From NCBI GenBank assembly GCA_020720045.1, contig DYPH01000054.1:1-36782 (forward strand): DNA of 36,782 bases, in the 5' to 3' direction. Of this stretch, positions 1 through 36,782 are shown in pieces (within the stretch, counting starts at the first letter, position 1; the number at the start of each line of letters is the position of its first letter). The notes under the pieces were generated by a model. It had not been told where the DNA came from and ran no database searches. It worked only from the letters and a program-made list of their open reading frames with translations. Origin of the DNA: Sorangium cellulosum (GTDB lineage Bacteria > Myxococcota_A > Polyangia > Polyangiales > Polyangiaceae). Position numbers and translations under genes: made by a program.

Positions 1-435
1 TTCGCGAGGACGTGTCGCACTCCGAAAAGGAGATTCCGAGCAGCTACCTAGGGCTGGTGCTTCGATTCGCGATCGACCGCGACTGCGGAGGCGTGCGCGC
101 ACCCGCGGGGGGAGCAACCCTGCCGTGTATGGCAGCCCGACGGTCAGCGCCAGCTCGATATCGGCGTCCAGCCTCGCCCCACTTTTTCTGAACCAACCAA
201 CCGGTTTTGTATCGTCGTGCTCAATTTCGGGATCAATCCGCGCGAGCGCAGTGAGATCCCGCTGGAGCGTTCGCAGGTGCACGGTCATTCCGTGCTCGTT
301 CTCGAGTCGCGTCGCGAGTTCGGAAAGGGCTATCCGGCGCGGCGCCGTCGGCAGCATCGCGCGAATCAGGAGTTGTCGCTCCGCACCGGAGAAGTCCCTC
401 GAAGTGACACGCTCTTTTGCTCCCGTCCCCGCCAT
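1..435 (-). CDS. HTH/WYL-type transcriptional regulator, partial (C-terminus beyond window)
   Basis: The minus strand is open for 145 codons from an ATG at 435 to the window edge without a stop. The translation has a winged-helix-like N-terminus (residues 12-60): a helix with ERQLLIRAML, then IALSELATRLE and LRTLQRDLTALA, the recognition-helix pattern of WYL-family regulators. It is followed by KPVGWFRK and DADIELALTV, the usual link toward a WYL ligand-binding domain. After residue about 115 the sequence becomes Arg-rich and no longer looks like the family, so the gene may be interrupted near the 19-bp repeat at 33-51, or the sequence quality may drop at the edge. It is divergent from the NTPase operon at 738, with a repeat array between them, so control of that operon and of itself is a reasonable inference. 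Family call is by motif only. Confidence 0.6.
   Translation of the reverse strand, partial: MAGTGAKERVTSRDFSGAERQLLIRAMLPTAPRRIALSELATRLENEHGMTVHLRTLQRDLTALARIDPEIEHDDTKPVGWFRKSGARLDADIELALTVGLPYTAGLLPPRVRARLRSRGRSRIEAPALGSCSESPFRSATRPRE
33..51 (-). repeat. 19-bp terminal repeat, left copy
   Basis: On the minus strand this reads CTAGGTAGCTGCTCGGAAT, identical over 19 bases to the plus strand at 36730-36748. The flanks do not match. It lies inside the partial regulator frame. It could be a dispersed genomic repeat, a mobile-element end or an assembly-graph effect. Confidence 0.7.
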
Positions 436-475
436 ACGCGAAGGATGCCTCGCCCGTTTGGCCTCCGTCTAGGAC

Positions 476-681
476 CATCGACGCGCCGCGACCTGCCATC
501 GACGCGCCTCCGATCACCTTCCGACGCGTGTTTGAAGTCATCGACGCGCGTTTTGAGTCATCGACGCGCCTCCGAAGGTCATCGACGCGTGTTTGAAGGT
601 CATCGACGCGTGTCGGAAGGGCATCGATGGGTGAAATTCGCCCCCGGACGCGCGTCGATGAGGGGTTCCGGCGCGTCGATG
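476..681. repeat. 21-bp-period direct repeat array with two inverted copies
   Basis: The decamer CATCGACGCG, or a close variant, begins at 476, 497, about 519 (CCGACGCG part only), 539, 559, 580, 601 and 622 (CATCGATGGG). Steps are 20-22 bp, almost exactly two helical turns. The inverse, CGCGTCGATG, follows at 651 and 672, again 21 bp apart. Spacer sequences are also related (TGTTTGAAGGT or CCTCCGAAGGT). The array fills most of the 302-bp divergent space between the HTH/WYL gene (start 435) and the NTPase gene (start 738). One face of the helix would present 7-8 half-sites, as for a cooperatively bound regulator array. On the minus strand the period also gives a short heptapeptide repeat, but the 20- and 22-bp steps break the frame, so a coding origin is less likely. 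Confidence 0.8.
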
Positions 682-737
682 GGTGGTGTGGCTGCTTTCG
701 AGTTCTCGTTTCGCGGGCGCAGCCTTAGGTTCTGGCC

Positions 738-1907
738 ATGGATGAGCGTCTGGAACGATTTCGCGCATGCATCGCGCGCGTAAACCCCGCAGGGAAGCCC
801 AAGGAGGACATCGACCGTGGTCTCTACATCGAGCCACCGGGCACCGGCGTCGGGCGGCAGCTCGCAGCACGCATTCAGCTTGCGCCGCTGCGACCGCGCG
901 TTGTCGTTGGGGGAATCGGGACCGGGAAGACGACGGAGATGTTGATCGCCGCCGCCGAAATATCGCGTGGCGACACGTTGGGAATCTACGTCGATGTCAG
1001 CCTCAGACATCGCATTGACAAGCCGCGTAGCGGGGTCCTTCTCGCTCTCGCCGCCTTGGAGGTCGCGTCGCGAATTCCCGAGTCTTCCGTTGACGCAAAC
1101 GTTCAACGTCAGAAGGAATACCTCAATGAATGGGCGAACGGCTACTTCGACTATGGTGACGAACCACCGGATCAATATGAGCCGCCCTTTATCGATGGTG
1201 TGTTGAGTTCGCCGGACTCACCGCTCCCCCACGCGATGGCAGTGCAGGTGGAGAGACTGAAGGGGTTCCAGGCACTCGTTGGTGTTCCCCGAGTCGTCAT
1301 GCTCTTCGATAGCCTCGATCGTATTTCCGACCTCAAGTCGCTTCACCGTTTGCTCTACGACGACCTTCGCGCGCTCGCGCTCGCCGGAATCGGGTGCGTC
1401 ATCGTGGCCCCTTCCCGCACTCTTTATGCCGAAAACCGCGAGATTCTCGACATGTTTGAAGGCATTCATGTTCAGCCTGCACTTGATGTTGAGCGTGACG
1501 CCATTGCGCGACGGTTTCTTGAGCAGCTCCTCGCCGCCCGACTTGCTCCCGACTTCGCGGCTCCGGAGGAAATCGCGGCCATCACGCTTGCGTCCGGCGG
1601 AATTTTGCGGGACGCGGTCAGCCTTGCTCAGCTCGCCGTGGAAAACGCCTTCGCGGCGGGGCGCGATGCCCTTCTTAGCGACGATGTGGTCGTTGCTGTC
1701 GAACAATTTGGTCACCAATTCGTCACCGGACTTCGTGCACCTGAACTTGAGAAGTTAAGGCGGATTGACGCCTTCGTCCCCGTTGACGACAGCGATTTCG
1801 CACTTCTTCGGAGCCGTCGGATCGTCGAATATTCGGGAGTTCCGAGCCGCTACGCCGTCCACCCGACGTTGCGCCCAATTCTGAAGAAGATGGCGGGGCC
1901 AACATGA
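738..1907 (+). CDS. P-loop NTPase (AAA/STAND-like) of a three-gene cassette
   Basis: A 389-residue protein with a Walker A motif GGIGTGKT at residues 58-65, followed by TEML as in AAA/KAP-like ATPases of bacterial conflict systems. A Walker B strand VVMLFDSLDR lies at 186-195. After it comes a GCVIVAPSRTLY strand, as in AAA/STAND cores, and a C-terminal helical part that resembles a winged-helix lid. No transmembrane segment, signal peptide or fused effector domain is seen. The start at 738 has only a weak ribosome site, and the repeat array ends 56 bp upstream. Its stop overlaps the next gene by 4 bp (ATGA), so translation is probably coupled. Third-position GC looks lower than in the flanking chromosome, which suggests transfer. 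Role inferred: nucleotide-driven sensor or switch for the next two proteins. The NTPase fold is solid; the system role is not. Confidence 0.85.
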   Translation: MDERLERFRACIARVNPAGKPKEDIDRGLYIEPPGTGVGRQLAARIQLAPLRPRVVVGGIGTGKTTEMLIAAAEISRGDTLGIYVDVSLRHRIDKPRSGVLLALAALEVASRIPESSVDANVQRQKEYLNEWANGYFDYGDEPPDQYEPPFIDGVLSSPDSPLPHAMAVQVERLKGFQALVGVPRVVMLFDSLDRISDLKSLHRLLYDDLRALALAGIGCVIVAPSRTLYAENREILDMFEGIHVQPALDVERDAIARRFLEQLLAARLAPDFAAPEEIAAITLASGGILRDAVSLAQLAVENAFAAGRDALLSDDVVVAVEQFGHQFVTGLRAPELEKLRRIDAFVPVDDSDFALLRSRRIVEYSGVPSRYAVHPTLRPILKKMAGPT

Positions 1908-2605
1908 ACACGACTGACACACTCGTCCGCAAACTTACGCTGAACGCCGGTATCTTCTGTCTGGTTGCGCACTCGGACGCATTTCTGCATCAAGTAGAGG
2001 CGCTCAAAGAGCCGCTCCAGCGACGGGCCTTGGTTGTGGATACCGCCGAGCGATTGCAGGTAAGAATGCTCCGGCAATCCGTGCAACCTGGCCATCTCCG
2101 GGTGCTTTTCTCGGACCAGAACGACCGGCAATTTTGGCAGGATATCGATAGCAACCGTTCGATGTTGAACGAGAACCGATCGGTCCTCCTGGTGGTTACC
2201 TCGGAGGCTCACCAAGCGATGGTAGCCTCCGCCGACAACCTCATGAGTTCCTTAGGAGGCGCCGTCATCGAAGCGAGGCCCCGCGAAAATATCGAAGCGA
2301 TGATTTTCGCTGGCAAGATTCGTGAGGCACGTTTGTACGCAGCTGAGCAGACGGCGATGGAACTTGGAGGGCTTGGACGTATGCTTGCACCGCCGACGAC
2401 CAAATCTCGACCCGCTTCGGGCGGCGACCATCTGGAACGGAGTCACGCTTGGCTCCGCGAGCATCGGAACGAGCATCGCGGGCGCTGGGTTGCGCTGCTT
2501 GGGGATTCCCTGATCGGGAGCGATACGGGCCGCAAGGCACTTCAGGCGGTCGTGAATGCGCACCCGAGCGCCCACAAAATCCTGGTCTCGTGGATTGCGC
2601 CATGA
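1904..2605 (+). CDS. Alpha/beta-domain protein with DUF5678-like C-terminus
   Basis: This 233-residue protein starts on the ATGA overlap with the NTPase gene and ends on an ATGA overlap with the protease gene. Residues 65-125 (LRVLFSDQ, FWQDIDSNRSML, NRSVLLVVTSEA, then ADNLMSSLGGAV) follow the pattern of an alpha/beta domain that accompanies P-loop NTPases in conflict operons: a short helix with a xLNxxR-like segment, a hydrophobic strand, then an AxxLxSxxGxV segment. Residues 181-233 (AWLREHRNEHRGRWVALLGD, then strand KILVSWI) resemble DUF5678, a small domain often encoded beside retropepsin-like proteases, which fits the next gene. A flexible linker (160-180) joins the two parts. Inference: adaptor between the NTPase and the protease, with the tail as possible protease partner or substrate. 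No catalytic motif was recognised. Confidence 0.7.
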   Translation: MNTTDTLVRKLTLNAGIFCLVAHSDAFLHQVEALKEPLQRRALVVDTAERLQVRMLRQSVQPGHLRVLFSDQNDRQFWQDIDSNRSMLNENRSVLLVVTSEAHQAMVASADNLMSSLGGAVIEARPRENIEAMIFAGKIREARLYAAEQTAMELGGLGRMLAPPTTKSRPASGGDHLERSHAWLREHRNEHRGRWVALLGDSLIGSDTGRKALQAVVNAHPSAHKILVSWIAP

Positions 2606-3054
2606 AGCGAACTACGCCGTCCGCATCGTGGTGCTCGGGCTGGGCCGAATACATTGTGGATCAGCCAGTTAACAATCATCAGCTCGTAGTGGGTGTCTCC
2701 TGTCGCATCGCTGGCCTCCCGAACATCGAGCACGCGCTGTTGGATACCGGAGCGCAATGGTCGCTCGTTGGCGGTGAGCTGGCTGAACTCATGGCGGAAT
2801 TCGCCGAGGACCTGGACCAACCCATCCCGTATTCCACGCGGTTTGGGCGGATCGAAGCTCGGGCCTACCGCGCTTCGGTGGTCTTGGTCGCTTCATCCGG
2901 GGAGGACCTGGAAGTCGAAGCGACCGTGGCGCTCGCTCCCGATTTTCGCGGCCCGCTCGTTCTCGGGTATCGAGGATTTCTCGAAAAAGTTCGAGTAGCT
3001 CTGGTTCCTGCGACGTCGCAGGGCGAAACGGATTGGTTCGGTTTCGGCGGCTGA
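2602..3054 (+). CDS. Retropepsin-like (clan AA) aspartic protease
   Basis: A 150-residue protein. Residues 44-53 read HALLDTGAQW followed by SLV, the DTGA(x)xS signature of retropepsin-type aspartic proteases with catalytic Asp48. Near the C-terminus GPLVLGYRGFLEKV (118-131) matches the hydrophobic-hydrophobic-Gly strand and following helix that close the retropepsin fold. A single copy of the fold implies it would act as a homodimer. There is no signal peptide or membrane segment, so it is likely cytosolic. The start at 2602 is chosen because its ATG overlaps the stop of the upstream gene (ATGA). Longer frames starting upstream would overlap that gene by about 150 bp. The protease ends the operon; a 107-bp gap follows. 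Inference: the effector or processing enzyme of the cassette. Confidence 0.8.
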   Translation: MKRTTPSASWCSGWAEYIVDQPVNNHQLVVGVSCRIAGLPNIEHALLDTGAQWSLVGGELAELMAEFAEDLDQPIPYSTRFGRIEARAYRASVVLVASSGEDLEVEATVALAPDFRGPLVLGYRGFLEKVRVALVPATSQGETDWFGFGG

Positions 3055-3161
3055 ATGCATTTTGCGCTTGCCGCATCATTCGATTTCGTTTTTCCTCCCT
3101 CCGGGGAATCGGAAAGACCGATACATTCTTCGGTTTTCGGTCCCACCTGAGGGAGAATCTG

Positions 3162-3947
3162 ATGGCCGAGAAGAAGACGGGGAAGTCGTCGCGTCGCGTT
3201 GCGGTTACGCCGGAAAGCACGCCGACTCCTGAGCTGGAAGCGACCGTTTCTGATGAGGTTTTGAACGCGACCCCCGAGCGGGTGCTCAAGTTCCTTGTCG
3301 GGATTAGCTCCAACAAGAAAGCGCGCGCGGCGATGCAGGCTCGGGGCTTCTCCCAGGAAGATGCCGATGAGGCGTGGCTCCACTTGAAGGTACTTACCGC
3401 CTTTGAAGTGCCCGGAGAAATTCCCCGAAAGTCGATCGAAGATCGCGCGGCCGCCCACGCAGTTGCGACGCTCGATGCTTGGGATGAAGGGGGATTTCGC
3501 ATTGTGGAGGCGACGCTCCGGCGCCACTACCCGGCCCAGGCGGCGGCGGTCCTCGCCGGGATTTCGGCGTCGAAGGGGCCGGCGGCGGTCCTTGGGGTCG
3601 CGACGCTCCTCGATCGCATCGATGCCCTCGAAGCGGGCAGCCCGGAAGACCAGGCGGCCGCGGCGCTCCTTGCCAAGCGGGGCATCGATGCCTCCGAGCG
3701 GGCTCGCCTCAAAAAGCTTGTGGTTGCTGCACAAACGGCCGCCCCGGTCGCGGCGGCTGGGCCCGGGGAGGCCGATCGGATCCGCCGGCGGAACCACCTG
3801 ATTCAGCTCCGCGCCTGGTACGAAGAATGGACGGCCGTCGCCCGCGTCGCCATCACCCAGAAGGCGGCGCTCATCGCCCTCGGCCTCGCCCACCGGAGCG
3901 AAGCGCGGCGCGACGAAACCCCGGCCCCGAGCCCCGCCGACGGGTGA
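3162..3947 (+). CDS. Hypothetical protein, mostly helical
   Basis: A 261-residue protein without a recognised family. The start at 3162 has a good ribosome site (GAGGGAG, about 8 bases upstream); the frame is open further upstream but would run into the protease gene. The N-terminus is Lys/Ser/Thr-rich (residues 1-30). Then a helical region includes LKFLVGISSNKKARAAMQAR and GFSQEDADEAW (about 45-75), an Ala-rich middle, and a C-terminal LRAWYEEWTAVARVAITQ segment (about 220-240). Proteins with this WYxxWxxxAR ending occur as multi-copy families in myxobacteria as far as I recall, but that could not be checked. No signal peptide or membrane helix. It has its own terminator 24 bp after the stop and is probably transcribed apart from the cassette. 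Confidence 0.75.
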   Translation: MAEKKTGKSSRRVAVTPESTPTPELEATVSDEVLNATPERVLKFLVGISSNKKARAAMQARGFSQEDADEAWLHLKVLTAFEVPGEIPRKSIEDRAAAHAVATLDAWDEGGFRIVEATLRRHYPAQAAAVLAGISASKGPAAVLGVATLLDRIDALEAGSPEDQAAAALLAKRGIDASERARLKKLVVAAQTAAPVAAAGPGEADRIRRRNHLIQLRAWYEEWTAVARVAITQKAALIALGLAHRSEARRDETPAPSPADG

Positions 3948-3970
3948 ATTTCCTCGCTTCGCGGCGAACG

Positions 3971-4003
3971 CCCCCTCCGGAAACGGTGGGGGTCTTTCGT
4001 TTT
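3971..4003 (+). terminator. Rho-independent terminator after 3162-3947
   Basis: CCCCC(T)CCG at 3971-3979 pairs with CGG(T)GGGGG ending at 3992, with one T-T mismatch and a GAAA tetraloop. TCTTTCGTTTT follows. Confidence 0.75.
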
Positions 4004-4042
4004 GTCGCCCGACGCTGAGCATTGCTCCGCCGGGCGGAGTGC

Positions 4043-5455
4043 CTAATCGACGCCGGCGATCACGAGATCGTAGCCGTGGGCCTCCCAGACTTCGTCGTCG
4101 GGATCGAAGGGGTAGCGGGGATCGCCGTCCGAGGTGCCGATGAGGAGCGCCTGCGTGGCGCCGTCGAGGTTCACCAGGGTGCCGTTGGCGCCGGTTCCGC
4201 GCGCTTCGCCGACGATCGGGTAGGCGGCGAGGGGGAGGCCGTCGGCGCCGACGGTGACCCATTGGAAGCGGAAATGGGCGAAGTCTTCCCAGGTGATCTC
4301 GGCGCGGAGCCGCTTGCCGGCGGGGCGGCCGGTGAGGTCGATGGCGACGGCGGTCATCCCGGTATGGGCGACCGGTCGCGGGTGGAGGAAGCGGCGGGGG
4401 GCGTCCGGCCAGGGGATGCGGCGATCGGCGGCGAGGGGCGTCGCCGCGCGGTAGCCGCCGGCCCAGGGGAAGCGCTTCGCGGCGGTCGCGAAGAAGAGGC
4501 GGTCGGTCCCGAAATGCAGAAAGAGCTCGCCGAGATCGCTGTTGGTGCCGAAGGCCCCCTTCGCGCTCGTCGCGAGGACGTCAAAGGCGTCGGGCTCGTT
4601 GACCCACCGCCGCGCATCGACGGGGGTCCGTGTGGCGGCCGCCGCCCAGACGCCGACGAGGGCGCCGCCGGGGCGCGCTGCGAGGGTGCCGTCGAGCCAG
4701 TCGAAGAAGAGCGTGCTGCCGGTGCCGACCCCTGCTTGGGCCGGCGGGAGGGGGGCTGCGAACTCGCTCCGGTCGGCCACAATAACGGCGTCGTTCGGGT
4801 GGGCCTGGGCGCGGGCGATGGCGCCGGCGGCGAGGGGGGCGGCGCAGGGGACGGTGAGCGAAACGAGGCTTGTGATGAGGCCGTCCCGGCTTCCGACGTC
4901 TTGGGCGGGGGCGACCCGCCAGGAGATGCCGCCGGCGACCGCCGCGGTGACGTTGGCCGTGAGCACACAGCCGCCGACCGATGCGTCGGCGAGACCGACG
5001 CTGGTCACCCGATCAAAGCGGGAGGTCGCGTCGCGGGCGATCGGGAGTGCGCTCGCCGTTTCCTCACCCACGGTGTTCGTCAGCACGACGGTAAACCCGC
5101 GAGTACCAAGCGGCGCGAGCGGCGGCGGCAGTCCGAGGGTATGGACGAGCGTGCCGTAGGCCTCTTCCGCGGCGACGAGTGCCTGAAGACGGCGCCCTTC
5201 GGGGACGTTGCTCCCGGCGGCAACGGCGACGCAAACCGGTTCCCGGGAGGAACAGGCGCCCCGTTGGGCCCCGTCGACGGCCGGTTCCTCGAAGAAATCG
5301 ACACGCTCCCCGGCGAGGGCGTGGCTGGCGCGATCTCGGGGGACGACGGGCTTTTCGTCGTCTTCTTGAGCACTTGCTGGCGCGACCGCCCCTGCGAGCA
5401 CCGCCAGACAGGCGACCCCCACCGGGAAGAAGCGACCGGTCCCGATGGTCGGCAT
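4043..5455 (-). CDS. Secreted protein of unknown function
   Basis: A 470-residue protein with a Sec signal peptide: positively charged start, hydrophobic stretch FFPVGVACLAVLAGAVAPAS, then cleavage after ASA around residue 29. The mature part has no membrane segment and no family that I recognise. It has few Cys residues, a CxxxxPVCVAV segment near residue 70, and a C-terminal beta-rich region. It probably acts in the periplasm or outside the cell. It is divergent from the 5587 gene, with 131 bp between them holding a sigma70-like promoter for the plus strand. Just past its stop lies a perfect hairpin (4025-4039) but no T-run, so termination there is uncertain. Confidence 0.8.
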   Translation of the reverse strand: MPTIGTGRFFPVGVACLAVLAGAVAPASAQEDDEKPVVPRDRASHALAGERVDFFEEPAVDGAQRGACSSREPVCVAVAAGSNVPEGRRLQALVAAEEAYGTLVHTLGLPPPLAPLGTRGFTVVLTNTVGEETASALPIARDATSRFDRVTSVGLADASVGGCVLTANVTAAVAGGISWRVAPAQDVGSRDGLITSLVSLTVPCAAPLAAGAIARAQAHPNDAVIVADRSEFAAPLPPAQAGVGTGSTLFFDWLDGTLAARPGGALVGVWAAAATRTPVDARRWVNEPDAFDVLATSAKGAFGTNSDLGELFLHFGTDRLFFATAAKRFPWAGGYRAATPLAADRRIPWPDAPRRFLHPRPVAHTGMTAVAIDLTGRPAGKRLRAEITWEDFAHFRFQWVTVGADGLPLAAYPIVGEARGTGANGTLVNLDGATQALLIGTSDGDPRYPFDPDDEVWEAHGYDLVIAGVD

Positions 5456-5485
5456 TTGACAGGTTTTGCCCGTTCTACGTATCGT
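5456..5485 (+). promoter_or_regulatory. Putative sigma70-type promoter for 5587 gene pair
   Basis: A consensus TTGACA at 5456-5461 is followed after 18 bases by TATCGT at 5480-5485. The start codon of the 5587 gene lies about 100 bases further on. The -35 box abuts the divergent gene's ATG. Confidence 0.45.
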
Positions 5486-5586
5486 CGCGCAAGCCTACGC
5501 ACACGTAGAGCCGATTTTCTTCGTGCGCGAACCCGAGTTCGGACGCGCCCCGAGAACGTGCTCCTCCCCTCTTTGCCGGGAAAACG

Positions 5587-6138
5587 ATGCCCTTCGACCC
5601 CACCCACGCCGTCGCCTTCGACCTCCCGAAAGGGGCGGTCACCGATCGTACTGACGCGCGTCTCGTGCTTCTCCCTGCCGACGCGCTCGCCGAGCTCCTC
5701 GACGGCCTCCAGGCCCCCGCCGCCCGTAAGCTCGGTGCGGCCCTCGGCGCGTCGCTGGGCGGGCGTCTCGCGAAAGCCCTCGGCGGCAAAGAGGCGGTCG
5801 CTGCGGCGCCGCTCCCCGTCGTCGTCGAGCAATTGGCCGGCGAATTCGCCCTCGCCGGCCTCGGCGTCGCCAGCCTTGAGCGCTGGGGCAAGGCGCTCAC
5901 GCTCGTCCTCGAAGGGGGCGCGATCGTCCACGAGGTCTTCCTCACCGGCGTCGTCGGCGGCGCCTTCGAAGCGGCCAACGGCGGAGCGATCTTCCCGGTC
6001 GTCGCCGGCAAAGAGCCGGGCCGCGTCCGTATCCTCCTCCTCGGCGAGCGCGGGGCCCTCCGCGCCCGCGCGCTCCTCGGCGAGGGGAAGAGCTTCGCCG
6101 ATGTCGTCCTCCGCCTGACCGAAGGGGCCACCGCCTGA
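5587..6138 (+). CDS. Small cytosolic protein, possibly V4R-like
   Basis: A 183-residue protein, Ala/Gly/Leu-rich, with no signal peptide. The pattern of helices (ALAELLDGLQ, AARKLGAALGASLGGRLAKA), then EFALAGLGVASLERWGKALT, a hydrophobic strand, and a C-terminal RALLGEGKSFADVVLRLTEG recalls V4R/Bet3-type small-ligand or scaffold domains. The match is weak and no zinc Cys residues are present, so it is best called hypothetical. Its stop overlaps the start of the next gene by one base (TGATG), so the two are co-translated and probably work together. Confidence 0.75.
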   Translation: MPFDPTHAVAFDLPKGAVTDRTDARLVLLPADALAELLDGLQAPAARKLGAALGASLGGRLAKALGGKEAVAAAPLPVVVEQLAGEFALAGLGVASLERWGKALTLVLEGGAIVHEVFLTGVVGGAFEAANGGAIFPVVAGKEPGRVRILLLGERGALRARALLGEGKSFADVVLRLTEGATA

Positions 6139-7082
6139 TGAGCACCGTCGAACAGCTCGAAACGCTCCTTGCCCGCGTCCGCAGCCGCGCCGCCGAGCCG
6201 CGCGTCGCCGCGGAAGCCGCCCCTGTCGCCGCGCCCGTTGCCGCGGCAGCCCCCGTGGCAGCGCCGGTCACCGGTCTCGGCCCGGAAGCCTTCTCGGCGA
6301 CCGTCGCCGCCCCGTCGGTTTCGTTCCCCATCGCCGTTCCCGTGCCCGTGCCGGTCGCGGAACCGGTCGCTGCCGAGCCGGCGACGATCCCGCCGCCGAG
6401 CGCCGACGAAGGCGACGCCGAAGTCGAGATGACGGAAAGCGTCGATGTCGAAGTCGAAGTCACCGAAAGCATTGAGGTCGACGAACCGTCCGCCCCGACG
6501 CTCCAGGTAGACACCGCGTCTTCGACGTCGATCGACGTGGAAGTGACGCCGCCGCCGGCCTCGGTTGCGGTCGCCGCCGCCCCGGTCGCTGCAACGCCCG
6601 CCGACTCCGCCGACGCGCCCCACGTCGAGAGCCCCGCCGCCGACCGCCTGGCCGACGATGGAGCCCCCGCCGCGGTCGCCGCTGCCCCCGTTGCCGCGGT
6701 TGAGCCGATTGCTGCGCCGGTCGACGAAGAGCCGCCGCCGGCAAGCGCCGCCCGTCGTGCCAGCGTCGCGCCGCCCGCCTCCGGGAAGCTCCCCGCGGCC
6801 GACACCATCCCGCCGGCCGCCGACGAAGAGCCGGTCGCCGCAGCCTCGGTTGCCGCGGGCCCGGTTGCCGCGGCCCCGGTTGCCGCCGCCCCGGTTGCCG
6901 CGGGCCCGGTCGCAGCAGCCTCGGTTGCCGCGGGCCCCGTGGCCGCTGCAGCGCCCCTCGAGCCGGTCGCCATCCGCGCCCCGCTCGCGGCAAGCGCCGC
7001 GGTCGCCACCACCACCGGCGCCGTCGCTGCGACCGCCGCCGACACTTTTGGCGACATCCTCGCGGCCTCCCTAGGCCTGTAA
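6138..7082 (+). CDS. Ala/Pro/Val-rich low-complexity protein
   Basis: A 314-residue protein. The first 22 residues (MSTVEQLETLLARVRSRAAE) form a charged amphipathic helix. The rest is low complexity: PVAA-type repeats, an acidic patch around 95-125 (EMTESVDVEVEVTESIEVDE), then more PVAA repeats, and a final AADTFGDILAASLGL helix. It looks like a long disordered linker between two short helical binding elements, with no enzyme motif. It overlaps the upstream gene by one base and ends just before a strong terminator. Function unknown; a scaffold or docking protein for the 5587 product is an inference. Confidence 0.75.
   Translation: MSTVEQLETLLARVRSRAAEPRVAAEAAPVAAPVAAAAPVAAPVTGLGPEAFSATVAAPSVSFPIAVPVPVPVAEPVAAEPATIPPPSADEGDAEVEMTESVDVEVEVTESIEVDEPSAPTLQVDTASSTSIDVEVTPPPASVAVAAAPVAATPADSADAPHVESPAADRLADDGAPAAVAAAPVAAVEPIAAPVDEEPPPASAARRASVAPPASGKLPAADTIPPAADEEPVAAASVAAGPVAAAPVAAAPVAAGPVAAASVAAGPVAAAAPLEPVAIRAPLAASAAVATTTGAVAATAADTFGDILAASLGL
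6841..6950 (+). repeat. 15-bp tandem repeats inside the low-complexity gene
   Basis: Units close to GGTTGCCGCGGGCCC recur about seven times in frame, coding VAAxP pentads. Such tracts expand and contract easily. Confidence 0.7.
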
Positions 7083-7100
7083 ACGGCTCCACCGCCTCCA

Positions 7101-7135
7101 AAAAGCGCCCTCGGGAAACCGGGGGCGTTTTTCGT
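7101..7135 (+). terminator. Rho-independent terminator after 6138-7082
   Basis: GCGCCCTCGG at 7105-7114 pairs with CCGGGGGCG at 7119-7127 (one G-T pair) around a GAAA loop, then TTTTTCGTTT. Confidence 0.8.
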
Positions 7136-7457
7136 TTGTCGGTGCGCTCAGCGGCTCCCAGCGTCGCCCCGAGGAGCTCGCAACCGGGCTCTGGAGGGCT
7201 CCACCCCCGCTTCCCCCATGCAAGCTGCACCTCGCCGCTGGGCGCTTCCACGCGCCAGGCAGGCCCCTTCACAGGCCGCTTCCTGGTGCGCGGCGGAGCG
7301 CCCTTCCTCGGAAGAATACGGCCCCTTGCGAGGGGATCTGCGACCGACAAAGGATCGATTTCGTGCCCGCAAAGGCGGTGCCTCTTGGCAGAATTCAGCT
7401 ATCCTGCGCAGCGCCGAAAACGGCGAAAATGTGCCGCAAAAGAGTGGGAGAAGAGCG
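7136..7457. other. Intergenic, 322 bp, no gene supported
   Basis: Open frames run through this stretch on the plus strand from 7136 and 7218, but their translation is Arg/Pro/Ser-rich and unlike a protein. A ribosome site (GGGAGAAG) and better-behaved sequence begin only at the 7458 start. It probably carries the promoter of the 7458 gene; no clear -35/-10 pair was seen. Confidence 0.5.
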
Positions 7458-8261
7458 ATGCTGGAAGACAAGAATCCGAACTGGCTTCTGCCGATGCTTG
7501 CCGCGATTCGAACGAGGCCAGGTTCCTACCTGGGCGCGGAGGAGATCCGCGACCTGATGCGACTTACCTTCGGCTACAAGTGGGCTCGCGGCGACCTGGG
7601 GCTCTGTCAGGAGTCGGCAAGCGACAAAGAATGGCTTGATCAATTCGGCGAGTGGCTCAACCGCCGCGCTGCGGTTCCCGCACACAACACTCCGTGGTGG
7701 ATGTACCAAATCTATTCGCTCGACCCGAGTGACAAGAATATCCACACCTTCTTTAAGTTTTTCGAAGAGTTCCTGCAGACGAAAGGCCAGTCCCTAGATG
7801 CGATCGAGGGTTGGATTCCGCATGCGATCCGAAGGTTGTTTCCTTCCGATTGGCCACGGGAAGAAACCACAAAAACGGACGTCCCAGAAGACAAGAATCC
7901 GAACTGGTTGCTGCCGATGCTTGCCGCGATTCGGACGAAGCCAGGTATCTACATCGGTGCAGAAACCATTCACGCGCTAGATCTGTTTACGTTCGGCTAC
8001 GAGGAGGCTCGTGACGACCTGGGTATCTGTGGGATGTCGGCGAGCGACAAGGAATGGCTGGCGAAGTTTGGCGAGTGGCTCGCTCTTCGCGCTGCAGAAC
8101 CGGAACTCGGCAGTCGCGAGTGGAGCCATCAAATCTATTGGCTCGACCCGAGTGACAAGAACATCCACACCTTCTTCAAACTCTTTGAAGAGTTTTTGCA
8201 GACGAAAGGGCAATCCCTCGACGCCGTCGAGCGTTGGGTACCGACGTTTTCTTCGGATTGA
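7458..8261 (+). CDS. Tandem-duplicated domain protein, possible immunity protein
   Basis: A 267-residue protein made of two near-identical domains. Each begins EDKNPNWLLPMLAAIRTxPG (residues 3 and 144), continues with YLGAE/YIGAE, a FGYxxARxDLG segment, SASDKEWL, FGEWL, a Trp plus YxLDPSDKNIHTFF, and ends FEEFLQTKGQSLDA. A linker of about 20 residues joins them. There is no signal peptide. The layout, an RPGxYxG motif followed by an FxEW(L) helix and a late FFxxxEEFL helix, resembles small cytosolic immunity proteins of contact-dependent or polymorphic toxin systems, but no toxin gene is seen nearby. Start chosen at 7458 for its Shine-Dalgarno sequence and because the repeat begins directly after it. 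Base composition is lower in GC than the neighbours, consistent with transfer. Confidence 0.8.
   Translation: MLEDKNPNWLLPMLAAIRTRPGSYLGAEEIRDLMRLTFGYKWARGDLGLCQESASDKEWLDQFGEWLNRRAAVPAHNTPWWMYQIYSLDPSDKNIHTFFKFFEEFLQTKGQSLDAIEGWIPHAIRRLFPSDWPREETTKTDVPEDKNPNWLLPMLAAIRTKPGIYIGAETIHALDLFTFGYEEARDDLGICGMSASDKEWLAKFGEWLALRAAEPELGSREWSHQIYWLDPSDKNIHTFFKLFEEFLQTKGQSLDAVERWVPTFSSD
7464..8240 (+). repeat. Direct duplication, two units offset by 423 bp
   Basis: Unit 1 (about 7464-7815) and unit 2 (about 7887-8238) are offset by exactly 423 bp, or 141 codons. Runs such as GAAGACAAGAATCCGAACTG and CTCGACCCGAGTGACAAGAA are nearly unchanged, so the duplication is recent. The middle of the unit differs more than the ends. 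Confidence 0.85.
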
Positions 8262-8276
8262 GCGGTCGTCGCCGCA

Positions 8277-8594
8277 GTGCCAGCGTCGCGAGGGACGGCG
8301 GGCCCCCTGGGACGGGGCCCGAAAGCACCATTCCCCTGGGCGCTCGGTGCCCGCGGCATGTGCTCGGATGGGACTTCGGTCTACGGGCCTTTCGACTCCA
8401 CCATCATTGCCGAATGTCAGGCCGCAGGAGGCGCAGCAAGCTGCCTCACGATGCGATTTCCTCTCCGGTATTCGCTGATTCTCCCGATCGACAAGGCGCC
8501 CGGCTTGGGCGGCATCGAAGGGAAAGAGGCCACCGCGGGGCTCACGCTCGCGGCGATTCCGAAGGAGCTGTGGCGACGGCGCAAAGATCTTTAA
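8277..8594 (+). pseudogene. Upstream fragment of a frameshifted secreted protein gene
   Basis: This frame encodes MCSDGTSVYGPF, a Cys-containing stretch IIAECQAAGGAASCLTMRF and a C-terminal AATLTL-like stretch ending in IPKEL. At about 8565 the sensible sequence moves to the next frame, which continues CGDGAKIFNNYKNPADYSR and runs into the 8695 gene. Together they look like one protein broken by a one-base shift (mutation or sequencing error). The first 25 residues of this frame are poor sequence, so the true start is unclear. Confidence 0.5.
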
Positions 8595-8694
8595 CAATTA
8601 CAAAAATCCCGCCGACTACTCGCGCATCACGCGAAAAGCACGTGCCGATGCACCGAGTGCGAAGGGGCGTTCCGCCGTCTTTGCTTCGGAAGCG

Positions 8695-9783
8695 ATGCGC
8701 GCCTACGTCGACCCGACCTTTCCGATTCGCGAGAGCACCGACGGCATCAACGCCGATGGAACCCGCGCCGGAAGCGGCTTTCGCGACGCCCTCGAAGAGC
8801 GCGGATGGACGATGGTCTCCGTCGCCGATTGCCAAGCGGGCGACTTCGCGTTTTCCCAAGACATCGACGAAGCCGGCAAGACGAAGACCGACCCGAAGCT
8901 CACGTCCGTCGAAGATGCAGCGCGCGGCGATGCCCACGCCGGCTGCGTCTTCTTCGTGACCGACAACGCCGGGGCCGGCGCCCTCTCTGCGATTGATAAT
9001 CAGAGTTCCGGGTACACGCGCGTTCCTGGAAAATCGGGGCGTACGCCGGCCGCCTATTGCCTGCGGTCGCCGTCGGCAAAACAGGGGTGTGCTGCCGATC
9101 CTGCCGAGAAAAACGCGTTCTTCTGCAACGCGAAAGACGACGGATATTACTGCGATCCCGACGTTCCGACGCAGGCCCTCGAGTGTTACCTGCACTCTCG
9201 GCGGTACGCGCTCCAGTGCCCCACCAAAGATGCCGCCGGAAAGCCGCTCTATTGCCAATCAAAGGGGGGAAAGGCGGTCCGGAGTTCCGAAAACATGCTC
9301 GCCTGCGGTACGAACAAAGGCGGCGCTCCGTGGTCGGTGAAAGTCACCGGTTACAGCAACACCAGCGGGAAGGCGATTGAGGGGGGGGCCCACGGCTCCT
9401 GCGGCCCCTACGGCAAGGACGGCAAGGGCGTGAAGCTCACGAGCATGGCCGACTACAAAGCCGGCCGCGGGGGCGGTTGCGTGAGCATCGCCGCCGACTT
9501 GGGGGCGACCGCGCCCGACGGGACGCCCTTGCAATGTGGGACGCGCCTCACCATCGACGAGTTCCCCGGCATCCCGTTCTGTGTGCAGGACACCGGCTGC
9601 AAATTCGCAAATACCTACAGCAAAACCAAGTACCCGAGCCTCTCCGACTACTGCGCCGACGAAAACGGGAACGTCCGTCACCCCGGTATCGGCCGCGGTC
9701 GGATGGACGTCTGCTGGGGAAACGACGCATCGCTGACGGATCCGGCGGTCAACCGAAAGGTATCGGTCCGCGTCGTGAAGTGA
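8695..9783 (+). CDS. Cys-rich, probably secreted protein with a possible 3D/RlpA-like C-terminal domain
   Basis: From the first in-frame ATG the product is 362 residues, but the same frame is sensible back to about 8569 (CGDGAKIFNNYK...), so the annotated start is an internal Met of a larger, frameshifted gene. It has about 20 Cys residues, typical for an exported disulfide protein. The C-terminal third has TAPDGTPLQCGT followed by strands, FCVQDTGC and a GRGRMDVCWG segment, recalling 3D (double-psi barrel) domains of wall-active enzymes, where late Asp residues are catalytic. The middle CFFVTDNAGAG region is unassigned. There is no terminator-like hairpin directly downstream. Confidence is good that it is coding and low for function. 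Confidence 0.6.
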   Translation: MRAYVDPTFPIRESTDGINADGTRAGSGFRDALEERGWTMVSVADCQAGDFAFSQDIDEAGKTKTDPKLTSVEDAARGDAHAGCVFFVTDNAGAGALSAIDNQSSGYTRVPGKSGRTPAAYCLRSPSAKQGCAADPAEKNAFFCNAKDDGYYCDPDVPTQALECYLHSRRYALQCPTKDAAGKPLYCQSKGGKAVRSSENMLACGTNKGGAPWSVKVTGYSNTSGKAIEGGAHGSCGPYGKDGKGVKLTSMADYKAGRGGGCVSIAADLGATAPDGTPLQCGTRLTIDEFPGIPFCVQDTGCKFANTYSKTKYPSLSDYCADENGNVRHPGIGRGRMDVCWGNDASLTDPAVNRKVSVRVVK

Positions 9784-10194
9784 GAGAAGCGACGACCGCC
9801 GCCACCGAGGGGGCATGGCCGCGTTCGTACCTGCCGAATGGGCCCATTTGTTCCGACAATATGTCTGAATTTCCGCACGCGCTCTCCCGAAGCGGACCTG
9901 CTACCTGCCTCCGGTCACGAGCATTCTTTGGGCTCTCGCAAAGACTTCAAACGTACTTCGCGCCGGTGGCCGGGAGGCGCGGGCTGCACCGCCCGTGGCG
10001 ACAAAGAGTGCCATGAATAAGATGATAATATCAATTTATTCAAAGTTTTGGCATCGTTAAAATGGTTCGTGCGGTAGCGCGTTGTCCTCCTGGAAAAGTG
10101 CAATCTTCGCCGTTGGGGCGAGGGGGTCCAAAAGGGCCAATTGAGACTATTTCGGGACGCCCAGTGGCGGGGAGTAGGCGCAAGCTCTGCCGCC
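9784..10194. other. Intergenic, 411 bp, with an AT-rich patch
   Basis: No supported gene. The stretch 10011-10066 is strikingly AT-rich (ATGAATAAGATGATAATATC, then AATTTATTCAAAGTTTTGGC) against the GC-rich chromosome. It contains the dyad GATATTATC on the minus strand (plus GATAATATC). It could be a promoter or UP-like region for the 10195 gene, or the trace of an insertion. Confidence 0.45.
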
Positions 10195-10356
10195 ATGAAC
10201 CGGTACCACTTCGCACTCTTTCTCCTCGCAGGGCTCTCCGCCTGCACCAAGAAGCAGGAGGATGCCCCTAAGCCCGCATCCTCGGCGCCGACGGGCATCG
10301 CGCCTGTCGACGACCTCGCCGCATTTCTTGCGAACGACGACGCCCTTCTGTTTTAG
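10195..10356 (+). CDS. Short lipoprotein, probably truncated
   Basis: A 53-residue frame starting MNRYHFALFLLAGLSACTKK: a textbook lipoprotein signal peptide with lipobox LSAC and Cys17 as acylation site. A Pro/Ser linker and PVDDLAAFLANDDALLF follow, then a stop. Lipoproteins this short exist, but the helical DDLAAFLANDD segment reads like the beginning of a domain. The following 340 bp carries protein-like fragments in other frames (for example a Cys-containing CFTDGSFRILPGR stretch near 10550), so this is likely the 5' remnant of a broken gene. Start chosen for the signal peptide; the frame is open upstream to 10141 without sense. Confidence 0.5.
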   Translation: MNRYHFALFLLAGLSACTKKQEDAPKPASSAPTGIAPVDDLAAFLANDDALLF

Positions 10357-10544
10357 TGGGGTGACCTGGTGCCGGGATGACCGGAGGCGGCCACCCGCTG
10401 GCCTCGATCTGGCCAGCCCGCTAGGCACGAAGTGTCCGTTTCGTCGCCAGCCCCCCAAAATGTTCTTTCCCCGCCGGTCGATCCAAGGTTCTCCCCGGCG
10501 ACGTGTCGCTCGTTTGGGCGAAATGCAGGTGGCACACACCGTTC
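10357..10544. other. Intergenic, possible coding remnant
   Basis: No intact gene. Fragmentary protein-like sequence is visible in plus frames, probably decay of the lipoprotein gene. The last part before 10697 is the promoter and leader of the AgmX/GltJ-like gene. Confidence 0.35.
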
Positions 10545-10574
10545 TTGCTTCACGGACGGCAGCTTTCGTATACT
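10545..10574 (+). promoter_or_regulatory. Putative sigma70-type promoter of the AgmX/GltJ-like gene
   Basis: TTGCTT at 10545-10550 and TATACT at 10569-10574 with an 18-bp spacer, leaving a leader of about 115 bases before the ATG at 10697. Confidence 0.4.
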
Positions 10575-10696
10575 CCCGGGCCGCGTCGGGTCGCACTGCG
10601 GCATCGCGCTTTTCGCCCCCGTTCGCCTGGAAGACTGGAAGACCTCAACGCTGACGCATTGTCGCGGCGAGGCAACAAAGAAGGATCGGCCCGTCC

Positions 10697-12433
10697 ATGA
10701 AGATCGCGTGCCAGTCGTGCCCCGCCAAATACACCATCGCCGATGACAAGGTCGTCGGGAAGATCGTCAAAATTCGCTGCAAAAAGTGCAACGCGACGAT
10801 CGTCGTGAATGGCAACGAAGCCGGCGCTGCCGCCGACGAAGGGGCAACCGCCCTCTACCAAGGGTCGCAAGACGACGTTTGGACGGTCAACGTTGCCGAA
10901 GGTGATCAGCGGACGATGTCGACCGCCGAGGTCGTCGACGCCCACCGTGCCGGTGTCGTTAACGACGAGACCTACCTCTGGAAAGATGGCATGGACGACT
11001 GGCTCCCGATTCGGGAGGTCGATGTCTTTACGGGGTCGCTCGCTGCGAGCGAAATTGGCGGCGGCGACTTCGGCGGCCTCGCCGATCTCGGCTACGACGA
11101 GCCCAACGACGAGCGCACACTCGCGGCCCCCGCCGGGGTGATTAACGCTGCGATCGCCGCCATGGGGAACGTCCCGAGCCCGCTCGGCTCCTCGGCCCCG
11201 GCCCCTGCCGCCGGTACCCCTGCAGCCGCACGTCGTGCCGGTGGGCGTGGCGCCGGTGGTGACCTCTTCGGTTCGGCCGCTTCGGCGGGGGCCGAGGACG
11301 GTGTTCTCACCTCGGCGGGTGCCTCAAAAGACCCGCTCGCCGATGCAGCGTCCTCCAGCGCCGCCGATGACAAGCTCACTGGCCAACGCAATGAAAACAG
11401 CGTGTTGTTCTCGCTCGGATCGCTCACCGGGGGCAACTCCCCGAAGCCGGCCGAGAACAAGACGACCGCCGAAGGGGACGCCTCGGGCCTGATCGACATT
11501 CGCGCCCTTGCCGCGAGCATGGGGACCGACTCGTCGAAGTCGAGCAACAAGGTCGACGACATCATGAACCTCGGCGGCGGCGGCGCCTTCGGGGCGGCGA
11601 TGGCGGCCCCCGTGTTGACGGCGCCCCCCCTCGAAGCAAATCCGCTCCTCGCCGCACCGGCGCTGGCCGAGCCGGCCGCGCAAAAGGGGGGCGGGAAGGG
11701 GCTGATGTTCGGTTTGTTGGGCCTCGGCGTCGCCATTGTGGCGGCGGCGGCGATCGTCGTCCTCAAGAAGGACCCGACCCCGACGGTACCGACGGCCGTT
11801 GCGACCGGCACCGCCGCTCCGACGACCGGCGCAGGTTCCTCAAGCGGTGGCTCCTCGGGCGCCGTCGCCACGAACGACAACACCAGTGGCGCTATCGACC
11901 CGACCAAGGGGCCAGCCCCCGTCAACGGCTCTTCCGGCGCGGCCGGCTCCTCCGGCAAAGTGAACGGCTCCTCGGGCGCCGCGGCGACCGGCTCTTCGGG
12001 CAGCGCGGCAGCAAGCTCGGGCGGCGCGGCGACGGCGACGACGGCCGCCACGACCGCCGCACCGGCCCCCACCAAACCGCTCAGCCTCGAAGAGCAGATG
12101 CGCCAGAGCGCAAGCGGCGGCACCGGAAGCAGCGGCGGCTCAAGCAGCGGCGGCGCCGGCGCAGGCCCCTTCGATCGCGGCGCGGCGGCAGCGGCCCTCG
12201 GCGCTATCGCCGGGAGCGTAGGCTCCTGCAAGAAGGCCGACGGGCCGACCGGCGCTGGCCACGTCACCGTCACCTTCGCACCGAACGGCTCCGTCAAATC
12301 GGCCGTGGCCGACTCGGCCCCCTACCAGGGGACGCCGGTCGGCGGCTGCGTCGCCGGCAAGTTCCGCGGCGCGCACATCCCCCCGTTCTCCGGTGGCGAT
12401 CAGGCGGTCGGCAAGAGCTTCTCGATCAACTGA
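10697..12433 (+). CDS. AgmX/GltJ-like protein: zinc ribbon, GYF domain, TM, AgmX/PglI C-terminal domain
   Basis: 578 residues. A zinc ribbon is formed by Cys5, Cys8, Cys28 and Cys31 (CxxC...CKKC) in the MJ0042-like N-terminal style. A GYF_2 domain follows at about 61-111 with YLWKDGMDDWLPI. Then comes a Gly/Ala/Ser linker, a single membrane helix at about 334-356, a long Ser/Gly-rich periplasmic stretch, and a C-terminal TonB-like domain (about 490-578) with GHVTVTFAPNGSVKSA and GGCVAGKFRG. This is the layout of Myxococcus GltJ/AgmX, whose cytosolic ribbon and GYF domains contact polarity GTPase proteins and whose membrane part joins the gliding machinery. Here no glt or mgl gene is in view, so it may be an orphan relative with another job. 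An own promoter and terminator are visible. Confidence 0.75.
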   Translation: MKIACQSCPAKYTIADDKVVGKIVKIRCKKCNATIVVNGNEAGAAADEGATALYQGSQDDVWTVNVAEGDQRTMSTAEVVDAHRAGVVNDETYLWKDGMDDWLPIREVDVFTGSLAASEIGGGDFGGLADLGYDEPNDERTLAAPAGVINAAIAAMGNVPSPLGSSAPAPAAGTPAAARRAGGRGAGGDLFGSAASAGAEDGVLTSAGASKDPLADAASSSAADDKLTGQRNENSVLFSLGSLTGGNSPKPAENKTTAEGDASGLIDIRALAASMGTDSSKSSNKVDDIMNLGGGGAFGAAMAAPVLTAPPLEANPLLAAPALAEPAAQKGGGKGLMFGLLGLGVAIVAAAAIVVLKKDPTPTVPTAVATGTAAPTTGAGSSSGGSSGAVATNDNTSGAIDPTKGPAPVNGSSGAAGSSGKVNGSSGAAATGSSGSAAASSGGAATATTAATTAAPAPTKPLSLEEQMRQSASGGTGSSGGSSSGGAGAGPFDRGAAAAALGAIAGSVGSCKKADGPTGAGHVTVTFAPNGSVKSAVADSAPYQGTPVGGCVAGKFRGAHIPPFSGGDQAVGKSFSIN

Positions 12434-13537
12434 TCGGCCGCTCGAGACGCCGGTCTCCACGAATCTTCCGCCCTTTCGAGGCCGGGAGGTTTCGTTTTTG
12501 CCGGTCAGGCGAGCCGGGAGACGCCGTGGGCGAGGCCGAGGCGCCGCCTTTGGGATGCGTTTTTGTGCGACCGCCTCCAGCCGTAAGAGCTTGAAAAGGC
12601 AGGCGTCTAGGTTCGGAAACACGACCGAAAGCGTCCCCTCATCCACCGCATAGAGCGCGATTTCGCCGGTCTCCCGGTTCAGGAAGTACAGGTCGCCAAA
12701 GCCATCGCTCGCGATCCCGACGTAGCTCGGATCTTCCACACCGTAGAGCCCCTCGGCGACCGGATCGAAGCGGTAACTCTCGAAATTGCAGGCGGTCCCC
12801 AGGTAGGGGAGCTTGTTGGCCCCGAGGAGTGCGTCGAGGACCGGATCGACCGGTTTTGCGTGCGCCGTGACGACTACCGGCTTCGCCTGGGGGAAGAAGA
12901 GTTCAAGATCTTTCGCGAATTCGCCGCGCTCGCGATAGCCGACGATCGCGGTTTCGTCGGCCCCCCAGTTCTTGAGGGGGCCCGGCGCGGGCAAGATCGA
13001 CGTGCCATCTTTGGCCCAGAGTTCACACGTCTTGAGTTTTCCTTTGGAAAACGTCGCCGTGACGCGGTGGGGCCACGGCTTCGGGACCTTGAAAACCTTC
13101 GCGTCGAGGAGGATCGACCCCAGCGAAAAGAGCGGACCCGACACCGGGCTCACGCGCCACTCGGCGGTCGCGAGCTGGCCTTCGGCGAAGGTCAGTCGCA
13201 GGTCGTCGGGGAACGTCAGCCCGACGCGGAAGCCGATTTCATCAAGGATCCCATCGGTATAACGGGCGACAAAGGTGCTCTTCGAGCCCTCGGGGAGGCC
13301 AAGCGTCCGCGCCAACGCGACGCGTGCGGCGAACTGTTCCGGGGCGTCGACGACGAGGTTCCAGCGGACTTCTCCATGGAATTTCCCGTCTTTGCGGGCG
13401 GCATCGAGGAGAAGCGTCCCCGACGGATGACTCCACAGGCGCTCCCGGGCGTCGCCGGCGGTGCCGTCCCGCCAGAGGGCGGTCGCTTCGTCCAAGGTTG
13501 CGGTTTCCGAGACATTTTCGGGGCGCGCGGATGACAT
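12140..13537 (-). CDS. SUKH (SMI1/KNR4)-like protein with suspected C-terminal frameshift
   Basis: From the ATG at 13537 the frame reads 465 residues, but its last 290 bases lie antisense to the well-supported AgmX/GltJ-like gene. The trusted part is about residues 1-330. The N-terminal region (about 15-220) has beta-rich segments (GKFHGEVRWNLVV, FVARYTDGI, LRLTFAEGQL). Residues about 235-330 have PYLGTACNFESYRFD, YVGIASDGFGDLYFLN and LYAVDEGTLSVVF, then a helix: the SUKH fold pattern seen in immunity and regulatory proteins. In another frame the minus strand gives GLAHGVSRLA and a stop at 12505-12507, right after the neighbour's terminator, so a one-base shift near 12550-12580 would give a normal protein of about 345 residues. 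The gene is divergent from the CAP gene, 82 bp apart. Confidence 0.6.
   Translation of the reverse strand: MSSARPENVSETATLDEATALWRDGTAGDARERLWSHPSGTLLLDAARKDGKFHGEVRWNLVVDAPEQFAARVALARTLGLPEGSKSTFVARYTDGILDEIGFRVGLTFPDDLRLTFAEGQLATAEWRVSPVSGPLFSLGSILLDAKVFKVPKPWPHRVTATFSKGKLKTCELWAKDGTSILPAPGPLKNWGADETAIVGYRERGEFAKDLELFFPQAKPVVVTAHAKPVDPVLDALLGANKLPYLGTACNFESYRFDPVAEGLYGVEDPSYVGIASDGFGDLYFLNRETGEIALYAVDEGTLSVVFPNLDACLFKLLRLEAVAQKRIPKAAPRPRPRRLPARLTGKNETSRPRKGGRFVETGVSSGRSVDREALADRLIATGERGDVRAAELAGDAAADRRPLVGGRVGHGRFDGAVRCEGDGDVASAGRPVGLLAGAYAPGDSAEGRCRRAAIEGACAGAAAA
12468..12500 (+). terminator. Probable terminator of the AgmX/GltJ-like gene
   Basis: CTTCCG pairs imperfectly with CGGGAG about 15 bases later and is followed by GTTTCGTTTTT. 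The stem is short, but the T-run is good and the place between convergent genes fits. Confidence 0.45.
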
Positions 13538-13619
13538 CGAGCGCGACCTTATCCGAGCCTCGCGGGCTCTCGCTATCGCCGATTGGGCAAACGCAGCGCC
13601 TTTCGGTAGCCTCCCACCG

Positions 13620-14837
13620 ATGCGGTCCTCCCCCCTTGTGCGCCGGCTCTTCGCGACGATCGCGCCGCTGTTCCTTGCCGCCCCCGCGTTCGCCCAGAGC
13701 GCAGGCACGGTCACCGACACCGCGTCGCCGAGCGCCTACGTCGGCGGGGATGCCTGGGCGAGCCTCCGCACCGCCTGTGGGACTGCCGACGCCCGCATCG
13801 ACCGTGCCGCCCGGGCCCTTGCCGCCTCCCATGCGCGCGGCGAGGCGACCGATGGGCGCGCCGTCACCAATGCGCTCCGCGACGCCGGCGATCCCCACGT
13901 CTGGCCGCGGAGCGCGGTCCTCGCCAGCAAAGACCTCGATCTCGCCACGGCGAAAGAGAAGCTTCTTCCGTATTTTCAGGGCCTTGCGAAGTCGGGAGGC
14001 GCAGGTGCCGTGCGCCGCTGTGGCCTCGGCGAGGCGCGTGCCGACGACGGGACGACCCACCTCGCCGTGATCGTCGTCGACGCCCCCGCCGAGCTCGTCG
14101 CGCTCCCCCGCCAAGGGCGGACCGGCCAGTGGCTCACCGTCGAGGCGACCTTCCCGGAAGGGGCGACGGCGACCGACGGGAAGGTCGTCATCGTCGGCCC
14201 CGACGGAAAGCCGCGCACCGTCCCGACGAGCACCACCGAAAAAGGCATCAAAGCGCGCTTTGCTCTCGATCGGCCGGGCGCCTTCACCGTGCAGGTGCTC
14301 GCGACGAGCGAGGAAGGGCCGCGCCCCGTGCTGGAAGCGCCCGTATTTGCAGATGTAACGCCGACGAACGCCTCCTCGCTCCCGCCCGCGCTCGCCCCCG
14401 GCGAAGATGCGCCGCTCCCGCCCGGCACCGACGCCCCCCACGCCCTCGCCACCATGGCAAACGCCGCCCGCGGCCAAACGGTCGGCACCGAAAAGGCCGC
14501 CCCGCTCCGCTGGGATCCGGCCCTCGCAACCCTCGCCGCGAGCCACGCGGCCGCCATGCGCGCGAAGGGGGTCCTCGCCCACGACGTCGGCAACGGCGAC
14601 CCGGCCGCCCGCCTTCGCGCCGCAAATGTTGGATTTCGTTATGCCGGCGAGAACGTCGTCCGCCTCGGCCCCGGCGACGGCGAAAACCGCGTCGGCCTCG
14701 CCCACCGGCGCCTCTGGGAGAGCCCGTCCCACCGCGGCAACGTCCTCAACGCCCAGTACACGCGGATCGGCACCGCGATCCTCGTCGAGAGCGACGGCAC
14801 CCTCTGGGGCGTCGAACTCTTCGCCTCCGATCCTTGA
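13620..14837 (+). CDS. Secreted CAP-domain (SCP/PR-1) protein
   Basis: 405 residues starting at the ATG at 13620, chosen because a signal peptide follows directly (MRSSPLVRRLFATIAPLFLA, cleavage near AFAQS). The frame is open upstream but overlaps the divergent gene. The first about 260 mature residues are an unassigned Ala-rich region plus a beta domain (GQWLTVEATFPEG, GKVVIVGPDGKPR). The C-terminal 130 residues form a CAP domain: LAASHAAAMRAKGVLAHD, FRYAGENVVR, LWESPSHRGNVLNAQYTRIG and WGVELFA, including the HxxH/E-type cavity residues His and Glu. Bacterial CAP proteins are extracellular and mostly of unknown substrate. It shares a bidirectional terminator with the convergent OmpA gene. 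Confidence 0.8.
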   Translation: MRSSPLVRRLFATIAPLFLAAPAFAQSAGTVTDTASPSAYVGGDAWASLRTACGTADARIDRAARALAASHARGEATDGRAVTNALRDAGDPHVWPRSAVLASKDLDLATAKEKLLPYFQGLAKSGGAGAVRRCGLGEARADDGTTHLAVIVVDAPAELVALPRQGRTGQWLTVEATFPEGATATDGKVVIVGPDGKPRTVPTSTTEKGIKARFALDRPGAFTVQVLATSEEGPRPVLEAPVFADVTPTNASSLPPALAPGEDAPLPPGTDAPHALATMANAARGQTVGTEKAAPLRWDPALATLAASHAAAMRAKGVLAHDVGNGDPAARLRAANVGFRYAGENVVRLGPGDGENRVGLAHRRLWESPSHRGNVLNAQYTRIGTAILVESDGTLWGVELFASDP

Positions 14838-14860
14838 AGCTCCCGAGCTCCACGCAGAAA

Positions 14861-14897
14861 AAAGCCCCCAAGACCCAATAGCGGTCCGAGGGGCTTT
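14861..14897. terminator. Bidirectional terminator between CAP and OmpA genes
   Basis: AAAGCCCC at 14861-14868 pairs with GGGGCTTT at 14890-14897. An inner GACC/GGTC pair extends the stem. A-runs precede it and T-runs follow it. Confidence 0.8.
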
Positions 14898-14918
14898 CTT
14901 CCGTGCCGAGCGCGTCGA

Positions 14919-16676
14919 TCAGTCGACGGTCTCTTCCTTCAAGATCTTGAATTCACAGCGTCGATTCTTCGCGCGGCCGGCGTCGGTCGCGTTCGTGTCG
15001 ATGGGGCGCTCAAGGCCGTAGCCATGCGCTTCCAGGCGGTCGGCGGCGATGCCGTGGGTGGTGAACCACTTCATGACGCTGTCGGCGCGGGCCTGCGAGA
15101 GCGTCTTGTTGTGCTCGGCGCTCCCCTTGTTGTCGGTGTGCCCTTCGACGGCGAGCCGCTTGATGCCCGGGTTCGCCTTCAGGACGGCACCCAGCTCTTC
15201 GAGGATCGGGAAGCTGTCGGCGAGGATGACCGCCGAGTTGTTGGCAAAGTGAATTTGCTGGAAGATCCGGAGCTGGTCCCCTTCACGGGTGATGAATTCC
15301 GGGCAGCCATTTTTGGCCGGATCCGGGCTCTTCTTCCCCGGCTCGCGGGGGCAGGCGTCTTCCGCGTCGGCGATGCCGTCGTTGTCGACGTCGTCCTCCG
15401 GGCAGCCGTCGGTGTCGTCGATGCCGTCTTTGTCTTCGGGGACGTCCGGGCACTTGTCCTTCACGTCGGGGATGCCGTCGCCGTCGCGGTCGTTCGTCGG
15501 GCAGCCGTCGTCGACGCTCGGCGGCTTTCCGTCCTCGGGGATGAGGGGGCAAGCGTCCAAATAGTCGGGAATTCCGTCATGATCGGTGTCGACCTCCCCC
15601 TCTTTTTTCCACTGCGCCTTCCGCTTCATGCGCGGGTCGGGGGCGTTCGCGAAGCTCTCTTCGAGGGGGATGTAGGTGCCGGCGAGCACGAGCATACGGA
15701 AGTCGGGGGAGCCGTAGCCAGCGGTGAGACGCGTGCCGGCGCTCGCGCCGAGCCAGTAGGCGTCGCCCGGGCCGAACTTCATGCGACCTTCGGCGTGCCA
15801 CTCCAACGGTGTGTTGTTCTTCGTGAAAAATGTCTTGCCGGCGACCGGGTCGTCGGCGCCCGAGAGGCCGGTCTGCCCCATCAGCGAGAGGCCAAGGCGG
15901 TAGCGGCCATCGGCGAGCGGGAGGAAACCGGCGACCGAGTAGCGGAACTCGTCGGAGATCCCGAGCCCGTTCCCTTTTCCGGCCGTCGTCGCATCGTTGA
16001 TGCTGTTCCGCGGGCGGAAGTGGACGCCGGCATTCCCGGCGAGGATGATCGGGCCGACCTTCGTTTCGCCGAGCAGAAGCGCCATCGCCCCGGCGCCGCG
16101 ATCGCCGCCCATGTTGGTGCTGCCGGTCGGCGCGAAGAAGCTCCCCTGGATGCCGAAGGCGCTCTGGCGATCCTTCGAGCGGACGACGACCATGCGGGCG
16201 TCGAGGCGGAGATCGCCAGCGGCGGCCCCCTGGATGCCGACCGGCGTTCCGCCTTTGGGGTTGAACTGGCCGCGGCCGTAATCGGGGTTGGAGCCGGCGT
16301 TGTAGCTGACGGGGAATCCGACGCCGACGGAGAACCGGTCAAAAAGCTGGAAACCGGCGTTCCCGTAGAGCGTGAACTGGGCGGTGACGACGTTCGCCTT
16401 GGTGAGTGCCTTCGTGTCGGTGGTGATGTTCGACGTGCGCAGCGGCGCGTACGAGAACCCGAGCCCAAGCTGGCCAAAAAGGGTGGCACGCGGCTGCACG
16501 ACCGGGCGCGCGACGGTCACGCCGTCGTCGGGGGCCCCCCAAAGTTCGAGGCGATCGAGGTGGAAAGTACGCGACTGCGCGCTCGCAACGGCCGGCAGCG
16601 CGGTCGCGGCGGCGGCAGCAACGGTCGCGAGGGCAAGCGAGCGGGACGAACGGGCCGATTTCCTAGGGGTGCGCAT
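14919..16676 (-). CDS. OmpA-family outer-membrane protein with TSP3-type repeats
   Basis: 585 residues. A signal peptide (LALATVAAAAATALPAVASA, cut near residue 33) is followed by a transmembrane beta-barrel of about 300 residues with alternating strands (LFGQLGLGFSYAP, FSVGVGFPVSYN, GRYRLGLSLMGQ). Next come calcium-binding TSP3-like repeats (about 365-455) with DTDHDGIPDYLDACP, DRDGDGIPDVKDKCP and DVDNDGIADAEDACP. Last is a C-terminal OmpA domain (about 465-580) with the peptidoglycan-binding VEGHTDNKGS, LSQARADSVMKW and KNRRCEF. It anchors the outer membrane to the wall through the last domain. The architecture is common in Myxococcota. It stands alone, with its start 280 bp from rpmH, which it diverges from. 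Confidence 0.92.
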   Translation of the reverse strand: MRTPRKSARSSRSLALATVAAAAATALPAVASAQSRTFHLDRLELWGAPDDGVTVARPVVQPRATLFGQLGLGFSYAPLRTSNITTDTKALTKANVVTAQFTLYGNAGFQLFDRFSVGVGFPVSYNAGSNPDYGRGQFNPKGGTPVGIQGAAAGDLRLDARMVVVRSKDRQSAFGIQGSFFAPTGSTNMGGDRGAGAMALLLGETKVGPIILAGNAGVHFRPRNSINDATTAGKGNGLGISDEFRYSVAGFLPLADGRYRLGLSLMGQTGLSGADDPVAGKTFFTKNNTPLEWHAEGRMKFGPGDAYWLGASAGTRLTAGYGSPDFRMLVLAGTYIPLEESFANAPDPRMKRKAQWKKEGEVDTDHDGIPDYLDACPLIPEDGKPPSVDDGCPTNDRDGDGIPDVKDKCPDVPEDKDGIDDTDGCPEDDVDNDGIADAEDACPREPGKKSPDPAKNGCPEFITREGDQLRIFQQIHFANNSAVILADSFPILEELGAVLKANPGIKRLAVEGHTDNKGSAEHNKTLSQARADSVMKWFTTHGIAADRLEAHGYGLERPIDTNATDAGRAKNRRCEFKILKEETVD

Positions 16677-16856
16677 GCGCGCGCGGTTTTACCCTGAATC
16701 GCGCGGCGATGGACGGAGATCCACGTCCGAAAAATCGGCAAACGATCGATCTCCCTACGCTTGACGCCCTCGTCGAAGCATGCGACGGTGCGCGCCCCAA
16801 GTGACGGGACGACGTTGCCTCGCGGCACGACCTCCCTTCCGCCGGCTTACGGGGTT

Positions 16857-16931
16857 CCGTTCGCGACGAACGGCTCCGCGAAGACGGCTCGAAGGTCCGT
16901 CCGACACCACCGTCGGTCCGTGGGACGGACC
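16857..16931 (+). promoter_or_regulatory. Structured leader or operator region upstream of rpmH
   Basis: 16857-16873 is a perfect 7-bp stem palindrome (CCGTTCG-CGA-CGAACGG). 16894-16902 (GGTCCGTCC) pairs perfectly with 16923-16931 (GGACGGACC), while CCGAC at 16901-16905 can instead pair with GTCGG at 16912-16916. The two stems are mutually exclusive. The structure ends 25 bases before the rpmH ATG and has no T-run, so it may be an mRNA control element or operator. No DnaA boxes were seen. Confidence 0.4.
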
Positions 16932-16956
16932 CTGAGACGCAAAGGATTTCCACGCC

Positions 16957-17106
16957 ATGAAGCGCACTTACCAGCCCCACAACACTCGCCGCCTCCGCAC
17001 CCACGGCTTCTTCGCCCGTATGGCGACGCCGGGTGGTCGCAAGGTGATCAACAATCGCCGTCGCAAGGGGCGCGCCCGCCTCACGGTCAGCACCTACAAG
17101 AAGTGA
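16957..17106 (+). CDS. rpmH: 50S ribosomal protein L34
   Basis: A 49-residue basic protein, [20 protein letters not shown] and onward, with the conserved KRTYQP start, HGF(R/F)xRM, GRKVI and RRRKGR segments and a lysine-rich end. It binds 23S rRNA in the large subunit. A ribosome site, AAAGGA, lies 10 bases upstream. It is the first gene of the conserved rpmH-rnpA-yidD-yidC-jag run, with a structured leader before it. The length is typical. Confidence 0.97.
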
Positions 17107-17209
17107 GCTTCTGGGGCGTGAAAACGCTCCGTTGCGCATCGGAAGCGGCTCGGCTGTGTAGCGTAAAAGCTACCGGTTCGGGCCGTTTTCCATTGGTTCC
17201 GAGTTCTCC

Positions 17210-17656
17210 TTGCCCGTCCCCCCGATGAACCGCCCCCGATTCCTCTACCCGAAGGCGTCGCGCATCCTGCGCCGTGGCGATTTCGTCCGCCTCCAGAAAG
17301 TCGGCGAGCGGGGCGTGCGCACCCCTCATTTTGTGCTCGTCGTCGCCGCGACGCCGCGCCCTTCCGCCACTGCCCGGCTCGGGGTCGTCGTCACGAAAAA
17401 GGTCGGCTCGGCGCCGGTCCGAAACCGGATCAAGCGCCTCTGCCGCGAGGCCTTTCGGCTCGGAATTCCCGGGGAACATCCAGAGGATCGCCCGAACGCC
17501 TGGTTCCCGGAACCGGTCGAGTTCTTGGTGATCGCCCGCGCTGGCGCCGAGCGCCTCTCTTGCAGCGACGTCCGCAACGAATGGCGGTCGGTGCGCGGGA
17601 TCCTCGCAAAAAACGTCGCCCGCGCCCTTGCACAACCGCCCGGCGAGCCAAGGTAA
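17210..17656 (+). CDS. rnpA: Ribonuclease P protein component
   Basis: The frame runs 148 residues from a TTG at 17210; an ATG at 17225 is the more usual start (143 residues). It binds the RNase P RNA and helps remove 5' leaders from tRNA precursors. FLYPKASRILRRGDF at the N-terminus and ARLGVVVTKKVGSAPVRNRI followed by KRLCREAFR match the family, including the RNR signature that contacts the RNA. An insertion of about 12 residues (GIPGEHPEDRPNAW) lies before the last strand EFLVIARAGA. It follows rpmH by about 100 bp and precedes yidD by 14 bp, the usual order. Confidence 0.95.
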   Translation: MPVPPMNRPRFLYPKASRILRRGDFVRLQKVGERGVRTPHFVLVVAATPRPSATARLGVVVTKKVGSAPVRNRIKRLCREAFRLGIPGEHPEDRPNAWFPEPVEFLVIARAGAERLSCSDVRNEWRSVRGILAKNVARALAQPPGEPR

Positions 17657-17670
17657 CCGCCTGACCGAAC

Positions 17671-18033
17671 GTGCTTGCCAAACCGCCGCCGAAGTTCCCC
17701 CTCTTTTCCGCGCGAGGAATCCTTCTCCTCTTCGTGCGCGGCTACCAGGTGAGTTTCTCCGGGCTCTACGGGGCGGTCTGTCGCTTCGAGCCCTCCTGCT
17801 CCGCCTACGCGGTCGCCTGCCTCGAGAACCACGGCGCCCTCCGGGGGAGCTTGCTTTCCCTGGTGCGCATTTGTAAGTGCCACCCGTTTCATCCGGGCGG
17901 CTACGACCCGCCCCCTCCGGCTGCGGCCCCTTCGACTGCCCTCGCGACCGCCCCCTCTTCAGACGGGCCGCCGCCCCCCGCGTCGCCCTGCGCCGCCCCC
18001 TCCAAGACGCTTCAAGAGACGCATGGATCGTAA
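17671..18033 (+). CDS. yidD: Membrane protein insertion efficiency factor YidD
   Basis: 120 residues from a GTG start. It has the YidD signature: YQVSFSGLYGAVCRFEPSCS, then AYAVACLENHGALRG, and RICKCHPFHPGGYDPPP, with the three conserved Cys residues in place. It is an inner-face, amphipathic protein that helps YidC insert membrane proteins. The C-terminal tail of about 45 residues is Pro/Ala/Ser-rich and longer than usual (typical length 70-90), probably disordered. It overlaps the yidC start by 11 bp, so the two are translationally coupled. Confidence 0.93.
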   Translation: MLAKPPPKFPLFSARGILLLFVRGYQVSFSGLYGAVCRFEPSCSAYAVACLENHGALRGSLLSLVRICKCHPFHPGGYDPPPPAAAPSTALATAPSSDGPPPPASPCAAPSKTLQETHGS

Positions 18034-19717
18034 CGCTCTTCTCCGCATTTCGCTGATTGTCCTCGCCGGCCTCCTCTTCTGGAAGTTCGGAAGCAAGGGG
18101 TGCGGTGGCGAGCAAAAATCGACGGCCGCGGCGCTCGTCCAGTACACCAACGCCAAGGACTTCGAACCCGATCGCGTGGAAAACGCCGACGCGAAGCCGG
18201 TGGAAGGGGAGTTCTGCGTCCTCGAGGGGCCCCGCTACCGCGCTGAGTTCTCCGGCCGCGGCGCCGCCCTCGTCCACTATGCGGTGACCGACGGCCATTA
18301 CGCCAATGGTCCCGAGGGGATGGAACTCGGCACGACCCCCGATCACGAGCGCTTCCGCTCCCTCCGCACCCTCTTCCGCGGCCCCGGCGCCGACACCCAG
18401 TTTGAGGTCGATCGCTTCAACTGGAAGAAGGTGCAGAATGCACCGGCTGGCACCTGCAGCTACAGCTACGCCGACGACCGCGTCGCCGTCACCAAGACCT
18501 TCAAGCCGACCGAGCGCCCCTACGAGATCGCCGTCGAGACGACGATCAAGAACCTCGCCGCCGAGAAGCGCGGCCACCAGTTCCAGATCGGCGCCTACGC
18601 GTTCCGCTACAACGACGAAATCAAGGGGAAGCTCGGTCGTGTCTCGCCCAACGTGACCGACCTCTCCTGCGCCAAGGGGGACGAAATCACCCACAAGGCG
18701 AAGGACGACTTCAAAGACGGTCCGTTCACCGTTGCCGGCGCTGACCGCTATATGGCCGTATCTACGGCATTTTTTGCGCAGGCGATCGTCCCCCAGAGCG
18801 GCACCGCCGACTGCGTGCTCAGTACGTCCAAGTTCCCCGGCCCCGAAGGGAAGGACGACGAAGACCGCGCGAGCGCCGTCTACGAAGGGCGCCTCGTCTA
18901 CCCGACGAAGGAGCTCGCCCCCCAGGAGTCGGCGACCTATGGGCAGACCGTCTATTACGGCCCCAAGGACCGCGTCCTCCTGCCGCTCGCCATCGCCGGC
19001 AAGGGGCAGCTCGGCGGCCTCATCACGTACAGCTCCTTCCTCGGGCTCCCGCTCGCGCCGGTCGCGAAGATCCTCGTCGGTGGACTGACCTTCTTCTACG
19101 GAAAGGTCGGCAACTGGGGGATCGCGATCATGCTCCTCACGATCGCCCTCAAGCTCTGCCTGCTCCCGCTCGCGCTTCCTGGCATCAAGAACAGCATCAA
19201 GCTCCGTAAGATTAAGCCGGAACTCGACGAACTGAAGAAGAAGTATCCGGACGACATGCAGGCGCGCCAGCTTGCGACGATGGAGCTTCACAAGAAGCAC
19301 GGCGTCTCAATGGTTACCGGCTGTTTGCCGCAGCTCGCGACGATGCCGATCTGGGTCGCGATGTACTCAACGATCCAGACCGCCGTGGAATTCTACCACG
19401 TGAAGTTCCTCTGGTTCGGCGACCTTTCTTTGCCCGACCGCTTCTACATTCTGCCGCTCTTGCTTGGCGGGTTCATGCTCCTTCAGACGAAGGTCGTCCC
19501 CCAGCAGGCCGAGATGGATCCGACCCAGCAGAAGATGATGACGTTCATGATGCCGGTCGTCTTCACCGTCATGATGCTCTTCCTCCCGGCGGCGCTCGGC
19601 GTGTACATGCTGACGAACAGCGTCCTCAATATCCTCCAGACGCTCGGCGTCGAGGCCTATGCCCGCCGCGCGGTTGCCGCCGCCCAGAGCGGGGAAATTG
19701 TGGTTAAGTCGGTCTGA
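18023..19717 (+). CDS. yidC: Membrane protein insertase YidC
   Basis: 564 residues. An N-terminal membrane helix (about 6-22) precedes a large periplasmic domain (about 60-330), as in Gram-negative YidC. The insertase core (about 350-555) has four to five membrane helices, a cytosolic coiled-coil-like hairpin IKLRKIKPELDELKKKYPDD and the conserved GCLPQLATMPI. It inserts and folds inner-membrane proteins with or without SecYEG. The groove position usually held by Arg appears to be Lys377 (TIALKLCLLPL). Its start overlaps yidD. The 124-bp gap to jag contains a small perfect hairpin (19746-19760). Confidence 0.95.
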   Translation: MDRNALLRISLIVLAGLLFWKFGSKGCGGEQKSTAAALVQYTNAKDFEPDRVENADAKPVEGEFCVLEGPRYRAEFSGRGAALVHYAVTDGHYANGPEGMELGTTPDHERFRSLRTLFRGPGADTQFEVDRFNWKKVQNAPAGTCSYSYADDRVAVTKTFKPTERPYEIAVETTIKNLAAEKRGHQFQIGAYAFRYNDEIKGKLGRVSPNVTDLSCAKGDEITHKAKDDFKDGPFTVAGADRYMAVSTAFFAQAIVPQSGTADCVLSTSKFPGPEGKDDEDRASAVYEGRLVYPTKELAPQESATYGQTVYYGPKDRVLLPLAIAGKGQLGGLITYSSFLGLPLAPVAKILVGGLTFFYGKVGNWGIAIMLLTIALKLCLLPLALPGIKNSIKLRKIKPELDELKKKYPDDMQARQLATMELHKKHGVSMVTGCLPQLATMPIWVAMYSTIQTAVEFYHVKFLWFGDLSLPDRFYILPLLLGGFMLLQTKVVPQQAEMDPTQQKMMTFMMPVVFTVMMLFLPAALGVYMLTNSVLNILQTLGVEAYARRAVAAAQSGEIVVKSV

Positions 19718-19841
19718 GTGCCGAGCACCTGCTCGCCCGACCGGAACCGCCCTAGGCGGTGAGGAAACGGCGAGCACGTATTCCGGCGCAGCAGTTGAAA
19801 GTCCTCGTGGCGCATCGCCGCAGGCACGGAAAGGGAATGTC

Positions 19842-20780
19842 GTGAACGAAGCGAATCGAGAGAATTCCGGCGAAGGCATCCAGGCCGAGCGCGCACTGAA
19901 GTTTGTACAGACGCTGCTCGCCCACATGGACCTCGACGCGGACGCAACGATCTCGCCGGACGCTGGCGAGGACGAAGACGACCGCGAAGTCCGGATCGAG
20001 ATCGAGGGGGTCGATGCCGGGCGCGTGATCGGCAAGCGCGGCGTCGTTCTTGAAGCGATTCAGTACCTTACGACGCGCGTTGCCCACCGTCCCGGCGAGG
20101 ACCGCCTCCCGATCTGCGTCGACGCAGAAGGCTACCGGGCCCGCCACGAAGAGCAGCTTGCCGCCATGGCGGCAAAGCTCGCCGAGCGCGTCGCTGCCGA
20201 GGGGAAGATCGTCACCTTCGATCCGATGAACCCGCGCGATCGCCGCGTCGTTCACATGGCCGTCCGCGACATCGTCGGCGTCCGCACCGAGTCGAACGGC
20301 AACGGCCACGACCGTCGCGTCCAGATCATCCCCGACCGCACCAAGACCGCGGCGACCATCGCCGCTGCCCCCCGCGAAGAGCGCAGCCGCGATGAGCGGA
20401 GCCGCGATGAGCGCCCCGCCCGCACCGAGCGCCAGGATCGCCCCCGCGACGACCGCCCGGCCCGCGCCGCCGCCCCCGCTGCTGCTCCGGCCCCGGCTCG
20501 CGCACCGAAGCCGTCCGCCAAACCGGCAAAGGTCGAAGCCGCCCCGGTCGCCGAGGCGCCCGTCGCCGAAGCACCGAAGGCCGCCAAGCCCCGCGTCGCC
20601 AAGGAAGCGAAGGAGCCGAAGGCGGCTGCCCCGGCCCCGGCGCCTGTCGAAGCGGCAAAGGCCCCGGCAAAGCCGAAAGCGGCCCCGAAGGCGAAGGCCC
20701 CTGTTGCCGAAGCGCCCGTTGCCGAAGCGCCCGCAGAAGCGGCTCCGAAGGCGCGACGCGCGCCCAAGAAGGCCGACTGA
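19842..20780 (+). CDS. jag: Jag/SpoIIIJ-associated RNA-binding protein with long disordered tail
   Basis: 312 residues from a GTG at 19842, which has a good ribosome site (GGAAAGGGA); the frame upstream reaches into yidC. The N-terminal part is like Jag-N in place but acidic (ISPDAGEDEDDREV). A KH domain has GRVIGKRGVVLEAIQYLTTR (GxxG loop IGKRG). An R3H domain has MNPRDRRVVHMAVRD (RxxxH pattern). The last about 135 residues are Arg/Asp then Ala/Pro/Lys-rich repeats (RSRDE, VAEAP, PKAAP), which is unusual for the family. It binds RNA and is coupled to YidC in many bacteria. A strong terminator follows. Confidence 0.92.
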   Translation: MNEANRENSGEGIQAERALKFVQTLLAHMDLDADATISPDAGEDEDDREVRIEIEGVDAGRVIGKRGVVLEAIQYLTTRVAHRPGEDRLPICVDAEGYRARHEEQLAAMAAKLAERVAAEGKIVTFDPMNPRDRRVVHMAVRDIVGVRTESNGNGHDRRVQIIPDRTKTAATIAAAPREERSRDERSRDERPARTERQDRPRDDRPARAAAPAAAPAPARAPKPSAKPAKVEAAPVAEAPVAEAPKAAKPRVAKEAKEPKAAAPAPAPVEAAKAPAKPKAAPKAKAPVAEAPVAEAPAEAAPKARRAPKKAD

Positions 20781-20799
20781 GTTTCGCTCATCTCCCTGT

Positions 20800-20836
20800 A
20801 AAAAAGGCCACTTCGCTCGGCGAGGTGGCCTTTTTC
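20800..20836. terminator. Bidirectional terminator after jag and the 20858 lipoprotein gene
   Basis: AAAAAGGCCAC at 20801-20811 pairs with GTGGCCTTTTT at 20825-20835 around TTCGCTCGGCGAG, with A- and T-runs on both sides. Confidence 0.9.
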
Positions 20837-20857
20837 TTTGGGTGAAGTGCGCCAGAA

Positions 20858-22429
20858 CTACCGCGCCGGGAAGAGGGCGCAGACGTCGGTGGGGAGGGGG
20901 AAGTCGCGGATCGCGCACCCGGCGAAGCGGGCCGGCGGGGCGATCTGCGCCTCGATGGGGGTCGCTCCGTCGCTCTCGGAGTGGTTCGCAGGCCGCGAGG
21001 TGCTCGTCGTCGGGCGACTGGCCGGAAAGCGTAAAATCGCGCTTTTGTTGCTGTCGTAGAGATAGACGTTTCCGTCACGGTCGACATCGGGGCGCTCATC
21101 GTGCCCCTCGTAGAGCTTCTTCATCGGCTCGCCGCGCAGGTACAGGGCGCCGACGCCGTCCCGGTAGCGGACGAAGATCGCCTGCCCGGCGAGCAGCAGC
21201 TTCGCGTCGACCGGCTCGCTTGTCCGCCCAAAGACCGCCGAGAGGCCACGGCTATCGAGGAGGCGGGCGCCGGTCGGCGTTGCGACGAGGGCGAAGGGGG
21301 AGTTTCCGAGCGGAGACTCGGCGCGAAGGGCAAAGAGCGCGGTCACTCCGCCCTCCGGTAGCGCCGCATGCGCGAGCGCTTCGGGGGCGAGCCCCGCCTC
21401 GGTGAGTGCAACGATTCGAACTTCACCGCCCGCAACTTCGGCAACCGCCGGGTTTGCTGTTAGCAAAAACGAAGGTGTGGCCGTGCTCTCGGCGCCCGTC
21501 GGCCGCGTCCAGACGCGAACCGGTACCGGTGAACTCGCCCCATAGAGGGCGACCTGCTCGCTGTCGCGGACGACCAGCCGATCGACGCCCGCCTCGACGG
21601 TCACTGAGCCCCGAATGTTCGCCGGCGCCTGCGAATTTGTTCTCCGATCTGCACGGTCATCTCCGCCCGGCGAAGCGCCAGGGGGCGGCATCGGAAGCCA
21701 AGGGCTCGTCGTCCCCGACGGGGCCCGAAGCGCGATCGATCCGCCGAGCGAAAGAAAGGCAATCCCTCGCTCCGGGGTCGTCAGCGGCGCTTCCGGCTCT
21801 TGGAGGTAGACGGCGAAAGGGGCCGGAGCCGACCCGGTGGTGAGGGTCCCGACGGCAAAATCGTCGGCTCCGCGCAGCGCGCGCCCACGCGTGTAGCTTG
21901 CACGGACTTCGAGGGTCGCCGCGTCGACAACGCGGACCGCTCGCCATTGGGGCGCATCGACGACGAGGAATTTTCCCGCGAGGAAGGCGCGCGCGCCGAC
22001 ACCGAACGACGCGCCACCGAAGCGGGCACGCCCGGCGGCGTCGATTCGGAACGTACCGTAAGAACTAAGAAAAAAGTCACCACCGTCCCCACGGCCGACG
22101 AACGTGAGGTGGCCGGGGGCCTGGGAGGCGCCGATGTCGCTCGCGCGGACGATCATGCACGCGCCGCCCGGGCAGAGACGCTCCCGTTCGAACTCGGTGA
22201 CCGCCCCAGCGCCGCCATTCCAGGCATGTGCCGCCGCGCTGACGAGGTCGCCGTCTTCGGGGGCCGGCATGCGCAGCCCGCTGTCGACGAGGTCGACGGC
22301 AACCGGCGTCGCGGCGGGGGCCGGTTGTCGCTCCCCTCCGCGCGAATCGTTGCAGCCGCCACAGCCGCCGGAGAAGGCCGCTCCGAGCAGCACGCCGGCG
22401 AAAGCGGCCCGTGGACGCACCAACTTCAC
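20858..22429 (-). CDS. Lipoprotein with beta-propeller-like body, function unknown
   Basis: 523 residues from a GTG at 22429, selected because GAGAGG precedes it and a lipoprotein signal follows (LVRPRAAFAGVLLGAAFSGG, then Cys23 in an SGGC lipobox). The mature part is rich in short strands separated by Gly/Asp turns (GTFRIDAAGRARFGGAS, FLVVDAPQWRAVRVVDAATL, VDRDGNVYLYDSNKSAILRF), typical of WD/NHL-like beta-propellers. One CPGGACMIVRASDIG segment may form a disulfide. It is the last gene of the M1 aminopeptidase / enoyl-CoA hydratase run, starting 10 bp after the hydratase stop. It is probably anchored in the outer or inner membrane. No enzyme motif seen. Confidence 0.75.
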   Translation of the reverse strand: MKLVRPRAAFAGVLLGAAFSGGCGGCNDSRGGERQPAPAATPVAVDLVDSGLRMPAPEDGDLVSAAAHAWNGGAGAVTEFERERLCPGGACMIVRASDIGASQAPGHLTFVGRGDGGDFFLSSYGTFRIDAAGRARFGGASFGVGARAFLAGKFLVVDAPQWRAVRVVDAATLEVRASYTRGRALRGADDFAVGTLTTGSAPAPFAVYLQEPEAPLTTPERGIAFLSLGGSIALRAPSGTTSPWLPMPPPGASPGGDDRADRRTNSQAPANIRGSVTVEAGVDRLVVRDSEQVALYGASSPVPVRVWTRPTGAESTATPSFLLTANPAVAEVAGGEVRIVALTEAGLAPEALAHAALPEGGVTALFALRAESPLGNSPFALVATPTGARLLDSRGLSAVFGRTSEPVDAKLLLAGQAIFVRYRDGVGALYLRGEPMKKLYEGHDERPDVDRDGNVYLYDSNKSAILRFPASRPTTSTSRPANHSESDGATPIEAQIAPPARFAGCAIRDFPLPTDVCALFPAR

Positions 22430-22439
22430 GTGGAACCTC

Positions 22440-23234
22440 TCATTCTCCGAGAAATTCCGGCTTACGCTTTTCCGCAAATGCAGCAAGCGCTTCGCGACGA
22501 TCGCGGCTTACGAGCGTACGATCGTAGGCCATTTTCTCGACGAGGAGCCCCTGAGTCAAATCCAGATTCCCCGCAGCATCAATGGCGGCAAGTGCCGCCG
22601 CCTGGGCGATGGGGGCTCCGGCGGCGATCGGCGCGACGAGGGCGAGCGCTGCATCGACGACCGAGGTGCCGGCTGGCGCGATCCGGTGAACGAGCCCGAT
22701 GGCAAGCGCCTCCTCGGCGCCGACGCGGCGACCGGTCAAAATCAGTTCTTTTGCGCGACCTTCGCCGATGATTCGCGGGAGGCGTTGGGTGCCGCCTGCG
22801 CCCGGGATGATGCCGAGGGTCGTCTCTGGAAGGGCGAGTTCCGCGTGGGCAGCGACGACGCGCAGATCGCAGCAGAGGGCCAGCTCCAGACCGCCGCCGA
22901 GGGCGTGCCCATTGATCGCGGCGCAGACCGGCTTCGGCGATTGATCGAGGGGGGCGAACTCACTCCGGTAAAGATCGAGGAGCGCGCGAACGTCGTTCTC
23001 GCTCATCCCCTGGCGCTCTTTGAGATCGGCCCCGGCGCAGAAGACCTTCTCGCCAGCGCCGGTAAGAATGATCGCTTTGATCGAGCGATTGTCGGCCGCC
23101 TCCCGGGCGAGGGAGCCGATGGCGCGGATCGCCGCCCGCGAGAGGCTGTTCATCCGCTCGGGGCGGCTGATCGTCCAAATGGCGACCGTCCCGACCTGGG
23201 AGACCTGAATGGGAAAGTCCTCAGAGACGCTCAT
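22440..23234 (-). CDS. Enoyl-CoA hydratase/isomerase (crotonase) family
   Basis: 264 residues, the normal length for the family. The oxyanion-hole segments CAGADLKER (66-74) and NGHALGGGLELALCCDLR (108-125) are intact, and both catalytic acids are present: Glu117 and Glu137 (LPETTLGIIPGAGGTQRLPR). Hydration of a 2-enoyl-CoA in fatty-acid or branched-chain amino-acid degradation is likely. The sequence resembles methylglutaconyl-CoA hydratases, but the substrate cannot be fixed from motifs. The start overlaps the stop of the M1 aminopeptidase gene by 4 bp (ATGA), an odd pairing, and the lipoprotein gene begins 10 bp downstream. Confidence 0.92.
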   Translation of the reverse strand: MSVSEDFPIQVSQVGTVAIWTISRPERMNSLSRAAIRAIGSLAREAADNRSIKAIILTGAGEKVFCAGADLKERQGMSENDVRALLDLYRSEFAPLDQSPKPVCAAINGHALGGGLELALCCDLRVVAAHAELALPETTLGIIPGAGGTQRLPRIIGEGRAKELILTGRRVGAEEALAIGLVHRIAPAGTSVVDAALALVAPIAAGAPIAQAAALAAIDAAGNLDLTQGLLVEKMAYDRTLVSRDRREALAAFAEKRKPEFLGE

Positions 23235-25999
23235 GACTTCTTCTTCCCTGCCGGCTTCGCCTTCACAGCGCCCTTCGGCGCCGCGGCCTCCGCGCGAGTG
23301 GCTACGTTCGTGCTCGCCGTTTCCTTACCGCCTTTGGCGGTTCCGGGCGGACGAGCAACTGATTTTACGGGCTTTTCAACGACCGGCGGGAACCGCTTTT
23401 CGAGTTCCAACAGGCGCGCCTCGAGCTGCTTCGTCCGGAGGCGGAGCTCATCGACCTCCTCCTTGGCGCCGGCGTCGTCCTTCTTGGCCGGGGCCGCTGC
23501 GTCGAGGTCGCGGAGCGCTTCCCGGATCCGACGCCGCACCCGCGGATCGAGATCGCGTTCCCGACGGCTCACCAGCGCGCCGCGCGCCTTGCCGTCGCCG
23601 AGATCGACGAGGGCGCGGACGACGTCGATTCGCAGGTGGGGATCGCTATCGTCGAGGAGTTCCTCAAGGAGTTCGCGCGTCTTTTTTCCTGCAAATTTCG
23701 GCAATGCGAGGATCGCAGCGCGTCGGACGCGCGTCGGTACGCCGTAGCGGGTCGACGCTTCGAGGTGGGGCGTCGCGCGGTCGTCGGCAAGGGCGGCGAG
23801 GCCGTCGATGGCTGCCGCGGCGATGACGTCGGCCCAGGAGTGCTTGCGGCGCGCGTCAAGAAGCGCCTCAAAGGCAACCGGCTGCTTCGTGCGACCGAGG
23901 GCGCGGGCTGCCGCCGCCTCGACGAGGTAGCTCCCATCGGTGCGCGCGATCGGGAGGAGCGCCTGCGCGGCGGTCGCCGTCCGGAAATTGCCGAGGCCGG
24001 CGACGATGGCGCGGCGGACTTTTGCCGCGTGCGTGGCCTCTTTGTGGAGCGGCTTCGTGAGGAGTTCGCGAAGAATTTCCTCCGCATAGGGGCTCTTGCT
24101 CCGCGCGAGGGCGTCGGCCGCTTCGACGCGGACGCCGAAGAACTCCTTCGCGTCGCGGAGGCGTGCGGCGAGGGCGTCGAGGATGGGCCGATCGTCCTTG
24201 CCGGCGACCGCCTGAACGGCGAGCCAACGCTCCCGGGCGGTCGCGCCGTGGGCCATCTGGTGCTCGAGCCAATCGCCGGGCGCCTTCGTATGGATCGTGC
24301 CGAGCACCTGGAAATTCGGGTCGACGACGACGAATTTCGGGCGGCTGTCGACGGCGAAACGGAAGACATCCGTACGGGCGTCGAGCACGATGCTCGCCTC
24401 GCTGGCGCTGCCGGTGCCGGTGCCGGCGCCAGAAACGATGCGGAAGGGGAGCTTCGTATGGAAGACCCCGGGGACACCGTCGGCGATCGCCTGCGTCTGC
24501 CGTACCTTTGCGACCACGACGCCGGGGCCTTCGCCGGCCCGGGTCGCGCCGGGGGCCGGTTCCCAGCTCAAATCGACGTCGAGTTCGACGTGGCCGGGCG
24601 TATGGACCCCCTCCTCAAATAGCCTTCCAAGACCCCGGCCGCTCACACTCTCAAGGGCGTGCTGGAGATCGCGCGTCTCTACGCTCCCATTTGCGTGGGA
24701 CTTCAAATAGAGATGAAGCCCATCGAAGAAGGCTTTTTCGCCGATCTCTTCGCGGAGCGTGTGGAGGAAAAGTCCTCCTTTTTCATAGAGATGTCGGTCG
24801 AAAAGGTCGAGCGGCGCGTCGTAGTCGCGGCACACGATTGCGCGGCGGTAACGGCCCCGCGCTTCGCCGACGTAAGCATCAAGGTCGCTGCGAAGGCCGT
24901 ATTGATAGGCATCAAGGCCTTCCGTATGGCGCCGCCAGAGGTGCTCCGAGTAGGTCGCGAAGCCCTCATTGAGCCATCCTTCGCTCCAGCTCCGGCAGGT
25001 GACGAAATCGCCGAACCATTGGTGGGCGAGCTCGTGGACGATCAGGTCCTCGGAGGTGATGTCGACGCGCGCCCGCTCGTCGAGCAGGGTGTGCTCATAG
25101 AGGGTCGTCGCCGTCGTGTTTTCCATGCCGCCGAAGATGAAATCGGAGACGACGACCTGCGCGTAGCTCCCCCACGGGAAGGGGGTGCCGAGGAGCGTTT
25201 CGAAGAGGGCGACCATCTCGCCGGTGCGCCGAAAGGTGTATTCGGCATCCATCTCGCGCCCCTTCGGCACGAGATAGTGGAGCGGCAGCTTCCCCTGTTT
25301 CGCTTCGAGGCGCGCGAACTCACCGATGACGAGCGTCACCAGGTAGCTCGGGTGCGGGGCATCCAATTTCCAATGGAATTTGGGGAGTTCCTTTGTGCCG
25401 GCCCGCTGAATCAATGCGCCATTCGACAGCGCATAAACATCATTCCCACCATTCTTGACGGTGACCGAGACTTCGGTCGCCATCTTTTCAAAGGGGGCAT
25501 CGACGCAGGGGAAGCAGTGGCGCGCGTCCTCCTCTTGGAACTGGGTCCAGACCTGCTTCGGGCGGCTCGGGACCTCGGGATCCGGGCGGAGGAAATACAT
25601 GCCGCGGCGCGGGTGGGCCGCATAGCGGACGACGACGGTCGGCGTGGAACCTGTCCCAACGACGATGAAAAGCTGCTTGCCGTCGTAGCGGTGGGGGGCG
25701 TTCTTTCCGTCGACCGTCACCACGAGCGCGCCGCCGTCTTCGCCGGTGAAGGCGACGGCATCGAGGGCGATTTCGGTCGCCGCCCCGGAGATGCGCTCCA
25801 GGCTCAGCGTCGCGCTCCCGGCGAGGCTCCCGGCGTCGAGGTCGACGGTCCAGTCGAGACGGGTGCGGAGTACACGGAACGGGCGGTCGCGCTCAAAGTG
25901 GCGGGCGGTGCCGGGTAGCGCGAAGGGGCGGGCGCCGGCGCCCATCGAAGTGGCCTGGCAGCCGCGGCAACGCGCAGTGTGACGATGAACGAAGGACAT
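23231..25999 (-). CDS. M1-family metalloaminopeptidase with C-terminal HEAT-repeat region
   Basis: 922 residues from the ATG at 25999. A TTG 33 bases further upstream lies in the U-run of the pilQ terminator and is less likely. It has the M1 motifs GGMENT (290-295, the usual GxMEN), zinc-binding HELAHQW (322-328) and NEGFA (Glu345 as third ligand), and a Tyr-containing DRHLYEKGG segment that fits the catalytic Tyr. Residues about 560-830 are HEAT-like helical repeats (ILDALAARLRDAKEF, HAAKVRRAIVAGLG, AVAFEALLDARRKHSWADV), instead of the usual ERAP1-like end. The tail is Lys/Ala-rich. It removes N-terminal residues from peptides. An N-terminal CRGCQ segment is unexplained. Confidence 0.93.
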   Translation of the reverse strand: MSFVHRHTARCRGCQATSMGAGARPFALPGTARHFERDRPFRVLRTRLDWTVDLDAGSLAGSATLSLERISGAATEIALDAVAFTGEDGGALVVTVDGKNAPHRYDGKQLFIVVGTGSTPTVVVRYAAHPRRGMYFLRPDPEVPSRPKQVWTQFQEEDARHCFPCVDAPFEKMATEVSVTVKNGGNDVYALSNGALIQRAGTKELPKFHWKLDAPHPSYLVTLVIGEFARLEAKQGKLPLHYLVPKGREMDAEYTFRRTGEMVALFETLLGTPFPWGSYAQVVVSDFIFGGMENTTATTLYEHTLLDERARVDITSEDLIVHELAHQWFGDFVTCRSWSEGWLNEGFATYSEHLWRRHTEGLDAYQYGLRSDLDAYVGEARGRYRRAIVCRDYDAPLDLFDRHLYEKGGLFLHTLREEIGEKAFFDGLHLYLKSHANGSVETRDLQHALESVSGRGLGRLFEEGVHTPGHVELDVDLSWEPAPGATRAGEGPGVVVAKVRQTQAIADGVPGVFHTKLPFRIVSGAGTGTGSASEASIVLDARTDVFRFAVDSRPKFVVVDPNFQVLGTIHTKAPGDWLEHQMAHGATARERWLAVQAVAGKDDRPILDALAARLRDAKEFFGVRVEAADALARSKSPYAEEILRELLTKPLHKEATHAAKVRRAIVAGLGNFRTATAAQALLPIARTDGSYLVEAAAARALGRTKQPVAFEALLDARRKHSWADVIAAAAIDGLAALADDRATPHLEASTRYGVPTRVRRAAILALPKFAGKKTRELLEELLDDSDPHLRIDVVRALVDLGDGKARGALVSRRERDLDPRVRRRIREALRDLDAAAPAKKDDAGAKEEVDELRLRTKQLEARLLELEKRFPPVVEKPVKSVARPPGTAKGGKETASTNVATRAEAAAPKGAVKAKPAGKKKS

Positions 26000-26024
26000 G
26001 ACGGAAACGCCTAAATCAAAAGGG

Positions 26025-26067
26025 GAAAACAAAGAAGCCCCCTCGCGGCGGGTGCGGCGAGAGGGCT
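26025..26067 (-). terminator. Rho-independent terminator of the pil operon
   Basis: On the minus strand AGCCCTCTCGC (26067-26057) pairs with GCGAGGGGGCT (26046-26036), one mismatch, followed by TCTTTGTTTTCCCC. It sits 18 bp past the pilQ stop. Confidence 0.75.
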
Positions 26068-26084
26068 CTGGGGCGCTGGCAGAA

Positions 26085-28448
26085 TCAGCGTCCGAGGGCT
26101 TCGGAGCGGTTCACGATGCGCGGAGTGAGGAAGATCACAAGTTCGTTCCGCGTGTCGCTTGCGCGCCGACGCTGGAAGAGGATGCCGATGATCGGGATAT
26201 CGCCGAAGAAGGGGACCTGATCCAAGTTTCGCCCGGTATTTCGGGTGTAAATACCACCGATTACCGCCGTGTGACCGTCCTGCACGAGCAGGTCGGTCTC
26301 CGCTTCGCGCTTGAGAATGGTTGGGTCACCACGGGCCGACGTCTGGTTGAAGTCGGGCTCGTCGCGGTTGATCTTCACGTGCATCGCGACGCTGGCGTCG
26401 GCGGTCACGTGGGGCTTCACGATCAGCTGGAGCTTCGCTTCCTGGAAGGTCGTTTGAACGCCCTGCGCGCTGATCTGGGAGAACGGAATGAGCGTCCCCT
26501 GGCTGATGCGGGCATCGCGATTGTCGAGCGTCAGGATCCGCGGGCTCGAAACGATGCGGAGCATGCCGGAAGACTCGGCGGCCGAGAGGCGGACGAACAC
26601 ATTGATCGTGTTGTCGATGCTCCCCAGGTTGAAGCCGATCGCGCCACCGGACCCGGTACCGACCGCCGCAGGAAGGTTCACCGCGAAGTTCGGGTTTGCC
26701 AGGGAGGGGGAGCCGTTGATGACGCCCCTGGTCGGCGTATTTGTGTCGAAGTTACCGCCGGTTACGCCGACGTTCGACGGGAACGAAATGCCGGTCGGGT
26801 TGCCGGTCGCCGACGAGAAGGTGGTGTCACCGCCCCACTGGATACCGATGTCGCGAAGGTACTTGCTCGTCGCTTCAACGATGCGCGCTTCAATGAGGAC
26901 TTGCGGCGTCTGCGTGTCGAGACTGCGAACGAGTTCTTCGATGAAGTTCAGGTTCGTCGCGATGTCGCGGGCGATGAGAACATTCGTGCGCTCATCGACG
27001 GCGATCGAGCCACGCGGCGAAAGAAGATCCTTGGCGCGCGCCTGGAGTTCGTCGGCGGTCGCGTAGCTCACCGGAATGAGGCGCGTTTCCAGGGGCGTCA
27101 GTTCGTATTCTTGCTTGGCGGCGGCGAGGCGAAGCTCACGCTCTTTCTGGAGCGCGGCGAGCGGCGCGACGCGGATCAGGTTCCCCTGGCGCACCATGCC
27201 GAGCCCCTTCGCCTGAAGAACGACGTCGAGCGCCTGGTCCCAGGGGACGTTCTTCATGCGGATCGTCACGCTGCCGGCGACGTCGTCGGCGGTGACGATG
27301 TTGACCTTGCCAACGTCGGCGAGGAGGCGGAGAATATTGTGGATATCCGCGTCCTTGAGGTCGAGGTCGATGCGGCGACCCGAATACCGGCCGGCGCCGG
27401 CGACCTGGCCTGCGACGGCCGTCGCGAAGCCGGCCTGCTGGTCCCCGGAGGTCTCCATGACGACGCCCTGGGCGCGCACGTCGGCGATCGATTGGGTCGG
27501 CGCGGGGGAGTCGTCGAGGGTCTTCTCGCGGGCGACGGTGATCGAGGTCCCGCCGCGAACGGTGGCATTCCCCTTCGACTGCTCCTGCACCTGGACGCTC
27601 GGCGCGTCGAAGCTCCAGACCAGCGAATTCCCCTCCACCCGAACGACGCCAGTCGCGCCGGAGAGCTTCTCCAGTTCGATGTAGGCGAAGCCGTGGGGGG
27701 CGTCTGCGGAGCTCGTTACGCTGCGGACCGCCCCCTTCGAGGCGCTGGTGTCGAGGCGGCGCGCGAGCGGGGCCGGCAACGCCGTCCCTTTCAACTCCAA
27801 GCGGACGTGCCCCTGGGCGGTGACACCGAAGCCGTAGGCGGGGACGTCGCCCCCTTCAATCGCAACAATCACGCGGTCTTTCGACCCGTGGCGCTCGAAG
27901 CGGACGTCGGAAATGGCGACCGTCGTCGGTGCCACCGTATCGGCCCCTCCGGCAGCGGCGCCAAGCGTCGGCACCGTGGGGAGGCGAGACTCGGCGACCG
28001 TCTTTTCCGCCGCCGTCAGCTCGACGAAGAGCTTCGTCCCGTCCGGGCGGAGGCGGTAGCGCACCGGCGCCCGCGTGTGGATCGTGACGCGCGTAAACCC
28101 GCCCGCCGCCTCGCCAAAAGCCTGCGTCCGCACACCTGCGACGAGGCCCCCTTCGGCCAGCGGCGCGAGCGCCTCAGAGACGTCCGTCCCGTGCAAATCG
28201 AGGAGCAACGTCCGCCCTTCGCCGTCGATGCGAAGCGCGTAGTTCGGTGCCTCCGAGCCCTCAATGCGCAAGGTGGCGTGGGTCTTTGCATCCTGCACGG
28301 TGTCCAGCGAGACCGCGCGGACGTGGTTTCGCGAGGCGGGGGCCTCCGCGAAAGCGACGCCAGAACTGGAGAGGAGCGTCGCGGTCGACGTCGCGGCGGC
28401 GACGAGGAGCGGGAGGGCGCCGCGAAAAATGTGTGATCGTGTACGCAT
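26085..28448 (-). CDS. pilQ: Type IV pilus secretin PilQ
   Basis: 787 residues from the ATG at 28448, chosen because a signal peptide follows (LPLLVAAATSTATLLSSSGV, cut near AFA). Two AMIN domains (about 40-150 and 185-290) bind peptidoglycan. An STN/N0 domain follows (RRIDLDLKDADIHNILRLLA, then VPWDQALDVVLQAKGLG, about 365-440). Then a secretin N domain (LIPVSYATADELQ, IAVDERTNVLIARD) and the secretin pore (about 520-780) with LIEARIVEA and the signature VPFFGDIPIIGILF. It forms the outer-membrane pore for pilus fibres. A 258-bp gap separates it from pilP, without visible structure, but both are on the same strand in the usual order. The end is followed by a terminator. Confidence 0.95.
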   Translation of the reverse strand: MRTRSHIFRGALPLLVAAATSTATLLSSSGVAFAEAPASRNHVRAVSLDTVQDAKTHATLRIEGSEAPNYALRIDGEGRTLLLDLHGTDVSEALAPLAEGGLVAGVRTQAFGEAAGGFTRVTIHTRAPVRYRLRPDGTKLFVELTAAEKTVAESRLPTVPTLGAAAGGADTVAPTTVAISDVRFERHGSKDRVIVAIEGGDVPAYGFGVTAQGHVRLELKGTALPAPLARRLDTSASKGAVRSVTSSADAPHGFAYIELEKLSGATGVVRVEGNSLVWSFDAPSVQVQEQSKGNATVRGGTSITVAREKTLDDSPAPTQSIADVRAQGVVMETSGDQQAGFATAVAGQVAGAGRYSGRRIDLDLKDADIHNILRLLADVGKVNIVTADDVAGSVTIRMKNVPWDQALDVVLQAKGLGMVRQGNLIRVAPLAALQKERELRLAAAKQEYELTPLETRLIPVSYATADELQARAKDLLSPRGSIAVDERTNVLIARDIATNLNFIEELVRSLDTQTPQVLIEARIVEATSKYLRDIGIQWGGDTTFSSATGNPTGISFPSNVGVTGGNFDTNTPTRGVINGSPSLANPNFAVNLPAAVGTGSGGAIGFNLGSIDNTINVFVRLSAAESSGMLRIVSSPRILTLDNRDARISQGTLIPFSQISAQGVQTTFQEAKLQLIVKPHVTADASVAMHVKINRDEPDFNQTSARGDPTILKREAETDLLVQDGHTAVIGGIYTRNTGRNLDQVPFFGDIPIIGILFQRRRASDTRNELVIFLTPRIVNRSEALGR

Positions 28449-28706
28449 GGGAATAGGCCTCGCCGGAGCCGAAGAGGACTCCTGGAGTGTTGGCTCACCC
28501 GTCAATGGCGCGAGCGCGCCTTCAAGATTGAGCCCGGAACGAACCGGCCGACGATAAACACGCGGGCGAAAGAAGATCCAAATTTCTGCGCTTGAGGCGG
28601 CAAAAAATGCGGTTGGCGAGAACTCCGCGCCGTCTCCCGCTTCGCGGACGGACGCGTTGTTGCCGAGGGGCGCGTCGCAGCCCATCAGCAATTTCGCGGG
28701 TCGATG

Positions 28707-29300
28707 TCAGTCTTGGTCGATCTTCTCTGCCGCCCCCTCCGGATGGAGCGGGATGATGCGGGTGGCTGGCGTCGCCCCCGGCTGTGCGGGATCTTCACGC
28801 ACGAGAACGAGGTCGCCGGGGCGGACACGGTCGACGCGCCAATTGACCTGGTAATCGGCGCCATTCGCGCCACCGACGTGGACGACCTCCGGGCGACCGA
28901 GGAAGTCCCCCTTCTTGAGGACCCAACCCTTCCCGGCCGGGTCGAGGACCATCGCTCGCGGGTAGTCGCCGCCGGTGATGATCGCCACGAGCTTCAATTC
29001 ATCGATCGCATGTTGTCCAAGGAGGACTTTTCGCTGCGACTCGACCGGCCGCTTTGCCGCTTCCAGGATCCCGGCCACGAAGGACCGGAACGGATCCCGA
29101 TTGCGCTCGCTCTCCACGAAATCGGCCTCTTGGTACTCCACTTTGGCAACCTGGGAGGGGGGGAGCGCGGCGGTAGCGGAAGGCGCGGCGCGCACGGAAG
29201 GGGCCGGCGCGGCGGTCGAGTCGACGGTAGGAACCGCCTTGTCGCCGCCGCAAGCGATGGCGAGCGCAACGAGGGGGGCGGAGAGGAAAAAGCGTTTCAT
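28707..29300 (-). CDS. pilP: Type IV pilus assembly lipoprotein PilP
   Basis: 197 residues from the ATG at 29300, selected because it overlaps the pilO stop by 4 bp and opens with a lipoprotein signal (FFLSAPLVALAIAC, Cys17). A Pro/Ala linker leads to a VEYQEADFVESERNRDPFRS segment, the RDPF hallmark of PilP. The HQ domain (about 95-195) is beta-rich: LKLVAIITGGDYPRAMVLD, GWVLKKGDFLG, WRVDRVRPGDLVLVRED. It links the inner-membrane PilN/PilO dimer to PilQ. Longer frames upstream overlap pilO and are not supported. Confidence 0.93.
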   Translation of the reverse strand: MKRFFLSAPLVALAIACGGDKAVPTVDSTAAPAPSVRAAPSATAALPPSQVAKVEYQEADFVESERNRDPFRSFVAGILEAAKRPVESQRKVLLGQHAIDELKLVAIITGGDYPRAMVLDPAGKGWVLKKGDFLGRPEVVHVGGANGADYQVNWRVDRVRPGDLVLVREDPAQPGATPATRIIPLHPEGAAEKIDQD

Positions 29301-29962
29301 TTCTTTTCTCCCGCCGTCGGGGCCGGCGTCGGTGCGGTAGCGCCTGCCGTCGGCGCTGCCCCCGGTGCTGCCGCTGCCGGCTTCGGCGGCTCTTTCTTCA
29401 CCAGCCGGAAGGTCGTCGCGAGGCATTTGGCTTTGAGAATCACTTCGTCGCCGGTCAGCTTCGGGTCCGACAGCTCGATGTTCTCGATATTGATGATTCG
29501 GTCGACGCGCCCGATCTCATAGACGAACTTTGCCACCTGGAGGAACTTGCCGCTGAACTCCAGCTTCATCGGCACCTTGGCGAAGAAGTTCTGCTTTTGC
29601 TCTTCCATCGGCTGCCAGGCGTTCAAGTTGACGCCGGCGACGTTGGAAACCTGCTGAATCGCAGACAGAAAGCTCGCTGCTTCCGTGGTCTCCGGAAGGA
29701 TCTTGTTGAACTCACGCTGCCGTTGCTGGCGCATGGAAAGATCGTCACGGTCGGCGAAGTAGGTCGTCTGCGCTTGCCGGAGCTTGTTCCGCTCGGACTC
29801 AAGTTCGTCGGTTCGTGCCCGCTCCTTTGTGATGTTCGCGGCGAGGTCGCTGTAGAAGATCAGATAGTAAATTCCGAACACTGCGGCAGCGAAGAAGGCT
29901 CCGACGCCGATTTTGCCGGCGAGCGGAAGCTTCGCGAGGGCCGATTCTTTGGCGGCGGCCAT
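29297..29962 (-). CDS. pilO: Type IV pilus alignment protein PilO
   Basis: 221 residues: a short cytosolic start, one membrane helix (IGVGAFFAAAVFGIYYLIFY, about 18-37), a coiled coil (ITKERARTDELESERNKLRQ and on), and a ferredoxin-like periplasmic domain (about 100-195) with FAKVPMKLEFSGKFLQVAKF and IINIENIELSD. The Pro/Ala tail is probably disordered. PilO pairs with PilN to form the alignment ring connecting PilM and PilP. It overlaps pilP by 4 bp and starts 1 bp after the pilN stop, so coupling is likely. Confidence 0.95.
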   Translation of the reverse strand: MAAAKESALAKLPLAGKIGVGAFFAAAVFGIYYLIFYSDLAANITKERARTDELESERNKLRQAQTTYFADRDDLSMRQQRQREFNKILPETTEAASFLSAIQQVSNVAGVNLNAWQPMEEQKQNFFAKVPMKLEFSGKFLQVAKFVYEIGRVDRIINIENIELSDPKLTGDEVILKAKCLATTFRLVKKEPPKPAAAAPGAAPTAGATAPTPAPTAGEKK

Positions 29963-29963
29963 G

Positions 29964-30611
29964 TCAGTACCTCGCCTTTGCGCTGAGCTGGAACTTCACC
30001 AGTTCCAGTTTCGTTTCCGGATCGAGCGCCTTCTGAGCGGGAAGGAGCTGGACGTCATTGAAGTAATCGGAAAGAGACATTCGGCGTAGAAACTCGGACA
30101 CGTCTTCGCCGTCGCGGGCAAAGCCGGTGATCTTTACGACGCGGTCGGCCTCGCTGTAGTTCGAGAGCCAGAGTCGCTTCGTGTCCCAATTGGCGTTGAA
30201 GACGGCGAGCGGGTTGTCGCGGCGAAGCTGCTCCAACTTGTCGCGCTCAATCGTCGGACCGCGCCCTGGCGAGAGAATCCGCGTTAGCTCAAGCATCGCG
30301 TTCGTCGGTCCAGTACGTGCAGACTGCAGCTTCATGATCGCATCTTCGCGATCCCGGAGCTCCTTCAAATCGGCCTTGATCTTCTCGTGGTCGGAGATCT
30401 GCTTCTTGATCTGCTCGCTGTCTGCCTCAATCGCCTGATTCTTGTTCTTCAGATCGACAAGGTCCTTGTTCTTCACGCGGTAGGCGATGAAGAGCGCGAC
30501 GAGTTCCACAACAAGGAACGCGGCGACGAGGAGCACCCACGATTGCCCTTCGGCGGCGGCGCTGCGCTTCTGCGCCTCCCGTTTTCCGGGGAGTAGATTG
30601 ACGCGAATCAT
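29964..30611 (-). CDS. pilN: Type IV pilus alignment protein PilN
   Basis: 215 residues. It starts MIRVNLLPGKR, the conserved N-terminal peptide that binds PilM. A membrane helix (VLLVAAFLVVELVALFIAYR, about 26-45) is followed by a coiled coil (ALKNKN...IKKQISDHEKIKADLKELR) and a periplasmic domain (about 110-210) with RLWLSNYSEADRVVKITGFA. It pairs with PilO. It overlaps pilM by 4 bp (ATGA). Confidence 0.95.
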   Translation of the reverse strand: MIRVNLLPGKREAQKRSAAAEGQSWVLLVAAFLVVELVALFIAYRVKNKDLVDLKNKNQAIEADSEQIKKQISDHEKIKADLKELRDREDAIMKLQSARTGPTNAMLELTRILSPGRGPTIERDKLEQLRRDNPLAVFNANWDTKRLWLSNYSEADRVVKITGFARDGEDVSEFLRRMSLSDYFNDVQLLPAQKALDPETKLELVKFQLSAKARY

Positions 30612-31666
30612 GACGACCGCTTCTCCTTGTCACGACGGAGGCCGAGGCCGGCGGCGACGGCGAACTGCCCCGCACGCGACCGAAGCGCCTCCTCGTTGAC
30701 GAACTTTCCATCGACCCCGATGTTCGTGAAAGGGTCGAAGAGACTCACAGGGACTTTCGCCCGGCGCTCAATCGCCTTTGCGAGCGGCGCCAGGTAGGCA
30801 CTTCCGCCGCAGACATGCACCCGGGAGATTTCGGCTTCCGAGCTCGTCGCGAGGTAAAAGTCGAGTGACCGCTGGATATCGCCGGCGAGTCCTTCGCAGG
30901 CATTCGCAATGACCTGGTGGACTTCCTGGGGTACGATTTCCGAGGCTCCACCACCACACTTGTAGGCTTCGGCCTGATCGTAGGGGACGGAAAACTGCTT
31001 TTGAATCTGCTCGGTGATCGCATTTCCGGCGTTTGTGACTTCACGGGTGAAGGCACTGATTCCGCCAGAAATGATATTGATCGACGTCACAGCTGCACCC
31101 ACATTGATCAAGGCAATCACCTGATCCTGGGGGAGCCCGTTCTGCAGTTCGAAGATGTTCTGAACGGCGAAGGCATTCACATCGACCACTTGGGGTCGGA
31201 GCTTTGCCTCTTTCATCAGCGAGACGAAGTCGTTGACTTCATCCTTCTTCGCCGCAACGAGAAGGACGTCCATCTGACCGGTTTCCGGGCGCTTCTTGAG
31301 CACCTCGTAGTCGATCGACATGACTTTGATGTCGTAAGAAATCTGCTGCTCCGCTTCCCACCCGATCTGCTCATCGAGCTCCTGGGGGGTCATCAGCGGA
31401 ACAGTGATTTTACGGACGATAACCGGCTGCCCATACAGGCCTACGGCGACGTCTTTCATCGTGATCTTGTTGTCGTGGAAGATCCGCTCGAGCGCTTCAA
31501 TGACGGCACCCGCGTTCATGACGTGACCATCGACGATGGTCTGGGGCGGCAGAGGCGCATAGCCGGCACGGATGACCGTGAGCTTTTTGCGCGCTTCTTT
31601 GAGCTGTACGACCTTGACGGCGTTCGAACCGATGTCGACGCCGACGAGGTTTTTCCCTTCGGCCAT
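30608..31666 (-). CDS. pilM: Type IV pilus actin-like ATPase PilM
   Basis: 352 residues from the ATG at 31666; the frame is open upstream to 31807, but without family similarity. It has the actin-like fold: phosphate-1 loop VGVDIGSNAVKVVQLKE (8-24), an SHS2-type insert (QIGWEAEQQISYDIKVMSID) and phosphate-2 region LINVGAAVTSINIISGG, then CGGSAYLAPLAKAIERR (adenosine region). It is cytosolic, ring forming, and binds the PilN N-terminus. First gene of pilMNOPQ; the 377-bp divergent space to the pseudouridine synthase gene must hold its promoter. Confidence 0.95.
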   Translation of the reverse strand: MAEGKNLVGVDIGSNAVKVVQLKEARKKLTVIRAGYAPLPPQTIVDGHVMNAGAVIEALERIFHDNKITMKDVAVGLYGQPVIVRKITVPLMTPQELDEQIGWEAEQQISYDIKVMSIDYEVLKKRPETGQMDVLLVAAKKDEVNDFVSLMKEAKLRPQVVDVNAFAVQNIFELQNGLPQDQVIALINVGAAVTSINIISGGISAFTREVTNAGNAITEQIQKQFSVPYDQAEAYKCGGGASEIVPQEVHQVIANACEGLAGDIQRSLDFYLATSSEAEISRVHVCGGSAYLAPLAKAIERRAKVPVSLFDPFTNIGVDGKFVNEEALRSRAGQFAVAAGLGLRRDKEKRSS

Positions 31667-32043
31667 GAAACCCTCGCGGAGCACCGGAGCGAAAATCCGG
31701 CAGATAGCCCCAGCCTCAACGGCCGATTTGAAGCGGCGCTGCGGCGGGGGGACAACCGGCGTCCGCCTCGAAGGGAGGGGGCGCGGGCCGTAGACGAAGT
31801 GTGGCACTCTGCCATCGCTCCGGGCAAAAAAGGTGCCTTTGCGCAGAAGGGGACGCGCTTTGTTCGCGGGCGCACCGCAAGCGGTCGCCGAAAGGGCAAT
31901 CGTTGAACGACGTTAGGTTACAGTGTAGGTGCACGTGTGTGGCCCCGACGGAGCCCCGCAGCGACGCCTGCGAGCCGGCAAGCGACGGCGCGACGAAAAA
32001 AAATCGCCCAGCCGGCACGTTTCCGAGAGTATGCCGCCCCGCT
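31667..32043. other. Divergent intergenic region between pilM and the RluA-type gene
   Basis: No gene supported, although frames are open on both strands. It must hold promoters in both directions; a clear -35/-10 pair was not identified. Confidence 0.5.
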
Positions 32044-32991
32044 ATGACGCAGGAACGTTGGACGGTCCCGGAAAACCTCGGTGGCGAGCGCCTCGACAAG
32101 GCGATTGCGGCCCTTTGTGAGGGGGCCTCCCGTTCCCGGGTGAAAAAAGCGGTCGAGGCAGGCGCCGTGCGCATCAATGGCCGTCGGGCCCCGAAAGGGG
32201 CGACCGTCGCCCCCGGCGATGAAATCACCGTCGCCGACTTCCCCCTCGTGATCGACGGCGATCCGGCCGTCCCCGAGCCCGACCAGCCCCTCGACGTCCG
32301 CTACGAGACGAAGGACGTGCTCATCGTCGAAAAGCCGGCCAAGATGCCCTGTCATCCGCTCAATCCCGGCGAAACTGGTACGCTCGCAAACGTGCTTGTT
32401 GGGAAATATCCCGAGCTTGCCGGCATCGGCTACAACGCCCGGGAGCCGGGGCTCGTCCACCGAATTGATGGGGATACGAGCGGACTTGTCGTCGTCGCGC
32501 GCACCGCGGCTGCTTTTGAGACGCTCCGTACTGCGCTCAAAGAACATCAGCTGAAGAAGAAGTATCTTCTCATTTGTCCGTCGGAGAACCTCCCCGACAG
32601 TGGCACGATTGAGTTCCCCCTCGCAAACCACCCGAAGGACAAACGTCGCGTCTATGCGTGCATCCACCCGCGCGACGTCGCCCGGAACGACCCGCGCCCG
32701 GCGACGACCCACTTCAAGGTCCTTGAGCGGACCGCCGCGAAAAACGGCTTTGAGTGGGCCCTCGTTGAGGCGGAGGCCCCCTTCGCCCTCCGTCATCAGA
32801 TTCGCGCCCATTTTGCCGCCCTCGGCCACCCGCTCGCCGGCGATGAGCTCTACGGGGGCGCCGCCGTCCCGGGCCTTGAGCGCCATGCCCTTCACGCGAG
32901 CTTCGTCGGCCACAATGCCGCCCCGGCGTTCGCCATCGCATCGCCGCTCCCGGCCGATCTCGCCGCGATCCTAAAGACCGACGAGGAGTGA
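32044..32991 (+). CDS. RluA-family pseudouridine synthase
   Basis: 315 residues from the ATG at 32044, where family similarity begins. An S4 RNA-binding domain lies at about 12-70 (GERLDKAIAALCEGASRSRV, VRINGRR, GDEITV). The catalytic domain follows: ILIVEKPAKMPCHP (92-105) and GLVHRIDGDTSGLVVVA (136-152), where Asp142 is the catalytic residue of the HRLD motif (here HRID). ALRHQIRAHFAALGHPLAGD is the C-terminal RxHxxxxGxPI-like region. It makes pseudouridine in rRNA, as RluC or RluD do; the exact site cannot be set. Its stop overlaps the next gene's GTG start by 4 bp. Confidence 0.92.
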   Translation: MTQERWTVPENLGGERLDKAIAALCEGASRSRVKKAVEAGAVRINGRRAPKGATVAPGDEITVADFPLVIDGDPAVPEPDQPLDVRYETKDVLIVEKPAKMPCHPLNPGETGTLANVLVGKYPELAGIGYNAREPGLVHRIDGDTSGLVVVARTAAAFETLRTALKEHQLKKKYLLICPSENLPDSGTIEFPLANHPKDKRRVYACIHPRDVARNDPRPATTHFKVLERTAAKNGFEWALVEAEAPFALRHQIRAHFAALGHPLAGDELYGGAAVPGLERHALHASFVGHNAAPAFAIASPLPADLAAILKTDEE

Positions 32992-35573
32992 ATCGGGTGC
33001 GCTCCTGGCTCCTCTCTCGCGCGCCGGCCGTCGCGACCTTCGCCGTTCTCGGGATCGGCTTTTCGCTGACGGGGCGGTTCGCGCCCGGCGATGACGTCGC
33101 AGCCCTCGCCCAGCATTTGGGGCGGGCAGCAGCGCCCCTCGGCGGCGCCGTCGTCCACGGGGAAGACGTCCGCTGGGAGCCCTCGGGCGGGCCCGTGCAG
33201 GATGCACTGATGGGGCGGTTCGTCCTCTTCCTCGGCGCGCCGAAGGAAGGGGAGCCGCGAGATGTGTATCGTGCACGAGTTCGTACGTCGCCAGAAGGTC
33301 ACGTACTTACAGTGGTTTCTGCGCACAATCTGACGCAGACCGCCCTCGGCGATGACCACGCCCTCGTCGTGAACGGAGCCCGTGCCGCCTTCGCCACTCG
33401 CGCGCTCGGCGCCGAGCAGAGCGTCACCGTCCTCGCGCTGGACGGCGAAGGGGCACAAAACGTTACCGAAAAGCGCCTCGATCGCCTGATGGCGTCGTTC
33501 ACGAATCGCCAGCAAACCGGCAGCGCCGAGGGGATCGCCCGCTGGGATGGCTCCTTCGAAGAGGCGCCCGATGCTGTCGGTCTCACCTTGGAAACAAATG
33601 CGCTTGTGGTGAACCTCAAACGAGGAACCGCGACGCAGACCTTGCAGGTACCGCTCCAGCCGGGGACCGCCGAAGGGGCGGTCGCTTCGATCGCCGGGCT
33701 GCCCGTAGAGCCCAAAAAGCACCTGCCGAAGCTCCTTGCCCACTGGGCCGTCGACACCGTCCGGGCCGTTCCGTGGATTGGACCGGCGCCAATCGCCTGG
33801 TTGGAGGAGAAGGTCTTCGCATTGAAGGATGCCTTTAAGCGTCGCGCCTATCAGGCGACCGGCGAAGAGGCGGTCGTCAAGCAGGAGGTCGTCGCGCTCC
33901 TCGACGGCGCCGCCGCCGCGAAGGACGACGGGAGCTGGCCCCCGAAGGACCTGCCCTCGCTCTGGAAGACCCAAGAGGCCGGCGAAGGGAAGTGGGTCGA
34001 GCCGAAGCAGAGCGTGTGGCTGGCGAAATTCCCAGTGCCTGCGGGGATTTCCGAGGCGGCCCCGTCGACGTTCTACACGACCTTCGTCCGCCCCGATGAG
34101 GAGCGCTCCTACGCGAAGGTGCTCCTCGTGGCGATGGACACCCGCCAGATCGACCTCAACATGGAGGCCGGCAGCGAAGACCCGAAGCCGCTCACCGGCC
34201 CCCCCGGCAAGGGGCGCCTCCCGCGGGAGCCTGAGGTCTATACCCGCGTCGTTGCTGCCTTTAATGGCGGTTTCAAGACCGAGCACGGCAACTACGGGAT
34301 GATGGTCGACAAGCGCGTCCTCCTCCCGCCGCAGCCGGGCGCGGCGACGGTCGTCCTATTGAACTCGGGGCGTTTCGGCCTCGGTTCTTGGGGGGATACG
34401 ACGAAGGTATCGGGATTGATCGATATCCCGGATGGCGACATCCGGAGCTTCCGCCAGAACCTCGATCCCCTCGTCGATCAAGGGGTCGTCAACCCGAGCG
34501 GCCGCGCCCTCTGGGGCTTCACGCTTCCGGGGACCGGCATGCAGACGGAGCGCTCGGGGATCTGCGTCACCGAAGGCGGGCACTTCCTCTACGCCTGGGG
34601 GGACGACGTCTCGGCGATCACCCTCGGCAAGGCGATGAAGCTTGCAGGATGCACCTACGGGATGCACCTTGATATGAACCCCCATCATACGGGGCTTCTC
34701 TTCACGAACATTCAGGATATCTCCAAAAAGGCCTACAAGGCGGAGCTGCTCTCCAATCAAATGGAGATCGGCACCGATCGCTACATCCAGTACGCGCCGA
34801 AGGACTTCTTCTACGTCATGCTCCGGCGCCCAGAGCCGCCGGTTTTGACCACAGGGGGCGCTGCATGGGCCCCGGCGACGGGCGTTCAACCGGCGCCGAC
34901 CTGGTTCCCCGCCCTCTGGGAGACGCAGACGAAGAGTGGCCTGAAGCTCCTCGCCTGGGAGGCCGGTCGAGGCACATTCCGCCTGCGTGCAGGCACCGCC
35001 GAGCCGGGGAAGCAAGCGCCGGAAATTGCCGAATTGACCGCAGAAGACGCCGCCAAGGTCCTTCTTGCGGCACCCCTCGGAAGCGCCGAGGGGAGTCGAG
35101 TCACGCCGCTCGTTGTCGACGGCAAGCGGCTCTTTTCCGGCGTCGTTCCGGCGGGGCACGCGCTCCTTGTGGTCGCCGCCGACGGCACTGTCTCTCTCGA
35201 CGCCAAGGCGGCCCTCGACGGTCTCCCGGCGGGGGCGTCGGCCATCGACGTGCCGCTTCTCATCGACGACGGCAAGCCGCTCGCCCCGGCGGAAACGGCG
35301 ACGGCGGCGCTCGGGCTCTGTGCGGGGCGGATGGTCCTCGCCCATGGTGATCGGGCGCGCCCGGCCAGCGAATTTGCCGAGGCGCTCGTCGCAGCAGGCT
35401 GCGAGAAGGCGGCCCTTCTTCGCCGCGGCCGCGACGCTGGCGCACCGATCGAGCGTGGCGCCGTGAAGGCCAAGCATCCCGAGAGCACGCTCTTCGTGAT
35501 CGCGGCGCCGATGAAGCCGCGTGCCTTCACCTTCCGGCCGGAAAAGCCGGTCGAATACAAGAAGAAGAAATAA
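32988..35573 (+). CDS. Large exported protein with phosphodiester-glycosidase-like (NAGPA) domain
   Basis: 861 residues from a GTG that overlaps the previous stop (GTGA). A signal anchor (LLSRAPAVATFAVLGIGFSL, about 8-27) suggests export. Residues 30-360 are unassigned. Around 410-620 lie VVAAFNGGFKTEHGNYGMMV, VSGLIDIPDG, SGICVTEGGHFLYAWGDD and LGKAMKLAGCTYGMHLDMNP, the motif order of the NAGPA-type phosphodiester glycosidase domain (NGGF near the start, GxxLxxxGC followed by an LD motif). Family members end this motif LDGG; here it is LDMNP, so activity may be altered. The last 200 residues look like a second beta domain. Coupling to a pseudouridine synthase is unexplained and may just be operon sharing. 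Confidence 0.7.
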   Translation: MNRVRSWLLSRAPAVATFAVLGIGFSLTGRFAPGDDVAALAQHLGRAAAPLGGAVVHGEDVRWEPSGGPVQDALMGRFVLFLGAPKEGEPRDVYRARVRTSPEGHVLTVVSAHNLTQTALGDDHALVVNGARAAFATRALGAEQSVTVLALDGEGAQNVTEKRLDRLMASFTNRQQTGSAEGIARWDGSFEEAPDAVGLTLETNALVVNLKRGTATQTLQVPLQPGTAEGAVASIAGLPVEPKKHLPKLLAHWAVDTVRAVPWIGPAPIAWLEEKVFALKDAFKRRAYQATGEEAVVKQEVVALLDGAAAAKDDGSWPPKDLPSLWKTQEAGEGKWVEPKQSVWLAKFPVPAGISEAAPSTFYTTFVRPDEERSYAKVLLVAMDTRQIDLNMEAGSEDPKPLTGPPGKGRLPREPEVYTRVVAAFNGGFKTEHGNYGMMVDKRVLLPPQPGAATVVLLNSGRFGLGSWGDTTKVSGLIDIPDGDIRSFRQNLDPLVDQGVVNPSGRALWGFTLPGTGMQTERSGICVTEGGHFLYAWGDDVSAITLGKAMKLAGCTYGMHLDMNPHHTGLLFTNIQDISKKAYKAELLSNQMEIGTDRYIQYAPKDFFYVMLRRPEPPVLTTGGAAWAPATGVQPAPTWFPALWETQTKSGLKLLAWEAGRGTFRLRAGTAEPGKQAPEIAELTAEDAAKVLLAAPLGSAEGSRVTPLVVDGKRLFSGVVPAGHALLVVAADGTVSLDAKAALDGLPAGASAIDVPLLIDDGKPLAPAETATAALGLCAGRMVLAHGDRARPASEFAEALVAAGCEKAALLRRGRDAGAPIERGAVKAKHPESTLFVIAAPMKPRAFTFRPEKPVEYKKKK

Positions 35574-35575
35574 AG

Positions 35576-35605
35576 AAAACCCGCGGCTCTCGCGGGTTTT
35601 CTTTT
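35576..35605. terminator. Bidirectional terminator after the glycosidase-like gene
   Basis: AAAACCCGCG at 35576-35585 pairs perfectly with CGCGGGTTTT at 35591-35600, 10 bp, loop GCTCT, then CTTTT. It also serves the convergent LysM gene. Confidence 0.92.
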
Positions 35606-35621
35606 GCGATTCTTCGGAGAA

Positions 35622-36689
35622 TCAGTCGTTTTTTCCGGCAGGGCTAGGTTTCGTAGCCGGCTCGCCTTTGGGTTCCGGCTCGCCTTTGGGTTCCGGCTCG
35701 CCTTTGGGTTCCGGCTTCGCCTCGCCCTTGGGCTCCCCCTTCGGTTCCGCTTTCGCGTCGGTCGTTGCCGGCGCGTCGGGCGTGCCGACCGCTTCCGCGC
35801 CATGGACGTCGCTCGTCCCTTCGTCGGCGTCGTCGGGGCTCGCCCCCTGGTAATTCGGGGCCTCGCCGGGGCGCGAGTAGTCGACCCAGTAGGTCGATGC
35901 GTCGCGGGCGTCCATGTGGACGAAGGTGCTGTTCGGGTAGTAGCCGCAGCCGGTCTTCGGGAGCGTCTTGCAGAAATCGCGGACCGCTTCGTTCGGCACA
36001 CCCACGACGCGGAAATCGACGGCGCGACCGTGATTGTGCCGCGAATCTTTCGTGTATTGGGTCTTCGCAAACGGCCGGAATCCCGAAATGACCTGGATCG
36101 GCTTGCTGCCAAAGTGATCGGAGACGATCCCCAATTGAGCGGCTAGGCGCGGCTCGATGTCGTGGGTCTGTCCGTTGGTGGACCGCATCATCCACGCGAA
36201 TTTCTTCTTCGCGTCCCCCTTGAGGACGCCCGGCTTCGTCCCGGTCTTGATCGTGAAGTCTTCGGCAAATGCGACCCGGCGCACGTGGACCACGCCCGGC
36301 GTTTTTGGCCGCGACGCATAGCCTTTTGCCTTCTCCTTGGCTTCCCGCTCCGCCTTCTTCTTTTCCTTCGGCCCCAGCTTCCCGCCCTTTTCCGCTTTCG
36401 CCGTCTCCCCCTTTTTGGGGTCCTTCTTGGCGTCTTTCGCCTTCGCGGTCACGCCCGGGATCGTGAGCGTATCGCCCGGCTGGAGCTTCTTTGCGTCGGC
36501 CTTGGACAGGTGATTCGCGGTCAAAATCGCCGAAACACTCACGTGATAGCGATTCGCGATCGCCTGCAAGGTGTGCCCTTTGCCGATGACGTGTTGCACG
36601 TCCGCCGCCGCCAGCGACGGAAGCGCAAATGCCGCGAAGGCAGCAGCGGCGCAGGCAAACGAGCGGAGCGAGGTCGGAAAAAGTGCCAT
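35622..36689 (-). CDS. LysM plus M15/DUF882-type peptidase-like protein
   Basis: 355 residues from the ATG at 36689. A signal peptide (FACAAAAFAAFALPSLAAA) ends near residue 29. A LysM domain at 31-79 (VQHVIGKGHTLQAIANRY, LQPGDTLTIPG) binds peptidoglycan. A Lys/Glu-rich linker leads to a DUF882/M15-like domain (about 185-290) with IQVISGFRP, SRHNHGRAVDFR and FVHMDAR, which place the zinc ligands His, Asp and a later His of the M15 fold. The tail has three EPKGEP-type repeats. It probably cuts or binds wall peptides in the periplasm. It converges on the glycosidase-like gene. Confidence 0.88.
   Translation of the reverse strand: MALFPTSLRSFACAAAAFAAFALPSLAAADVQHVIGKGHTLQAIANRYHVSVSAILTANHLSKADAKKLQPGDTLTIPGVTAKAKDAKKDPKKGETAKAEKGGKLGPKEKKKAEREAKEKAKGYASRPKTPGVVHVRRVAFAEDFTIKTGTKPGVLKGDAKKKFAWMMRSTNGQTHDIEPRLAAQLGIVSDHFGSKPIQVISGFRPFAKTQYTKDSRHNHGRAVDFRVVGVPNEAVRDFCKTLPKTGCGYYPNSTFVHMDARDASTYWVDYSRPGEAPNYQGASPDDADEGTSDVHGAEAVGTPDAPATTDAKAEPKGEPKGEAKPEPKGEPEPKGEPEPKGEPATKPSPAGKND
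35659..35712 (-). repeat. Three exact 18-bp tandem repeats in the LysM gene
   Basis: GGCTCGCCTTTGGGTTCC occurs three times in direct succession at 35659, 35677 and 35695 (plus-strand view), with a degenerate fourth copy after it. It encodes the EPKGEP repeats of the C-terminal tail. Confidence 0.9.
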
Positions 36690-36729
36690 GGCGGACTTTC
36701 CCCTACACCATGCGCCGCCGGACGCCAGT

Positions 36730-36748
36730 CTAGGTAGCTGCTCGGAAT
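36730..36748 (+). repeat. 19-bp terminal repeat, right copy
   Basis: CTAGGTAGCTGCTCGGAAT, inverse of 33-51. It lies 41 bp upstream of the LysM gene's start, in what should be its promoter region. Confidence 0.7.
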
Positions 36749-36782
36749 TGCAATTTACACGGGATGTGATCAAAGCAATGTC

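Follow-up and report, generated by a model that had tools for sequence, protein, structure and literature searches.

What is the function of an array of short, evenly phased repeats in the intergenic region in front of an NTPase operon of the myxobacterium Sorangium cellulosum? The locus lies at the start of contig DYPH01000054.1 of the fragmented, 357-contig assembly GCA_020720045.1 (G000 in the following); the window is the entire stretch analysed, positions 1 to 36,782 of this contig. The array spans positions 476-681, which are noncoding according to codon-model gene prediction, and keeps a 21-bp phase throughout: eight direct units on the plus strand (476-631; starts at 476, 497, 519, 539, 559, 580, 601 and 622, with steps of 21, 22, 20, 20, 21, 21 and 21 bp) are followed by two exact inverted units on the minus strand (651-681; 651-660 and 672-681) that are 21 bp apart. 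The direct units resemble CATCGACGCG and six of the eight match it exactly; the unit at 519 is degenerate (TTCCGACGCG) and the one at 622 reads CATCGATGGG. Where the two orientations meet, a partial direct unit at 643 (7/10 positions) overlaps the inverted unit at 651 and forms a dyad (643-660, GACGCGCGTC); junctions of this type also occur in the arrays of C340 and of genus g14 described below.

The array is clearly distinct from the background of the window. CATCGACGCG occurs 33 times with at most one mismatch (11.0 +/- 2.8 in dinucleotide shuffles), each of the eight exact copies falls inside the array, and autocorrelation at a lag of 21 exceeds that of local shuffles by 11.7 sd. The linkers are partly repeated as well, with a unit of approximately CATCGACGCGYGTnnGAAGGT. 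An earlier note on this DNA had described the repeats as eight direct half-sites at 20-22 bp steps plus two inverted ones 21 bp apart, and this description is confirmed; its statement that this is not a CRISPR array is correct as well. CRISPR arrays have near-identical repeats of 23-47 bp with unique spacers between them, unlike the window array with its 21-bp period, 10-bp cores and partly repeated linkers. Comparison with Rfam returned a single below-threshold chance match to a microRNA family, and no sigma-70-like promoter was found, in a scan that may not suit the host organism.

The same note held that an array dispersed over many unrelated intergenic regions would mark a general repeat family and not an operator. 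For the motif, this is not the case: arrays with the exact motif are present at only two loci of G000, the window and C340:9667-9872. A third exact-motif match (C108) is inside coding protein repeats, and the inspected matches from distant bacteria (L033, L037, L042) resemble IDAP-type coding repeats and are unrelated. The window and C340 arrays match unit by unit and share the 20-bp step, indicating that one was derived from the other by duplication. The C340 array is also present at the same locus of the sister species G001 (contig JAAFHJ010000095.1, 'Myxococcales bacterium'), with an equal number of units. Identity between the two arrays is 95.3%, compared with 83.7% at the fourfold sites of five neighbouring genes (10 changes in 211 array sites versus 139 in 855 fourfold sites, Fisher p 2e-6); the C340 array is thus under purifying selection.

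For the architecture the answer is different, as the same design with other motifs does occur in many intergenic regions. Autocorrelation analysis of noncoding segments (about 1 Mb of G000 and 0.72 Mb of relatives, CRISPR removed) identified 45 significant arrays. The period is 20-22, 41-43 or 62-63 bp in 24 of these, where equal lags would give 15% (p 4e-9); this null assumes equal lags, and undetected coding repeats could contribute at 21 and 42, which are multiples of three, but 20, 22, 41 and 43 are not, and there is no rise at other multiples of three. None of 87 control segments from plasmids of Sinorhizobium, Rhodococcus and Cupriavidus has any significant array. Motifs vary by array family, with most families present at two to three loci of G000 and several also in G001: it is the design, with periods of about 21 or 41-43 bp, that is widespread across the order, and not the CATCGACGCG motif. 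Opposed units were found in 14 of the 20 arrays tested (some motifs are palindromic themselves), and one of 24 phased arrays lies between convergent genes, which is not significantly under background. In five species of genus g14, the cores of the family A array (see below) keep the 21-bp phase, the linkers vary, and the gene-proximal end has opposed units after a dyad (CCCCCGCGGGGG), the design of the window array with a different motif. The two-turn helical phase that had been proposed from the window is therefore real and recurs with unrelated motifs. We found no description of such arrays in the open-access literature, and they are apparently an undescribed class of DNA arrays. Near-perfect minisatellites of G000 have other periods, for example 32 and 45 bp (range 32-45); the 45-bp one (GCGGAATTCTCAACAACCGCGTCCGTCCGCGTAGCGGGAGACGGC) is dispersed over L059, L061, L066, L072, L143, L150 and L151 of this genome. 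The stretches at C132:59455 and C244:3536 of G000 are identical including the flanking genes, probably an assembly duplicate, and were counted once.

The array is positioned upstream of an operon, as previously suggested, and all four genes of this operon are on the plus strand. The first (738-1907) encodes a P-loop NTPase (AAA_16 only at E 0.07), the second (1904-2605) is an NTPase partner gene that occupies the same second position in cassettes of contig C87 and of G065, and the third (2638-3054) encodes a retropepsin-like aspartyl protease domain (PF13975, E 5e-4, under the Pfam cutoff). The fourth (3165-3947) encodes a helical protein of about 260 amino acids, a member of the array-associated family A and a candidate reader of the array. 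The NTPase was considered as the array-linked feature and rejected: of 183 genomes of the order, 10 have homologues, and an array lies directly upstream in only three cases; in the five g14 species the array accompanies the family A gene with or without an adjacent NTPase. The operon matched no PADLOC model; its style is that of the defence operons that face other arrays. A cassette of NTPase, partner and third gene has a patchy distribution (738-3054 of the window, L060:3-2328 and L222:365-2710); all three loci have phased arrays, and the third gene is retropepsin-like in the window. This cassette, which has no PADLOC match, may be an undescribed defence operon.

Family A was defined by homology of the window protein to the array-adjacent genes of C319 (E 1e-41) and G114 (E 1e-24), and a search by protein only found it in 41 of 108 genomes. 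When the 30 best loci were examined within 700 bp upstream of the gene, 17 of 29 testable loci, from about ten genera, had a phased array, and no period other than the phased ones was significant. Family B consists of two branches that are united by hhalign at E 1e-17: A5 (the gene abutting the C340 array) and A6 (the genes abutting the arrays of C293, C115 and C122 and the 42/43-bp array of C87). A relation between families A and B had been suspected by eye and was dropped, as profile comparison shows no detectable relation. Phased arrays are found upstream of 15/29 and downstream of 2/29 A6 loci, and upstream of 9/29 and downstream of 9/27 A5 loci, so that about half of all family B loci have an array on one side or the other. 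At control loci of the same genomes, in small control sets, there were none (0/24 upstream, 0/23 downstream). Altogether, 56 of the 63 significant arrays at family A and B loci are phased. The first members of both families were spotted beside arrays; the linkage tests used homologues from protein searches, and the linkage changes little when the seed loci are left out. In G000, five of eight testable family B genes that were found by protein search only are accompanied by a 41-43-bp array, each with a motif of its own. The genetic linkage of the arrays to families A and B is thus established.

Array and protein also vary together: across 19 family A loci, similarity of the units tracks similarity of the proteins (Mantel r 0.69, p 2e-4), a correlation that is confounded because inheritance of whole loci accounts for part of it. 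Neither family has a Pfam match, and profile searches against the PDB returned no convincing solved relative; family A has a weak, below-cutoff match to the 'PQLLE family' of NCBIfam and no homologues in plasmid or phage collections or viral contigs, and its AlphaFold model from a single sequence (mean pLDDT 45) is too poor for use. Several family B genes (L317, L315, L314, L322, L323), including some at loci with no detectable array, have defence-type ATPase, RloB-like and methyltransferase genes as neighbours.

Which genes do the arrays face? In G000 they include an ABC-3C system (PDC-M68B, 1e-155), HEC-01A/B (1e-102 and 4e-72), Cas3e of a type I-E operon (1e-196), an AriA/PtuA-like ATPase, Septu PtuA/PtuB (1e-123 and 1e-66) and a DrmMI/type IIG enzyme (7e-82). 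With PADLOC at 1e-15 and eukaryote-like kinases set aside, seven of 25 array-facing genes of G000 have a match, compared with at least two (AAA-type) of 114 control genes; the control count is a lower bound, as 25 of 77 families are among the matches listed, and Fisher's test gives p 8e-5, rising to 0.002 for six matching controls. The arrays of G000 are thus enriched beside known defence operons; in the relatives, a defence gene is not recognisable at many of the array loci. Part of contig C132 (L063, G000:C132:40001-60000) forms, together with L064, a dense defence island with several AAA ATPase genes, a HEC-01 pair, a cas operon of type I-E and a CRISPR array that is long and has a spacing of about 61 bp.

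Several features point to a double-stranded array that binds protein: periods that follow the helical turn (21 and 41-43 bp), linkers that are degenerate, units that are opposed, and selection. The linkage between arrays and proteins makes families A and B candidate readers that may control the neighbouring operon. We consider it about an even chance (a probability of roughly 0.5) that the window array is a cis-acting double-stranded operator to which a cognate protein of family A or B binds cooperatively, thereby switching the operon. The units would form a row of protein-binding sites along one face of the helix, the cognate protein would polymerise or stack along them, beginning at the long row of direct units and proceeding to the short opposed one, and its assembly would switch the adjacent operon. 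The same would hold for a lineage-wide class of arrays whose units each span two or four helical turns, which often carry opposed units at one of their ends and which differ in motif; the most likely readers would be family A for 21-bp arrays and family B mostly for 41-43-bp arrays, and many of the operons controlled in G000 would be antiphage systems. Some observations argue against this reading: the family A gene of the window is 2.5 kb away from the array as the fourth gene of its operon, no array is detectable at about 40% of family A loci, at family B loci the array is upstream or downstream depending on the locus, and the scan for a sigma-70-like promoter mentioned above was negative.

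An alternative reader is encoded next to the array. The open reading frame at 53-435 on the minus strand encodes the HTH N-terminal part of a WYL-type regulator (PADLOC WYL model, 4e-5), and WYL regulators govern defence operons in other bacteria; binding of this divergent product to the half-sites was the initial explanation, and the regulator would then repress the NTPase operon. This explanation is now improbable, and we no longer regard it as the leading one. The gene is cut: at position 52 it runs into the end of a high-copy insertion element (1-52, ...ATTCCGAGCAGCTACCTAGG), at which dozens of G000 contigs start or stop. There is no second copy of the reading frame in G000 and no homologue in G001, although G001 retains an array with the same motif; both the interruption and this absence argue against the WYL product as the binder. 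Moreover, the loci of WYL homologues in relatives, used as a control set, have no phased arrays. What persists of the original proposal is cooperative binding on one helix face, which is consistent with phase, position and selection, and what does not is the divergent HTH/WYL product as the binding protein. The terminal sequence of the insertion element is also found in the last ~52 bases of the window and breaks the assembly at many sites.

Other explanations do without a DNA-binding regulator of the operon. The repeats could be transcribed into a structured RNA that acts on the linked protein, either as its antitoxin or as a decoy, in the manner of type III toxin-antitoxin systems. In favour of this, the tandem repeats are noncoding and upstream of a single gene of unknown function, their unit sequence tracks protein similarity, the window array has a fold z of -7.7 and several 42-bp units contain palindromes. 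Yet the arrays of C340 and G001 fold differently at 95% identity, several phased arrays have no fold signal, the periods fall at helical-turn multiples, the units are degenerate and opposed, a simple consensus scan found no terminator in 380-760 of the window, and the linked proteins match no Pfam toxin family; we regard an RNA as unlikely. Slightly less likely still are structural or mobile minisatellites that expand and move from one intergenic region to another, have no regulatory role and owe their 21 bp to a mechanism of replication or of the nucleoid. The presence of array families at two to three loci per genome, the unit-wise correspondence of the window and C340 arrays as a duplicated module and the near-perfect minisatellites of 32-45 bp in the same genome would all agree with this, but the latter differ in period, exact-motif arrays are restricted to two loci, the phase is kept in five species, two specific protein families are linked while the controls are clean, and neutral evolution is at odds with the selection on the C340 array. 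Finally, the array could be a recombination site or transposon end at which phased transposase or integrase sites capture defence cassettes: ends of the Tn7/Mu kind have sites spaced 20-22 bp apart and in opposed orientation, and the motif families adjoin different cassettes. This is very improbable, as the direct units run straight into the inverted ones and enclose no cargo, the scanned flanking genes include no recognisable transposase or integrase, and the array has the same position in G001.

If the operator reading is correct, one odd array leads to a regulatory design of a whole lineage, with long arrays on one helix face and diversified motifs, and to two array-paired protein families with neither Pfam family nor solved relative. 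It would offer testable candidates for the control of defence systems in myxobacteria, which are rich in such systems, and natural matched pairs of protein and array for studying how DNA recognition diverges. A broader interpretation is possible, and we put it forward tentatively: the unrelated families A and B may have converged on one geometry, each protein reading its own diversified array, in an undescribed two-part system of Polyangiales-type myxobacteria. Such a system would be more than a local operator: defence islands would share it as a switch, or it would take an active part in them.

How do these arrays compare with known systems? WYL regulators of defence systems (BrxR/CapW type) bind short inverted repeats at the promoter, and the divergent HTH reading frame adjoining a defence-type operon is reminiscent of them; here, in contrast, the gene for the regulator is interrupted, and the array is retained without it. 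Type III toxin-antitoxin systems of the ToxIN type have near-identical repeats of about 34-38 nt that act as RNA. They share with our arrays the tandem repeats in noncoding DNA immediately before a single gene and a motif that diverges with the protein, and differ from them in the helical-turn periods, the degenerate and opposed units and the lack of any toxin-family match. Plasmid iterons and partition sites likewise consist of direct repeats, about 20-22 bp each, that share one face of the helix, but the arrays described here are found at many chromosomal loci with differing motifs, and no Rep/Par or other replication or partition gene was recognised among the array-facing genes in Pfam and PADLOC scans.

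The principle of the Escherichia coli protein RptR is among the closest: this small protein binds cooperatively to several direct repeats in the promoter of a defence operon (PMC12255303). Two elements of this principle are found here, several direct repeats in phase that precede an operon of defence type and a cognate protein linked to the array (17/29 and 15/29 loci versus 0/24 controls, with covariation), and cooperative binding would be the third likeness. RptR is gammaproteobacterial and its sites are three 9-bp repeats of a single motif with a TAGCTA palindrome (PMC12255303); the myxobacterial arrays, in contrast, have 5-11 units at spacings of two or four helical turns, include units in opposed orientation, and involve many motifs and other protein families.
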